Below, piece after piece: positions 1-64,000 of a stretch of DNA of 64,000 nt. Position 1 is the stretch's first letter. The number at the start of each line of letters is the position of its first letter. Below the pieces are notes generated by a model. The model worked only from the letters and a program-made list of their open reading frames with translations, ran no database searches and was not told where the DNA came from. This DNA comes from Acidobacteriota bacterium (GTDB lineage Bacteria; Acidobacteriota; Blastocatellia; Pyrinomonadales; Pyrinomonadaceae), in NCBI GenBank assembly GCA_003697135.1, contig RFGC01000037.1:62001-126000 (forward strand). Direction: 5' to 3'. Made by a program: the position numbers and the translations under genes.

Positions 1-453
1 AATGGAGTGTTTCCGCTAGAAATTGCAGAAGAGAATTCAGGTGATAATCGAATTCGCAAAGTTTACGATAGTGGAAAACTCAAAGAAGAAAAAAGAAAAG
101 TTGTCTTTGTAGAAACAAAGACATTCGATTCGTTTTTGCGGGAGCACGAAGGCATTGAGAATGAAGTGAGTTTTATTTGGATTGATACTCAAGGACATGA
201 AGGTCATTTTTTTCTCGGTGCGCAGGATTTTTTCAAACGTAAGAAAGTCCCAGTAGTTAGTGAATTCTGGGCTTATGGGATTGAGCGTTCCGGGCTTTCC
301 CGTTCAGATTATTGCGATATATTGGCTAGGACTTTCAGCAGGTTTTACCTTCTAACCAATGAGGGCTTTCGGTTAAAATCAATAGATGAAATAGAAAAGC
401 TCTTCGAGAATCGCCACGATCCAAGGCATATTGAGAGCTTGATTTTATATTGA
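1..453 (+). CDS. FkbM-family methyltransferase, C-terminal part (5' end outside window)
   Basis: The frame is open to the left edge, so this is the last 150 codons of a longer gene. The segment has the typical C-terminal pattern of FkbM-type SAM-dependent methyltransferases: a 'tfDsflrehe' strand-helix, then 'FIWIDTQGHEGHFFLGA' (the family's K/D-x-DvqGxE-xxvLxGA motif), then a 'vsEfw' strand. Such enzymes O-methylate sugars or secondary metabolites and often sit in glycan or polysaccharide clusters. The substrate cannot be told because the upstream context is missing. It ends 15 bases before the polyprenyl synthase gene, so the two may be co-transcribed. Confidence 0.7.
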   Translation, partial: NGVFPLEIAEENSGDNRIRKVYDSGKLKEEKRKVVFVETKTFDSFLREHEGIENEVSFIWIDTQGHEGHFFLGAQDFFKRKKVPVVSEFWAYGIERSGLSRSDYCDILARTFSRFYLLTNEGFRLKSIDEIEKLFENRHDPRHIESLILY

Positions 454-468
454 TTTGCGGGATTTACA

Positions 469-1482
469 ATGTCTGTTTTTACCTACAATTTAACTGATTC
501 TTTCAAAATCGCTCGTAAGTTTTTCTCTTTGATAAAAGAGGAAATAGCACTCGTAGAACTTGAGTTTGAGGCGAGTGCAAGATCGAATAATCAAGTTATT
601 GATTATCTGAGCGAGTATCTAAGGGCATCTGGTGGGAAGAGGGTTCGTCCTGCGCTTTGCATACTTTCAAGTTATGCCGTTGGTGGGCGTAATCCTAGGC
701 AGAATCTTATACGCATGGCTACAGTCATGGAGATGCTTCACACAGCAACCCTTGTTCATGACGACATAATTGATAACGCTGATATGAGGCGCAATCGCCC
801 ATCTGTTAATGCTCGCTTCGGCAATCAAACAGCGGTTTTGATGGGTGATTGGCTCTATATGAGAGCTTTCGAGATTTCACTTCAAGAGAGAAACCTTCAA
901 ATTTTGGACATTCTAACAGACATAACGCGAAAAATGACCGAAGGCGAGTTGACTCAGCTAACAATGCTCGGAAGAACAGATGTTTCAGAAGAAGAATACT
1001 TCGATGTTTTGCAAAGAAAGACCGCTTATCTCTTTTCAGCTTGCTGCGAGATTGGAGCTATCTTGGCAGGCGCTTCACCAGAGGTTCAAAAGGCCTTGCG
1101 AGATTACGGAATGAATTTGGGAATCGCGTTTCAGCTTGCAGATGATTTGTTGGATTTCACGGCTGATGAGGAAATTCTTGGAAAAGCGGCTGGTGCTGAT
1201 TTGCTCGAAGGAAAAATCACGCTGCCTTTGATTTTGCTTCTCAAGAAAGAACCTTCATTTGCCGAGAAACTTGAACAAGTGATGTATGACGGAAGTTATG
1301 AAAACGTGTCTAGAGAAACGATCTTAATTGCACTAGAAAAGCACGGAACACTTGAAGAAACACGGATGCGCGCATACGCTTTTGCTGAAAAGGCTAAAAA
1401 AAGTCTTGAACTTTTGCCAAAATCGGAGTATCGTTTTTCGTTGGAAGAGGTTTCATCTTATATGATAGAAAGAGCAAGGTGA
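469..1482 (+). CDS. Polyprenyl diphosphate synthase (long-chain trans-type)
   Basis: This 337-residue enzyme condenses isopentenyl diphosphate with an allylic diphosphate to build the quinone side chain or a similar long prenyl chain in the cytoplasm. Both aspartate-rich motifs are intact: DDIID at residues 98-102 in 'LVHDDIIDNADMRR' and DDLLD at 225-229 in 'FQLADDLLDF'. The 'GGKRVRP' IPP-binding motif lies near residue 55. Length and motifs match the IspB/HepT/octaprenyl group, but chain length cannot be read reliably. The ATG at 469 has no clear Shine-Dalgarno. It is followed after 16 bases by the HARE-HTH gene. Confidence 0.92.
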   Translation: MSVFTYNLTDSFKIARKFFSLIKEEIALVELEFEASARSNNQVIDYLSEYLRASGGKRVRPALCILSSYAVGGRNPRQNLIRMATVMEMLHTATLVHDDIIDNADMRRNRPSVNARFGNQTAVLMGDWLYMRAFEISLQERNLQILDILTDITRKMTEGELTQLTMLGRTDVSEEEYFDVLQRKTAYLFSACCEIGAILAGASPEVQKALRDYGMNLGIAFQLADDLLDFTADEEILGKAAGADLLEGKITLPLILLLKKEPSFAEKLEQVMYDGSYENVSRETILIALEKHGTLEETRMRAYAFAEKAKKSLELLPKSEYRFSLEEVSSYMIERAR

Positions 1483-1498
1483 GTATTTACAAGAAAGC

Positions 1499-2119
1499 GT
1501 GAAAACAAGAGTAGAAATTATGCTTGATGAGAATCTTATTGCCACGTTGGAACAAAGTTTAAGGCAGACGCGGAACGCCCAAGATCGTCTTATGGCGCGT
1601 CTTAGGGAAGTAGAGGCTGAAGCTGAAAGGTTGAGACAGGAAATACAAGCACTCGAAAATAGCGCACAGCAAACTGAACAAGCTATTTACAGCCTTTTGA
1701 CGACGATGCGTTCTTCCGGTCCAAGAAAATGGGAGCAAAGAGACTTGCAAGCTGAATCTTACGAAGATATGAAGCATTTGCACAGAACGCCTTCTGCACG
1801 AACAGCAGGGCTTTCGGGTTACTCAAATATGCAAAGAACTTCAACCCAACAACCCGTTGCTCCGATAATCGAGCCGATGAATCGGCGATTTGCTGATAGA
1901 ACAATAACGCAAGCCTGCACTTTGCTTTTAAGAGAAGCCGGCAGACCGCTTCATGTCAATGAATTATACAAGCTTTTAGTTGCAGGCGGTATGGAATTCA
2001 AGGGCAACAATCCGACGATTTCAATTGCAGTTTCACTTAACAGAAATCGGCGTTTTAGAAAAGTTGCTCCCGGAACTTTTGATCTTGTAATGCGCGATGC
2101 TTCTCAGATAGCATCTTGA
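1499..2119 (+). CDS. Coiled-coil protein with C-terminal HARE-HTH (winged-helix) domain
   Basis: This is a 206-residue protein of unknown function. Residues about 7-65 are a strongly heptad-like charged coiled coil rich in Arg, Glu and Gln. A Ser/Thr/Pro-rich linker follows, and residues about 130-205 resemble the HARE-HTH domain ('QACTLLLREAGRPLHVNELY', then 'NPTISIAVSLNRN'), a winged helix known from RNA polymerase delta, some restriction enzymes and eukaryotic ASXL proteins. A DNA- or nucleoprotein-binding role is inferred. The GTG at 1499 gives the full length. ATG at 1520 (MLDENL) is an equally plausible start and removes only seven residues. The gene converges on the PP2C gene with a 37-base gap. 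Confidence 0.75.
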   Translation: MKTRVEIMLDENLIATLEQSLRQTRNAQDRLMARLREVEAEAERLRQEIQALENSAQQTEQAIYSLLTTMRSSGPRKWEQRDLQAESYEDMKHLHRTPSARTAGLSGYSNMQRTSTQQPVAPIIEPMNRRFADRTITQACTLLLREAGRPLHVNELYKLLVAGGMEFKGNNPTISIAVSLNRNRRFRKVAPGTFDLVMRDASQIAS

Positions 2120-2156
2120 GTGTATCTAATTTTGCCTATCCCAAGCAGTGGAATAG

Positions 2157-3731
2157 TCAAAAGGACCGACTTGCGGAGTTAGTTGCGTTTTCTAGACTTT
2201 TTACATTCCCTGAATTTGTTGTATTCACTTCAGTATTTTTGTTTGCGTTCACAGTAGTATTAGAATTTACACCCAAACTAGATTTTTCTTTCGCTTCCAT
2301 AGATTTCTTTTGGGTGATAAATTCATTTCTTGCGATTACATTCTCCACTGTAGCAAGCCCCAAGGCGATTTCGTTTTCAAGTGTTTTACGGTTTGTTTCT
2401 TTTGCTTCGGTGACAAGTTCTTTAGCTTTACTGAACGCTTCTTTAGCATTTGCGTAATTTCCTAACAGGAAGTAGGCTCTTCCGAGTAAGTAAAAATCTT
2501 CGGCAGTCTCTGCTTTAGCTCTGCTTACCTCAATGTATTTTGCCGGATCGGAGTCAACGTTTCGTCTGTTGTCTTCAAACGATGTGTATTCTATGTCTGG
2601 TGAAACAATTATGGGAGGTGTGACTACTTCTCTTGGTTCTGATGGCACTAGAAAGTCTCTAAGTATGAAATGATACAAAGTTATTCCCGCAATCATGCCT
2701 AGAATCACCAGTAGAATAGCAGAGAATAGCCTTTCTACAAGACTTCCAAGCCTTTCTTTCTCAACTTCTTCTACTTTTTCAGTTTCCTTTATCTTTTGGT
2801 CAATTTTTTCCTCCTTTGGAGTGACAACCGTCTGAATTTCTGGTTTTGCTTCGATTTGAGCGAAACTTTTTGATGCAACGCTTGCTTTTTCCGGCTCAAG
2901 CTCTTTTGTTACGAAATCTGTTTTCTTAGCCGATTCTCTAACGGTTGAGATTGTCTTTTCTTCATCTTCTACGGTTTGTTCGACCTCAGCCGCTAGAACT
3001 TTAACAACTACAACTGTCAGATTATCTTCAGCTCCACGTCGGTAGCAGACTTGTTTGAATTTCTCACAGGCTTTGTCAGGTTCCGGATTTTCAAGTAAAA
3101 TCTCGCGGATTTCATAATCTTGGATGTGGCGGGTAACTCCATCAGAACAAAGCATGAAGGTGGTATTCGGCTCAATTAGCATTGTTTTCATGTCAACCTC
3201 GATAGTTTTCTCAGCGCCAACAGCACGGCTTATAACGTTGCGATATGGATGTTGCGCCGCTTCGGCGGGGGTTATTCTGCCAGCGCGAATTTCTTCTTCC
3301 AAAATTGAGTGGTCTTGAGTTTCCCGAAAAAGATTTCCGCGTGGATCGAGCCGATATAATCTTGAATCCCCAACATGCCCAATTGTTGCGATGTTTCGGT
3401 GGATGTGGAGTGCTACGATTGTCGTAGCCATAGTTGAAAGTGCCGGTAGTTCCTGCGCCATCTGATATACGGCTTCATTAGCTTTTTCGATAGCCGCCTT
3501 CATTAAATCTTCTGCGTCTATGTCGGTATGCCAATTTTGGAAGGCTTCGGCTAGTATTTCAACAGCCATTCTTGAAGCGACTTCGCCTGCTTGAGCGCCA
3601 CCTACTCCGTCGGCAACTACAAAAAGCCCTTTCTCGGGCATTTCTAAATAAGAGTCTTCATTGATAGTCCTTCTTTCATTCAATCCTCTGTCGGTTACTG
3701 CTGCTGATTTTATTTGAAAATTTCCTTGCAT
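2157..3731 (-). CDS. PP2C-type Ser/Thr protein phosphatase with transmembrane segment and TPR tail
   Basis: This 524-residue protein has an N-terminal PP2C domain (about residues 5-245) that dephosphorylates Ser/Thr phosphoproteins with Mn/Mg. The signature motifs are present: 'RTINEDSYL', 'VVADGVGG' (D41), 'GHVGDSRLY', 'TQDHS', 'MLCSDGVTRH' and 'GAEDNLTVVVV'. A charged linker follows, then one membrane span near residues 330-352 and an extracytoplasmic tail with a TPR-like pair of helices ('DFYLLGRAYFLLGNYANAKEAF'). The ATG at 3731 was chosen because AGGAG lies six bases before it; starting further upstream would overlap rodA. It is the last gene of the FHA-PBP-RodA-PP2C operon and resembles PstP of actinobacteria in both domain plan and position. 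Confidence 0.9.
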   Translation of the reverse strand: MQGNFQIKSAAVTDRGLNERRTINEDSYLEMPEKGLFVVADGVGGAQAGEVASRMAVEILAEAFQNWHTDIDAEDLMKAAIEKANEAVYQMAQELPALSTMATTIVALHIHRNIATIGHVGDSRLYRLDPRGNLFRETQDHSILEEEIRAGRITPAEAAQHPYRNVISRAVGAEKTIEVDMKTMLIEPNTTFMLCSDGVTRHIQDYEIREILLENPEPDKACEKFKQVCYRRGAEDNLTVVVVKVLAAEVEQTVEDEEKTISTVRESAKKTDFVTKELEPEKASVASKSFAQIEAKPEIQTVVTPKEEKIDQKIKETEKVEEVEKERLGSLVERLFSAILLVILGMIAGITLYHFILRDFLVPSEPREVVTPPIIVSPDIEYTSFEDNRRNVDSDPAKYIEVSRAKAETAEDFYLLGRAYFLLGNYANAKEAFSKAKELVTEAKETNRKTLENEIALGLATVENVIARNEFITQKKSMEAKEKSSLGVNSNTTVNANKNTEVNTTNSGNVKSLENATNSASRSF

Positions 3732-3747
3732 CTTTTTCTCCTGATTC

Positions 3748-5643
3748 CTATGAAAGCTTAACTTTTTCTGCCCCTGCTTTGTCAATTAAAGCATCAACTG
3801 CATTTCTATGGGAAATGGCCAATAACATTCCCAGCATTATAAAACTCGTTATCAAAGAAAATCCGCCGTGACTAACGAACGGAAGTGTAATGCCTGTCAT
3901 CGGCAAGGCTCTGGTTATCCCGCCCATGTTCACCAATCCTTGAAAACCTATGAAAGCAGTTAACCCTGCCGCACAGAGTTTGCTGAACATATCGCGAGCT
4001 TCCATCGCTGTTTTCGTTCCTGAAATTACAAAAATCACCAATGCAAAGGTTATCAACAATCCACCAAAAAGTCCAAGTTCTTCGCCTATTGCGGCATAGA
4101 CATAATCAGAATCTGCAACTGGAATGAGTTCAACATAACCTAAACCCAATCCACGCCCTGTCTTTCCGCCTGAATATATCCCAAACGTTGCTCTTGTTGA
4201 TTGCAAAGCATCATCGCCAAACCATGCTTCTTCGTTGATGCGTTCTAGTTTTTCTTTCAATTCTCGAAGTTCTTTTTCTTCTTCCTGAGATGCACCGATT
4301 TGTTGATTTTCTCCTTCGTTATCTGAAAGATTTTTTGTTAGTTCATACGTCTTGATAATTTCTTCTTCAGCCGCTTTTTTCAGTTCATTACGGATTTGTG
4401 AGATGCGTTTTTTGCTTTCTGCGCTAGTGCTTTTACTTGATTCAAGCCTTTCAAGCTCGTCGTATAAAGCTTTCGCGTCTGGTCTTCTTTCGATTAAGTC
4501 ATCTTTGTAATTTCGCCAGTAAAATTCCGCCAAATCGCCTTTCCACCAGGGCGTATCAGGAGTTGGCGGGGTGAAGGCATCGAACCATAAGTGAAATCTT
4601 TGGTGAATTCTCATTGGTAAAAAAGCTCTAATCGGTTCGGCTAAGGTCGAAAGAAGAGGGATTTTTACTTGAACACTACTTGGCAGAGCGCTCAAGAGCA
4701 AGATTGCAACCAGAAGAGCCACAGAACCTGCGAAGACCAATCTTTGCAAAAATCTGCGAACGGCTATGAGGTAAAGTGTTATGTAAACGGAGCTAAAGAC
4801 AAGCATTTGGCCGAAGTCTTTTAGGACGAAAAACGGAATGAACGGAAGAACTGCCATGAAGAATAGCGGGATAAGGTCTTGCGCTCTTGGAATTCCCCAG
4901 TAAGTTTTCGTCAATCTGCGGTAAAGCTCGCTCAACACAGATGCAAATCCTATCAGAAAAGGAATCTTCGATGGTTCCCAAGGCGTCATATTCCCCATGA
5001 ATTTACCGGCCTGTGAAGTAACCGCTGCTGCCATTAGTGGAATCAGCGTTATTGAAACAATCAAGAAACCATTGTTTTGCAGTGACTTCAAGACGCTTTC
5101 TTTCCGCATCAGAATGTAAGCCACAACAAATGAAAAAATTGCAAACAGTGGAATCAAAGTTTTGCCTGAAGTCAGAACTTCGGAAAATGTTTCCGTAGCC
5201 TTTCGTGGGGTTTCTTTTGAAAGATCGGCTGGCGCTGGTGGCGACGGTGGAAAGCCTGCCATTTGTTTCTTCTCAGGTGTATAGTTTTCCTGAATGTATC
5301 TTTCCTGCAAGGTTTGAATTTTTGCTTGTCGCGCTTCTGCTTTATTGGTGCGTGAAGTGTATTCGGGATCGCTGAAGAGCCTATATTGCATTGTCAAACC
5401 AATAGAAAATAAAACCACAGCGGAAGTGTATATCGTCCAATTACCGTAAAATTTGATTACCTTTTTCAATAGTAGTGGTAGAACAGCCAATATAAAAATC
5501 AGGATTAAATTTCTTGTAGCTGTTATCCAGGAGGTTTCGTAGCCGCGAATCAGCGCACTGTAGTAAATTGCATAATGAGATATTGCCGTTAGCAGTAAAA
5601 CGACAAACAGGATTAAAACGTGCAGTGCAGTGCGGTTTTTCAT
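3748..5643 (-). CDS. rodA: RodA/FtsW-family (SEDS) peptidoglycan glycosyltransferase with large inserts
   Basis: This polytopic inner-membrane protein polymerises lipid II together with a class B PBP. Family motifs seen are 'VLKDFGQMLVFSSVYI' (about residue 273), 'GIYSGGKTGRGLGLGYVELIPVADSDY' split around residue 488, 'AAIGEELGLFGG' and the C-terminal 'LPMTGITLPFVSHGG'. At 631 residues it is far longer than the usual 370-420. The extra length lies in a charged loop at about residues 92-158 and in a roughly 115-residue coiled-coil-like insert at about 358-475, in the large extracytoplasmic loop. It overlaps the upstream PBP gene by four bases (ATGA), so the two are translationally coupled. RodA rather than FtsW is inferred from the PBP partner and the actinobacterial-like context. 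Confidence 0.9.
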   Translation of the reverse strand: MKNRTALHVLILFVVLLLTAISHYAIYYSALIRGYETSWITATRNLILIFILAVLPLLLKKVIKFYGNWTIYTSAVVLFSIGLTMQYRLFSDPEYTSRTNKAEARQAKIQTLQERYIQENYTPEKKQMAGFPPSPPAPADLSKETPRKATETFSEVLTSGKTLIPLFAIFSFVVAYILMRKESVLKSLQNNGFLIVSITLIPLMAAAVTSQAGKFMGNMTPWEPSKIPFLIGFASVLSELYRRLTKTYWGIPRAQDLIPLFFMAVLPFIPFFVLKDFGQMLVFSSVYITLYLIAVRRFLQRLVFAGSVALLVAILLLSALPSSVQVKIPLLSTLAEPIRAFLPMRIHQRFHLWFDAFTPPTPDTPWWKGDLAEFYWRNYKDDLIERRPDAKALYDELERLESSKSTSAESKKRISQIRNELKKAAEEEIIKTYELTKNLSDNEGENQQIGASQEEEKELRELKEKLERINEEAWFGDDALQSTRATFGIYSGGKTGRGLGLGYVELIPVADSDYVYAAIGEELGLFGGLLITFALVIFVISGTKTAMEARDMFSKLCAAGLTAFIGFQGLVNMGGITRALPMTGITLPFVSHGGFSLITSFIMLGMLLAISHRNAVDALIDKAGAEKVKLS

Positions 5644-7499
5644 CTTCTACGATTTCTTGTTGGTGTAGGAGTTTGGCTTTGCTTTGGCTTATATTTTTCG
5701 CCCAAAAGCCCAAGTTCACGAGCTTTTAGGATGATGTTCGCCGCTATTGGCGCGGCAGTTCTTGCTCCGAATCCGCCACCCTCCACGACGACAGCAATAG
5801 CTAATTGCGGATTTTCAAGCGGCGCAATACATATAAACCAGCTATCAGTTCGCTCATACATGACAGGCACTTCATATTCTATCCATTCTCCTCGGACTTT
5901 GCGCCTTTTTTTGACGGTTTTGAGTTTTCCATTTTCAAAAACCGGTGCTAACTTTTCGGCTGTTCCGGTTTTCCCGCCGACTCTTATGCCTGCCGCTCTT
6001 ATGTTTGCAAAAACTCTTGTAGCTGTGCCGCCAGTTCCTTCCGTAACAAGTGCCATGATTTCTCTAATTCTTGCCGCTTGTTCTGGTGACAGAACTTGCG
6101 AGAAAACTTGTGGCGGCTGGTCGAGTTCGATTTTTGGTTTCATCAATTTGCCCTGCAAATTCCCTGCTGCTGCGGCTATTAAGGCCATCTGGAAAGGAGT
6201 CATTTGTCCTGCATAGCCTTGCCCCATTCCTTCAAGTCCTAGATCATAAGCCGATATTTCATTTCCAAGAACCATCACCGATTGTGCTGGGGCTAGAGAA
6301 TTAGCAATTTCCTTGCTACTTGTATTCCAAATATCTGGAAAAAGCCTGAAGTTCAAAGCTTCTGCAGGGGTTTCAACAGGTTCGATTCCGACGAGACGAG
6401 CTGTTTGTTTTAGTCTTTCTCTACCTAAAGCCACAGCAAGTTGAGCGAAATACTGATTGCTTGAGGCTTCATAGGCTTGTCCTATGTCGAGCACCATGCA
6501 ACCATAGGGCGGTTCGCAGCCGCCATTTGCATCCAAAATCGGTTTAGAGCCACGAAAGGGAATAAATCCTTCAGGACGACTCTCAAATGTTAGGTCTTCC
6601 ATCCCCGCACGGAAAGCCGTAATCATGGTGAAGGTCTTAAAGGTTGAGCCTGGAACATAATACTCACGGGTTGCACGGTTCAATAGAGGTCTATTTGCTT
6701 TGTCTGCTTCAAGCCTTGTCAAATCTTCCGCTGTTTTTATTTGGCCTAAAGTGAAGGAAGGGCTTGAATACATCGCTAAAAGATCGCCAGTTTGAGGATT
6801 CAAAACCACTATTGCGCCCTTTTTTCCTTCCAACTGCTTCGCTACGAAAATTTGCAAGTCTTTGTCAATTGTCAGACGGACATCTTTGACTTCTGATTTT
6901 TTGTCTTGAATAAAAACTTCCCAAGCTTCGGGTAATTTGTCAAAGGATTGAGTGAACAAAGCCCTTTCAAGTCCGGGAGAGCCTAGTTCACTACCAAAAA
7001 GATGCGCCATTTCTTTTTCGAGCGTGTAGGTGCGAACAATTGAGCCATCAGGTTGTTTTTTATAGTATGCCAGAATATTTGAAAGGTCTCCTGAACGGTC
7101 GAAAATCCACCCGCGCAGTTCTGATAGTGCCATGCGCCGAAATCTTATGTCGCGATTACTGAGTCTTTGAAACCTTTCATCGTTTGTTGCAGCAAAAATG
7201 GTCCAATAAACGTGAAATCCGAATACCGTTGATGCCAGTAAAATGAAAATTACCTGCCAGATTATCAAGCTTCTATTAGTTGCCGTTCGATTAAGCCGAT
7301 TTTTTACTTTCTTCGGCAAATCTCTTTCAAAAACAAATTGGAATTTGCGACCGTCAAAAAGCAAGAGGAAAAGCAAAAACACAATCAATGCAAGGCCAAC
7401 AAGATAAAGCAGACTCAGTCCGGCAGGGACTCTTTCCAAGACTTGCCCAGCAAGGAGATTTTCGGGTCTAAATCTTTGCCAATCAACTAGAGCGAGCAT
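5640..7499 (-). CDS. Class B penicillin-binding protein (peptidoglycan D,D-transpeptidase)
   Basis: This 619-residue transpeptidase cross-links peptidoglycan in the periplasm. All three active-site motifs are visible: SxxK as STFK at 285-288, SxN as SSN at 346-348, and KTG at 510-512 in 'VGGKTGTAEKL'. The N-terminus has two hydrophobic spans (about 27-48 and 78-102) separated by a very basic stretch, so both ends should lie outside and the loop inside. Class B PBPs normally have a single span. The ATGA overlap with rodA marks them as a glycosyltransferase/transpeptidase pair. It is closest in size and layout to the PbpA type encoded beside RodA in actinobacteria. Confidence 0.93.
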   Translation of the reverse strand: MLALVDWQRFRPENLLAGQVLERVPAGLSLLYLVGLALIVFLLFLLLFDGRKFQFVFERDLPKKVKNRLNRTATNRSLIIWQVIFILLASTVFGFHVYWTIFAATNDERFQRLSNRDIRFRRMALSELRGWIFDRSGDLSNILAYYKKQPDGSIVRTYTLEKEMAHLFGSELGSPGLERALFTQSFDKLPEAWEVFIQDKKSEVKDVRLTIDKDLQIFVAKQLEGKKGAIVVLNPQTGDLLAMYSSPSFTLGQIKTAEDLTRLEADKANRPLLNRATREYYVPGSTFKTFTMITAFRAGMEDLTFESRPEGFIPFRGSKPILDANGGCEPPYGCMVLDIGQAYEASSNQYFAQLAVALGRERLKQTARLVGIEPVETPAEALNFRLFPDIWNTSSKEIANSLAPAQSVMVLGNEISAYDLGLEGMGQGYAGQMTPFQMALIAAAAGNLQGKLMKPKIELDQPPQVFSQVLSPEQAARIREIMALVTEGTGGTATRVFANIRAAGIRVGGKTGTAEKLAPVFENGKLKTVKKRRKVRGEWIEYEVPVMYERTDSWFICIAPLENPQLAIAVVVEGGGFGARTAAPIAANIILKARELGLLGEKYKPKQSQTPTPTRNRRR

Positions 7500-7581
7500 A
7501 TAAACGTCATCTCAAATCTCATCATCCAACAATTTTTCAAAGTAGCGATTCTCTCTTTTTAACGCAATTTTTTCAAACTTG

Positions 7582-7606
7582 AAAATAACTGCCCGTTGGT
7601 TATTTT
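7582..7606 (-). terminator. Hairpin between FHA gene and PBP gene (possible attenuator)
   Basis: AAAATAAC and GTTATTTT form a perfect eight-base stem with a nine-base loop, overlapping the stop codon of the FHA gene. On the minus strand it is followed by a T-rich stretch and a second small palindrome around 7570. It may cause partial termination between the FHA gene and the PBP-RodA-PP2C genes. The stem is A/T-rich and weak. Confidence 0.35.
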
Positions 7607-8666
7607 AGTTTTTCGGTTCTGCAGAAATTTTTGAGTTTTCATCTGATTCCAAATTTGCATCGGTTTCTGAGCTATTTGTAACTTCGTTGTATTGAGTTTT
7701 GACCGTCGTTTTAGCGCCTTTTTCGTTTGAGAAAGCCATAGAGACTGATTTGGGAACTATTTGTGCGTCTTTAGAGCTATTTATGTTCAAGATGGCGGTA
7801 TCGGATTGATTCTGAAAGTCAGTGGTTTCCAAAAGAAACTCTGGCTCTTTCTGAGGTTGCAAAGTGCAATGAAATCTAATTTTTACCGATCCAAGCCTAA
7901 TATCATCGGATTCTGAAATCGAGACGGCTTTTCCATCAGGGATTCGCTTGCCGTTAAGAAATGTCCCATTAGAGGAGCCCAGATCGCAGATCATCAATTG
8001 GCCATCGCTACTGAGAGATAAACTAGCATGAATTTTTGAAACCGTTGCATCTTTAATAACCAAGTCGTTTGAATCAGTTCTACCTATGGTTATGCGAGAA
8101 TTTTCCTTTAGCTCAATTTCCGAGATTTTTTTCTCTTCCTTTGATTCGTATTCGACTACAACCTTAGCAGTTCTAGCTTGTGGAGAATGGAAGACAGGAG
8201 TTTCCTCTGATTTTGATGTCTCCTTAGTAAATCTATCGTCTAAACATACTCTAATCTCTGCTTTCTCACCCTTGATCTCATCGAATCCAACTCGCAAAAC
8301 TAGCCCTTCGATGAAGTAATCGGACTTTATCTCCAAATTCAAAGGAGCGTAGGTGTGGTAGCGGTTGTCGTTTATGTAGTCAACTATAGCCGTCAGGATT
8401 TCGTTTTTCAGTGTTTCAACCTTTTCAGCAGTTTCTAGATCAAATAAGTTCCATTGAGCCTTTAGCCAAATTCGATGAGGCACAAATTTCCCACCAGCTT
8501 CTTCTTTAATCTCGGCCTCCATCAGCTTTTTTACTTTCTCAATCAGGACACTGGTAGCCAGATTGCTTGACGGTTGCCAATTTCGCCCGGTTAAAAAGTC
8601 CACAAAGCGCCCAACTTTTGTTAAGGTGCCTTTGATAAGAAGATTTATCAGATTTTGTTTGCTCAT
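7605..8666 (-). CDS. FHA-domain protein with FhaA-like N-terminal domain (DUF3662)
   Basis: This is a 353-residue cytoplasmic protein. Residues about 1-150 resemble the DUF3662/FhaA N-terminal domain ('VPHRIWLKAQWNLFDL' through 'YHTYAPLNLEIKSDY'). Residues about 180-255 are a clear FHA phosphothreonine-binding domain with 'ITIGRTDSNDLVI', 'VSKIHASL' and 'LGSSNGTFLNGKRI', keeping the Arg, Ser, His and Asn used for phosphopeptide binding. The last 90 residues are polar and probably disordered. In mycobacteria the equivalent FhaA sits in the same gene order and links Ser/Thr kinases to cell-wall synthesis. The same role is inferred here, although no kinase is encoded in the window. It starts at ATG 8666. 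Confidence 0.87.
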   Translation of the reverse strand: MSKQNLINLLIKGTLTKVGRFVDFLTGRNWQPSSNLATSVLIEKVKKLMEAEIKEEAGGKFVPHRIWLKAQWNLFDLETAEKVETLKNEILTAIVDYINDNRYHTYAPLNLEIKSDYFIEGLVLRVGFDEIKGEKAEIRVCLDDRFTKETSKSEETPVFHSPQARTAKVVVEYESKEEKKISEIELKENSRITIGRTDSNDLVIKDATVSKIHASLSLSSDGQLMICDLGSSNGTFLNGKRIPDGKAVSISESDDIRLGSVKIRFHCTLQPQKEPEFLLETTDFQNQSDTAILNINSSKDAQIVPKSVSMAFSNEKGAKTTVKTQYNEVTNSSETDANLESDENSKISAEPKN

Positions 8667-8771
8667 GTTGGCCTTGCAAGTGCTCTCACATTTCGTTATT
8701 TTACCTCAATTTTTGCTTCTTAATTGTATTCTAAAAAATTTTTGAAAAAATTGTTTTTATTGAAAAAAACC

Positions 8772-8801
8772 TTGCGTTTTTCTTCTCAAAGTGATTAAAA
8801 T
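8772..8801 (+). promoter_or_regulatory. Probable sigma-70-type promoter of the minor-pilin operon
   Basis: TTGCGT (8772-8777) and TAAAAT (8796-8801) are separated by 18 bases in an A/T-rich region, about 95 bases before the first pilin ATG. A short inverted repeat (CCGTG/CACGG) lies in the leader at about 8815-8835. Confidence 0.35.
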
Positions 8802-8893
8802 TTTATAGAAAACCGCCGTGGCGTTACTTGTCACGGTAGATCAATAAAAAGCAAAGCACTGTGCGAAATTTCGAGAAAAGAAGTGAGGTTTTT

Positions 8894-9556
8894 ATGGCAC
8901 GCGGATTTTCAATTGTAGAGTTGATAGTAGTGATAATGATAACGATGATCATAATGGCCATAACATTTGCGTTCATAACAAACTATCGCCAGGTTTACAG
9001 GCCGAGCGAACAAGTGTTGCAGATAGCTGATATTCTTCGAGAGGCTCGTCAGCGTGCATTAACGCAAAGAAGGACAATGCGTGTCGAGGTTGACATAACA
9101 GGCCGTAGTAACCCAGCAGACAGAACGATTATGGTGAGATTGATAGACGAAAATACTAATGCTACTGACTGGCAAGATGATAGAGAAATACGAAGGTTAG
9201 TTTTCTCTAGCGAGGCAGAAGTAGCCATTGCTATACCTGATATATCTGCTGTTCCTTCAGAAATGATAAGCGTTACACCTATAAATGGATGTCCGTTGAG
9301 TGTTTATCCTTCAAGTGTAAATCGCAATGTTTGCACTTTTCGTTTTTTAAGTAACGGAACAGTCGTTGATGCAGGAACTGATGCGATAGGCTCCAACGCA
9401 AATCCTGTGAATGCTGCTTTGTATGTCTGGTCACGTAGAAAAGACAATCCAAATCGTTCTGAGCAAGCTTACGGGCTTACAATTCTGTGGACCAGCGGTT
9501 TCGTCAGAATGTGGAGATACAACTATAGTTCTAACAGATGGGAATACTACTACTAA
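8894..9556 (+). CDS. GspH/FimT-family minor pseudopilin
   Basis: This 220-residue type IV pilin-like protein has the very short leader MARG followed by FSIVELIVV. Prepilin peptidase should cut between G4 and F5, leaving N-methylated Phe1 and the conserved Glu5. A 25-residue hydrophobic helix follows, then a soluble beta domain with 'ADILREARQRALTQRR' as in GspH/FimT proteins, which help start pilus assembly. An upstream TTG- or GTG-initiated extension is possible, but ATG 8894 fits best because GTGAGG lies five bases before it and because the leader is then class III-like. It is the first gene of a four-gene pilin operon. Confidence 0.85.
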   Translation: MARGFSIVELIVVIMITMIIMAITFAFITNYRQVYRPSEQVLQIADILREARQRALTQRRTMRVEVDITGRSNPADRTIMVRLIDENTNATDWQDDREIRRLVFSSEAEVAIAIPDISAVPSEMISVTPINGCPLSVYPSSVNRNVCTFRFLSNGTVVDAGTDAIGSNANPVNAALYVWSRRKDNPNRSEQAYGLTILWTSGFVRMWRYNYSSNRWEYYY

Positions 9557-9568
9557 GGAGAAAGGTTT

Positions 9569-10141
9569 ATGGGAAATGAGAAGGGTTTTTCTTATCTGGA
9601 TTTGATACTTGCCATAACAATCATGATGATAGGCGTTTTAGCTTCGGTAAGTGCCATAACAACAGCTTTGATTCGAGTTTACGAAACAGAGCAGCAGGCT
9701 ATAGCAAAACAGATGGCTTTATCGGCTTTGGAAGGGATATTTGCAACTCGTGACCTAGGTCGTCGCGGAACCTCAGGAACCATCGGTATAAACGGCTGGG
9801 ATTTGATAAGAAATGCTTCACAACCGCCTGTAAATGGTGTCCAGGGGATATTTTTGGATGGATGGAGACCAGTGAGGCAAAGTCCGGGAGCCGATGGAAT
9901 ACCAGGAACAGCTGATGATGCTTGCGACGCTCCGGGTCCATGCGGCACCGGTTCAAATCAAAATACTAGTCCCATCATCGGGGGATTTGAAAGAATGATT
10001 CAGATAACCGATCTTGAAGATCCAGATAGACCTTCAAGCGTTTACGGAGTAACAAGACGCAGAATTGATATATCAGTTCGTTACTCAGTTAGAGGAATAC
10101 CAAGACAGCAAACTGTGTCAACGATAGTAACTAACTACTGA
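9569..10141 (+). CDS. PilV-like minor prepilin
   Basis: This 190-residue protein has the leader MGNEKG followed by FSYLDLILAITIMMIG, a class III prepilin signal. Position +5 of the mature protein is Asp, not the near-universal Glu. The hydrophobic helix and the 'AKQMALSALEGIFATRDL' segment are typical of PilV/GspI-type minor pilins. The middle is Gly/Pro-rich ('GADGIPGTADDACDAPG') with a cysteine pair. A strong ribosome site, AAGGAG, precedes ATG 9569. It lies between the GspH-like and PilW-like genes, spaced 12 and 18 bases. Confidence 0.82.
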   Translation: MGNEKGFSYLDLILAITIMMIGVLASVSAITTALIRVYETEQQAIAKQMALSALEGIFATRDLGRRGTSGTIGINGWDLIRNASQPPVNGVQGIFLDGWRPVRQSPGADGIPGTADDACDAPGPCGTGSNQNTSPIIGGFERMIQITDLEDPDRPSSVYGVTRRRIDISVRYSVRGIPRQQTVSTIVTNY

Positions 10142-10159
10142 TAAGCGAGGTGGAAGAAG

Positions 10160-11227
10160 ATGAGAAACTTCAATCAAAAAGGTTTTTCACTTGTAGAGAC
10201 AATTATAGTGATGCTTGTTTTTCTAATAGTTGTTGGTTCGATATACGGGCTACTGCAAGTTGGTTTTATAGATCGCAATAGGGCTAACCGTGAGGTTGAA
10301 GTTGCGAAAAATGCTCGTATAGCTATTCATCTAATAGGTAGAGACGCACTAAATGCAGGATTAAGTTATACTAGGGTCGGAGCAGTTGCACCGAATAACT
10401 TCCTTAATGCAAGGCTTGGCATACCTCCTGATCTGAGCGGAAGAGATATAATAACTGCTGTGATTCCTGGGAATAATGTTTTTACAAACAACTTAGACCC
10501 AAGTGTAAGAACAGACCTAGTTGCCTTTGCTTTTGCGGATGTTGAATTTAACGGTGGTAGCCCTGTTTCTATAACAAACGCGGTGACAAGCGGCTCGAAT
10601 ATTATTCTCAGTTACGATCCAAACACCCTTGCCGCTGGTTTTGGTTTCAGCCCTTTTGATTTATTGCTAATTCAGTCTGATTCTAATCAGGTTGCAGTAA
10701 TGGTCTCATCTGTTGACCAAGGAAACAATCGGATTACCTTAGCCCCAGGTGATCCACTAGGAATTAATCTGCCAGCTAATGGAACTGGAAATAATGCCAA
10801 CATTTTGAGAAAATGTGCATCCAGTAGTGATACTAACTGCACCAACTACCCAGGAGTTACTGCAAAAAGATTTTTCTGGGTTGCTTACAGGGTAGAACCA
10901 GACGGGACGCTCGTTAAAATAAACTTTGGAAATAACAGAGGCCAACCACCAACCGCTCAAATCCAGAGAATGCCGATAGCTTATAATGTGAAGGACATGC
11001 AGATAACTTATCTATTAAGTGACGGTCGGGTTTTAGACAATCCAGCCGCAGGTCCCAACGGAGTTTATGGCGATGGAGATGATACTCCACTTGATATGAA
11101 CATGGTTATACAAGTAAATGTGACTTTAACAGTTCAGTCCCCGGAAATAGATGAACAACTTCGCAGGAGGAGAGAATTTACAGTAAATGCTTCTTTTAGC
11201 ACCAGGAACGTAAATTACGATGCCTGA
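10160..11227 (+). CDS. PilW-like minor prepilin
   Basis: This 355-residue protein has leader MRNFNQKG and mature start FSLVETIIVMLVFLIVVG with the conserved Glu at +5. The 'ARIAIHLIGRDALNAGL' segment after the helix is characteristic of PilW/GspJ proteins. The soluble part is Asn- and Gly-rich, has one Cys pair near 'KCASSSDTNC', and ends in beta-rich sequence. It is part of the priming complex of a type IV pilus or type II secretion pseudopilus. The start is supported by 'GAGGTGGAAG' upstream. The next gene begins 23 bases downstream behind its own strong ribosome site. Confidence 0.83.
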   Translation: MRNFNQKGFSLVETIIVMLVFLIVVGSIYGLLQVGFIDRNRANREVEVAKNARIAIHLIGRDALNAGLSYTRVGAVAPNNFLNARLGIPPDLSGRDIITAVIPGNNVFTNNLDPSVRTDLVAFAFADVEFNGGSPVSITNAVTSGSNIILSYDPNTLAAGFGFSPFDLLLIQSDSNQVAVMVSSVDQGNNRITLAPGDPLGINLPANGTGNNANILRKCASSSDTNCTNYPGVTAKRFFWVAYRVEPDGTLVKINFGNNRGQPPTAQIQRMPIAYNVKDMQITYLLSDGRVLDNPAAGPNGVYGDGDDTPLDMNMVIQVNVTLTVQSPEIDEQLRRRREFTVNASFSTRNVNYDA

Positions 11228-11250
11228 TTTTGAAAGTAGGAGGTGGATTT

Positions 11251-14112
11251 ATGAAAAGATTTTCTTTAGGGGTAAAAAAAGGGTTACAATCAGAGGACGG
11301 TTCGACCATTGTTTTAACGCTGCTTATTCTTGTGCTTTTAGCAGCCTTTGTTGCCTTAGCTGTTACTCGCTCGGTTAGTGAAACTCTTAGCACTGCAAAT
11401 GATGTGGCGGAAACGCGTGCATTTACGGCCGCTGAAGCAAGCCTTGAGACTATGACTCGTGAATTCGATAAAGTCTTCGAGGAAAAACTTTCTCCTGATC
11501 TGGTTGATCTACAGAGAATCAGAAATACTGTTCCTCCCGGATTTGAGGATTATAATTTTCAGCAAGAAGTGGTTCAAACTAGAAGTGCGAGGGTTGTTGA
11601 TCTGACAGGAAGCTTTCTAAAAGGTCTGAAGGCTCTCAGAGATGAGTGGAGATTTCAGACGACCACAACAGATAGGAATTCCGGAGTTCAAGTAGTTTTG
11701 AGGCGGTGGATTTACAATAATCGTATTCCGCTGTTTCAGTTTGGTATTTTCTACAATGATGATGCTGAATTTCATCCAGGGCCACTTTTTAACTTTGGCG
11801 GAAGAGTTCATAGCAATGGCAACATATTCCTGATGGCTAGCAGTGGGCTTTATTTCTCATCAATTGTTACGGCTAGCAGAGAAATAATAACGGACGTTGC
11901 CAGAAATGGCTCCCCTTGGAATCATTGGAGTGATAAAGTTTACATCAGGGATGCTACTGGCATTTACAGGCAACTGAGATACTGCATGGGGAGTGTTATA
12001 ACGACTTCTTACGGGTCAGATTGCGGAGCGTCTGCTTCCACACCTGTTAATCTCGGTAGTGGTTATCCTACTCTTTACAGAAACGAGAATTGGCCGACAT
12101 ATAGAAACCTTTTCCAAGGAAACCTTCTGTCAGGACAACCACGCTTGGACTTGCCACTTGTGATAGCAAGTCATGGTGGACTTAGTTACATAGAGTTGAT
12201 AAAGAGGGGTAAGAACATAGGTGATCTTCATAACCTAAATGGAGCGATAGTTCCTGTGAATAGCTCCACTGCCGATTCATTTATTACGACTAAGGAAAGA
12301 TATGCAAACAAGAACGGGATTCGCATAACTCTTGCCGACAGGAAAGAAATGCTTCCCGGGTGTGCAGATCCAGCAACTGGCAACGCCGTATCAACTCCTT
12401 GCGGTGTTAGACTTGACGGCGATCCCTCAGGTAATGGCGATGATGTATCTAACCCAGAAAGAGCTGGCTATTTACCTAAGCCGATGGCTGATGGTTATCA
12501 AGCTACTAGAGTCAACGGTTATAGACTCAGAACCGGTGGAACAACCATAAACGGAAGACAAAGACAGGTTTGGATAAAGGTTGAGTTAGTGCGGATAAGC
12601 CCTGTAACAGGACAAGTTGAAACCCAAGATGTAACTGAGCATATTTTGAGTCTAGGTGTTACGGAAAGACCCGCGTTTGCCGGTATGATTCAAGGTTACG
12701 GTAATGCCGATAGCCGTTCGATTATTAAACTTCAAAGATTTTCTATGCCCGGAGAGCAACTAACTGCTTCAGATAATACATACTACACTTTTCTTCCAAG
12801 TGTATCTCCTGCTATTCCTAATCCTGGGATGGCGATTAACCAAAACATAGTAGCACTTAGATATTCTACCAATAATGGTAGCACCTGGGCAGGGCTTGAT
12901 ACTGGATATTCTCCTCCAGATGATCCTGTTCATAGAAAGCGGTTGAACCTTCCATTAGGAAACACTGTAACGAACCTAGAAATCGTTCCTTTCCCGATAA
13001 AGATGTTTGATACGAGAGAAGGATTGTTTAATGATAGCCTTACAAATACGCAACTTAATAGCCTCTATCCAAATGGCACAGTGCCATGGGCTGGTGTGAT
13101 GAGCATGATAGATATTGACATAGCAAACCTGAGAAGATTCCTTAATGGTGAATTCGACAGTGCTATGCCAACAATAAACGGAAGGCGCATTCGATCAACT
13201 GATGTTCCTGAGGCAAACGGTTGGGTTCTTTATGTATCCGACCGTCGTGGTGATAGAGATTTCGATGGACAGTATGACATGGAGAACATCTATGTTCCTA
13301 CTAATAATCCAACATCTATCACTATGGAACCCGGTGAAGACGTAAATGATAACGGGGTTCTCGATGTAGATTACGGTGGAGAGGCTCCAAGATACACTGA
13401 TTATGACAACAGATTCCCTTACTGTGCTTTCTTCGATCATTCTTACTATCGTCGCGGAGTTCGCTTGATTAACGGAACAGTGTTGCCAGGTCGGTATGAT
13501 GCTACGAATCCAGCTAATACCAAAGGTTTCACTGTAGCTTCAGAAAATGCGGTTTATGTTTTGGGTAACTACAATGCTACCGGAGTTGACAGAACAGGGT
13601 TGTCATCCACGGATGTTACTCCTTCAACCAGGTACTTACCTCAAAATACGCCTGAGCATATCCCAGCTTCAATAGTGGCAGATGCAGTGATAATACTTTC
13701 AAATAACTGGCAGGATTCGAGAAGTTTCTGTTATCCCTTCTCGCTGAGTAATAGACCTGCTACAGAAACGACAGTTCGTTTTGCCATGCTTGCAGGTGAT
13801 CCAAGAAGTAGCTTAAACGGTAACCCGAATCAGGGTGGTGGTGACCCGAGACTGGCTGGTGGAATTCACAACTTCAAGCGTTTTCTTGAATATTGGGGAG
13901 GAAACGCGGCACCTCTACATTACACAGGCTCGCTTATAAATCTCTATAATGCTCAGGTCAACAATGGCTCTTTCAAATGCTGTAGCAAGGTATACAGCCC
14001 ACCCCAAAGAGACTGGACATTTGATATTTCACTCCTCGATCCTACTCGTTTGCCGCCAGGAACACCTTTCATTCATAACATACAACTTACTGGTTTTCAG
14101 AGAGTAAATTAA
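11251..14112 (+). CDS. Large PilX-like pilus-associated protein
   Basis: This 953-residue protein has a short basic N-terminus, then 'EDGSTIVLTLLILVLLAAFVALAV' and 'AFTAAEASLE', a pattern seen in PilX/GspK-type proteins that lack the +5 Glu. The soluble part is about five times longer than in ordinary PilX and contains aspartate-rich stretches such as 'DRRGDRDFDGQYDMENIY' and 'DVNDNGVLDVDYGG', which look like calcium-binding loops. This suggests a tip adhesin, as with PilY1 partners, but that is inference. ATG 11251 was chosen over an upstream start because AGGAGG lies eight bases before it. It is the last gene of the operon and ends 24 bases before a strong terminator. Confidence 0.8.
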   Translation: MKRFSLGVKKGLQSEDGSTIVLTLLILVLLAAFVALAVTRSVSETLSTANDVAETRAFTAAEASLETMTREFDKVFEEKLSPDLVDLQRIRNTVPPGFEDYNFQQEVVQTRSARVVDLTGSFLKGLKALRDEWRFQTTTTDRNSGVQVVLRRWIYNNRIPLFQFGIFYNDDAEFHPGPLFNFGGRVHSNGNIFLMASSGLYFSSIVTASREIITDVARNGSPWNHWSDKVYIRDATGIYRQLRYCMGSVITTSYGSDCGASASTPVNLGSGYPTLYRNENWPTYRNLFQGNLLSGQPRLDLPLVIASHGGLSYIELIKRGKNIGDLHNLNGAIVPVNSSTADSFITTKERYANKNGIRITLADRKEMLPGCADPATGNAVSTPCGVRLDGDPSGNGDDVSNPERAGYLPKPMADGYQATRVNGYRLRTGGTTINGRQRQVWIKVELVRISPVTGQVETQDVTEHILSLGVTERPAFAGMIQGYGNADSRSIIKLQRFSMPGEQLTASDNTYYTFLPSVSPAIPNPGMAINQNIVALRYSTNNGSTWAGLDTGYSPPDDPVHRKRLNLPLGNTVTNLEIVPFPIKMFDTREGLFNDSLTNTQLNSLYPNGTVPWAGVMSMIDIDIANLRRFLNGEFDSAMPTINGRRIRSTDVPEANGWVLYVSDRRGDRDFDGQYDMENIYVPTNNPTSITMEPGEDVNDNGVLDVDYGGEAPRYTDYDNRFPYCAFFDHSYYRRGVRLINGTVLPGRYDATNPANTKGFTVASENAVYVLGNYNATGVDRTGLSSTDVTPSTRYLPQNTPEHIPASIVADAVIILSNNWQDSRSFCYPFSLSNRPATETTVRFAMLAGDPRSSLNGNPNQGGGDPRLAGGIHNFKRFLEYWGGNAAPLHYTGSLINLYNAQVNNGSFKCCSKVYSPPQRDWTFDISLLDPTRLPPGTPFIHNIQLTGFQRVN

Positions 14113-14135
14113 ACCACCATCTAGCCTGGAAATAG

Positions 14136-14171
14136 ATCGGGATTCCTAGCAAAGGAATCCCGATTTTTTTT
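14136..14171 (+). terminator. Rho-independent terminator of the pilin operon
   Basis: ATCGGGATTCC (14136-14146) pairs perfectly with GGAATCCCGAT (14154-14164) around a seven-base loop, and eight Ts follow directly. Confidence 0.93.
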
Positions 14172-14229
14172 GAAGAGTTAGAATGATTAGGTTTTAACTG
14201 TGTCTGGAGATTTGGAATTCTCGATGGCT

Positions 14230-14694
14230 TCAAGGTCTTACATATTTCCCTGATTTGCCACCTTCTTTTAGTTCCAGCCTGATCTCACCAATTTCTATAT
14301 CTTTTTGGATTGACTTACACATATCGTAAATCGTCAAAGCGGCAATTGTGACTGCCGTAAGCGCTTCCATTTCAACGCCTGTTTTGTCTGAGGCTTTTGC
14401 TTCGGCTTCTAGATAAACACCGTAATCTGAAAGTTCGATTTTCAAATCTACCTTTGAGAGTCCGATTTGATGGCATAGCGGTATTAACTCAGACGTTTTT
14501 TTGGCGGCCAAAATTCCAGCGATGCGGGCAACTTCAAACGGACTTCCTTTTGGGAGTTGATTCAACCTTAAAACTTCCAAAGTTTCCGAATTCAAAAAGA
14601 CTTTTGCCGAGGCAACGGCTCTACGTTCGGTTATTTCCTTCTTGGAAATATCAACCATGCGTGCTTCGCCGCTTTCTCCTATATGGCTCATCAT
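14230..14694 (-). CDS. moaC: Cyclic pyranopterin monophosphate synthase (MoaC)
   Basis: This 154-residue enzyme converts 3',8-cyclo-7,8-dihydro-GTP into cyclic pyranopterin monophosphate in molybdenum cofactor synthesis. Recognised motifs are 'MVDISKKEITERRAVA', 'AGILAAKKTSELIPLCHQI' and 'GVEMEALTAVTIAALTIYDMCKS', the last containing the catalytic Asp/Lys region. Length matches the family. AGGAG lies eight bases before the first of two adjacent ATGs. No other moa or mob gene is adjacent. The MOSC protein at 43538 is a separate molybdenum-cofactor-related gene. Confidence 0.95.
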   Translation of the reverse strand: MMSHIGESGEARMVDISKKEITERRAVASAKVFLNSETLEVLRLNQLPKGSPFEVARIAGILAAKKTSELIPLCHQIGLSKVDLKIELSDYGVYLEAEAKASDKTGVEMEALTAVTIAALTIYDMCKSIQKDIEIGEIRLELKEGGKSGKYVRP

Positions 14695-14773
14695 AATTTA
14701 GACTCCTTTGGTTGAGATTTCAAACATAAAAGGCTGTAGCATTTTGGAAAATTTTTTGCAGTTCTTTGTTATC

Positions 14774-15445
14774 TTATTCACCGAGCGAATCAGTTGTTCG
14801 TTTCACGATTTTGATAGTCTTTATTCTTATGGGTTCGAGAGGACGTTCACCATCGCGTGGCGAAGCGGCGATGATTCGCACGTTGTTCATCCCTTCGATG
14901 ACTTTACCGAAAACAGTGTATTTTTTATCGAAAGATGGTTCTCGCTTTAAGGTTATAAAGAACTGTGAGTTTGCGGAATTAGGATCTTGGCTACGTGCCG
15001 CACCGACTATACCTGCATCGTAGGGTATATCAGAAAATTCCGCAGGGACATTAGGTTTGTTTGACTTTCCCATGCCGTCGTTTGATGGATCATTGTCTTT
15101 CGATAGCGGATCGCCTCCTTGAATAACTGAAGCGTTGATTCTGTGGAAAGTGGTGCCGTCATAGAAACCTTCTCTGGCAAGTTCTTTGAATCGTTTAACC
15201 ATTTCAGGAGCTATGTTTGGATAGAGTTCGATAATGATTTTCCCGTAAGCACTTTCATTCTCCATCTCGATTATGGCAACTTCATCGTCGGGAATGGGCT
15301 TTATGCCTGTCTTTACGGAAGATTTTGTAGGAGAACCTTTTGGAGTGGTTGATTCACACGCTGAAGAAAAACCTCCAATTAACAGAACTAGAAGCAGAAA
15401 GATTAATGGACGAGCTAAAAATCTGAGATGTAACAGCGTTCGCAT
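14774..15445 (-). CDS. Lipoprotein peptidyl-prolyl cis-trans isomerase, cyclophilin type
   Basis: This 223-residue protein has a basic start, a hydrophobic span and 'GGFSSAC', a lipobox-like site, so it is probably an envelope lipoprotein. A cyclophilin fold of about 165 residues follows: 'YDGTTFHRINASVIQGGDP', 'GAARSQDPNSANSQFFITL' and 'YTVFGKVIEGMNNV'. It would catalyse proline isomerisation in exported proteins. ATG 15445 was preferred to TTG 15463. A second, cytoplasmic cyclophilin lies at 15939, only one gene away. Confidence 0.87.
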   Translation of the reverse strand: MRTLLHLRFLARPLIFLLLVLLIGGFSSACESTTPKGSPTKSSVKTGIKPIPDDEVAIIEMENESAYGKIIIELYPNIAPEMVKRFKELAREGFYDGTTFHRINASVIQGGDPLSKDNDPSNDGMGKSNKPNVPAEFSDIPYDAGIVGAARSQDPNSANSQFFITLKREPSFDKKYTVFGKVIEGMNNVRIIAASPRDGERPLEPIRIKTIKIVKRTTDSLGE

Positions 15446-15492
15446 AAAATCTTGATAATCCAAAAGATTTGCATACTACCTGAGTTACTGTT

Positions 15493-15942
15493 TCAAAACT
15501 TTTTGCTACTGTCAATCAGAATAGTAACAGGTCCTTCGTTGACAAGCTCAACGCTCATCATGGCTTGGAAGATGCCGGTTGCGACTTGCTTAACTTGCTT
15601 CTTTGCTTCCGAAACAAAAAGCTCATAAAGCTTCTCTGCTTTTTCCGGTGGTGCTGCTTCTACGAAAGACGGTCTGCGACCACGTCTTACGTCGCCGTAG
15701 AGCGTGAATTGAGAAACTACAAGAAGCTCACCGCCGATGTCCAAAAGCGAAAGATTCATCTTTCCTTCCGAATCTTCAAAAATGCGTAAGTTTAGCGTTT
15801 TTTCAAGCGTGTAAAAAACGTCTTTTTCCGTGTCTTCATGTGAAACTCCGAGAAGCACTAAAAGCCCTTTACTTATTTGGCCTATCTTTTTGCCACAAAC
15901 TTTCACGCTTGCGCTTGAAACCCTTTGAACAACGGCTCTCAT
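15493..15942 (-). CDS. dtd: D-aminoacyl-tRNA deacylase
   Basis: This 149-residue enzyme removes D-amino acids (and glycine from tRNA-Ala) mischarged on tRNA. Diagnostic sequences are the start '[13 protein letters not shown]', '[17 protein letters not shown]' with the catalytic Ser-Gln region, and '[11 protein letters not shown]', corresponding to the cross-subunit Gly-cisPro motif. The length equals that of the bacterial family. Its ATG overlaps the stop codon of the cyclophilin gene upstream (ATGA), so it is translationally coupled. Confidence 0.95.
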
Positions 15943-16433
15943 AGCGTCGAACTATTTACAACATAAACTTTACGCATGATGATTTTTTCCAACGGCCTAT
16001 CATCTTCATTAGTTGGAACCTCCGCAATCGAATCAACGACTTCTATTCCTTCTATCACTTTCCCGAATTTAGTGTATTTCGGTGGAAGCGGATAGTCAGC
16101 TTGCATTATGAAAAATTGTGAACCGTTGGTGTTAGGACCAGCATTTGCCATTGCGACGGTTCCGCGATGATAAACTCCTTTGTAAAGTTCAGAATGCAAG
16201 TTTATCTCATCCTCGAAGTAGCCACCCCATGCAGATTCACCGCCGTAACCTGTCCCTAACGGGTCACCACCTTGGATGATGAAGTTCTTAATAACGCGAT
16301 GAAAAGTCAAACCGTTGTAATAGCCTTTTTCCGCAAGCAGACAAAAGTTTTCCACCGTTTTCGGTGAATCCTTTTCTAAAAGTTCAAACTTTATCGTTCC
16401 CTTATTTGTTTCAATAACCGCTATCTTTGCCAT
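15939..16433 (-). CDS. Peptidyl-prolyl cis-trans isomerase, cyclophilin type (cytoplasmic)
   Basis: This 164-residue single-domain cyclophilin has no signal peptide. Motifs: '[21 protein letters not shown]' split over the Arg-containing active site, '[19 protein letters not shown]' and '[17 protein letters not shown]'. It accelerates proline isomerisation during folding. ATG 16433 lies inside the last codons of the HAD gene (23-base overlap). A TTG further upstream is possible but would add only a poor N-terminal extension. It lies between HAD and dtd genes in one run. Confidence 0.9.
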
Positions 16434-17292
16434 TTTGGAAAATAAACTTTTCAATTGCTAATGCTACACCGTTTTCATCGTTTGATAAAGTCTTGTGATA
16501 TTTTTCGTTAAAAAGAAGTTCCGAGGAAGCATTCGCTACAACTACAGAAATACCTGCAAATTCAAGCATTTCCAGATCGTTTAGGTTGTCTCCCACTGCC
16601 ATTACTTCAGAGCTTGAAAAACCATAAAATTTTGCTAGTTTCTCGACGCCTGCGCCCTTTGAGGTATCGGGTGGGAGAACATCTATTAACGTGAAATTTT
16701 GCTTTGGATAAACGGTTGCTAAAACGTTTACTTGAGAATTCATCTCCGACTCTAAAACTTCTTGAAATTCTTGCATCCGTTCACAGGCGCCCGAAAACGA
16801 AATATGAACTACTTCAGACTCATCCAGAACGTAGTCTAAGTTTGGAACATAATGAACGGCTTCTTCAGCTTCTTCGCCATGAAGTTTGCGTGCCCAGTTT
16901 ATGTATGCAAGTAGCGGAAGATTTTCTTCTGAAATCCGTTCATAAAAGAGTGTTCCTTTGCCGTGCGGATCTACGGAAACCATAGGATCAAACCCAAGTT
17001 CCCTGCCTATTTGCAAGACGGTTTTTGCTACTGTTGGGTTAATCGTTGAAGCAGAAAGAATCTCCAGAGTTTCGGCGAATTTTATCAATGCTCCATTATG
17101 AGAAATTATAGGAGCTGTGAGTTGAAGTTCTAGCGCTACGGGAACGGCATCGCGAAATCTTCTACCTGTGCAGATTGTAACCAAAACTCCAGATTCTTCT
17201 GCCTTGCGGATAGCTTGCTTGTTAGTTTCAGAGAGTTTTCCAGAAGAGCTTAAAAGCGTGCCGTCCAAATCTAAAGCCAGCAATTTGATCAT
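16411..17292 (-). CDS. HAD-superfamily hydrolase, Cof type
   Basis: This 293-residue phosphatase has motif I 'ALDLDGTLLSS', motif II 'TICTGRR', a C2-type cap domain and motif IV 'VMAVGDNLNDLEMLEFAG'. Cof/YbiV-type enzymes act on sugar phosphates, flavin or pyridoxal phosphate, so the substrate is open. ATG 17292 begins MIKLLALDLDG, the normal family start, whereas the longer TTG version is unlikely. It is the first gene of a HAD-cyclophilin-dtd run and is divergent from cinA. Confidence 0.9.
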   Translation of the reverse strand: MIKLLALDLDGTLLSSSGKLSETNKQAIRKAEESGVLVTICTGRRFRDAVPVALELQLTAPIISHNGALIKFAETLEILSASTINPTVAKTVLQIGRELGFDPMVSVDPHGKGTLFYERISEENLPLLAYINWARKLHGEEAEEAVHYVPNLDYVLDESEVVHISFSGACERMQEFQEVLESEMNSQVNVLATVYPKQNFTLIDVLPPDTSKGAGVEKLAKFYGFSSSEVMAVGDNLNDLEMLEFAGISVVVANASSELLFNEKYHKTLSNDENGVALAIEKFIFQNGKDSGY

Positions 17293-17390
17293 CAAGAAAA
17301 TTCTAACTTGAGAAACTTCGCTCAACAAAAGGCTAATGTTTCGGATATTTCATCGTTAAAACCAGAACCTTGTGATAACATTTTTTCAGT

Positions 17391-18641
17391 ATGCAGAAAG
17401 CTGAAATAATTGCTATAGGCTCTGAACTGTTGACTCCAGACAAAATTGATACGAATAGCCTTTGGTTCACACAGAAGCTCAATGAAATCGGAATCGAAGT
17501 TATCATGAAAGCGGTCGTGGGCGATGATATTGAGCTACTTAAGCAGGCTATAAACTCGGCTCTGAAGCGTTCGGATGTGATAATTCTAACAGGCGGTTTA
17601 GGTCCAACCGAAGATGATGTAACGCGGCAAGCTGTTGCAGAAGCACTCGGTAGAAAGCTGATTTTTAACGAAGAAGTCGCAAGACAAATAAAAGAAAAAT
17701 TTGCCCGAATGAATCGGCAGATGCCCGAAATCAACAAAAGACAGGCTTTTGTCGTTGAAGGAGCAGTCATTTTGGAAAATCCAAATGGAACTGCTGTTGG
17801 GATGTTTATAGAATTAAACGAAAAAAGCCTTGCTGTTTTACCCGGACCGCCAAGGGAAAATCAACCAATGTTTGAAAAAGATGTTTTGCCGCGACTCGGT
17901 GATTCGGCAAGTGGAGTTGTTTTCAGAAGAAGATTGTTAAGAGTTTCGGGCATGGGAGAATCGGCTGTTGACGAAGCGATAGCTCCAATTTATTCAAAAT
18001 ACGAAAATATTAGAACTTCAATTCTGTTCAACCGAAGCGAGATAGAAATCCATCTAACAGCCAAAGCGAAATCTCAACAAGAGGCTGATGAAGCTCTTGA
18101 AAAACTGGCTTCGGAAATTACTGAAAAATTAGGAATTGCTGTCTTTGCGCTGAATGGTGAGACCATGGAAGAGGTTGTAGGAAGACTTCTGAAGGAGCGA
18201 AGAAAAACACTAGCTGTTGCGGAAAGTTGCACAGGAGGTTTAATCGGCGCAAGGCTGACTGACATTGCAGGTGCTTCAGAATACTTTTTGCTAGGTGTCA
18301 CTGCATACGCAAATGAAGCAAAGATAAAGATGCTTGACGTTCCATCTGAGTTAATCAAACGACATGGGGCTGTTTCTGCGGAGGTTGCAGAAGCAATGGC
18401 TTCAGGTGTTCGCAAAAAGGCTGGTTCAGACTATGGGATTTCCGTCACAGGAATTGCAGGCCCATCTGGCGGGACTAAAGAAAAACCTGTTGGATTAGTT
18501 TTTATCGGATATTCCGATGAGACAGAAACAAAATCGTTCAAGGTGATTTTACCCGGCGACAGATATTTAATTCGCTGGCGCGCAAGCCAAGCAGCTTTGG
18601 ACTACTTGAGAAGAAAAATCTTACACAAGGAGAAAATTTGA
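17391..18641 (+). CDS. cinA: CinA-family protein (nicotinamide-nucleotide amidase)
   Basis: This 416-residue two-domain protein has an N-terminal molybdopterin-binding-like COG1058 domain ('EIIAIGSELLTPDKIDTN', 'LTGGLGPTEDDVTRQAVAE') and a C-terminal PncC domain ('TLAVAESCTGGLIGARLTDI', 'ISVTGIAGPSGGTKEKPVG'). CinA proteins of this build act as NMN amidase and ADP-ribose pyrophosphatase in NAD salvage, and were named for competence-damage induction. It ends with TGATG, sharing one base with the ATG of the following lipoprotein gene. Confidence 0.94.
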   Translation: MQKAEIIAIGSELLTPDKIDTNSLWFTQKLNEIGIEVIMKAVVGDDIELLKQAINSALKRSDVIILTGGLGPTEDDVTRQAVAEALGRKLIFNEEVARQIKEKFARMNRQMPEINKRQAFVVEGAVILENPNGTAVGMFIELNEKSLAVLPGPPRENQPMFEKDVLPRLGDSASGVVFRRRLLRVSGMGESAVDEAIAPIYSKYENIRTSILFNRSEIEIHLTAKAKSQQEADEALEKLASEITEKLGIAVFALNGETMEEVVGRLLKERRKTLAVAESCTGGLIGARLTDIAGASEYFLLGVTAYANEAKIKMLDVPSELIKRHGAVSAEVAEAMASGVRKKAGSDYGISVTGIAGPSGGTKEKPVGLVFIGYSDETETKSFKVILPGDRYLIRWRASQAALDYLRRKILHKEKI

Positions 18642-19834
18642 TGAAGATCGCTCTTTCGATGACTTTTTTAGCCTATATCGCTTTGTTGATTGGCTGTCCA
18701 GTGTTTCAAGATGGCAATCTTTCGACAAATTCTGAATCATTGAATCCAAGCTCCTCTCCAGTGTTGACGGTTGAAGGGGTTGGGGAAGCCGACGAAACTT
18801 TGAAGAAAGTTAAACAGGGCAACAAGAAAATTTTCGTTGGTTACATTGCAAGAAATTATGATGGGGCATATCAAGAATATCCGTTTTGGATGAGTTTATG
18901 GCAAAATGGCGAAAACCTTGGTGGTGAGTATTTTTATCTGAAATCTAGAGACAAACAGAAACTCAAACTTTCTGGAAAAATCACCAAGGACGGTAAGTTT
19001 TCTTTAGTAGAAACTGATCCGAGCGGTGCGAAAACAGGCGAGTTTAGAGGCGAATGGAGAACCGAAGAATATAAAAGCGTTATCAGTGGAGATTGGATAA
19101 ATCCAAAGAGCAGAAATAAATTGAGGTTTTATGCGTCTGAACAGATGATTTTCTTCAAAACAGATGCCGAGGTTAGACCTTTCATGAGAAGTGAAGAAAA
19201 CAAACAAAAGAGGTATCGTGTAGATGTTCAATATCCTGAAATTTACGGTGTAAGGAATGCTCAAATTTTCAACAATTTAGTAAAAGGACTAGCTGAACAA
19301 ATGGCTTCAGATTTTAGGACCGATGCTGAAGAATCATGGGAAGCGCTAAAAGCGGATAGAAATATGATGGAATCTCACAGTTTCATTGACCTGAAATATA
19401 ACATCACTTATGCCGACGAAAATGTTTTAAGCCTTTTCCTTAGTGAAAGTCGCTACTTTGCAGGAGCGGCGCACCCAAATCATGGGACTAGCACTATCAA
19501 CTTTGATATGGAGAAAGGAAGAACGTTTGCGTTAAGAGATTTGTTTAACTCACCCGATTACTTGGATGTAATTTCCCAATACTGCATCAAGAAGCTGAAG
19601 GCAAAGTTTCAGGAGGAATACGGTGATGCAGAAATACTGTGGGAAGAAGGAGCAAAGCCAGAGGAAGAAAACTACCGGAATTGGGCGATAACGAAAAATG
19701 GACTTTTGATAATTTTCAATCCTTATGAGGTTGCACCTTATGCCGCGGGCACTCAGGAAGTTTTGATAACATACGATAAGCTTAAGAGTATTCTCAAAAA
19801 GGATGGTCCGATTAAGTTCATCGTTTCGCAGTAG
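18641..19834 (+). CDS. Lipoprotein with DUF3298 (RsiV-like) domain
   Basis: This 397-residue lipoprotein has a signal peptide ending in 'ALLIGC', a good lipobox. Residues about 190-395 resemble the DUF4163/DUF3298 pair: 'YFAGAAHPNHGTSTINFDME', 'ALRDLFNSPDYLDVISQYC', and a C-terminal 'VAPYAAGTQEVLITYDKL'. The best known member is RsiV of Bacillus, an anti-sigma factor that binds lysozyme, but most members have no known role. The ATG at 18641 has AAGGAG eight bases upstream. The gene's 3' end overlaps the convergent ndh gene by 17 bases. Confidence 0.82.
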   Translation: MKIALSMTFLAYIALLIGCPVFQDGNLSTNSESLNPSSSPVLTVEGVGEADETLKKVKQGNKKIFVGYIARNYDGAYQEYPFWMSLWQNGENLGGEYFYLKSRDKQKLKLSGKITKDGKFSLVETDPSGAKTGEFRGEWRTEEYKSVISGDWINPKSRNKLRFYASEQMIFFKTDAEVRPFMRSEENKQKRYRVDVQYPEIYGVRNAQIFNNLVKGLAEQMASDFRTDAEESWEALKADRNMMESHSFIDLKYNITYADENVLSLFLSESRYFAGAAHPNHGTSTINFDMEKGRTFALRDLFNSPDYLDVISQYCIKKLKAKFQEEYGDAEILWEEGAKPEEENYRNWAITKNGLLIIFNPYEVAPYAAGTQEVLITYDKLKSILKKDGPIKFIVSQ

Positions 19835-21149
19835 GCAAGTTTTGCCTACTAGCAAATGTTTTGAGCAATTCTTCGGCATCTCCGGTGATGAGCCGAGCGC
19901 TTCGCTCCCGTGTAAAATAAGCCCAAATCCACTCTATCATTACTGAAACCTTGTTACGAAAGCCGATTAAAAAAATCAGATGCACAAAAAGCCACGTAAG
20001 CCAAGCTATTAAGCCAGATAGTTTTATTCTACCGATTTCTGCGATTGCCTTATTGCGCCCAATAGTTGCCATTGAACCTTTATCAACATACTTGAAAACT
20101 TTGCGTTCTTTTCCTTTCTGATCGCGAATGATATTTTCGGCAACTGTTTGAGCCATCTGGATTGCGGCTGGAGCCACTCCGGGAACAGGATTTCCATTAT
20201 CCATCTTCACAAAAGCCATGTCACCGATGACAAAAACGTTTTTGTGGTCTGGTATCGAGAGATCAGGATTGACAAGAACACGCCCGACTTTATCGGTTGG
20301 TGCTCCGAGTTTCTTCCCTAATGGCGAAGCAGAAACGCCAGTTGCCCAAAGCACTGCGCTACATTCAATCCATTCATCATTTACTAAAATTCGTCCCCGC
20401 TCAACTGCTTTGACAAAACTGTTTAAGTAAACTTCAACGCCTAAATCTTCAAGCTGTTTTTTTGCTTTTTGGGAAAGAGTTTCATCGAAACTACTCAAAA
20501 TGCGTGAAGCTCCTTCAAAAAGCATGACTCTAGCCTTTGTTGTGTCTATCAGCTTGAAATCTTTTGCTAAAGCACGTCGAGCTATGCCTGCAACTGCTCC
20601 AGCAAGCTCAACGCCTGTAGGTCCACCACCTATGATAGCGAAAGAAATCGGCTTTTGAATGCCTGTCAAAAGCGCTTCTCGTTCGGCGAGTTCAAAAACG
20701 AAAAGCAAGCGTCTTCGGATTTCTAATGCGTCTTCGAGAGTTTTCAGACCCGGTGCTAATTCTTCCCAATCTTCATGGCCAAAATAAGAATGTTTTGCGC
20801 CAGCCGCAACTATCAAATAATCAAAGAAAATTTCGCAGCGGTTATCATCGCTTTCTGGACAAGCGTTTATCTTCACAGCCTTACGATTCAGATCGAAATC
20901 AGTTACTTCACCCAAGATTACCTCGATGTTTTTGTAGCGATGCAAGATTCTTCTTATAGGTGAAGCTATCTCGCCCGGCGATAGCACGGCTGTTGCGACT
21001 TGATAGAGAAGCGGCTGAAACGTATGATGATTTTTTCGGTCAATCAGGATAACTTCAAAAGGTTTGTTTCCCAGTCTCTTAGCGGCTTCAAGCCCACCGA
21101 ATCCGCCACCAATTATTACGACTTTCGGTTTCTCTTTGAAATTACGCAT
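19818..21149 (-). CDS. ndh: NAD(P)/FAD-dependent oxidoreductase, type II NADH dehydrogenase
   Basis: This 443-residue flavoprotein passes electrons from NADH to quinone without pumping protons. It has two Rossmann motifs: FAD-binding 'VVIIGGGFGGLEAAKRLG' and NADH-binding 'FAIIGGGPTGVELAGA'. It also has 'HHTFQPLLYQVATAVL' and 'VFVIGDMAFV' of the NDH-2 family, and a C-terminal hydrophobic/amphipathic segment ('LIAWLTWLFVHLIFLIGFRNK') for membrane attachment. ATG 21149 gives the usual start. It converges on the DUF3298 gene, and a perfect palindrome sits at the overlap. Confidence 0.93.
   Translation of the reverse strand: MRNFKEKPKVVIIGGGFGGLEAAKRLGNKPFEVILIDRKNHHTFQPLLYQVATAVLSPGEIASPIRRILHRYKNIEVILGEVTDFDLNRKAVKINACPESDDNRCEIFFDYLIVAAGAKHSYFGHEDWEELAPGLKTLEDALEIRRRLLFVFELAEREALLTGIQKPISFAIIGGGPTGVELAGAVAGIARRALAKDFKLIDTTKARVMLFEGASRILSSFDETLSQKAKKQLEDLGVEVYLNSFVKAVERGRILVNDEWIECSAVLWATGVSASPLGKKLGAPTDKVGRVLVNPDLSIPDHKNVFVIGDMAFVKMDNGNPVPGVAPAAIQMAQTVAENIIRDQKGKERKVFKYVDKGSMATIGRNKAIAEIGRIKLSGLIAWLTWLFVHLIFLIGFRNKVSVMIEWIWAYFTRERSARLITGDAEELLKTFASRQNLPTAKR
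19830..19850. terminator. Perfect 21-base palindrome at the convergent gene ends
   Basis: AGTAGGCAA and TTGCCTACT form a nine-base-pair stem with a three-base loop, starting in the stop codon of the DUF3298 gene and lying inside the last codons of ndh. There is no T tract on either side, so it is a possible bidirectional terminator or mRNA 3'-end stabiliser rather than a classical terminator. Confidence 0.45.
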
Positions 21150-21227
21150 TTGCTATTTGATCCTTATGAAGGCTAACTTCATTTTATCAAACGGGTTTCA
21201 GGTTTGGCGTGACAAACAGGAGGGAAG

Positions 21228-21303
<76 letters not shown>

Positions 21304-21326
21304 TTTTAACAAAGAGCGAAATATAG

Positions 21327-21355
21327 ATTGTAAAAAAGCCTCTAGCGTTATGCAA
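21327..21355 (-). promoter_or_regulatory. Sigma-70-type promoter of tRNA-Phe
   Basis: On the minus strand TTGCAT (21350-21355) and TACAAT (21327-21332) are separated by 17 bases, with the -10 box 24 bases before the tRNA 5' end. Confidence 0.65.
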
Positions 21356-21405
21356 ATCCACTTTGGCTTTTGAGCAAAAATTATTCTAGAAAAATTTTCA
21401 AGCTT

Positions 21406-21846
21406 TCAGTCATTTTCATCAACACCGAAATATCTCATCCATTGGCTTATTTCTTCAGGCTTGACCGTCAAATCTTCTTTTTCGTTTTTCTCGACCTTAA
21501 GCTTCTTTAGTTTAGAGCTGAAATCTTTTGTTGAGATGGTTTTTGCACCACATCGGCGGCAGTAAGAGGCAAGCTCTAGGTCACTAGTTACAACAACAAG
21601 CGTGTGCCTTTCTTTAGAGCCTTCAACAAAAGATTTTATGAAGCTATCGGCATCGGAGTTTCTTGAGTAAAAAACTTTTATACCTTTATAGCTTGAGCCG
21701 TGAGGGAAGAAGTTTTCCTCGCCTCCATCGAAGACTACAGAAACTTGTTTGAGCTTTGCAAGCCCGAAAAGTTTATCCAAGAGCGCCTTTCTGGTGTTGA
21801 CCCCAAGCGTCTTCATCAAATTGTTTCCGTCAATCAAATAGCCCAT
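21406..21846 (-). CDS. NYN-domain (YacP-like) putative ribonuclease
   Basis: This 146-residue protein starts 'MGYLIDGNNLMKTLG', the first acidic motif of the NYN/PIN-like nuclease fold, with further motifs 'VSVVFDGGEE', 'RNSDADSFIKSFVE' and 'LVVVTSDLELASYCRRCGA' supplying the remaining acidic residues. Bacterial YacP/Rae1 proteins of this type cleave mRNA on the ribosome; that role is inferred from the family only. The C-terminal 30 residues are charged. It lies alone between tRNA-Phe and the superoxide dismutase gene. Confidence 0.82.
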   Translation of the reverse strand: MGYLIDGNNLMKTLGVNTRKALLDKLFGLAKLKQVSVVFDGGEENFFPHGSSYKGIKVFYSRNSDADSFIKSFVEGSKERHTLVVVTSDLELASYCRRCGAKTISTKDFSSKLKKLKVEKNEKEDLTVKPEEISQWMRYFGVDEND

Positions 21847-21919
21847 TTCTCAATGCTTGCATCTAGACTTCTTTATGCCTGCATCAATGTTGCTCGCGTA
21901 ATTTTTCGGTAAGCTGGTG

Positions 21920-22630
21920 CTATGGCAATCTTTGAGCAACCTTTGTCCAATCAACATTTTTGAACAGAGCTTCGATATAGGCTTTGCGGCCACCTGCGCC
22001 GAATTGTTTTACGTAAGCATGTTCCCATACGTCGAGGACGAAAATAGGCATAAAGCCCGGGGGATTGCCATTTTCATGGTCTGAAATCCAAAAGTTTTGT
22101 AAGCCTTTTGTTACGGGATCATAGTAGAGAATAGCCCATCCAATCCCGCGCATCATTGCAGTTCTTGTAATATCGGCTACCCAGTTCTCCCAACTTCCCC
22201 AGACAGCAGAGACTGCTTTTTTGAATTTTTCATCAACAGGTGAGCCTTCGGGTTTGAGCATTCCGAAGTAGTATTCATGAAGTCTCATTCCGGCATATTC
22301 AAAACCTAAACGCCGACGAACTTCAGAAAACTCTGTGGTATCAGCCTTGCCCGCTTCGAGCATTTCCATCATTACGCTTTGCGCTTTGTTGACATTGTTT
22401 ACATAACCTTTGTAAAGGCTGTAGTGTTGTTCGAGCATGTCTTTATCAAGTCCTTTCAGCCCATCGAAGTTGTAGGTTAGTGCTGTGTAGTTGGTGAATT
22501 TGAAAGCAGAAGATTTGTTTTGAGTATTTGCACTTTGCGCTTCGGCTTTTAGTAAATCAGAACTTGCGACAAGAACGCCTGCACCTATTGCAAAAAGCGA
22601 AGCTATGGCTTCTCTGCGATTTGTTTTCAT
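21920..22630 (-). CDS. Tat-exported Fe/Mn-type superoxide dismutase
   Basis: This 236-residue protein has a twin-arginine signal ('TNRREAIASLFAIGAGVL') and a C-terminal Fe/Mn-SOD fold. The four metal ligands can be placed as H69, H118, D200 and H204 (the last two in 'LDVWEHAYV'), and the gateway Tyr is in 'YKGYVNNVN'. The second and third histidines of the usual HxxxHHxxYV helix are replaced by Leu-Tyr-Lys, so the second shell differs from typical cytoplasmic enzymes. It would remove superoxide in the periplasm. AGGAGGG lies three to four bases before ATG 22630. It is divergent from deoC. Confidence 0.88.
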   Translation of the reverse strand: MKTNRREAIASLFAIGAGVLVASSDLLKAEAQSANTQNKSSAFKFTNYTALTYNFDGLKGLDKDMLEQHYSLYKGYVNNVNKAQSVMMEMLEAGKADTTEFSEVRRRLGFEYAGMRLHEYYFGMLKPEGSPVDEKFKKAVSAVWGSWENWVADITRTAMMRGIGWAILYYDPVTKGLQNFWISDHENGNPPGFMPIFVLDVWEHAYVKQFGAGGRKAYIEALFKNVDWTKVAQRLP

Positions 22631-22743
22631 TTTCCCTCCTTTTTGTTTGATTGTTTACAAATCCAGTTTAATTCAGTCTTGATGATTTAGTCTAATGAAC
22701 ATGGCTTTTTTATCAAAAGTGCAAAGGTTGTAAAATTATAGCG

Positions 22744-23595
22744 ATGAGCAGCAATTACGAAAAACTTGTAGAGCAGATAACAGATTTAGTTCTGGCAAGG
22801 TTGGGAGAGGAAAATTTCTGTCCCTCTTTTTGCAGAGCCGATGTTGAAAGAATAGTTGATGCTGGAGCTTCACGCATCGGGATCGTTTTGGGCGAGACAG
22901 CAACAGCCCGTGATTGGGCAAGCATAATTGATCATACACTTCTAAAGCCAGAAGCTACTGAATCCGAAATCAAAAGGCTTTGTCAAGAGGCTGTAGAATA
23001 TGGGTTTGCTTCCGTTTGCGTTAATCCTGTTTGGGTTAGGAAAGCGGCGGAGTTTTTGGAAGGCAGTAAAATTCCAGTCTGCACGGTGATAGGTTTTCCT
23101 TTGGGAGCGACTCTTTCGGATGTAAAGGCTTATGAAACGCGCCGCGTCATATTCGATGGCGCACGAGAAGTTGATATGGTCATCAACATAGGTGCTTTGA
23201 AATCAGGAGATTATTGCGCTGTCGAGGAAGACATAAGAGCCGTTGTTCGAGTAGCACACGAGCATGGAGTTTTATGTAAAGTGATAATCGAGACGGCACT
23301 TTTGACAGATGATGAGAAAGTTAGCGCTTGCTTAGCCGCCAAAAATGCAGGTGCAGATTTTGTTAAAACTTCAACAGGATTTTCAAAAGGTGGGGCAACC
23401 GTTCATGATGTTGCCTTGATGCGAAGAGTTGTAGGTCATGAACTCGGTGTTAAAGCATCGGGTGGTGTTAAAAGCCTCGAAGATGCAAAGGAAATGGTAA
23501 AAGCTGGGGCAACAAGAATAGGTGCAAGTGCAGGCGTTAAAATAGCAAAAGAAGTGGAAGGCGTAAGATCAACTGTTATTTCTGGACAGTATTGA
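22744..23595 (+). CDS. deoC: Deoxyribose-phosphate aldolase with N-terminal extension
   Basis: This 283-residue class I aldolase interconverts 2-deoxyribose-5-phosphate with acetaldehyde and glyceraldehyde-3-phosphate. The TIM barrel begins near residue 58 ('[18 protein letters not shown]') and contains '[16 protein letters not shown]', the '[15 protein letters not shown]' lysine and the Schiff-base K208 in '[14 protein letters not shown]'. The first 55 residues are extra: an amphipathic helix ([19 protein letters not shown]), then a Cys-containing stretch and a linker. This arrangement resembles encapsulation peptides of microcompartment enzymes. No shell-protein gene is in the window. Confidence 0.92.
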
Positions 23596-23650
23596 CTTTG
23601 CTAGAAAAACTCCGCTTTTGGTTGTTCTTTCAAAAGTTAGAAACTAGAAA

Positions 23651-23677
23651 CTTACTGCATGTTTAGTTTGCAGTAAG
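23651..23677. terminator. Hairpin between deoC and tRNA-Leu
   Basis: CTTACTGCA and TGCAGTAAG form a perfect nine-base stem with a nine-base loop between the convergent deoC and tRNA-Leu. T-rich sequence follows it in the minus direction (TTTCTAGTTTC), so it most likely ends the tRNA-Leu transcript and may also serve deoC. Confidence 0.5.
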
Positions 23678-23688
23678 GAAAAATAAAT

Positions 23689-23779
23689 TGGTGCTGAGGG
23701 CGGGACTCGAACCCGCATGAGACCTTTCGGTCTCACAGGATTTTAAGTCCTGTGCGTCTACCTATTTCGCCACCCCAGC
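23689..23779 (-). tRNA. tRNA-Leu (TAA)
   Basis: This is a 91-base class II tRNA with encoded CCA. The acceptor is GCTGGGG/CCTCAGC, the anticodon stem is CAGGA/TCCTG with loop CTTAAAA (anticodon TAA), the long variable arm is GAGACC-GAAA-GGTCTC, and the T arm has GGTTCGAGTCC. Confidence 0.97.
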
Positions 23780-23876
23780 TCCCCCAAAACATTTCAAAAA
23801 TCAAGATTCTTAAGTTCATAGATTATCACAATGGACTAAAACATCAAAAATTCGTTAAACTAAAAAAGAAGTTGTT

Positions 23877-24353
23877 ATGGAATACGCTTGGATTTTCTGG
23901 TTGGTGTTGGGAATAGTCCTCATAGTTGCAGAGATATTCACCTTTGGATTTGTGCTTTTTTGGTTTGGCATAGGAGCGCTTTTAGCGGCGTTGGTGGGTT
24001 TCTTAGGATTTGGTTTTGTGGCTCAGTTTCTTGTTTTTGCCACTGTCTCAATCTTGCTCACGGTGCTTTCAAGAACGATTTTTTCGAGTCTGCTTCCATC
24101 AGGTCAGGAAAATGCGATTCTTACAGGCGTTGATGCTTTGCCCGGAAAAATCGGCACGGTTACAAGTCCGAGCAAAGGAGCGTTGAACGAAGCGGCAGTA
24201 AGGGTTTATGGTTCCGTATGGACAGCTTTTCCCGAAGAAGGTGAAGAAGCACTCGAAGAAGGCGAAAAGGTTGTTGTAACTCGTGTAGAAGGAGCTTCTA
24301 TTTACGTTAGGAAAGTTAAGAAATTACCGCCTGACTGGCGTCAATCGAGTTGA
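23877..24353 (+). CDS. NfeD-family membrane protein
   Basis: This 158-residue protein has two or three closely packed hydrophobic segments (about 5-75: 'WIFWLVLGIVLIVAEIFTFG', 'VLFWFGIGALLAALVG', 'FLVFATVSILLTVLS') and a C-terminal soluble OB-fold domain of about 65 residues ('LPGKIGTVTSPSKG' to 'EGEKVVVTRVEGASIYVRKV'). This is the short NfeD1b type, usually paired with a stomatin/SPFH protein, which is not adjacent here. The function is in membrane-domain organisation or quality control by family inference. Confidence 0.88.
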   Translation: MEYAWIFWLVLGIVLIVAEIFTFGFVLFWFGIGALLAALVGFLGFGFVAQFLVFATVSILLTVLSRTIFSSLLPSGQENAILTGVDALPGKIGTVTSPSKGALNEAAVRVYGSVWTAFPEEGEEALEEGEKVVVTRVEGASIYVRKVKKLPPDWRQSS

Positions 24354-24413
24354 ATGAAGACACAACGAGGATTTGAAACTACCGAATTCAAAAAGAGCCG
24401 TTGTTGAGTCAAG

Positions 24414-25169
24414 TTATTTTTTCAGAAACTTTGCTATCCCGTCTTGGCAGTCTTTCGTAAAGCGTGCGATTGTGTTGATTTCTGCTCCGATTTGCAAAGA
24501 TGCATCAAAGCCCATTCCGTCCATCTGATAGAGCAATTTTTTCGATAGCTTAATTGCTGATCGAGATAGATTTTTGTAAACGGAAACGTATGAATTGACG
24601 TTTTTGTGGAAATTTTCATCTTCAAAGACTTTGTTAACTAGACCCATTTTTTCAGCTTCTTCGGCTGAAAAATCGAAACCTTGAGTAATCAACTCGAAGG
24701 CTTTCTTTTCAGGGAGATTTCGTCTCAAGATCGCCATTACCATTGCGGGAACGAATCCGATTTTAACTTCTGGATAGCCAAAGCGGGCTGATTTCGACGC
24801 TAAAACAATGTCGCAAGCAGTTGCTAAACCGCATCCACCAGCAAATGCTTTGCCCGTTACTGCGGCTATTACGGGAAGACTTAATTTTCGTATTATCAAA
24901 AACAAATGCATTAAGTTTTCTGCGTCCGCAAAGTTTTCCATAATGTCTGCTTGTGACATTTTTTGAAGCATTGAAAGATCAGCTCCGGAACAAAAGTCTT
25001 TTCCAGCTCCACGAATCACCACTGCGCAGACATCAGTTCTTTCGTTGATTTCAAAGAGTGCTTTTTTGAGAGAATTGACAAGTGCTTCATTTAGCGCATT
25101 TCTTTTTTCTGGACGATTTAGCGTTAAGAAAGCTATGGAATCATCGAATTCAACTATTAACTCTGACAT
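24414..25169 (-). CDS. Enoyl-CoA hydratase/isomerase family protein
   Basis: This 251-residue crotonase-fold enzyme has 'LNRPEKRNALNEAL', the first oxyanion-hole segment 'GAGKDFCSGADLSM' and the second 'AGGCGLATACDIVLAS', with Glu in 'GYPEVKIGFVPA'. It could act in fatty-acid, isoprenoid or amino-acid degradation. Methylglutaconyl-CoA hydratase-like use is possible given the adjacent AtuA-like gene. AGGAG lies before ATG 25169. The gap to the downstream AtuA-like gene on the minus strand is reversed: that gene lies upstream at 25252-25605, 82 bases away in the same direction. Confidence 0.9.
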   Translation of the reverse strand: MSELIVEFDDSIAFLTLNRPEKRNALNEALVNSLKKALFEINERTDVCAVVIRGAGKDFCSGADLSMLQKMSQADIMENFADAENLMHLFLIIRKLSLPVIAAVTGKAFAGGCGLATACDIVLASKSARFGYPEVKIGFVPAMVMAILRRNLPEKKAFELITQGFDFSAEEAEKMGLVNKVFEDENFHKNVNSYVSVYKNLSRSAIKLSKKLLYQMDGMGFDASLQIGAEINTIARFTKDCQDGIAKFLKK

Positions 25170-25251
25170 AATTTGCTCCTTTGTTGAGATGGTTTATTGA
25201 AAGTTTTGACAGAAAGCACAAACAGAAGGCTTGGTTTTTCATTCTGTCGAA

Positions 25252-25605
25252 TTATGATTTCGGTTTCAGATTCAATTGCTCGGCCTCTTCTTCGCTGATT
25301 TCTATTTCCATTCGCAAAAGTGCAGTTGAAAAGGTTTTTCCTTGTGCGTCGGTCATCAGGCTCAAAGTTCCGCCACCGCCGAGAGATTCGTGAAGAAGAA
25401 AGTTCAATGCTTTCAAATTCGGTAGTTCATATCTTTCCACTTTTCCTTTCACCATTGGCCCAAAATGCTCTTTGACTCTTTCGGCAGTTACTTCACGAAC
25501 CAAGATCGGATAATACTCATCTTTCAAGGCTATTAGACCGATATTTACCGTATCGCCTTTATCGCCACTGCGGCCATGTGCTAGTTGCAAAAGTCGCACT
25601 TTCAT
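25252..25605 (-). CDS. AtuA-like ferredoxin-fold domain protein (stand-alone)
   Basis: This 117-residue protein corresponds to the C-terminal domain of AtuA/DUF1446 proteins: it starts 'KVRLLQLAHGRSGDKGDTVNIGL' (broken here after the typical ARSGDKG motif) and ends in 'LNFLLHESLGGGGTLSLMTDAQGK'. AtuA proteins belong to acyclic terpene and branched-chain acyl-CoA catabolism and are thought to act with carboxylases. As a separate small gene next to an enoyl-CoA hydratase it probably serves a similar acyl-CoA pathway, but the main DUF1446 domain is not in the window. Confidence 0.8.
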   Translation of the reverse strand: MKVRLLQLAHGRSGDKGDTVNIGLIALKDEYYPILVREVTAERVKEHFGPMVKGKVERYELPNLKALNFLLHESLGGGGTLSLMTDAQGKTFSTALLRMEIEISEEEAEQLNLKPKS

Positions 25606-25644
25606 ACGTTTTTATCGAATATTCTACATCTTTGAGCAATTCCA

Positions 25645-26208
25645 TCACAAATCAGGGATTTCCGTTTGCAAATTTCGAGATTGCCACAAGGAAAAATAAT
25701 GAAAAGCGGCTACTACGAGAGAGTGCTTTATGCGTCCAGATTGAATAAGTTCTGAGATTTCTTCCAGTTTCACAAGCGTAGTTGTGACAGATTCGTTTTC
25801 GTCAAAATTGACATTTCCCGTTTTTGAAGCGTTCAGAGCAAGGAAATGATAGAGTTTGTTGTTTTGGATCGCAGGATTGGGATTTGACTCGCCTAAAAGA
25901 ATCCATTTTTCTGCTGAAAAACCTGTTTCTTCTGAAAGCTCGCGTCTGGCGGCATCTTCAGCAGTTTCGCCTTCATCAATCATTCCGCCTGGGATTTCAA
26001 GTATCACTTCTTCAGTTCCATACCGAAATTGCTCTATCAAGACAACTTCTTGCTTGTCTGTTAAGGCTATTATGTTGACCCAATCAGGATTCTCGATAAC
26101 GTAAACTTTGATTTCCTTGCCGTCGCTTCTAACCGAGTCTTCACGGACTTTGAAAACCTTGCAGTCTGCTAAAAGGCGTGATTTTTCTCTTTTCCAAATT
26201 TTGACCAT
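25645..26208 (-). CDS. Nudix hydrolase (ADP-ribose pyrophosphatase-like)
   Basis: This 187-residue enzyme has a full Nudix box: 'GGMIDEGETAEDAARRELSEETGF', here described by its G, E, REL and EE residues. The N-terminal beta segment ('KIWKREKSRLLADCKVFKVRED') and 'VVLIEQFRYGTEEVILEIPGG' are typical of the ADP-sugar pyrophosphatase subgroup. ADP-ribose or a related sugar nucleotide is the likely substrate. ATG 26208 is preferred over TTG 26253. It is divergent from the photolyase gene, and its 3' end is 39 bases from the AtuA-like gene. Confidence 0.9.
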   Translation of the reverse strand: MVKIWKREKSRLLADCKVFKVREDSVRSDGKEIKVYVIENPDWVNIIALTDKQEVVLIEQFRYGTEEVILEIPGGMIDEGETAEDAARRELSEETGFSAEKWILLGESNPNPAIQNNKLYHFLALNASKTGNVNFDENESVTTTLVKLEEISELIQSGRIKHSLVVAAFHYFSLWQSRNLQTEIPDL

Positions 26209-26321
26209 AGGAGCAAAAAAGAAAGTGTAACTTGAGTTTGATGGATTATTCAAAGAGCAGAAAACTTGAAGTTTAGTTACTCGGCAAAATCCTGCTTGTG
26301 CAGAATCGGACAGATGCTTTA

Positions 26322-27779
26322 ATGCGGGCTTGTAGCAAATGCTATCATAATTTTGTGGCGAGAATAACGAAGCAAATAAGCGAGAGAGTTACGCTTTTGA
26401 CGGACGCACCTGAAAATCCCGAAGGGAAGTATGTCGTTTACTGGATGCAAATGTTCAAGCGTGTGGAGTTCAACCACGCATTGAATTTTGCTATTCAAGA
26501 AGCGAATAAAAGGAAACTACCGTTAATTGTCTATGAAGGCTTGAAATACTACTATCCATGGGCATCAGACAGAATTCATACTTTCATTTTGGAAGGGGTC
26601 GAAGAAAAAAGAAAAGAATTTGCTAAACGCGGCATTAAATACATTTTCTATCTTCAAAAGAACGAAAGCTCTCCGAAGCATGTGGTAGCAAAACTTGCCG
26701 AAAAGGCGGCTTTGCTTGTTACGGATGATTTTCCTTGTTTTATCATCCCGAAACATAACGAAAAGATAGCTGAAAGGCTTAAAATCCCTGTTTATGCGGT
26801 TGACTCCAACGGCATTATTCCGATGTCGAAGTTTGAAAAGGAAGAATACGCCGCTTATACGATTAGGCCAAAGATAAAGAAATTGCTCCCTGACTATTTG
26901 AAACCTTTTAAGGAAGAAAAACCGCTTGTAGCATCACTAGATTTGCAAATTGACTGCCCTGACACGGAAGTAACTTCTCGAAATATATCAAAGTTAGTAT
27001 CAGAATGCGCAATAGATCATAGCGTTCCGCCATCGCCGATTTATCACGGTGGAACGGCAAACGGACGCAAACGCTTGAAAAAGTTTATTGAAGAAATTTT
27101 ACCGAACTATGCCGAGACCAGAAACAAACCAGAAATAGACGGTTCTAGCCGATTGAGTGCATATCTTCATTTCGGATTTCTTTCTCCGCTTGAGATTGCT
27201 CTTGCAGTTTTGGAGGCAGACGCACCGCAAGAATCAAAAGACGCTTACCTAGAAGAGCTAATAGTCAGGCGTGAGCTTTCATACAATTTCACGCGCCATA
27301 ATCCTAGATACGATTCTCTTGATGCCTTGCCCGAGTGGGTTCATGAAACCATGCGAAAGCACGCTAACGATAAGCGTGAGAAAATCTATTCTCTCGAAGA
27401 GCTAGAAAATGCCAAGACTCATGATGAACTCTGGAATGCGGCGCAAAGAGAAATGCTCATCACGGGCGAGATGCATAACTACGTCAGGATGCTTTGGGGC
27501 AAAAACGTAATTGCATGGACACCGAGTTACAAGGAAGCCTTTGATATTTTGGGGCACCTAAATAACAAATACTGTCTCGATGGCAGAAACCCGAATTCTT
27601 ATGCGGGAATTCTTTGGTGTTTTGGTAAGCACGACCGCCCATGGGTAGAGCGTCCTGTTTTCGGCACGATAAGATACATGAGTTCAGCAAGCACTGGCAA
27701 AAAATTCAACTCGAAAAAATATATCGAGTGGACTAAAAGCTTGGCAAATGGCCGATTTCCTGAAGAGACGATGGATTAA
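26322..27779 (+). CDS. phr: Class II CPD photolyase
   Basis: This roughly 485-residue flavoprotein repairs cyclobutane pyrimidine dimers with blue light. Class II features are visible: N-terminal 'YVVYWMQMFKRVEFNHALNFA', central 'RRELSYNFTRHNPRYDSLDALPEW', and the C-terminal FAD/DNA region 'NYVRMLWGKNVIAWT', 'YCLDGRNPNSYAGILWCFG', 'RPVFGTIRYMS'. Length is typical for class II. ATG 26322 is my choice; GTG 26298 would add eight residues, and neither has a good ribosome site. No photolyase partner gene is nearby. It is divergent from the Nudix gene. Confidence 0.92.
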   Translation: MRACSKCYHNFVARITKQISERVTLLTDAPENPEGKYVVYWMQMFKRVEFNHALNFAIQEANKRKLPLIVYEGLKYYYPWASDRIHTFILEGVEEKRKEFAKRGIKYIFYLQKNESSPKHVVAKLAEKAALLVTDDFPCFIIPKHNEKIAERLKIPVYAVDSNGIIPMSKFEKEEYAAYTIRPKIKKLLPDYLKPFKEEKPLVASLDLQIDCPDTEVTSRNISKLVSECAIDHSVPPSPIYHGGTANGRKRLKKFIEEILPNYAETRNKPEIDGSSRLSAYLHFGFLSPLEIALAVLEADAPQESKDAYLEELIVRRELSYNFTRHNPRYDSLDALPEWVHETMRKHANDKREKIYSLEELENAKTHDELWNAAQREMLITGEMHNYVRMLWGKNVIAWTPSYKEAFDILGHLNNKYCLDGRNPNSYAGILWCFGKHDRPWVERPVFGTIRYMSSASTGKKFNSKKYIEWTKSLANGRFPEETMD

Positions 27780-27815
27780 ATTCTACAAAAGCATTTAGCG
27801 AAAGCGGTTCTAAAA

Positions 27816-30800
27816 TCATTTCGCAAGTTTATCGGCGATAGGTTTTCCGAATTTGTAGAAAACTGCTGGAGTAACGAGTTGGTCTAAGAGAGTAGAAGTC
27901 AAAATCCCGCCTAATACGACTACTGCCAAAGGATGAAGGATCTCTTTACCTGGTTTATCGGCCGCAAGTGCAAAAGGTATAAGCGAAAGTCCTGTTGTCA
28001 GTGCTGTCATCATTACAGGGACGAGTCTTTCGAGTGAACCGCGTATTATCATTTTTTCATCGAATTTTTCGCCTTCTTCACGCATTAAGTGCAAGTAGTG
28101 GGAAATCATCATGATTCCGTTTCGGCTGGTTATTCCTGCAAGCGACACAAAACCGACTAAAGTTGCAACCGAAAAAATACCGCCTGAAAGATGCATCGCC
28201 CATATTGCGCCGATCAATGCGAGCGGAATGTTTATCATCACTTGAAGAGCGGCACGCCAGTCTCCAAGAGATTTCATCAAGAGCATAAAGATAGCGATTA
28301 GCGAAAAAACGGAAAGAATCAGCAAAATCCTTGTAGCTTCTTGTTGTGCCTCGAACTGCCCGCTGTATTCGATAAAATAGCCTTCGGGCAAAGTGATTTG
28401 CGTCGCAATTCTTTCCTTAATTTCTTTGACAATCGAGCCTAAATCGCGTCCACTCGTGTTTGCTGAGACTACGATACGACGCTTGGCATTTTCTCTTAAA
28501 ATCTGATTCGGGCCGGGCAAAATCTCAATTGTTGCAACAGCAGAAACGGGGATTTGTGTTCCTTGTGGCGTGTCAATCGTTATTTGGTGAAGAATATCCA
28601 ACGATTGACGATAAGAATCTTCAAGTCGCACCACAACATCGTATCTTTTTGATCCTTCGATAACTTCCGAAACTTTCTTGCCGTTTAGTGCTGTTTCCAA
28701 AGTTTCAGCGATTTCGCCCGGATTGAGTCCGTATTGGGCGGCGCGTTCGCGGTCTATTTGAAAACGGACTTGCGGAATCAAAACTTGCTTTTCAATTTGC
28801 ACGTCGGTTGTGCCTTCGACATCAGCCACGACGTTGCGGATTTCCTCTGCTTTCGCTCTAAGAATCTGCAAGTCATCACCGAAGAGCTTAATGGCAATCT
28901 GCGCACGGACGCCTGATTGTAGATGATCCAAACGATGAGAAATCGGCTGTCCGACGTTGACTGAAACTCCCGGAATCAGGGAAAGTTTTTCTCTAACTTT
29001 GTTAAGAATTTCTTCACGCGTTGAGTTTGACGGCTTCAAAACAACATCAATTTCTGTGTAATGAACTCCTTCGGCGTGTTCATCGAGTTCTGCGCGGCCT
29101 GTCCGGCGTCCTGTTGAAGCGACTTCAGGAATTTCAAGCAGGAGTTTTTCAGCGATTTGCCCGATGCGATTCGATTCTGAAAGCGATGTTCCCGGTTGAG
29201 CTAAAACATTTATCGTTAAAGTGCCTTCGTTAAATTCCGGCAAAAACGAAGTCCCAACAAAAGGTAGCGTTGCAAGAGTGATTACAAATAGAATTGCGGC
29301 TCCGCCGATTACTTTCATCGGATTGCGAAGCGTCCATCTGAGAAGTTTTTCGTCATATTTCTTCAGTTGAGTAACTACGAAACTTTCTTTATCAGTTCGT
29401 ATTAGCTTCATTTTAGGCAGAAGATATGAAGCCAGGACAGGCGTCAACGTCAAACTGACAAACAGGGAAGCAATCAACGAAGTGATATAGGCAACTCCCA
29501 GCGGAGCAAGTAATCTACCTTCAACGCCTGAAAGCATGAACAAAGGCAGAAAAACAAGAGCCACAATGACGGTTGCATAAACTATGGACGAGCGAATTTC
29601 TAGCGATGCTTGATAAACAACCTGCAAAGACGGAAGCGGATTCGGTGATTGTGCGTTTTCCCTGAGACGCCGATAAATGTTTTCTAAATCAACGATTGCA
29701 TCATCAACCAATTCTCCAATCGCCACTGCTAAACCACCTAACGTCATTGTGTTTATTGTGATGTCGAAAGCCCGAAAAATCAGAAAGGTTACAACGAAAG
29801 AGAGCGGTATTGCCGTAAGCGTTATGAAAGTTGTTCGCAGATTCAGCAAAAAGAGAAACAAAACAATTGTTACCAAAATCGCACCGTCACGTAGCGCTTC
29901 GATTACGTTGCTTATGGCAGATTGAATGAAATCAGCTTGTCTAAATAGCCTTGTATTGATTTCAATGTCGGAAGGAAGCATTGATTGCAATTCTTTGATT
30001 GCAGTATCAATTTTTTCGGTCAATTCAATCGTATCTGCGCCGGGTTGTTTTTGAATCGAAAGAATAACTGCGGGTTGTCCGTTTGCTCCCGCGTCGCCTC
30101 GTTTTATTTTTGCTCCGAAGTCAACCTTTGCGACGTCGCCAAGCCGAATCGGTGTTCCGTTTCGGTAAGTAACAATTGTGCTGCGAAGTTCTTCGATTGT
30201 ATAAAACCTACCTAGATTCCTTATCAAAAATTCCTGACTCTGAACATCAAGAAAACCGCCTGTTGTGTTTACATTTGATTTTTCAAGAACTGAAACGATT
30301 TCTTCTATCGTGATGCCGAATTGAGCCAGTTTTTCGGGTGAAACAAGCACCTGATATTGTTTAACGCCACCGCCAATCGGAATCACTTGCGAAACGCCCG
30401 GAATCGTCATCAATCTTGGTCTGATTGTCCAATCCGCTAGTGTTCGCAATTCCAATGGATCGGTTTTTCCATCTTTGCTTGTTACCGAAATCAGCATGAT
30501 TTCGCCCATTATCGAAGAAATGGGCGCAAGAACCGAGACAGCATCTGAAGGAAGCTGGTCTTTGGCTTGAGAAAGTTTTTCGGCTACTAGCTGGCGATTT
30601 CTGTAAATATCAGTTCCCCAATCGAATTCAACATATACAATTGAAAGCCCCACACCGCTTTGTGAGCGAACGCGTGTTACGCCTGCAACTCCTGTCATTA
30701 AGGTTTCTATTGGAAATGAAACCTGCGTTTCGACTTCTTCAGGAGCCAAACCGCCAGCCTCGGTCAAAATTGTCACAGTTGGCTTATTAAGGTCCGGAAA

Positions 30801-30911
30801 AACATCAATCGGGAGATTTACAGCAACATAGCTTCCCCAAGAAAGCAAAAGTGCTGAAATCGCCAAAACCAGTAGCCGATTCTTCAGTGACCAGCGAATT
30901 ATCGCATCCAT
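27816..30911 (-). CDS. Heavy-metal efflux RND transporter, CusA/CzcA family
   Basis: This 1031-residue inner-membrane pump has the RND repeat of twelve spans and two large periplasmic loops. It exports metal ions in exchange for protons through the adaptor and TolC channel encoded upstream. The TM4 region reads 'GGLAVAIGELVDDAIVDLENIYRRLREN' in two adjacent parts, with the Asp/Asp/Glu expected for proton relay. This differs from the DFG-VDGA type of Zn/Co/Cd pumps and the VDAAIVMIEN type of Cu/Ag pumps, so the metal cannot be assigned by motif. It is the last gene of the six-gene minus-strand operon, 74 bases after the DUF305 gene. Confidence 0.93.
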   Translation of the reverse strand: MDAIIRWSLKNRLLVLAISALLLSWGSYVAVNLPIDVFPDLNKPTVTILTEAGGLAPEEVETQVSFPIETLMTGVAGVTRVRSQSGVGLSIVYVEFDWGTDIYRNRQLVAEKLSQAKDQLPSDAVSVLAPISSIMGEIMLISVTSKDGKTDPLELRTLADWTIRPRLMTIPGVSQVIPIGGGVKQYQVLVSPEKLAQFGITIEEIVSVLEKSNVNTTGGFLDVQSQEFLIRNLGRFYTIEELRSTIVTYRNGTPIRLGDVAKVDFGAKIKRGDAGANGQPAVILSIQKQPGADTIELTEKIDTAIKELQSMLPSDIEINTRLFRQADFIQSAISNVIEALRDGAILVTIVLFLFLLNLRTTFITLTAIPLSFVVTFLIFRAFDITINTMTLGGLAVAIGELVDDAIVDLENIYRRLRENAQSPNPLPSLQVVYQASLEIRSSIVYATVIVALVFLPLFMLSGVEGRLLAPLGVAYITSLIASLFVSLTLTPVLASYLLPKMKLIRTDKESFVVTQLKKYDEKLLRWTLRNPMKVIGGAAILFVITLATLPFVGTSFLPEFNEGTLTINVLAQPGTSLSESNRIGQIAEKLLLEIPEVASTGRRTGRAELDEHAEGVHYTEIDVVLKPSNSTREEILNKVREKLSLIPGVSVNVGQPISHRLDHLQSGVRAQIAIKLFGDDLQILRAKAEEIRNVVADVEGTTDVQIEKQVLIPQVRFQIDRERAAQYGLNPGEIAETLETALNGKKVSEVIEGSKRYDVVVRLEDSYRQSLDILHQITIDTPQGTQIPVSAVATIEILPGPNQILRENAKRRIVVSANTSGRDLGSIVKEIKERIATQITLPEGYFIEYSGQFEAQQEATRILLILSVFSLIAIFMLLMKSLGDWRAALQVMINIPLALIGAIWAMHLSGGIFSVATLVGFVSLAGITSRNGIMMISHYLHLMREEGEKFDEKMIIRGSLERLVPVMMTALTTGLSLIPFALAADKPGKEILHPLAVVVLGGILTSTLLDQLVTPAVFYKFGKPIADKLAK

Positions 30912-30985
30912 AGAACAAACTGGACCTCATGCAGGCGCCAAAGACAAAAGATGAAAAAGCACAAAGCCTTATGCGCCGATTTCGA

Positions 30986-31618
30986 CTATTTCCACTTTTC
31001 TTTCCATTCTTGCATCTGTTTAATTTCCTGCTGTTGCGCTTTTATTATCTGTTCGGCGAGAGTCTTTATCTCTTGACGTTCTGCTTTTTGCAGAGCTTCT
31101 TGAGACATTGTGACAGCGCCTTCATGATGTTCAATCATCAAATCCAAAAACATCAGGTCAAATTCTTTTCCGCTTCTTTTTTCCATCTGTTCCATTCTGC
31201 CGTCTGTCATCATCTTCATTGAATCTTTCATGCCCGGCATCTCCATGTTTATAGCTCTGGGCTTATTCGCATACCACGCTTCTCGCCAAGATTTCATTTG
31301 CTCGATTTCTTTCTTCTGATCCTCAATGATTTTCTCGGCAAATTTTCTTAATTCCTCGTTTGTGGACTTCTTAAGAACGACCTCTGCCATTTCCAGTGCG
31401 CCTTCGTGATGGTGAATCATAGTGTCAATGAACTGAAGATCGTAGGGCGCTCTTTCGGCATCAGGATCGCTCGAGTGAACCGAACCATGTTTCGTATGTG
31501 AATCATGATGAGCACTGTGGTCGGCTGGTTTTGAATGTTCGTTGGTTGTTGGTGTTTGGTGTCCACAACCGAAAACAAACGAAATCAATGCGATTAACAC
31601 AAACAAATTTAATTTCAC
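30986..31618 (-). CDS. His-rich lipoprotein with tandem DUF305 domains
   Basis: This 210-residue protein has a lipobox ('SFVFGC'), a His-rich linker ('HSAHHDSHTKHGSVH') and two helical repeats of the DUF305 type: 'DTMIHHHEGALEMAEVVLKK' and 'LDLMIEHHEGAVTMSQEALQ'. DUF305 is a four-helix ferritin-like fold often encoded with copper or other metal resistance genes. The HHHEGA and EHHEGA motifs plus Met-rich 'EMPGMKDSMKMM' suggest metal binding in the periplasm. The start is GTG 31618, with a strong AAAGGAGG six to seven bases before. It lies 14 bases after the adaptor gene in the efflux operon. Confidence 0.87.
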   Translation of the reverse strand: MKLNLFVLIALISFVFGCGHQTPTTNEHSKPADHSAHHDSHTKHGSVHSSDPDAERAPYDLQFIDTMIHHHEGALEMAEVVLKKSTNEELRKFAEKIIEDQKKEIEQMKSWREAWYANKPRAINMEMPGMKDSMKMMTDGRMEQMEKRSGKEFDLMFLDLMIEHHEGAVTMSQEALQKAERQEIKTLAEQIIKAQQQEIKQMQEWKEKWK

Positions 31619-31632
31619 GGTTTTACCTCCTT

Positions 31633-33606
31633 TTATTGTTTTATTGAACGAAGTTGATAGATTCCTTCAACAACAACTCTTTCGCCCTTTTGTAGTCCCG
31701 ACTTGACCTCTGCATATTGAAGGTCTTCTGAGCCGAGAAGAATAGGGCGTTTTTCAAAAGTTTCTCCGCCTTTGAAAACAAAAACGAAATTCTGTCCTTG
31801 TTCGTTAAAGATTGCTCTTTTCGGAACGGCAAGCTGGCTTTGAGCTTCGTCACTTTGAATACTGATTTCGACGAACATACCATCTCTCAACGCCCCGCGT
31901 GGATTTTTGACTTTGTAAACAACCGTAACCATTCGTGTTTGCTGATTTACGGTTTGTCCGATAAAAACAAGGTCTTCGTTTCCGATTTCATAGACTTCGC
32001 CTTCAAGAGATGGTGCAGTGAAACTTGCCCGTCCAACTTTGCGCAAGATTGGCAAATCTCCTTCAAAAACTTGTGCTTCCAAGAGCATTTCTGAGGTGTC
32101 AATAACCGAGAGAATTTCCTTACCTGCCTCAACGATTTGTCCGTTCGCAACTTTTACGTCATCAATTACGCCTTTAATCGGTGATAGGAGCGGAAAGATT
32201 CTTTTTGGTTCATTGACTTTGGGGCTACTGAAAATTCTCTGTCCCGTTTCGGCTTGTTTGATTTGTTCTTCCAAAAGAGCAACCTGCTTTTCAGTTGATG
32301 CGACTTCCTGCTCGGCTATTTTCGCTTCGGTTTGTGCTTCTTCAAGGCGTTTTTGCGGAACTGCACCAATTTTTGCAAGATTTTCAGCACGCTTTAGTTC
32401 ACGCTGAGCTTGAAGAGCCTGCGCCTTAGCTTGATTTAGCCTTGCACGCTGATTGGCTAGTTGTGACTGAAGTTGCAAAATTGTGTTTTTCAATTCTAAT
32501 TGCTTTATCTCAACTTCGCGCCGCTGCGCTTCGATTTCAAGGCGTTGAGATTCAAGCGTAGCTTGATTAGAAACGTCCAGCACTTGCTCTATTGTTCCAA
32601 TTGGCTGGTTTCGTCCGACAACCGAGCCTAAACCGATTCCTTGATTAAAAATAACCTTGCCTGTGACACTTGCCGTAATCACTGCACGGCTTTCGGGTTT
32701 CGCCTTCACGATGCCGTTTACCTTCAAGCCTGCTCTTATTTTTCTTTCGGAGATCGTTTCTGTTTTAATCCCAAAAAGCAGTTGAGTTTCTTTAGGCAAA
32801 GTCACGGTGGCTGTTTCATTCAAAGCATTAAGCGGAATTTCCTTTACTTGCGCGAGCGGAATTTCGGGAATGTTTCTCGCCTGTTGCAGTGGGAAAAAGT
32901 ATGAAAGTAGCAAAACACTTGCGACAAATAACAAAATTCCCAAAGCCACAATGCGAACAGCTCTAACGGTGTTTAAGCCACCATTTTTCCTGAACGAATA
33001 GAAGAAAACTCCTATCAAACCGAAACACAGCAAGATTAAAGTTACTAATCCGAGCCAGAAATATGAATTCATCGGCGCAGAAGAGACACTCAAAGGAAAA
33101 TCAACCGTAAACTGCCGATTGTCTTCAGTGGTGACTTGAAGAGTTATTTTGTAATTGCCTACACTTGAGAAAACATAAGAAAATCTATAAATCCCATCGC
33201 CTTCAGCTTTTACAGCTAGATTTTCTGCCTCAATTATGCCTTTTTCTGATTCTGAAACTGTGACGCTTAATTTTGCATTGTCAATCGGCAATTCACTATC
33301 GCTTCCGAAACCACCTTCGATTTTTTCAGTTATCCGAACAGCAAAATTCACCGTTTCCGACGTTCTCGGATCGCTCGGTGAGCGCTTCATTGTAATCCTG
33401 AAGTGCCCATTTTCAGTTTCGATATTGCGCTCGGCTGAAGCTATTTTGATTGACTCCTTTGCTTGTGGCTTGGTTTTTGAGTCTTCGGCGTGTTCTTCGC
33501 CTTCATGAGCAAGAAGTCCAAAGTTGATTCCCAAGGCTAAAATGAGAAGCCATAAAAGACACAACCGAAGCTTTGAAGGTAAAAATTTTCCTATAGACTT
33601 TCTCAT
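31633..33606 (-). CDS. RND efflux periplasmic adaptor fused to an N-terminal YtkA-like domain
   Basis: This 657-residue protein has an N-terminal signal-like span and an extracytoplasmic beta domain (about 50-180: 'ENGHFRITMKRSPSDPRTSE', 'GDGIYRFSYVFSSVGNYKIT'), then two further spans (about 183-205 and 217-240). A membrane-fusion adaptor follows from about residue 260: 'LFGIKTETISERKIRAGLKVNG', a long coiled-coil hairpin rich in Gln and Ala, and 'LLSPIKGVIDDVKVANGQIV'. Normal CusB/CzcB adaptors lack the first 250 residues. The N-terminal beta domain resembles YtkA/FixH-type domains and also the product at 35726. It would bridge pump and TolC and possibly bind metal. Confidence 0.87.
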   Translation of the reverse strand: MRKSIGKFLPSKLRLCLLWLLILALGINFGLLAHEGEEHAEDSKTKPQAKESIKIASAERNIETENGHFRITMKRSPSDPRTSETVNFAVRITEKIEGGFGSDSELPIDNAKLSVTVSESEKGIIEAENLAVKAEGDGIYRFSYVFSSVGNYKITLQVTTEDNRQFTVDFPLSVSSAPMNSYFWLGLVTLILLCFGLIGVFFYSFRKNGGLNTVRAVRIVALGILLFVASVLLLSYFFPLQQARNIPEIPLAQVKEIPLNALNETATVTLPKETQLLFGIKTETISERKIRAGLKVNGIVKAKPESRAVITASVTGKVIFNQGIGLGSVVGRNQPIGTIEQVLDVSNQATLESQRLEIEAQRREVEIKQLELKNTILQLQSQLANQRARLNQAKAQALQAQRELKRAENLAKIGAVPQKRLEEAQTEAKIAEQEVASTEKQVALLEEQIKQAETGQRIFSSPKVNEPKRIFPLLSPIKGVIDDVKVANGQIVEAGKEILSVIDTSEMLLEAQVFEGDLPILRKVGRASFTAPSLEGEVYEIGNEDLVFIGQTVNQQTRMVTVVYKVKNPRGALRDGMFVEISIQSDEAQSQLAVPKRAIFNEQGQNFVFVFKGGETFEKRPILLGSEDLQYAEVKSGLQKGERVVVEGIYQLRSIKQ

Positions 33607-33630
33607 AATTTTTCAGACACAGTCGAAAAA

Positions 33631-34284
33631 TCAATGTGTGTGCGGTTTTCCGTAAAGCGCTTCCATTGTTAAAACATCAACTCGCACGGCTTGAGTGATT
33701 GCCTTTGCCTGTCTTTCGTCAGCGCCTTTAGCTTTTATGTCTTCGCCGAACTTGATTTTTGAGTCGTGATTCTTGCCGATGAATTGATCAAGAAATGCTT
33801 TGGGAACATCTTTGGCATGTATCTCTTTAACTGTTGGCATTCCATCTTTGCTTTCGTAAACGATGATTATCTCTTTTCCCTCGACGTTAAGAATGGTTGC
33901 CGCGCCTATTTGTGTGCGTTTCCCATCTTTTGTGGTAAAGGCCAAATAGGCGTAGTGCTCTTTGCTTGCGAGTTTAGTGCCTGTATCTTTCTCGATGCTT
34001 TCAATTGCGCTTTGCGAAAGCTCCTTGCGTTGTTTGACAAAACTTTGCGCATCGGGAAAGAGTTTTTTTACCGATTCAGGAATTTCATCTGACTTTTCTC
34101 TTTGCTGGCTTTCGCTTTGCCGAGTATCGGAGACTCTGGCTTGATTTTCTTCGGTCTTCAGTGCAGAATCCGATGAACAGGCACTTAAGAAAAGAACTGC
34201 GAGAGAAAGAATCACCGAAAATGAAATCACAATTGAAAAGCCTGATGACAGAAAGGTTGTTTGCAGTGGCGATAGTCTTTTCAT
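33631..34284 (-). CDS. Lipoprotein with FMN-binding-like domain
   Basis: This 217-residue protein has a signal peptide ending 'VLFLSAC', a lipobox. The mature part begins with a polar linker and then resembles FMN-binding domain proteins: 'ESVKKLFPDAQSFVKQRKEL', 'GTKLASKEHYAYLAFTTKDGK', and 'KAITQAVRVDVLTMEALYG'. In flavinylated members a GAT-x-S/T motif before the 'AIT-AVR' helix carries FMN on Thr. Here the matching stretch reads 'AKGADERQAKAIT' with no Thr at that place, so covalent flavin attachment is doubtful. A redox or metal-sensing role is unproven. It overlaps tolC by four bases (ATGA). Confidence 0.72.
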   Translation of the reverse strand: MKRLSPLQTTFLSSGFSIVISFSVILSLAVLFLSACSSDSALKTEENQARVSDTRQSESQQREKSDEIPESVKKLFPDAQSFVKQRKELSQSAIESIEKDTGTKLASKEHYAYLAFTTKDGKRTQIGAATILNVEGKEIIIVYESKDGMPTVKEIHAKDVPKAFLDQFIGKNHDSKIKFGEDIKAKGADERQAKAITQAVRVDVLTMEALYGKPHTH

Positions 34285-35729
34285 TTTTGCTTCTCCTTAG
34301 AAAATTTTTGAACTGATTGGGAAAGTTTTTCTTTGTCAATTTGCGTTTGTTGTGCCGAAGAATTTATCGGCGATGCGAAGGAACTTTTTGAAAGTTTCTT
34401 GCCTACAGCCGCTTCAAGTTGGGCAAGAGCAACGTAGTAATCTCGCAAAGCCTGATTATATCCATTTGAGTTTTCTATCAATCGTCGCTGTTCGTTTATT
34501 AGCTCAAAAACGGAAAACTCACCAAATCCGTAAGCCGCATTTACCGACTGTAGATTTGCTTCTGCGCGCGGCAGAATTTGCGTTGAATAAATGACCAAAG
34601 TCTCGATTGCAGCACGATATTTTCGATACGCATTAGTTACATCAGCTTTAATTTTATTCTCCAGAAATTCCAGCGTTTTCGTAGCTTGCATTTTTTCTGC
34701 GGTCGCTACTGCGATTTCACCTTGGTTGCGATTGAAAATCGGCAGATTTAACGAAACTCCAAAGCCTAAAGCCTTCTCACGCTTGATAAACGAAGTAGGG
34801 TTTTGTGGTGACATTAAAGGGAATTCAAAGATTTGTTTTGTTTGCGAAAAGCCTATAGAAGTAGTTAGGTCGGGGATTAAGCCACTTTTAGCCAGATTCA
34901 ACCGGGCTTCGGCGATTTCCTTTGATAATTTCACTGCTTGAAGATCAGGACGCTCTCTGAGTGCGGTCTCGATCAATTCGCTCAACGTAAAATCAACAAG
35001 CATTGGTTTTTCGTCTTGTGGCGAAAGGCTTAATTGCTCCTCAATTGGAATCCCGACTTTCAGTTTCAGGTCTAGAATTTGTGTCTCAAGTTCGGCTTTT
35101 GTTTGCACAGCTTGAATCTTTAGGCGTTCAATCTCAACTTTTATCAAGTTCAAATCAAGTGGTGCGACATCGCCTTCTGAAACTCTCGCCTCAGTGGCTT
35201 TTATTATTTCTTGATCAGCACTTATCAGCCTTTGCAAAGTGTTTAGTTGCCGTGATAAGGCAATTGCATTGGTATAAGCACTGATTATTTCAATTTCGAT
35301 TTGCTTTTCTAGTGCCGCAAGTTCAGCTTTTGTTTGCTGAAGCTCTAGTTCTGCAATGAGCTTGCGTTTTTGACGTTTTCCGCCTAGCTCAAAATTTTGA
35401 GAAAGTTTTACCGAAAAATCGGTTTCTGGCTTTTCGCCAAGAAAGCGCGGGCTTGCATATTCTATGTCAATAGTCGGATTTGGCAGTAAAGAAGCCTGCT
35501 GGAGCTTTCCTTGAGCGATTTTCAAGCGTTGCTTTGCCGCTTGTAAGTCTGCTCGTTCGCTTTTGGCTATTTCAACTAGCTTTTCAACCGTTAGTCCGTC
35601 CTTTGAGATAATCTCAAAAGATTTCATCGCATCTTGTGTAAATACAGTGACAACAAAGCAAAACAACACTTTCAAGCCGAGAAGGCTAATTTTCACGAGA
35701 TGTCTAGATTTTTTGCATAGGATTTTCAT
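34281..35729 (-). CDS. TolC-family outer-membrane efflux channel
   Basis: This 482-residue protein has a signal peptide and two repeats of the outer membrane efflux protein family: 'AKSERADLQAAKQRLKIAQGKL' and 'ALRERPDLQAVKLSKEIAEARL'. Heptad-rich helices form the periplasmic barrel and short beta segments form the outer-membrane part. It would form the exit duct of the RND system, as CusC/CzcC does. It is joined by ATGA overlaps both to the upstream YtkA-like gene and to the downstream FMN-binding-like gene, so the middle of the operon is translationally coupled. Confidence 0.92.
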   Translation of the reverse strand: MKILCKKSRHLVKISLLGLKVLFCFVVTVFTQDAMKSFEIISKDGLTVEKLVEIAKSERADLQAAKQRLKIAQGKLQQASLLPNPTIDIEYASPRFLGEKPETDFSVKLSQNFELGGKRQKRKLIAELELQQTKAELAALEKQIEIEIISAYTNAIALSRQLNTLQRLISADQEIIKATEARVSEGDVAPLDLNLIKVEIERLKIQAVQTKAELETQILDLKLKVGIPIEEQLSLSPQDEKPMLVDFTLSELIETALRERPDLQAVKLSKEIAEARLNLAKSGLIPDLTTSIGFSQTKQIFEFPLMSPQNPTSFIKREKALGFGVSLNLPIFNRNQGEIAVATAEKMQATKTLEFLENKIKADVTNAYRKYRAAIETLVIYSTQILPRAEANLQSVNAAYGFGEFSVFELINEQRRLIENSNGYNQALRDYYVALAQLEAAVGKKLSKSSFASPINSSAQQTQIDKEKLSQSVQKFSKEKQK

Positions 35730-36307
35730 CTTAATTCGACAGAAGGATCGAGTTTGTCTTTTGTGATACGTTTTATCAGATAGAAGCCAATTGCAAATAG
35801 GATCGAAGTCAAAGCGACAAGAGCCAGCAGAGCATAGTTTTCATCCGATTTTTGTTCCATGTTAAGTGAATTAGCTTTTACTTCTATCGGAAATGTAGCC
35901 GTATTGGTTTTCTCTCTAGAGATAATCTTTGCTAAAACCGTGTATTTTCCTTCTTCAAGTGCAGGAAATTTTAACTCATAGCTTCCGGGAAATTTTCCCT
36001 TCTCTACTTGCACTTGATACCTGAGTCCGTCATTTCTTTCGATCTCGACTTCTAATGCGGCATTTATAGGCTCGTTTGTTTCGTATTTTGTGATAAAGAG
36101 TTTTGCTGAGGTCTGCGTATCTGGAAGAAGCGGTGGATATTTCAACAAGATTTCGTAATCATCAAGCCTTAAAACATTTGCGATTACCTCAGCGTTTGAA
36201 GAACTCGATACTTTTTGTTCTTCGCCGTGATGTTCGTCGCCGTGAGCGAATACGGAAGGAGCGAAAAGAAAAACACACAAGAAGAGCGTTAAAATTAGAT
36301 GTTTCAT
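35726..36307 (-). CDS. Periplasmic YtkA-like protein with C-terminal membrane anchor
   Basis: This roughly 193-residue protein starts with signal sequence 'MKHLILTLFLCVFLFAPSVFA' split at FA|HGDEHHGEE, exposing a His/Glu-rich metal-binding-like N-terminus. A beta-sandwich of the YtkA/FixH kind follows ('DYEILLKYPPLLPDTQTSA', 'FPGSYELKFPALEEGKYTV') and then one C-terminal span ('YALLALVALTSILFAIGFYLI'). Start ATG 36307 is preferred over TTG 36349. It is the first gene of the metal efflux operon, about 54 bases after the predicted sigma-54 start site. Its domain is related to the N-terminal part of the adaptor in the same operon. Confidence 0.75.
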   Translation of the reverse strand: MKHLILTLFLCVFLFAPSVFAHGDEHHGEEQKVSSSSNAEVIANVLRLDDYEILLKYPPLLPDTQTSAKLFITKYETNEPINAALEVEIERNDGLRYQVQVEKGKFPGSYELKFPALEEGKYTVLAKIISREKTNTATFPIEVKANSLNMEQKSDENYALLALVALTSILFAIGFYLIKRITKDKLDPSVELR

Positions 36308-36370
36308 ATATTGGGATTTTGTTTTAGTTTGTTTATCGGTCTTGTCCAATTTACTCAGCAGGTTTATGGA

Positions 36371-36386
36371 AGCAAAAGTAGTGCCA
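36371..36386 (-). promoter_or_regulatory. Sigma-54 (RpoN) promoter of the metal efflux operon
   Basis: On the minus strand the site reads TGGCACTACTTTTGCT, matching the TGGCAC-N5-TTGC(A/T) consensus completely, with GG and GC ten bases apart. Transcription would start near 36361, about 54 bases before the first ATG of the operon. It lies just beyond the terminator of the preceding gene. Confidence 0.75.
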
Positions 36387-36395
36387 GTCTATAAA

Positions 36396-36434
36396 AAACA
36401 CAAAAAGCCCCTAAATACGGGACTTTTTGTGTTT
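36396..36434 (-). terminator. Rho-independent terminator after the small secreted-protein gene
   Basis: AAACACAAAAAG (36396-36407) pairs with CTTTTTGTGTTT (36423-36434), with an inner CCC/GGG and a seven-base loop. On the minus strand it continues into TTTTTTATAG. It separates the gene at 36500-36709 from the efflux operon. Confidence 0.85.
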
Positions 36435-36460
36435 CTGCTTGGTCTAACGTGAATGCTGAC

Positions 36461-36476
36461 TGTTTGAATTCAAACA
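36461..36476. promoter_or_regulatory. Perfect 16-base palindrome, candidate activator site upstream of the sigma-54 promoter
   Basis: TGTTTGAATTCAAACA is fully self-complementary and its centre lies about 105-110 bases upstream of the predicted sigma-54 start site. This is the usual distance for an enhancer-binding protein. It is not part of the neighbouring terminator stem. Confidence 0.45.
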
Positions 36477-36499
36477 ATTGGATGTCTGTTATCAAATAC

Positions 36500-36709
36500 C
36501 TACGGTTTTCCTCTCTTCTTTTCCTTATCTTCCTCCCTATCAGGTTTTTCTCTTTCCCTTGGTGGTTTTTCTCTTTCAGGGACTACGACCACAGGCGGGT
36601 CTTCCTTTGGTGGTGGATTTTTCCTTTTGTCTTGCCCGTCTTGTGCAAGGCTGAACTGCAAGGTGAACAAAGCAAAAGTAAGAATCATTATTGCGATTGT
36701 CTTTTTCAT
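36500..36709 (-). CDS. Small secreted proline-rich, highly charged protein
   Basis: This 69-residue product has a clear signal peptide ('MKKTIAIMILTFALFTLQFS' then LAQDG) and a mature part of about 45 residues made almost only of Pro, Lys, Arg, Glu and Asp ('PPPKEDPPVVVVPEREKPPR'). No known domain is recognised. A TAGGAG lies two bases before the ATG and a strong terminator follows the gene, both supporting that it is real. The product is probably extended and disordered in the periplasm, and may bind nucleic acid, cell wall or metal; the function is unknown. Confidence 0.6.
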   Translation of the reverse strand: MKKTIAIMILTFALFTLQFSLAQDGQDKRKNPPPKEDPPVVVVPEREKPPREREKPDREEDKEKKRGKP

Positions 36710-36860
36710 AGCTCCTATAACCTCGGAGGATTTTCGTTAGATTTCGCAAGCAAATAAAGTGCCGAAAGTATCAACCATCGAAACTTGCCTAAAATCCGAA
36801 GCCGAATGTTTTGAAGCTAAGATATTATTAAACGTTTTCCAAAAATTTTACACGAAAAAG

Positions 36861-39035
36861 TTATTTCCCTAAATTGGCTTTAAGAACTCCTGTATTTCCG
36901 TTTAGGTCGAAAACACGCAAGGTTACGGAAGTTTCAGGAGAGTTTAACTCAACTTCGAGAGTGTAAGTTTCTCTGGGACCGTCAGAGATTCCATCTTCAG
37001 GATAGATTTTCTTCCAATCGCTACCGTTAATGCTGTATTCAGCACGGACAATGTAGCTTGAAGCATCCATAGCTTCAAAAACAATCTTTGCTTTATTGCC
37101 TGTCACGCTTTTTGATAACACTTTCACGACCGGTGCTGTGTTGTCTATTTTGATGACTTCCGTCATTTTTTCGCCTGTTAATGTTTTATCAGGCGGATTT
37201 GATGGAGCATCGCTTGCAATGATCTTAAAAACATAATTTCCATCGGCGAGAGACAGCCCGTCAATTGTGTAAAAGTTTTCGCTTATGTTTTCTTTAAGCG
37301 GTTTGAATAAGGTTTCGCTGACTTCTTTGTAGTAAATCGAATAAATCAATTTATCGGAGTTGCGGTCTTCTGCTGTCCATTGTAGAGCAACAGCTCCGCG
37401 TTGAAAAACGCGACGTGGCGGGATGGGTTGCTGGGGGATTCCGAGAACCTGCGGGTCAATACCCGCACTTTCAAGATTCGGATCAACAATTGCTGGTGGA
37501 TTCGGGGCAAGGCCAATGTTCGGTGGAAGCACTTGAATTGAGATTATTTCAGGAGCGATATTGTCAGGTAGGTAAGAAACCTTAACTTCATTCAGAGATG
37601 CATTTGCTCCACGCAAGATAGCCCGCCATTGAAGGAATCTCGCTTTTTGACTTCGGATGCGTGCCGACATGCCACCTTCGTTTATACCATCAACCCAATC
37701 GCCCCAGGTTTCATCGGGTTTTTCAGTATTTCCGCTTCTTGTTTGGATAATGATATTACCGCTGGATCGCCACCATATCCTTCCCCATGATGCAGTAACT
37801 TTTGCATCGAAAATGCTTGATTCATAAGTGCCTTCTAAAACTTTCTCTTTCAGTGCAATCGCATAAAGTTTGCCTTGGTTGCTCGAAGTAGCTAAAACTC
37901 TGTTGCCATCAGTTTTGAGTGTAGAGATTTGTCCTTCGTCGGTTTGCGAAAGCAAGATTTCTTTGCCATCATCAGTTATTCCATAGATTCTGCCTTTGTC
38001 AGAAGTGCCTATGAGGATCATTTCGTTGGTAGCAAGAATTGAAAATCCTACGATTGTGCTTGAATTCCAAATTATCTTGTTGCTACCATCGGGGGCGATT
38101 TTATAGACGACCGATTTGCTATCTGATAAATCGTATTTGCTTTTCTGAGGCTTTGCTATATCTGTGGGATTTGATTGCGTGGATTCTTCTGATTCCGGAG
38201 AGGCTTGGTCGGAAGATTGAGAAGGTTTTATTCCTTGACTTGCCACTGATTCGCTTAGTGCCAAGACATACAAAGAGCCATCTGGTGCAATTGATAGATC
38301 ATGAATCTCTCGAAGTGGCGAATCAAGTAGTGCAAAGGGTTTGCCGTTAGTTTTGAGACTTTCTGAAGAAAAGCGAATCACCAATCCGTTTGGATCAGTT
38401 CCTGCATAGAGATTGCCTTCTTTATCTGTCGTAAGGCAAATTATGTGAGATTCTTTGGTTTTGAAGAGGATTGTCTTTTCAGGATCGTCGCCCGCTTTTT
38501 TCACTAAATAAATCCTAGCTTTTTCACCTGTTGCCACTGCAAGGCTTGAATCTCCTAGAATGGCAAGCGACCAGATATATTTTTGTTTCGGGTCAAAATA
38601 AATTTCCGCTTTTCCGCTTTTATCAATTTGATAGACTTTTCCGTCTGGTGAGGTTGCTGCAAAAATTTTATCGTCCTTTCCGACAACAATTGCCGTAACG
38701 ATCAATTCTTCCAAATCTACAAAAACCGATACTTTACCATTTTTGTCAATCTTGAAAATTTTACCTTCGTTTCCTGTCCCAAGATATATGTCTCCTGCTG
38801 AATCAACTGCACTTGACCAGATATAGGGCTGATCAGTATCGAGAATTTTATTCATTCTTGGTGCCAGCGAGATGGTTCCATCTTCAGCAATTGCAACTCC
38901 CCGTGCTTGTCCTTTGAGAATCTCTGCTTTAGAATCAACTGTCCAAAAGGAAGGTTCGCTTGCCGTCATTCTTGAGGGAAGCAGAGCTGTAACCAAAGAA
39001 AACACAAAAAAAATAAGCAAGTTTGCTCTTTTCAT
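36861..39035 (-). CDS. Secreted beta-propeller protein of unknown function
   Basis: This roughly 724-residue exported protein has signal 'KRANLLIFFVFSLVTALLPS'. Residues about 60-400 contain repeated blades of the pattern 'G-IYLGTGNEGKIFKID-NGKVS', as in 'DDKIFAATSPDGKVYQIDKSG' (trimmed) and 'GNLYAGTDPNGLVIRF', which indicates a beta-propeller. A Ser/Gln-rich loop interrupts the blades near 250. The C-terminal half has Ig/fibronectin-like segments and a PPNPPAIVDP-like proline stretch. Start ATG 39035 gives a proper signal peptide, and the longer frame would overlap the next gene. No catalytic motif was found. Its position next to the barrel protein suggests an envelope role. Confidence 0.72.
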   Translation of the reverse strand: MKRANLLIFFVFSLVTALLPSRMTASEPSFWTVDSKAEILKGQARGVAIAEDGTISLAPRMNKILDTDQPYIWSSAVDSAGDIYLGTGNEGKIFKIDKNGKVSVFVDLEELIVTAIVVGKDDKIFAATSPDGKVYQIDKSGKAEIYFDPKQKYIWSLAILGDSSLAVATGEKARIYLVKKAGDDPEKTILFKTKESHIICLTTDKEGNLYAGTDPNGLVIRFSSESLKTNGKPFALLDSPLREIHDLSIAPDGSLYVLALSESVASQGIKPSQSSDQASPESEESTQSNPTDIAKPQKSKYDLSDSKSVVYKIAPDGSNKIIWNSSTIVGFSILATNEMILIGTSDKGRIYGITDDGKEILLSQTDEGQISTLKTDGNRVLATSSNQGKLYAIALKEKVLEGTYESSIFDAKVTASWGRIWWRSSGNIIIQTRSGNTEKPDETWGDWVDGINEGGMSARIRSQKARFLQWRAILRGANASLNEVKVSYLPDNIAPEIISIQVLPPNIGLAPNPPAIVDPNLESAGIDPQVLGIPQQPIPPRRVFQRGAVALQWTAEDRNSDKLIYSIYYKEVSETLFKPLKENISENFYTIDGLSLADGNYVFKIIASDAPSNPPDKTLTGEKMTEVIKIDNTAPVVKVLSKSVTGNKAKIVFEAMDASSYIVRAEYSINGSDWKKIYPEDGISDGPRETYTLEVELNSPETSVTLRVFDLNGNTGVLKANLGK

Positions 39036-39162
39036 GATGGATAAGGTTCCCGTATCTTTTGATTCACCTTGTTTGTTGTAATTGATTATACCGATATTTT
39101 CAGCTTTGCGAAACTTTGTTTGAATGGCATTCACCACAACTTTGAGATTTGGCAAAAAGGAT

Positions 39163-40749
39163 TCAAAAATTAACCAATACACCGCCGCGTAAAGCTCTTC
39201 CTGATAGGTTTAGTCTTGAGAATCTTTTTCCATCATAGGGCTGGAAGTCGAAAATGTTTCTGGCATCTATTATTGCTTCAGCGCGTATGGGAAGACCTAA
39301 ATTAGGAAGCGGATGTGTTACGAACACGCTTAATCCCGGATCATAAACAGTTAGCTGATTTTGGAAGGGATCGGCCGCAAGAACTGTAGCTTTTGAGGAA
39401 AGACGAAGAATAGCCTGCAACCTAGTTCCATTCTTCAAATTTGCGTTTATTTGACCAAGAAAACTTTGATAGCTTGATGAATCTTTTTGATTTCTACTGA
39501 AAGCATATCCTGCTAAAGCACTAAGGTTATTGTTCAAACGACGTGAATACATGATGCGAAAGCCGCTGTTCTCTCTGTCTTCAGTTTCTTGCATTTGGTT
39601 TTTGTCTATGAAAAAGGCTACCTCTAGATTTGACTGTTGATTTAAGTCTCTTTCCATGCTAACCTCAAAGCGATTGTCAATCTCACTTGCAAGAGTAGAT
39701 AGTTGAAAAGCTGGACTGCTGAAGATAATAAGCGTATCCTTTGCTAATGGGTTTATTTCTCGTAGATCAAGTTTCGATGAAACTGGTGAAAATGAGGATT
39801 TTACTCGTGTTGAAGAATTCAGTTGCGCTTCAATGCCCACTTTGGGATTGAGAGAACCTTTTTGGCCTATTGGTTTTGCGTAATCTAGTCCCAAAACAAT
39901 CAGAAGACCTTCGCGCAATTTCCATTCGTCGGAAAGCTCAAATGAAATTTGACTGAAGGAATCGTAGGGCAATGCTTCTAAATTTTTGAATCTGATAAAG
40001 GAGGAGCCAATATGAAGGTTATGATTGCGATTGAATCTATATTTCAGATGTGTTTGGAGTCTTTGCTGTAGAAACGAGATCGAATCAATTTGTCCGATTA
40101 TAAACAAGTCAACGTTTTCGGAAAGTGGTTGAAAGCGTGCAAAAGCCACTGATTGTTTGCCTAAGTATTGAATTGTAGTTTGAGCATCCACTTTGTCCGC
40201 TTCTTCTGAGTTTTCGGCTAGAATGCTATTTTGTTGTGTGTTCCAGAAATCTTTGTCACCTTCGGAATTTTGGTATATCGAGCGGCTGAGTTTTGAGGTT
40301 CTGATAACGTATTTAGGTGAATTTCTTTCGGGATTTTTTTCAGGCAAAGTTCTCCCAGAACCGATACGCTCCAGTTTGAATCCGTATGAAAATTCACTAG
40401 AGCGACTAATTTGAACAGCTTCTATCGTCTGAGAATTATAACCGTCGGCAGATGCTGAGATTTTGTAGGTGCCAGGAAAAACTCTAGTCAAAAAAGTCCC
40501 ATCAGAATTCGTATAAACCTGTTTCAAAAGTTTCGAGGTGCTTGCACGGAAGATGGAAACAACAGCTCCAACTATCGGCTTACCAGATTCATCAATAACT
40601 ATTCCTTTGATTGTTCCCAACTTGCTTTTACTTTGAACATTTGCCAAAACTTGATTTGCTGAAAACACTAGCAAAGTGAGCAGGATTAAGGTCTTAATCT
40701 TAAAACATAGTTCCTTAGAAAAAACTTTCTTCCCATCTATCCGATACAT
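39163..40749 (-). CDS. Outer-membrane protein with carboxypeptidase-regulatory-like domain and beta-barrel
   Basis: This 528-residue protein has a signal peptide, then a CarboxypepD_reg-like domain (about 42-120: 'GTIKGIVIDESGKPIVGAVVSI', trimmed, and 'YTNSDGTFLTRVFPGTYKISA'). A long beta-rich region follows with alternating hydrophobic residues, ending in 'SGRALRGGVLVNF' with a C-terminal Phe, as in outer-membrane barrels. This plan is common for TonB-dependent-like proteins of acidobacteria, but no plug domain is evident and the barrel is short. The ligand is unknown. ATG 40749 has GGAAAG directly upstream. Confidence 0.72.
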   Translation of the reverse strand: MYRIDGKKVFSKELCFKIKTLILLTLLVFSANQVLANVQSKSKLGTIKGIVIDESGKPIVGAVVSIFRASTSKLLKQVYTNSDGTFLTRVFPGTYKISASADGYNSQTIEAVQISRSSEFSYGFKLERIGSGRTLPEKNPERNSPKYVIRTSKLSRSIYQNSEGDKDFWNTQQNSILAENSEEADKVDAQTTIQYLGKQSVAFARFQPLSENVDLFIIGQIDSISFLQQRLQTHLKYRFNRNHNLHIGSSFIRFKNLEALPYDSFSQISFELSDEWKLREGLLIVLGLDYAKPIGQKGSLNPKVGIEAQLNSSTRVKSSFSPVSSKLDLREINPLAKDTLIIFSSPAFQLSTLASEIDNRFEVSMERDLNQQSNLEVAFFIDKNQMQETEDRENSGFRIMYSRRLNNNLSALAGYAFSRNQKDSSSYQSFLGQINANLKNGTRLQAILRLSSKATVLAADPFQNQLTVYDPGLSVFVTHPLPNLGLPIRAEAIIDARNIFDFQPYDGKRFSRLNLSGRALRGGVLVNF

Positions 40750-40969
40750 CTTTCCGGAAAGTCACCTCGCTTTTTGGAGAATCTATAGACCTGTTGATAT
40801 TTTCACTTCATAAATCAAATAAGTCAAGCAAGGTTTTTTCGTTTCAATTGCTTCGCCGAAACATTTGATAGATGTTTTCATCTGCTGAGTTGGTTTACTT
40901 AGTCCAAGAGTTAAAAAGAGTTTTTTGAATAGCTTTTTGATTATCTTAATTCAGCTTGAGTTTGATAAC

Positions 40970-40997
40970 TTGACAAGGCAGATTGCTCGATTAAAAT
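40970..40997 (+). promoter_or_regulatory. Sigma-70-type promoter of tRNA-Ser
   Basis: A perfect TTGACA (40970-40975) and TAAAAT (40992-40997) are 16 bases apart, ending 44 bases before the tRNA 5' end. Confidence 0.6.
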
Positions 40998-41041
40998 TAG
41001 AAAGTGGGTTTGTTGTTTGAAACTTTTCTTGAATTTTGCGC

Positions 41042-41132
41042 GGAGACGTGGCTGAGTGGCTGAAAGCGGCGGTTTGCTAAACCGTTAGGGGTCAAAAGCC
41101 CCTCACAGGTTCGAATCCTGTCGTCTCCGCCA
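41042..41132 (+). tRNA. tRNA-Ser (GCT)
   Basis: This is a 91-base class II tRNA with encoded CCA. The acceptor is GGAGACG/CGTCTCC with discriminator G, the anticodon loop is TTGCTAA (anticodon GCT), the long variable arm is AGGGG-TCAAAAG-CCCCT, and the T arm has GGTTCGAATCC. Eight Ts follow directly and probably help termination. Confidence 0.97.
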
Positions 41133-41314
41133 TTTTTTTTGACGTAAAGAATACAACATCTGTCACGCCAAAGGTTCCTGTCGGAATGCAGTGCAATTAG
41201 TCCTTTGAGAAAAAAGCGAGAGCCTTTCCTTAGTGTGTTAACACAGAACGCTCTAAGATACACAGAACACTCGTAAGAAATCATCTAGTTAAGCTGATAG
41301 AGAAGTTATCAAAT

Positions 41315-41352
41315 AAAAAAGGCTTCGCTAAAATCCAAGCGAAGCCTTTTTT
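41315..41352. terminator. Rho-independent terminator after groEL (bidirectional form)
   Basis: AAAAAAGGCTTCGCT pairs perfectly with AGCGAAGCCTTTTTT around an eight-base loop. On the minus strand it lies 25 bases after the groEL stop codon. The T/A tracts on both sides would also allow it to stop plus-strand transcripts from tRNA-Ser. Confidence 0.88.
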
Positions 41353-41376
41353 GGTGTTTAGGGTTTATCGGGAAGA

Positions 41377-42999
<1,623 letters not shown>

Positions 43000-43048
43000 T
43001 CAATCTCCTTTCTTGAATTTTTTGAAAATTAAGAAATCGAAAAGAAAA

Positions 43049-43369
43049 TTACTTCTTCGCTCCTGCTTCAGCACGTTCAATAATCCCTAAAATTTCGTCT
43101 TCACGCATTATCAAAAATTCTTCGCCATCAATTTTTATCTCGGAACCGCTGTATTTACCGAAAAGCACTCTGTCGCCAACCTTTACATCAAGAGGTTGAC
43201 GGGTTCCGTCTTCACGGTATTTTCCTTCTCCTACGGCAACAACTTCGCCTTGTTGTGGCTTTTCTTTCGCAGTGTCGGGAATGTAAATCCCACCTGCTGT
43301 CTTTTCTAAACCTTCCTCAATTCTCTTGACCAAAACTCTGTCATGCAGTGGTCTAACTTTAACCGCCAT
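43049..43369 (-). CDS. groS: Co-chaperonin GroES
   Basis: This 106-residue co-chaperonin caps GroEL. Typical sequences are '[20 protein letters not shown]', the mobile loop '[20 protein letters not shown]', '[20 protein letters not shown]' and the C-terminal '[12 protein letters not shown]'. Slightly longer than the usual 95-97 residues because of the Ala/Gly/Lys tail. It is the first gene of the groESL operon, with the CIRCE operator ending about 50 bases before its ATG. Confidence 0.97.
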
Positions 43370-43419
43370 CTTTCCTCAATCTCCTTTTTGAATTATTATT
43401 TTCTCAGGCTCGAAAATTT

Positions 43420-43446
43420 TTAGCACTCTCAGCCTGAGAGTGCTAA
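43420..43446. promoter_or_regulatory. CIRCE operator (HrcA-binding site) of groESL
   Basis: TTAGCACTC, a nine-base spacer and GAGTGCTAA match the CIRCE consensus exactly. The spacer TCAGCCTGA is itself self-complementary, so all 27 bases form one palindrome around a single central C. It implies heat-shock control by an HrcA repressor encoded elsewhere. Confidence 0.96.
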
Positions 43447-43474
43447 TATACAAAAATAAAATCCACCTTGTCAA
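43445..43474 (-). promoter_or_regulatory. Sigma-70-type promoter of groESL
   Basis: On the minus strand a perfect TTGACA (43469-43474) is followed after 18 bases by TATATT (43445-43450). The -10 box touches the edge of the CIRCE operator, so HrcA binding would cover the transcription start. Confidence 0.7.
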
Positions 43475-43537
43475 GTCTGCTAAAAACGTTTTTAGGAAAT
43501 TTGATAAAGAATCTGTCAGATTTTGTTTTTTACGACT

Positions 43538-44368
43538 ATGTTTTTATCGCAGATTAACATTTATCCGATAAAATCTCTGCGTGGGATTAGTCTCGAGGAA
43601 TCAGAGTTTGATTGCAGAGGCTTAAAGTTCGATAGGCGTTGGATGTTGGTTGATGAAAGGAATGGCTTTTTGACGCAGAGGCGATATCCAAAGATGGCTA
43701 CTATAGGAGTAATAATTGAGCATGACTCTTTGATTGCTTTCACTAAAGACGAAACCTTGAGAATTCCATTTGAACCTGAATCAAAGAAGGTAATATCAGT
43801 GAAGGTTTGGGAAAGCGAAGTTTCAGCACAAGTTTATGGAGATACAATAAACGATTGGTTTAGTTCTATTCTTCGAGTTAAATGCAAATTAGTAAAGATG
43901 TTAGATGAGTCGGTGCGAAAAGTTAATCCAAAATATGCAGTTTCACCACACGATGAAGTTAGTTTTGCTGATGGTTATCCTTTTCTTTTGACAAACGAAG
44001 CGTCGCTTGCAGATTTGAATTCACGACTTGAGGAACCTATACCGATGAACCGATTCCGTCCCAATTTAGTTGTAAGTGGTTTTGAGCCTTTTGCAGAAGA
44101 TTCCTGGAAGAAGATAAAGATAGGTGAACAAATTTTCCATGTTGTAAAACCTTGCTCTCGATGTGTTATAACGACGACCGATCAGGAAACTGGTGAAAGA
44201 AAGAGCAAGGAACCTTTGAAAACATTAGCTAAGTTTCGTTCACTTTTTGGAGATGGAGAAGTATTTTTCGGGCAAAATCTCGTTGCAGATAGAAGCGCAG
44301 GCGAAAAAGGTTTCTTGAGGGTTGGCGACAGTGTAGAGGTTTTAGAATTCAAATCCACAAAAACTTAG
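43538..44368 (+). CDS. MOSC-domain protein (YcbX-like)
   Basis: This 276-residue protein has an N-terminal MOSC beta-barrel domain ('QINIYPIKSLRGISLEESEF', 'GLKFDRRWMLVDERNGFLTQ') and a C-terminal MOSC domain with 'NRFRPNLVVSGFEPFAEDSW' and the conserved Cys in 'KPCSRCVITTTDQETGE', which in this family binds molybdenum cofactor. Such proteins include mARC-like reductases of N-hydroxylated compounds. ATG 43538 begins 'MFLSQINIYPIKSL', the standard start; TTG 43523 is less likely. It converges on the Fis-like gene with a four-base overlap of the stop codons. Confidence 0.88.
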   Translation: MFLSQINIYPIKSLRGISLEESEFDCRGLKFDRRWMLVDERNGFLTQRRYPKMATIGVIIEHDSLIAFTKDETLRIPFEPESKKVISVKVWESEVSAQVYGDTINDWFSSILRVKCKLVKMLDESVRKVNPKYAVSPHDEVSFADGYPFLLTNEASLADLNSRLEEPIPMNRFRPNLVVSGFEPFAEDSWKKIKIGEQIFHVVKPCSRCVITTTDQETGERKSKEPLKTLAKFRSLFGDGEVFFGQNLVADRSAGEKGFLRVGDSVEVLEFKSTKT

Positions 44369-44595
44369 CGTTTCATTGAGGCTTCGCTTTTTGAGAGATT
44401 TTTGTAAGAGGCGAGCTTTTTTGACAGTGTGTTTCGGTGAACTCCGAGAGCATGAGCGGCTTTGTTTATGTAGCGATAGCGTTCAACTGCCTTTTGGATA
44501 TACATTTTTTCAAACTCGAACATTGCTTCGTCAAGCATTATATGCCCGTTTAGCATTTCTTCAATCAGGTTTTCCATTTTTTGTCTAAGTTGCAT
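44365..44595 (-). CDS. Small Fis-type helix-turn-helix protein
   Basis: This 76-residue protein has a Fis-family HTH_8 domain at its C-terminal end: 'FEKMYIQKAVERYRYINKAA' followed by 'HALGVHRNTLSKKLASY'. The N-terminal helix 'ENLIEEMLNGHIMLDEAMFE' could dimerise. It is like Fis or the isolated DNA-binding part of sigma-54 activators, without an ATPase domain. It starts six bases after purC and so is probably co-expressed with it. It could be a local regulator or nucleoid protein; the targets are unknown. Confidence 0.8.
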   Translation of the reverse strand: MQLRQKMENLIEEMLNGHIMLDEAMFEFEKMYIQKAVERYRYINKAAHALGVHRNTLSKKLASYKNLSKSEASMKR

Positions 44596-44601
44596 AGGTT
44601 T

Positions 44602-45501
44602 CTATTCAAGGCAGAGAGTTTTGCCAGTCAAAATTTCATAAGCCTTCAAATAACGGTTCAAAGTAGCTTCAACAATCTCAGATGGAAGTTCTGGAGCAGG
44701 CATTTTTTTGTTCCAGTCTATTGATTCAAGATAATCCCGAACGAATTGCTTGTCAAATGAAGGTGGTGAGATTCCAACCTTGTATTCTTCCAATGACCAA
44801 AATCTCGAAGAATCTGGCGTAAGGACTTCATCTGCAAGGATTATTTCACCCGTTTCGTCCATTCCAAACTCGAATTTCGTGTCGGCTAATATAAGTCCGC
44901 GTTGCAATGCATATTTTGAGGCTTTGTCATAAATTCGTAGAGAAAGCGACTTAAGTTTTTCGGCAATTTCAGCACCGACAATCTTTGCCATTTCGCTTTC
45001 TGAGATGTTTTCGTCATGTCCTGTTTGAGCTTTAGTTGCAGGTGTGAAGATTGGTTCCGGAAGTTTTTCCGATTCCTTCAGTCCCGCAGGCAATTTGTGA
45101 CCACAAATCTCGCCCGTTGAAACATAATCTTTCCAGCCCGATCCTGCTAGATAACCGCGAACCACACATTCGACAGGAAAAATTTTCGTGCGTTTAACAA
45201 TCATTGAACGTCCCTTTAATTCTTTGTGTTTACGAATATTTTCAGGCATTTCTTCAAAGTTAGCGGTTATTAGATGGTGCTTTGTAATATCGCTTAAAAA
45301 ATCAAACCAAAATGCCGACAAAGCTGTAAGTATCTGACCTTTTCCCGGAATCGGAGTTGGCAAGATACAGTCAAATGCTGATATTCTATCGGTTGCAACT
45401 ATCAAAAGTTCGTTTTCGGAAATTTCATAAATGTCTCTGACTTTTCCGCGATGAAGTAACGGAAACTCTTCTAGCTCTGTTTTTGTCAAACTTGCTTTCA
45501 T
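44602..45501 (-). CDS. purC: Phosphoribosylaminoimidazole-succinocarboxamide synthase (SAICAR synthase)
   Basis: This 299-residue enzyme joins aspartate to CAIR with ATP in purine synthesis. Motifs: 'LLHRGKVRDIYEISENELLI', 'ATDRISAFDCILPTPIPGKG', 'IFPVECVVRGYLAGSGW' and 'LILADTKFEFGMDETGEIIL'. It belongs to the longer type (about 300 residues) related to the yeast enzyme rather than the 240-residue E. coli type. No other pur gene is adjacent. The Fis-like gene follows directly. Confidence 0.96.
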   Translation of the reverse strand: MKASLTKTELEEFPLLHRGKVRDIYEISENELLIVATDRISAFDCILPTPIPGKGQILTALSAFWFDFLSDITKHHLITANFEEMPENIRKHKELKGRSMIVKRTKIFPVECVVRGYLAGSGWKDYVSTGEICGHKLPAGLKESEKLPEPIFTPATKAQTGHDENISESEMAKIVGAEIAEKLKSLSLRIYDKASKYALQRGLILADTKFEFGMDETGEIILADEVLTPDSSRFWSLEEYKVGISPPSFDKQFVRDYLESIDWNKKMPAPELPSEIVEATLNRYLKAYEILTGKTLCLE

Positions 45502-45602
45502 ATTAGAAAGAATTTATTACGAAAGATGTTTGGTTTCAAGGTTGTTTTCTGCGAAAAAGGTTATAATATAAAATCGCAACGCAGTTCTTGAGGTTGACCG
45601 AA

Positions 45603-46685
45603 ATGCATAAAAAGCTGACTTTAGCAATCTGTTTTTCACTGATATTTGCTTCAGAAGCTTATTCACAGGTCTTGCAAGTTCAAGAATCTTTGAGTGTTTG
45701 GTGGTATTTATTGGTTTTTTTGTTGATTTTGGGAGCGGTAGGATCGCTAATTTGGGTGCTTACTTTGAAAGCAGATGAACGTAAGATAAACTTACCGCCA
45801 AATCGTCAAGAACTGAAAAACTCAAGGCCAAAAGCTAAAGAGAATATCAAGGCACAAGTAAGAGAGATTAAGTTTTCTGAAGAAAATGCGAAAGCCGAAG
45901 GTGCTAGAAAGCCTAGTCTGAACACATTTCAACTAGACCCTACAAAATTCCTTCCGGTTTTTTTGCTCGGGAAACTTCCTGAACCAGCGCCTTTTGTCCC
46001 TTTGCCAGTTTCAAACGATGAGGGGTTGCTCAGTGCAGTTGAGCAAATACAATCGGAAGAGGAAGATGAGGAAGCACGCACTCTTGCAATAAAGATTTTA
46101 GCCGCTATGCGGACCAGAAACTCTGTTGAGGCTCTAACAAGAGTCATACTTCATGATTATTCCGAGGATATGAAGATAGAGGCTGTTCAGGCTCTAGCGA
46201 GTTTCAATCACGAATCCGTTTTTGAGCCGATTTTGCTTGCTTGTGGTGATAAGTCTAAAAGAGTCAAAGCATCGGCAATTCAAGCTCTATCAAAACTGAA
46301 TCTTGATAGAACAGATGCATGGCTCAGAATAGCTGGAAGCAATGATGAAGAAAAAGTTCGTTTAGCGGCTAGAGCTGTTGTTGAAAGTGGTTTTGCCGAT
46401 AGGGTTTTCGATCGCCTTATCAATGCTGAAAGAAGGTCTGCACTCGAAGCTATTGCTATCTTGGCGTTGCTTATCAGAGGAGAAGAAACCACGATTATTT
46501 TCCGACATCTTTTGGAAGATGAAAATCCTCTTGTTAAGAAAGCAATTCTTCATGTTTTGAAAGTGGTGGGTAACAGAAATGTTATAAACGGACTCTATAT
46601 GTTGCTGGAAAAAGAAGATGTCCCTGACGATCTGAAAAAGCAGATTGATGAGACTATTGAGGCGATAGGTTTCGTTGTAGAGTGA
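45603..46685 (+). CDS. HEAT-repeat protein with N-terminal signal and membrane span
   Basis: This roughly 360-residue protein begins with a signal-like segment ('[18 protein letters not shown]') and a second span ('[22 protein letters not shown]'). A charged linker follows, and then five or more HEAT-like helical repeats from about residue 150 ('[20 protein letters not shown]', '[20 protein letters not shown]', '[20 protein letters not shown]'). The repeats would be a protein-binding scaffold, probably on the cytoplasmic face; partner unknown. ATG 45603 is preferred to TTG 45588. A TATAAT at 45562-45567 may be its -10 box. uvrB begins one base after its stop. Confidence 0.8.
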
Positions 46686-46686
46686 G

Positions 46687-48675
46687 ATGAAATTTTCGTT
46701 AGTTTCTGAATATACTCCTGCAGGTGATCAGCCAAAAGCTATAAAAGCGCTTGTCGAGGGCCTTAAAAAAGGCTTGAGAGATCAAGTTTTGCTGGGCATC
46801 ACTGGCTCTGGCAAGACCTTCACCATAGCCAATGTGATTGCGCAGGTTCAAAGACCTACACTTGTGATAGCTCACAATAAAACCTTAGCAGCTCAACTTT
46901 ATCAGGAATTCAAAAGTTTTTTTCCGAATAATGCGGTTGAATACTTCGTTTCCTATTACGATTACTATCAGCCAGAAGCTTATATTCCTTCAACGGATAC
47001 TTACATCGAAAAGGAAGCAACCATCAATGATGAGATAGATCGGCTCAGGCTTTCAGCAACAAGGGCTTTGTTTGAAAGGCGTGATGTTATAGTCGTAGCG
47101 TCAGTTTCATGTATTTACGGGCTTGGTGATCCTGATGCATACTTCGGCATGATTGCGTTTGTCGAGCCAGGACAGCAGATTCAACGTGAAGAGTTTTTGG
47201 CAAAGCTAGTCGAACTTCAATACGAAAGAAGCAATCTTGAGCTAGCGCGAGGGACGTTTAGAGTTCGAGGAGATGTAGTAGAAGTTTATCCTTCGTATCA
47301 AGATGATGCTTACAGAATCGAATTCTGGGGCGATGAAATTGACGCTGTTTATACGATTGATCCAATCTTGGGCGAAGTAAAGAAAAAGCATGATTCGCGC
47401 CTTCCGATTTATCCGAAAACTCATTATGTAATGTCTAAGGAGACAATCAAGCGCGCAATTAAGTCAATCAAAGAAGAGTTGGAATGGTGGGAAGCAGAGC
47501 TTCTAAAACAAGGTAAGACGTTGGAAGCGCAAAGGCTCAAGCAAAGGACTTTGTATGACCTTGAGATGATCAAGGAAATGGGCTTTTGCAGAGGCATTGA
47601 GAATTATTCACGACATTTAACGGGAAAGAAACCCGGCGAGCCGCCGCCAACGCTTTTGGATTATCTTCCAAAAGATGCCTTGATAGTTATAGACGAATCG
47701 CACCAGACAATTCCGCAACTTCAAGCAATGTATCGCGGTGATCAATCCCGCAAGCAAACTCTGGTTGACTACGGATTCCGTTTGCCCAGTGCGAAAGACA
47801 ATCGTCCGTTGAGTTTTGAAGAATTTGAGGCCAGACGAGGACAAACCATTTATGTTTCTGCAACTCCGGGAGATTACGAATTGAGCTTGACAGGTGGGAA
47901 AGTTATAGAACAAATAATCCGCCCAACCGGGCTTTTAGACCCTGAGGTAGAAGTGCGTCCTGTTCGCGGTCAGATTGACGATTTGCTTAATGAGGTTAGA
48001 ATCAGAGCAGAAAGAAACGAAAGAACGCTGATAACAACTTTGACAAAGAAAATGGCGGAGAACTTGGCTGATTATTTCATGGAAGTAGGCATTAAGGTAA
48101 CCTATTTGCATTCGGATATTGATACGCTTGAGCGTGTCAAAATCATACGCGACTTAAGGCGAGGCGAGCATGACGTCTTGGTTGGGATAAATCTTTTGCG
48201 TGAAGGTCTTGATTTGCCGGAAGTTTCACTCGTTGCCATACTCGATGCAGACAAGGAGGGTTTCTTGCGTTCGGAGCGTTCTTTGATTCAAACAATAGGA
48301 CGCGCCGCAAGAAACATAAACGGAAAAGCAATCCTTTATGCCGATACAATCACTGATTCCATGAGAAAAGCTATCGAGGAAACCAGAAGGAGAAGAAAAA
48401 TTCAGGAAGAATACAACCGCAAACACGGTATAACACCGAAGACGATAGTGAAGGCTATAGAGTCAACGCTTGTGACCATTTACGAGGCTGATTACTTCAA
48501 AGTGCCTTTGGACCTTGATGGTTTGGAAGAATATCGTCCCGAAAATCTTGCTGAAACAATCGCAAAGTTAGAAGTTGAGATGAAACAAGCGGCTAAAGAA
48601 ATGAAGTTTGAAAAGGCGGCAGAAATCCGCGATCGAATCAAATTCTTGAGAGAAAAATTGATTTCTATGTCTTGA
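46687..48675 (+). CDS. uvrB: UvrABC excinuclease subunit B
   Basis: This 662-residue DNA repair helicase verifies damage handed over by UvrA and recruits UvrC. It has Walker A '[14 protein letters not shown]' (about 36-49), the damage-probing beta-hairpin '[19 protein letters not shown]', '[14 protein letters not shown]', helicase motif VI '[21 protein letters not shown]' (trimmed), and the C-terminal UVR domain '[20 protein letters not shown]'. Length matches the family. It directly follows the HEAT-repeat gene. Confidence 0.98.
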
Positions 48676-48738
48676 AATGTTTACTACTCTAGTTGAAAAT
48701 CGTCTGTATTAAAAAAATTCAGATGAGTTTTTGAAATT

Positions 48739-50430
48739 ATGATAAATCCTGCATTTTATTCACTTTCAAATGAAATCGAAGAGAAAGTATCTCAGACTTT
48801 TCGAGAATGGAAGGACAAAGAAAATGTAAGGCGTCTTTGGGAGAAGGATGCGAGTCTTTGGACTGGCGCTGATGAATCGAATTGGCTTGGGTGGCTTGAT
48901 ATTTGCGAAAGGGAGCTTCAAGACCTGAAAAAATACGAGGATTTTGCCGAAGAAGCATCCGCGTTTGATTCTATCGTTCTTTTAGGCATGGGAGGCTCTT
49001 CGCTTTGTCCGGAAGTTTTAGCAGTTACGTTTGAACGAGGAAATTTTCGAGTTTTGGATTCAACCGTTCCGGCACAAGTGAGAGCAATCGAAACAGGACT
49101 CGACTTGAAGAAAACGCTTTTTATCGTCGCTTCAAAATCAGGCACAACTCTAGAGCCGAATTGCTTTGAGCGGTATTTTTACGAGAAGGTTTCATCTGTG
49201 CTTGAGAATGCAGGGCAGAATTTTGTGGCAATTACAGACCCGAACTCAAAGCTCCAAAGTCTAGCCGAAAGCAAGGGCTATCGGAGAATTTTTCTCGGAG
49301 ACCCAAAGATTGGAGGTAGATTTTCAGCGCTTTCGGTTTTCGGAATGATTCCGGCAAGCGCAATGAAAATCGATGTTGAGGATTTTCTAAAGAAAACACT
49401 TCCAATGGTGCAAGCTTGCAAAAACACTGAACCAAAGGAAAATCCGGGAGTGGTTTTGGGAACAATTTTAGGAATTTGTCAAGCCATTGGGAAAGACAAG
49501 TTGACGATCTTTTCCTCTCCTGAAATCTATGATTTAGGAGCATGGCTGGAGCAGTTAATAGCTGAAAGCACAGGAAAGGAAGGTGTTGCGATTATACCAA
49601 TCGATCGTGAGCCTTTGTTGGAATATGTTGAAAACTACAGTGATGACAGGGTTTTTGTTTATCTAAAACTCAAGGGTTCGGAAGATGAACTCATCGAGAA
49701 TGTATTTGAAAAATTAACAACAGCGGGCCATCCAACCATCAAAATAGAGATTGAAAGCAGAATGCATCTAGGGCAAGAATTTTTCCGTTGGGAATTTGCA
49801 ACTGCTGTCGCAGGTTCGATAATGAACATAAATCCTTTTAATCAGCCTGATGTTGAATCTGCTAAAGTCGAAGCTCGCAAGTTGATGAGCGAGTATGTCG
49901 AAAATGGAGTTTTGCCTTGTCAAGAACCTATTTTTGAGTGTGATGGACTAAAAATTTTCACTTCCTCTGAGTATGCAAAATCGTTGGAGAGAAGATTTGG
50001 CGAAGAAAAGTCCTTGAGAAACTATCTGGAAGGACATTTGGCGCATGTTTGTCAAGGCGATTACTTCGCCATTTTGGCTTATCTTGAGATGAACAAAGAA
50101 ACTGAAGAAACCTTGCAGGCAATAAGGAAGAAGATTTTAGAAAAATTGGCTTGTGCAACTTGCTTGGGTTTTGGACCAAGGTTTCTTCATTCAACTGGGC
50201 AAGCCTACAAGGGTGGAGCGAATAACGGAGTTTTTTTGCAGATTACATGCGAAGATGAAGAAGATATGCCTGTTCCACTTCAGGGTTATACTTTTGGCAT
50301 TGTGAAGATGGCGCAGGCGCGTGGTGATTTTCAAGTTTTACTCGATAGAGAGCGTCGCGCTCTCTGGATTCACCTGAACAAGAAGGACGATCTGAGAAAA
50401 ATTTACTTGGCTTTGGAAAACTTAAACTAA
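48739..50430 (+). CDS. pgi: Glucose-6-phosphate isomerase (type found in transaldolase-isomerase fusions)
   Basis: This 563-residue protein has two SIS-type sugar isomerase domains: 'IVLLGMGGSSLCPEVLAVTF', 'LFIVASKSGTTLEPNCFERY', 'FVAITDPNSKLQSLAESKGY' and 'RFSALSVFGMIPASAMKID'. The sequence most resembles the C-terminal half of bifunctional transaldolase/glucose-6-phosphate isomerases, but no transaldolase domain precedes it: the gene starts at ATG 48739, 63 bases after uvrB. It links glycolysis with the pentose phosphate route, and rpe follows two genes later. Confidence 0.88.
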   Translation: MINPAFYSLSNEIEEKVSQTFREWKDKENVRRLWEKDASLWTGADESNWLGWLDICERELQDLKKYEDFAEEASAFDSIVLLGMGGSSLCPEVLAVTFERGNFRVLDSTVPAQVRAIETGLDLKKTLFIVASKSGTTLEPNCFERYFYEKVSSVLENAGQNFVAITDPNSKLQSLAESKGYRRIFLGDPKIGGRFSALSVFGMIPASAMKIDVEDFLKKTLPMVQACKNTEPKENPGVVLGTILGICQAIGKDKLTIFSSPEIYDLGAWLEQLIAESTGKEGVAIIPIDREPLLEYVENYSDDRVFVYLKLKGSEDELIENVFEKLTTAGHPTIKIEIESRMHLGQEFFRWEFATAVAGSIMNINPFNQPDVESAKVEARKLMSEYVENGVLPCQEPIFECDGLKIFTSSEYAKSLERRFGEEKSLRNYLEGHLAHVCQGDYFAILAYLEMNKETEETLQAIRKKILEKLACATCLGFGPRFLHSTGQAYKGGANNGVFLQITCEDEEDMPVPLQGYTFGIVKMAQARGDFQVLLDRERRALWIHLNKKDDLRKIYLALENLN

Positions 50431-50549
50431 ATTTTCTGCAACTTACTCAATAAGTTTGCGAAGATCGAATCAAGATTCATTTTGTGAGATCGTATTTGTG
50501 ATAACTTGCGAGTAGTGTTAGACTTGCATTTGATTAGACGGAGAGGTTT

Positions 50550-51221
50550 GTGGCGATAATAAGGAAAGTGCTTTCTTTAATTGGCAAGCTCTTTGTTTTA
50601 GCTGTCTTTGGGCTTGCTTTTTTGGCTGGTATGATCGGTGCGATATGGTTTTCTTTGCGCGGAGAAGAGGTAAAAGTGCCTGAAATTGTTGGCAAGGATT
50701 TCTACGAAAGCGAAAAGGAGTTAGCTTCTTTAGGCTTGAAAATTAAAAGACGTGCTTATCGTTACAGCAGTGAAAAGCCGAATACGATTATTGAACAAGC
50801 TCCGCGTCCTGGTGAAACAGTCAAAACCGGGCAAACCATATTGGTCGTAGTGGCTCAAGAAAATCCTGAAGGAACAGAAGCGCCTGCAACCGTGAAGAAG
50901 GAGACTGAAGAAGAGACTGCTTCTTTTGAGGTTTCACCGGAAGATAGAATAAAAAATCGAAATGCTAATATCAGAAAACTCGAAAGAACGCGCGATGTTA
51001 TCTCGAACAAAGCAAATAAGAATTCAAATGTTGATTTGGTGGTAGGAAGTCGAGATACGAATAAATCCTCGGCCGAAAACAGGGCTGTGGAAAGCAAGCC
51101 TTCAAATACGAAAGCAGAACCGAAGCCGACAAGGACGCCAGAAGTCCGAAAGACACCTGAAGTTCGCAAGTCACCAACGCCGCCGACAGGTGACATTCGC
51201 AATCGTCGGATTATTCCTTGA
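50550..51221 (+). CDS. Membrane-anchored protein with one PASTA domain
   Basis: This 223-residue protein has an N-terminal span ('LIGKLFVLAVFGLAFLAGMIGAIWF', trimmed here to its core), then a single extracytoplasmic PASTA domain at about 40-105 ('VKVPEIVGKDFYESEKELAS', 'TIIEQAPRPGETVKTGQTIL'). The last 110 residues are polar, Thr/Pro/Lys-rich and end in repeats of 'TPEVRK'. PASTA domains bind muropeptides or lipid II and normally sit on Ser/Thr kinases or PBPs, so a stand-alone one is a possible cell-wall sensor. GTG 50550 was chosen because GGAGAGG lies four bases before it. rpe follows with 26 bases between. Confidence 0.85.
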   Translation: MAIIRKVLSLIGKLFVLAVFGLAFLAGMIGAIWFSLRGEEVKVPEIVGKDFYESEKELASLGLKIKRRAYRYSSEKPNTIIEQAPRPGETVKTGQTILVVVAQENPEGTEAPATVKKETEEETASFEVSPEDRIKNRNANIRKLERTRDVISNKANKNSNVDLVVGSRDTNKSSAENRAVESKPSNTKAEPKPTRTPEVRKTPEVRKSPTPPTGDIRNRRIIP

Positions 51222-51247
51222 AGCTAAAAGGTTTGAGGAGCAACGAA

Positions 51248-51910
51248 ATGATACAGATAGCGCCGTCAATTCTTTCTGCTAATTTTGCTCGTCTTGAGGC
51301 TGAGATTCGAGCAGTTGAGCAAGGCGGTGCAACCATAATTCATTTTGACGTAATGGATGGACGCTTTGTGCCGAACATAACGGTTGGTTTGCCTGTGTTG
51401 AAGTCGGTAAGAAAAATAACAAAACTCAAAATTGATTGTCATCTGATGATCGTTGAGCCAAACCGTTATGCAGTTGAATTCGTCAAAGCAGGAGCCGATA
51501 TGGTTTCGGTTCATGTAGAAGCTGACTATCATCTTCATCGAACTTTGACTCAAATTCGACAAGCTGGGGCTATGGCAGGTATTGCCATAAATCCTGCAAC
51601 TTCATTAGCATCTTTAGAAGAAGCTTTGCCTTTTGCGGATTTTGTGCTTTTGATGTCGGTAAATCCAGGTTTTGGTGGACAAGAATTCATACCTTCTTCG
51701 CTTGATAAGTTACGCCGATTAAAACGCATGATTGATGAGCGTGGACTTAATACTAAAATTGAAATTGATGGCGGCATCGGGAAGGAAAACATTTTGAAGG
51801 TTGTAGAAGCTGGAGCTGAAATCATCGTTGCAGGTTCCGCCGTCTTTGATGGCGGAAACCCTACTCAAGCGGTTCGTGAACTACTTGACACAGCAACCAT
51901 CTGGATTTGA
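51248..51910 (+). CDS. rpe: Ribulose-phosphate 3-epimerase
   Basis: This 220-residue TIM-barrel enzyme interconverts ribulose-5-phosphate and xylulose-5-phosphate. Motifs are 'IQIAPSILSANFARLEAEI', 'IIHFDVMDGRFVPNITVGLP', 'KIDCHLMIVEPNRY', 'LMSVNPGFGGQEFIPSSLDK' and 'IEIDGGIGKENI', containing the metal ligands His, Asp and the catalytic Asp. ATG 51248 has GAGGAG seven bases upstream and gives the family-standard start. Confidence 0.97.
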   Translation: MIQIAPSILSANFARLEAEIRAVEQGGATIIHFDVMDGRFVPNITVGLPVLKSVRKITKLKIDCHLMIVEPNRYAVEFVKAGADMVSVHVEADYHLHRTLTQIRQAGAMAGIAINPATSLASLEEALPFADFVLLMSVNPGFGGQEFIPSSLDKLRRLKRMIDERGLNTKIEIDGGIGKENILKVVEAGAEIIVAGSAVFDGGNPTQAVRELLDTATIWI

Positions 51911-51954
51911 AAATGCCGAATTTTGAGAAATAAAACATTTGAGAGGAAAGGTTT

Positions 51955-53475
51955 ATGAGTCGTTTTATTTTGTTTTTCTGTATTATTTTGGGACTTTTCT
52001 CTATTGGATTTTCACAACAGCAACGCAAAACCGAAGGAACACCACTACAACGCTTGAATGTTATGAGCGAAAAGCTTAATGCGATGAGGCGTTCTTTGGA
52101 AAGCGTGGCCGCAACCTTAAAGGAAGATCAGAAGGAAGATAAAACTCAGAAAGATAAGTTGAAGGACGATAAGTCTCAATTAGAAACGCCGTTAGGACGA
52201 GTCAGGTCTTTAGAGAAGGAAGTTTCGAGTTTGCTTAGTGAGGTTAACAATTTGCGCGGCAAAGTCGAGCGGGCTGAGAAATATGAAATGAACGATATTG
52301 ACCAGTTAGAAGCGGCTGTTGCGGAGATCAACACAAGGGTTGACAATGCTTTAGTGGAAATAGCTCGTCAGCGAGCAACCCCAGTTTCAAAGGTTGGAAA
52401 ACCGCGTGAGGCCAAAAAGAAAACCAAAAAGCTGCTGGGATTGATTCCTATTGGCAAAGAACGTGATGAATACGAAGAACTTATCGGGAATGTCGCACCA
52501 GGACGTGACCGAGAACTTTTCATAGTTGCCACGCGCGAAGTTCGCAAAAATAATTACGAAGTTGGACGGCTACTTTTTCAGACTATTGTTACAACTTATC
52601 CTGATTCTCCTTATCTTCCGATGGCAAAGCTTGCTATTGCAGATTCTTTTTACCTTGAGGGCACGTCTAGTGCTTTGATTCAGGCAGCAGCAGCATATCA
52701 AGAATGGCTTACATTTTTTCCGACTCATCCGCTTGCCTGTAGGGTGCTACTGAAAATAGCTGAATCCGAAATGCGACAGATCGGACTTCCAGATAGAGAC
52801 ATCACACGCGCAAAGCGTGCAGAGCAAAGATTAAAAGCCTTTTATCAGCAATGCTCAGATTCACCTTTGAAGCCAGAAGTTGACAAGCGCCTCGAAGAGG
52901 TGCAGAACAATTTGGGGCTTCATAACTTGGGAATAGCAAACTATTACTACAATCTTTCTGTAAAACAAGGCAAGGGTGGGCTGAAGGGAGCGCAGTCGCG
53001 CTATCGTGAAATTTTGGAGAAATATCCAAAATTTGCTTACATGGATGAGGTTTTATACAAGCTAGCTGTGACTTATCAAATCGAGGAGGAAACTGACGAA
53101 GCGGCGAAGTATTTTCAGAGATTAGTTCGTGAATATCCAAATAGCGAATACGTCGAGAAGGCTAAAGAGCAACTACAGCTAATGGGTGCAAGCATTCCCG
53201 AACCTGATCCCAAAAGGCTTAATGTTATGCCACCAAAACAGCCTTCCTTTTTTGAAAATCTCAAAAATCAATTCTTGGGCATTTATCCTTTGACAATTGA
53301 TAAAAATGGTGTTTTGATGACTGATGACTTTGATAAGTCTAAATTTGAATTGATAGACCAAGTTATCGAAAATCAGGGCGATTTGACTGCGTCGCAGATT
53401 CCGCAGGCTTTAACTACAATCGTTAGAGTTAATAGGCAGGAAGAACAGGAAAACAAAGAGAACAAGAAGCCATGA
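51955..53475 (+). CDS. BamD/YbgF-like TPR protein with N-terminal coiled coil
   Basis: This 506-residue exported protein starts with a signal peptide ('FILFFCIILGLFSIGFSQQQ'). Residues about 25-140 form a charged coiled coil. From about residue 175 there are TPR repeats in the style of outer-membrane lipoprotein BamD ('LFQTIVTTYPDSPYLPMAKL', 'AAAYQEWLTFFPTHPLACR', 'AQSRYREILEKYPKFAYMDE', 'AAKYFQRLVREYPNSEYVEK'). No lipobox Cys is seen. A role in outer-membrane protein assembly or envelope organisation is inferred. Strong ribosome site AGGAAAGG precedes ATG 51955; the next gene overlaps by four bases. Confidence 0.82.
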   Translation: MSRFILFFCIILGLFSIGFSQQQRKTEGTPLQRLNVMSEKLNAMRRSLESVAATLKEDQKEDKTQKDKLKDDKSQLETPLGRVRSLEKEVSSLLSEVNNLRGKVERAEKYEMNDIDQLEAAVAEINTRVDNALVEIARQRATPVSKVGKPREAKKKTKKLLGLIPIGKERDEYEELIGNVAPGRDRELFIVATREVRKNNYEVGRLLFQTIVTTYPDSPYLPMAKLAIADSFYLEGTSSALIQAAAAYQEWLTFFPTHPLACRVLLKIAESEMRQIGLPDRDITRAKRAEQRLKAFYQQCSDSPLKPEVDKRLEEVQNNLGLHNLGIANYYYNLSVKQGKGGLKGAQSRYREILEKYPKFAYMDEVLYKLAVTYQIEEETDEAAKYFQRLVREYPNSEYVEKAKEQLQLMGASIPEPDPKRLNVMPPKQPSFFENLKNQFLGIYPLTIDKNGVLMTDDFDKSKFELIDQVIENQGDLTASQIPQALTTIVRVNRQEEQENKENKKP

Positions 53476-53924
53476 AGAACTTTAAGAATATAGAAGTTTT
53501 TGAGCAAGCCTATAGGAGAACAGCTACGATTGTGTTTGCTGAAATAATTTCTGTCGTAGTGCTTTTGATGTTGGCTTGGGGAATTCCGCTTGAAGAGCGG
53601 AAAGCGGCAGATGCGATCTTAAACACTCTTTGGGGGCTTGTTTTGATGATCGCAGTAACGACTATTTTTCTTCGTAGGTTTCTTTTCTCGAAAAGAAGAA
53701 TACAGGAAATTAAAAAGAACAGTGTAGAGGCTGTAGTTGGAGCGTTAGGAACAGCTACAATTATTTTAGCCGCTTTAGCAGGATCGGTTGCAGTTTTGGG
53801 TTTTGTAATCACGATATTGAGCGGTGACAAAATGAGCATTCTACGTTCTACCGCAGTTAGTTTTCTACTGTTTTTGATAGTTTTCCCGCGCAAATCTCGT
53901 TGGAAAGGATTTATTGAGGTTTAG
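53472..53924 (+). CDS. Small integral membrane protein of unknown function
   Basis: This 150-residue protein has four predicted spans ('TIVFAEIISVVVLLMLAWGI', 'ADAILNTLWGLVLMIAVTTI', 'GTATIILAALAGSVAVLGFV', 'STAVSFLLFLIVFP') and basic loops, but I recognise no family. Its ATG overlaps the stop of the BamD-like gene (ATGA) and the next TPR gene starts within 14 bases of its end, so the three genes form one translationally linked unit, probably of related envelope function. Confidence 0.75.
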   Translation: MKNFKNIEVFEQAYRRTATIVFAEIISVVVLLMLAWGIPLEERKAADAILNTLWGLVLMIAVTTIFLRRFLFSKRRIQEIKKNSVEAVVGALGTATIILAALAGSVAVLGFVITILSGDKMSILRSTAVSFLLFLIVFPRKSRWKGFIEV

Positions 53925-53937
53925 ATTTTCAGAAGCT

Positions 53938-56001
53938 ATGAGGTTTAGAAAGTTTTTAGCCATAATTTTTTTGTCTTTTTCGCTAACCGCATTTTCGCAG
54001 ACTCCTTCTGAAGTTGCAAAGAATCCGAAACCTGAAGAACCGAAAAACGATTCTCAGGAAGACGCAACTCGTCAGCGGAAAGTGCAGGCTTACGCGAAAC
54101 TTTTAGAAGGTCAGCGTTATTTTTGGCAAATAGGGCGTTCGCGCTTTAGAAGCAACGCCATTGCTTTGGCGCGTCAGGCAAAGCAAGCCTTTTTGAAAGC
54201 AGTTGAGCTTGATCCCACCTTAGCCGAAGGATACACTGCTTTAGCCGAGCTTGCACTTTACGAACAACCGCCAAATTATGATGAAGCTATTTTGTATGCG
54301 CAAAATGCTGTAAAAGTCAATCCGAATAATTTTGGTGCTAGAAGAATTTTGGCAGGAGTTTATTCAATCAGAAGTGGGCTTAACTCAGCTAGATACAATG
54401 AAGAGTTTGCGCAAAAAGCAAAAGCTGAATGGTTAGAAGTAACTCGTCTTGATCCCAGAAATGCAGAGGCGTGGGCATTTTTAAGTGCTTTTTACGAAAG
54501 GGAAGGGAATCAAGAAAAGAGGATCGAAGCACTTCGTCAGTGGCTCGCTTCTGTATCGCCGATTGAGGCGAGGTTTTACAGGATAGTTTTCGGCAATCTC
54601 GCTGATTTATCGCCCGAAGTTGCAAGTTTGAAACTTGCAGATGCCCTTGTCAAAACAAATCGGTCAGAAGAAGCAATTGAAATCCTAAGCCGTTTGGTTG
54701 TTGATCAACCTGAAAACAGAGAAGCAGTTGAGCTACTGCGTGAGGTTTTAGGTTTTGCTAGTGAAAAATTGGTATCAAGAGCAATATCAGCACTTGAACA
54801 AGCTGTTTTGTCAGAGCCGAACAACTTCTCTTTGGTTGATGTTTTGGTTGAAGCGCAAATTCATGCCCGAAAAGCCGAAAGCGCCATAAAGACACTTCAA
54901 AGCGTAATCAAAAAGATTATCAACTCGGAAACAGCACAGCTAGTTCCTTATTACTTTAAGCTAAGTGATGCCTATTTTGAGGCAGACGATTTGGAAAATT
55001 CGATAGGTGCTTTAGAGCAGATTCTGAAGATTTACGGCATTGCCGATAAGCTCGTTGACTCAAGTGAGAAAGCAGATGTAGCAGAGAGAGTTTTTGGACG
55101 AATGATATATTTCTACAAACATTTTGGCCGTTATGCAAATGCATCGTCGGTAATAGAGCGTTCTAGAAAGGTTTTAGGAGCAGGAAATTCGTTTCCAGAC
55201 AAAGAGATGATCGATCTTTTGGCAGAATCCGGTAGAAGGAGGGAAGCTCTGCAATATATTTACTCAGTTAGAAAGAAAACTCAACTAGCAGATGCTTACA
55301 AGGAGAAGGAAGCCGAGATTTTAGCGGCATTAGGACAAGTGGAGGAGGCAGCTGCTTTGATCAAATCATCGAAAAAGATAAACACTTCTACTGGCTCCTC
55401 GTTGAAGGAAGATGAGAAGAAAATTGCGGATATTGACACTTTGATTCGTGTGTGTCAGCTTTATTTGCTGTCTGATAGACCTCAAGAAGCCATGCGGGAA
55501 GCGAGCAGAGTCCTTGAGCTTTCTCAAAATGATCAGCAAAGAATGATAGCCAGAATACTACTTTCAGCGGCATATTACGATGCAGGTGATTTTGCTACTT
55601 CTGAAAAAATACTTCGTGAGATGATTCAAAGATCACCGAACAATCCTATTTTGCTCAATAATTTAGGCTATTTTCTTGCGGAGCGAAACGAGAAGTTAAA
55701 CGAAGCTCTCGAAATGATAAAAAAAGCAGTTAGGATAGAACCAAATAATCCGTCATACTTGGACAGTTTGGGTTATGTTTACCTTAGGCTCGGAAACAAA
55801 GAAGAAGCTGAGAGATACTTTCGCAGAGCGATTCGTCAGGAAACAAATTCATCGGAGATTTACGAACACTTAGGAGATGTTTATCAAGCTTTGGGCAAGA
55901 TTGAAAATGCGCGCATGGCTTGGCAACGTGCATTGCATCTTGCTACAAACGAAAAGGCGGCAAGCCGAGTCAGAGAAAAGTTGCGAAGAATTAGCAAATA
56001 G
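53938..56001 (+). CDS. Exported TPR-repeat protein
   Basis: This 687-residue protein has signal peptide 'MRFRKFLAIIFLSFSLTAFS' and many TPR motifs through its length: 'AVELDPTLAEGYTALAELAL', 'AVKVNPNNFGARRILAGVYS', 'EIAEIL'-type helices in the middle, and a well-conserved C-terminal set ('RIEPNNPSYLDSLGYVYLRL', 'NSSEIYEHLGDVYQALGKIE'). It would be a protein-interaction scaffold in the periplasm or at the outer membrane. ATG 53938 gives the cleanest signal peptide; TTG 53914 with AAGGA upstream is an alternative. It is the last native gene before the restriction island. Confidence 0.82.
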   Translation: MRFRKFLAIIFLSFSLTAFSQTPSEVAKNPKPEEPKNDSQEDATRQRKVQAYAKLLEGQRYFWQIGRSRFRSNAIALARQAKQAFLKAVELDPTLAEGYTALAELALYEQPPNYDEAILYAQNAVKVNPNNFGARRILAGVYSIRSGLNSARYNEEFAQKAKAEWLEVTRLDPRNAEAWAFLSAFYEREGNQEKRIEALRQWLASVSPIEARFYRIVFGNLADLSPEVASLKLADALVKTNRSEEAIEILSRLVVDQPENREAVELLREVLGFASEKLVSRAISALEQAVLSEPNNFSLVDVLVEAQIHARKAESAIKTLQSVIKKIINSETAQLVPYYFKLSDAYFEADDLENSIGALEQILKIYGIADKLVDSSEKADVAERVFGRMIYFYKHFGRYANASSVIERSRKVLGAGNSFPDKEMIDLLAESGRRREALQYIYSVRKKTQLADAYKEKEAEILAALGQVEEAAALIKSSKKINTSTGSSLKEDEKKIADIDTLIRVCQLYLLSDRPQEAMREASRVLELSQNDQQRMIARILLSAAYYDAGDFATSEKILREMIQRSPNNPILLNNLGYFLAERNEKLNEALEMIKKAVRIEPNNPSYLDSLGYVYLRLGNKEEAERYFRRAIRQETNSSEIYEHLGDVYQALGKIENARMAWQRALHLATNEKAASRVREKLRRISK

Positions 56002-56062
56002 AATTGGGAAATTACACTTATTATGGGAGATTATCTTGTGAGTTAACCAGTGGAATTCAACG

Positions 56063-56245
56063 GTGGATAAAAACGAGTTCCTAAAAGCGCTTCAGGATGA
56101 GGTGACAAATTTCGGTTCAAAATTCTCAACAGAAAGCGGTAATTGGATCGTGTGCCCATTTGATTACCGGATGCTCTCTGAGTGTAAAATTCAGGAGGAG
56201 ATGAGCCCTGCAAGCATTTTCATAGCCCAAAAATCAAGGGGAGTT
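56063..56245 (+). pseudogene. Possible N-terminal remnant of an EcoRV-like type II restriction endonuclease
   Basis: About 30 codons from GTG 56063 ('DKNEFLKALQDEVTNFGSKF' then STESGNWIV) look like the start of EcoRV-family endonucleases by recollection of that family; the rest, up to the hsdM ATG at 56246, is not recognised. Base composition is low in G+C like the host, unlike the island that follows. The frame stays open into hsdM, so initiation here would make a fusion. The idea rests mainly on the EcoRV-like methyltransferase remnant on the other side of the island. The assignment of the endonuclease half is tentative. Confidence 0.4.
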
Positions 56246-62111
<5,866 letters not shown>

Positions 62112-62115
<4 letters not shown>

Positions 62116-62435
62116 CTATGACATCCCCATCGCCTTTTGATGAAGCCATCACCCGCGATTTGCTGATTGCCGAAACTCGTGCCTGGGCGCAGCGCCTGGG
62201 AGTGGAGGAGCGCATTCGAGAGATTCGTGTGCGTTTTATGAAGCGCAAGTGGGCCAGTTGCTCCTCACAAGGTCGCCTCACCTTCAATACCGAATTGCTC
62301 CAAATGCCGGCCGATTTCCGCGCTGCAGTGATCGTCCATGAGCTACTCCATTTGAAGGTTCCCAACCACGGACCACTCTTTCGTAACCTGCAAAAGGCCT
62401 TCCTGCAGCGTTATGGCATTAACGTAGAAGTATAG
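62112..62435 (+). CDS. YgjP/DUF45-type metallopeptidase domain protein in the hsd operon
   Basis: This 107-residue protein has the zinc motif 'VIVHELLHLKVPNH' with H76, E77, H80 and a third ligand H86, preceded by 'RKWASCSSQGRLTFNTELLQ', the pattern of the YgjP-like (DUF45, SprT-related) metallopeptidase domain. It is about half the size of E. coli YgjP and keeps only the catalytic C-terminal part. Its ATG overlaps the hsdR stop codon (ATGA), so it is made with the restriction complex and is probably functionally tied to it. The longer frame running back into hsdR is an overlap artefact. Confidence 0.85.
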
Positions 62436-62456
62436 GCTTTGCCATGGTAGCTACCT

Positions 62457-62505
62457 ACCCTCACCCTAACTCTCTCCCCACAGGGAGGGAGAAGTGGATA
62501 GGTGA
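62457..62505. repeat. REP-like palindromic element at the right end of the type I operon
   Basis: A pyrimidine-rich arm (CCCTCACCCTAACTCTCTCCC) is followed by a purine-rich arm (GGGAGGGAGA ... GGTGA), forming an imperfect hairpin. Elements of the CCCTCACCCTAAC type are dispersed in many high-G+C genomes. It is unlike anything else in this window and supports a foreign origin. Confidence 0.6.
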
Positions 62506-62581
62506 AAGGAGTTTCTGGCCGAAAGTAGCAAAATCATGCGGGTTTTCTCCCCTCGAGAGCATTCGGTAATTAAGCGGGCAT

Positions 62582-63001
62582 ATGAAGAGCAATCACCTTC
62601 GTTCTCGAATGAGCCAGCTCAGGACGCTGAAAACGGTGAGCGGTCAGCGCACACCCAGCATGGATGATTTCGTCTACCTTGACCCACCATACATTGGCAG
62701 ACATACGGATTATTATCAGCGATGGTTAGAAGATGATGCCGCAGAGTTAGCAGAAGTTGCACGAACTCTCCCTTGTGGTTTTGCTCTGTCAATGTGGAAA
62801 GAAAATCGATACCGTCAAAATCAGCATATTACTCGATACTGGAATGGATTAGTAGAACGGACTTTCGCTCATTTTTATCATGTTGGTTCAACGGAAAATT
62901 TGCGGAACTCAATGGAAGAAGCTCTGTTGATAAAACCCGGCTTTGAGAGTTCACAAATCGAGAAAAGTGTTGAGTTTGAACAATTATCGCTTGCCTCATA
63001 G
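62582..63001 (+). pseudogene. C-terminal remnant of a D12-class (EcoRV/Dam-type) N6-adenine DNA methyltransferase
   Basis: From about 62664 the frame encodes 'DDFVYLDPPYIGRHTDYYQR', with the catalytic DPPY motif, then 'GFALSMWKENRYRQNQHI' and 'HFYHVGSTENLRNSMEEALL', the conserved C-terminal part of D12-class methyltransferases and specifically the type that includes M.EcoRV. The AdoMet-binding N-terminal motif and the target recognition domain are missing, so the protein of at most 139 residues cannot be active. The first 25 codons are unrelated junction sequence. G+C is close to the host, in contrast with the hsd genes just upstream. Confidence 0.82.
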
Positions 63002-63082
63002 TTTTGCGGTGATGTCATGATGCTTGGAGTGATTTTAGAACAGATAAAGCTCCGATTCTGAACTGAAAGTAGTAAGCATTTT

Positions 63083-64000
63083 TCAGGAATCTCTAGAAAA
63101 TTCCAACACTAGTTTATCTTCCTTTTCACTTACCTTAACGACACCGCCTTTAGTTAGTTTGCCGAAGAGAATTTCTTGTGCCAAAGGCTGTTTGATTTTC
63201 TCGTGGATCAAGCGTGCCATTGGGCGTGCGCCATATTTCTGATCGAAACCGTTTTTCGCAAGCCAAATACGTGCTTTTTCGTCGAGTTGAATAGTTACAT
63301 TTTTTTCTTGCAATTGCAGGTTCAGCTCTTTTATGAATTTGTCAACGATCATCTTGATTATATCCAGATCAAGAGGCTTGAATGGAATCCATGCGTCGAG
63401 GCGGTTTAGAAATTCGGGCGCGAATGTGCGTTCAATCGCACCTTTGGCATGTCCTTTGGTGTCAGGTGAATTGTGGAATCCGATGCCACCAGCAGAAAGA
63501 TCACGAGCGCCTGCATTGGTTGTCATTATCAAAATTACATTTCGGAAATCTGCTTTTTTGCCGTTGTTGTCTGTCAAGGTAGCAGAATCCATGACTTGCA
63601 AAAGCAGGTTAAAGAGATTCGGATGAGCTTTTTCGATTTCGTCAAGAAGCAAAACTGCGTGTGGATGACGCATGATTGCATCTGTAAGCAGTCCGCCCTG
63701 ATCGAATCCAACATACCCAGGCGGAGCACCTATAAGGCGCGAAACCGTGTGAGGTTCAGAATACTCACTCATGTCGAATCGAATAAACTCTATACCCAAA
63801 ATCTTTGCAAGCTGTTTTGAAAGCTCTGTTTTGCCTACACCTGTTGGACCTGAAAATAGAAACGAGCCAACGGGTTTGTTTTCATTGCCGAGACCTGCTC
63901 GTGAAATTTGAATAGCATCAACAACTTTGTCAATTGCTTCGTCCTGACCGAAGATAACAGCCTTGAGTTCTTGGCGCAGTGTTTTTAGCTTTTCCTTTTC
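63083..64000 (-). CDS. clpA: ATP-dependent Clp protease ATP-binding subunit ClpA, C-terminal part (5' end outside window)
   Basis: The frame is open to the right edge, giving the last 305 codons, i.e. the second AAA+ module. Walker A 'FSGPTGVGKTELSKQLAKIL' (near 63830-63860), 'RLIGAPPGYVGFDQGGLLTD', Walker B 'VLLLDEIEKAHPNLFNLLLQ', the sensor region 'PEFLNRLDAWIPFKPLD' and the D2-small domain 'KYGARPMARLIHEKIKQPLA' match ClpA rather than ClpB or ClpC (GLGNENKPVGSFLF and FDQGG). ClpA unfolds proteins for ClpP. The ATG-like start at 63799 is internal and not the real start. Confidence 0.95.
   Translation of the reverse strand, partial: EKEKLKTLRQELKAVIFGQDEAIDKVVDAIQISRAGLGNENKPVGSFLFSGPTGVGKTELSKQLAKILGIEFIRFDMSEYSEPHTVSRLIGAPPGYVGFDQGGLLTDAIMRHPHAVLLLDEIEKAHPNLFNLLLQVMDSATLTDNNGKKADFRNVILIMTTNAGARDLSAGGIGFHNSPDTKGHAKGAIERTFAPEFLNRLDAWIPFKPLDLDIIKMIVDKFIKELNLQLQEKNVTIQLDEKARIWLAKNGFDQKYGARPMARLIHEKIKQPLAQEILFGKLTKGGVVKVSEKEDKLVLEFSRDS

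Follow-up and report, generated by a model that had tools for sequence, protein, structure and literature searches.

A predicted sigma-54-dependent promoter with a conserved tandem-palindrome enhancer before a heavy-metal efflux operon in Blastocatellia

Introduction

Most known metal-efflux RND operons are placed under OmpR- or MerR-type regulators that work with sigma-70, and in the CusRS-CusCFBA and CzcRS-CzcCBA systems the regulators are of the OmpR type and likewise act with sigma-70. The classical sigma-54 metal system is ZraSR of Escherichia coli, which responds to zinc and lead and controls zraP and itself, but not an RND pump. At NtrC-type enhancers, the dyad sites lie some 80-150 bp upstream and as a rule share one face of the helix. 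Closest to the case described here are two systems of Myxococcus xanthus. The first, CorSR, governs the curA copper operon, which comprises cupredoxin, multicopper oxidase, DUF305, and CopA genes with predicted sigma-54 promoters, and whose induction is abolished by deletion of corSR (PMC3707914). The second, Nla28, has been reported to act directly at the sigma-54 promoter of the CusA/CusB operon MXAN989 (PMC9765219).

Here, we present a computational analysis of a 64-kb stretch of Acidobacteriota DNA (the window, meaning the whole stretch that was analysed) from a bacterium that its relatives place in or close to the Pyrinomonadaceae. In this stretch, an earlier sequence-only reading had pointed to an RpoN promoter with an upstream palindrome before a metal-efflux operon. 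From the comparison with relatives, we consider it very probable that this operon is transcribed by sigma-54 RNA polymerase and is activated by an NtrC-type kinase-regulator pair acting through tandem palindromes. In the literature outside subscription papers, we found no earlier description of the operon or of the regulator in Acidobacteriota.

Results

The efflux operon

The HME-RND operon is made up of six minus-strand genes that extend from 36307 to 27816 (Table 1), with the gene downstream of it lying on the opposite strand. Its pump scores above the TIGR00914 cut-off and has E. coli CusA as its best solved structure, and it is accompanied by an adaptor (TIGR01730, 126.9 versus a cut-off of 94.9) and an outer membrane channel, the combination that characterizes a CusA/CzcA heavy-metal RND system. 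The identity that the sequence-only reading had given to the operon is thus upheld by the matches to TIGR00914, TIGR01730, and PF02321. For the product of gene 3, no significant match to a Pfam family or a solved structure was obtained, and an FMN-binding domain, which we had suspected by eye, was unsupported by either the Pfam or the structure comparison. In the operons of relatives, this protein is 38-52% identical and displays an invariant C36 together with several invariant histidines and glycines.

Table 1. Features of the efflux locus (positions in the window) and of the candidate regulatory genes (positions in locus L085, contig C40).
Feature	Position	Strand	Remarks
Gene 1, 193-aa exported/membrane protein, His-rich near N terminus	35726..36307	-	weak DUF6488 similarity
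Gene 2, outer membrane efflux protein (CusC/CzcC type)	34281..35729	-	PF02321, 1.3e-51
Gene 3, 217-aa lipoprotein-like protein, no known family	33631..34284	-	kept in relatives' operons
Gene 4, periplasmic adaptor (CusB/CzcB type), extended N terminus	31633..33606	-	PF16576, TIGR01730 above cut-off
Gene 5, DUF305 protein	30986..31618	-	PF03713, 5.4e-46
Gene 6, CusA/CzcA-family heavy-metal RND pump	27816..30911	-	TIGR00914, 882.8 bits (cut-off 701)
Predicted transcription start	36359..36361	-	placed from GG at -25/-24 by standard sigma-54 spacing
Putative sigma-54 promoter, -24/-12 elements TGGCAC-TACTT-TTGCT	36371..36386	-	exact consensus match
18-bp hairpin with T-rich tail	36394..36436	-	fold -25 kcal/mol, z -7.5
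Inner enhancer palindrome, TGTTTGAATTCAAACA	36461..36476		perfect 16-bp palindrome; kept in relatives
Outer enhancer palindrome, TGTCTGTTATCAAATA	36483..36498		one mismatch; tandem unique in genome
Response regulator, REC-AAA+-Fis	L085:8384-9745		PF00072, PF00158, PF02954; GAFTGA present
Histidine kinase, DUF4118-like membrane sensor	L085:7246-8373		adjoins response regulator

The sigma-54 promoter box

On the minus strand, and just as the sequence-only reading had it, TGGCACTACTTTTGCT is an exact match to TGGCAC-N5-TTGCW, with GG and GC at -24/-12 and a 10-bp spacing, and it is the sole such match in the window. The start codon of the operon follows ~64 nt downstream of this box, and the predicted transcription start (~36360) would give a 5' UTR of ~53 nt. 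Across the 2.79-Mb genome there are eight exact boxes, as against two for the reversed-pattern control, and judged by their positions relative to ORFs, four of them are intergenic (that of the window included) and four are intragenic. By itself, the box sequence lends moderate support to a sigma-54 promoter. As for the sigma factor, whose absence would have spoken against such a promoter, rpoN is present in the genome and intact (PF04552, 2.1e-59; a 539-aa ORF with an RpoN box).

Elsewhere in the genome, two exact boxes (L002 and L003, at G000:C3:5262 and 5506) lie between divergent response-regulator-like genes, one of which encodes an enhancer-binding protein that is possibly self-regulated. 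Downstream of another (L007, at G000:C20:69782), a gene whose product starts MKHRPVKYFEKGLTYLAGG begins after 45-50 bp and is a likely further target of sigma-54.

The tandem palindromes and the intervening hairpin

A perfect 16-bp palindrome centred at ~-108 had already been recognized in the sequence-only reading, correctly so, though as a lone element it is weak evidence, with ~1 such palindrome per 64 kb to be expected by chance (4^-8 per position, our estimate). The view that this single palindrome is the whole enhancer was dropped, as an alignment of relatives revealed a conserved tandem of two. The outer palindrome, centred at ~-130, is located 6 bp further upstream than the inner one, which makes 22 bp from centre to centre, or about two helical turns, and the pair lies where the dyad sites of an NtrC-type enhancer are found. 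The tandem amounts to TGTYTGNNNNCARACA twice and is unique in the genome when up to three mismatches are allowed, while the inner copy is the only exact TGTYTGNNNNCARACA of the genome. What lends the palindrome weight is its place in a tandem that is found once in the genome and is conserved in relatives. The proposed genome search for additional copies of the palindrome came to nothing, as no further exact copy was found and copies with one mismatch were near chance (29 versus 17 for the control). The earlier idea of a complete enhancer-dependent promoter stands insofar as both of its elements are conserved in relatives, but it had missed the second palindrome of what is a tandem enhancer.

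Likewise overlooked was the strong hairpin that sits between the palindromes and the promoter (Table 1). This hairpin is absent from the list given by a consensus terminator scan; it is probably the intrinsic terminator of a small upstream gene (a 69-aa ORF, 36500-36709), and we infer that it is no part of the conserved promoter. The predicted product of this minus-strand ORF has a signal-peptide-like start followed by a Pro/Lys/Glu-rich region, and 1 bp separates the ORF's stop codon from the outer palindrome.

Conservation in relatives

Relatives of gene 1 were identified in 26 of 145 related genomes, most of which have a -24/-12 box a short distance upstream of the gene and on its strand. 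Sufficient upstream sequence for testing was available for 26 regions. In 21 of them a box reached a score of 9 or more out of 11, and 21 of the 26 likewise contained the tandem with a sigma-54 box 51-98 bp downstream of it, at a joint score that 300 dinucleotide shuffles of each region never attained. Among the five regions failing this joint test, one has a sigma-54 box just beyond the tested stretch, one has a box and no tandem, one has a box that faces the kinase gene, and two have neither element. The box scan on relatives demanded only GG and GC, yet in the 19 best regions (nearly) no variation is seen at the A and C of TGGCAC or at the TT of TTGC. The tandem spacer in relatives is 4-7 bp.

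Orthologous operons with both elements occur in Pyrinomonadaceae and in other Blastocatellia, with the order and orientation fixed. In fact, the promoter elements are kept from operons that are 75% identical to those that are 30% identical, while the remaining upstream sequence has diverged. When both strands of 2.1 Mb of fetched loci were searched, the combination appeared at ~20 distinct places (reversed control, 0), and nearly all of these are the heads of the pump operon or of operons with kinase/regulator genes. The tandem was not found before CopA in relatives. Taken with the operon's identity, this comparative evidence supports the sigma-54 control of a metal-efflux RND operon that the sequence-only reading had predicted.

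Two further arrangements were seen in the fetched loci. In G017 (L079:10837-10701), where no kinase ortholog was detected, the same tandem and sigma-54 box adjoin a different OEP/adaptor cluster. At L196 (G126:C942), gene 1 is divergent from the kinase-regulator pair, and between them lie the tandem and a sigma-54 box, an exact match, directed at the kinase.

The candidate activator pair

The search for sigma-54 activators, also proposed at the outset, gave 11 full enhancer-binding proteins in the genome, and one NtrC-type two-component system among them can be tied to the operon. Its response regulator combines REC, a sigma-54 AAA+ domain with GAFTGA, and a Fis-type HTH, and is the likely activator of the operon, with the adjoining histidine kinase as a candidate membrane metal sensor. 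In the sensor of this kinase, which also has the motif HEIxQRLYYxPI, four histidines (H41, H52, H89, and H93) are invariant and are possible metal ligands. In the window's genome, the pair (G000:C40:257245-259744) and the operon are unlinked, both being on long contigs with the genes far from the contig ends. Moreover, there are no regulator genes beside the operon among the ORFs of the window, and no tandem enhancer was seen before the kinase/regulator genes of the same genome (L018, L085-type loci).

Because of this lack of linkage, the assignment of the pair to the operon rests on relatives. Orthologs of the regulator are beside or near the operon in Pyrinomonas methylaliphatogenes K22 (L090), G063 (L072), G110 (L075/L093), L123, G126 (L196), G008, and others. 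In K22, which is in culture, the operon with its enhancer and promoter directly adjoins the regulator pair. Overall, in 13 of 21 pairs the operon and the kinase share one contig within ~30 kb. The sensor domain of the kinase was detected in 21 of the 26 genomes that have the operon, compared with 14 of the other 119 (Fisher p = 8e-12, which ignores shared ancestry), and within the family in 18 of 21 versus 7 of 68 (p = 1.6e-10, with shared ancestry uncorrected); the domain is thus present in 14 genomes with no detected operon. Set against the remaining ten enhancer-binding proteins of the window's own genome, the regulators fall into a single clade (support 1.0), and their recognition helix ITRSALIYRMQKYGL is nearly invariant among orthologs. 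Furthermore, in G046, G069, and G090 the enhancer-promoter combination is additionally found before an operon holding the regulator or the kinase, as is expected for a self-regulated system.

Discussion

Proposed mechanism

The scheme that we propose draws on the promoter and enhancer sequences and their conservation, the presence of rpoN, and the linkage, co-occurrence, and monophyly described above. Without a signal, sigma-54 RNA polymerase would remain poised on the -24/-12 element. Under metal stress, the sensor kinase would phosphorylate the NtrC-type response regulator, which would then bind the tandem palindromes and form a ring, with the intervening DNA (the terminator hairpin of the upstream gene included) being looped out by the regulator. 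ATP would be used by this ring to open the promoter. The pump operon is the only recognisable target of the pair in the window's genome, and the function that we propose is a dedicated, metal-triggered activation of the pump.

The metal that would be sensed and exported is a less settled part of this scheme. The methionine triad of E. coli CusA, which we take to be M573/M623/M672, aligns with V, Y618, and H in the pump, which therefore departs from the Cus (copper/silver) subtype and weakens the case for copper as the substrate. Moreover, the CusA/CzcA model spans several metals, ZraSR as a system of similar type answers to zinc and lead, and CusAB is driven by Nla28 under starvation (PMC9765219). 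There is accordingly a considerable chance, if short of even, that the architecture is right and the signal is not copper, but a divalent metal (zinc, cobalt, nickel, or lead) or general envelope stress. Opposed to this is the island found in relatives, where the regulator pair and the operon are joined by a copper-type P-ATPase (YHS/HMBD domains), cupredoxins, and DUF305 proteins, and in G127 by a multicopper oxidase as well, a gene content that points to copper or silver and that resembles the inventory of the CorSR copper operon of Myxococcus (PMC3707914). We would thus name copper or silver as the most likely signal and substrate, albeit with measured confidence.

A different activator is an unlikely alternative, in which the promoter and tandem are genuine and the operon is driven by some other member of the 11 enhancer-binding proteins, or by several through cross-talk. 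Such a reading would draw on the missing linkage in the window's genome, on the ten other full enhancer-binding proteins there, and on the failure to detect the kinase in some operon genomes, several of which are incomplete assemblies. However, the kinase-linked regulators near the operon or copper genes in relatives all group with the C40 regulator and none with the other ten, and the same enhancer precedes the regulator operons of G046, G069, and G090. Less probable still is a chance -24/-12 match, with a housekeeping promoter or read-through serving the operon and the palindromes acting as operator for a repressor or some other, unrelated dimeric regulator. Although ~2 exact boxes per genome are expected by chance, some of the genomic ones are intragenic, and a single palindrome of such length is expected about once in the window, the two elements are co-conserved across much-diverged operons, the hairpin would insulate the operon from upstream transcription, and a scan of the region gave no sigma-70-type promoter (the scan consensus being that of E. 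coli and the host an Acidobacteriota).

Comparison with known systems

The proposed pair resembles ZraSR in that an NtrC-type response regulator and a kinase would deal with metal stress through sigma-54, though the target here is an RND pump operon rather than zraP and the system itself, and the scores remain well below the NCBIfam equivalog cut-offs (ZraR, 387.6 versus 760 bits; ZraS, 208.3 versus 479 bits). With CusRS and CzcRS, it has in common the two-component control of an HME-RND operon and the pump family, but not the OmpR-type regulator and sigma-70, which are replaced by an NtrC-type regulator and sigma-54. Indeed, the CusA-family loci of other phyla in this comparison mostly have short OmpR-like regulators and not enhancer-binding proteins.

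As in CorSR, a histidine kinase and a sigma-54-dependent response regulator are assigned to a metal operon, yet curA is without an RND pump (PMC3707914), in contrast to the present operon. The kinases differ as well: the periplasmic sensor of CorS is accompanied by a signal peptide, a single transmembrane segment, and HAMP, while the C40 kinase shows a membrane sensor resembling DUF4118 and gives no HAMP match. The C40 regulator was also considered as a CorR ortholog, but there was no unique best match to it in a Myxococcus genome (best matches of 41-47%, many of them equal, with ORF calling being poor at high GC). Nla28 is similar in being a response-regulator-type enhancer-binding protein at the sigma-54 promoter of a CusAB efflux operon; it is, however, a starvation regulator with many targets and a binding motif of 8-bp CT-rich repeats, as opposed to the dedicated tandem palindrome and single target operon in the window's genome.

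The sequence-only reading had called RpoN control of such an operon unusual, and uncommon it is, but with CorSR and Nla28 in Myxococcus and ZraSR in E. coli, sigma-54 control of metal resistance is already precedented. The present system differs from these in the sensor architecture, the dedicated tandem enhancer with its one target, and the phylum. Whether these features amount to a new Blastocatellia family of metal-sensing sigma-54 two-component systems, with a membrane-embedded sensor (H41, H52, H89, and H93) in place of a periplasmic one and with a single pump operon addressed through a fixed tandem-palindrome enhancer, is a suggestion that we make tentatively and regard as doubtful.

Conclusions

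From this comparison, one group of Acidobacteriota enhancer-binding proteins gains a likely role, along with a concrete regulator, a predicted site, and a promoter. The latter is potentially a tight, low-leak metal-responsive promoter. More broadly, it appears that across a whole bacterial family, in a soil phylum that has received little study, the metal-efflux pump is under sigma-54 control with a strict need for an activator, exerted by one dedicated kinase-regulator pair.
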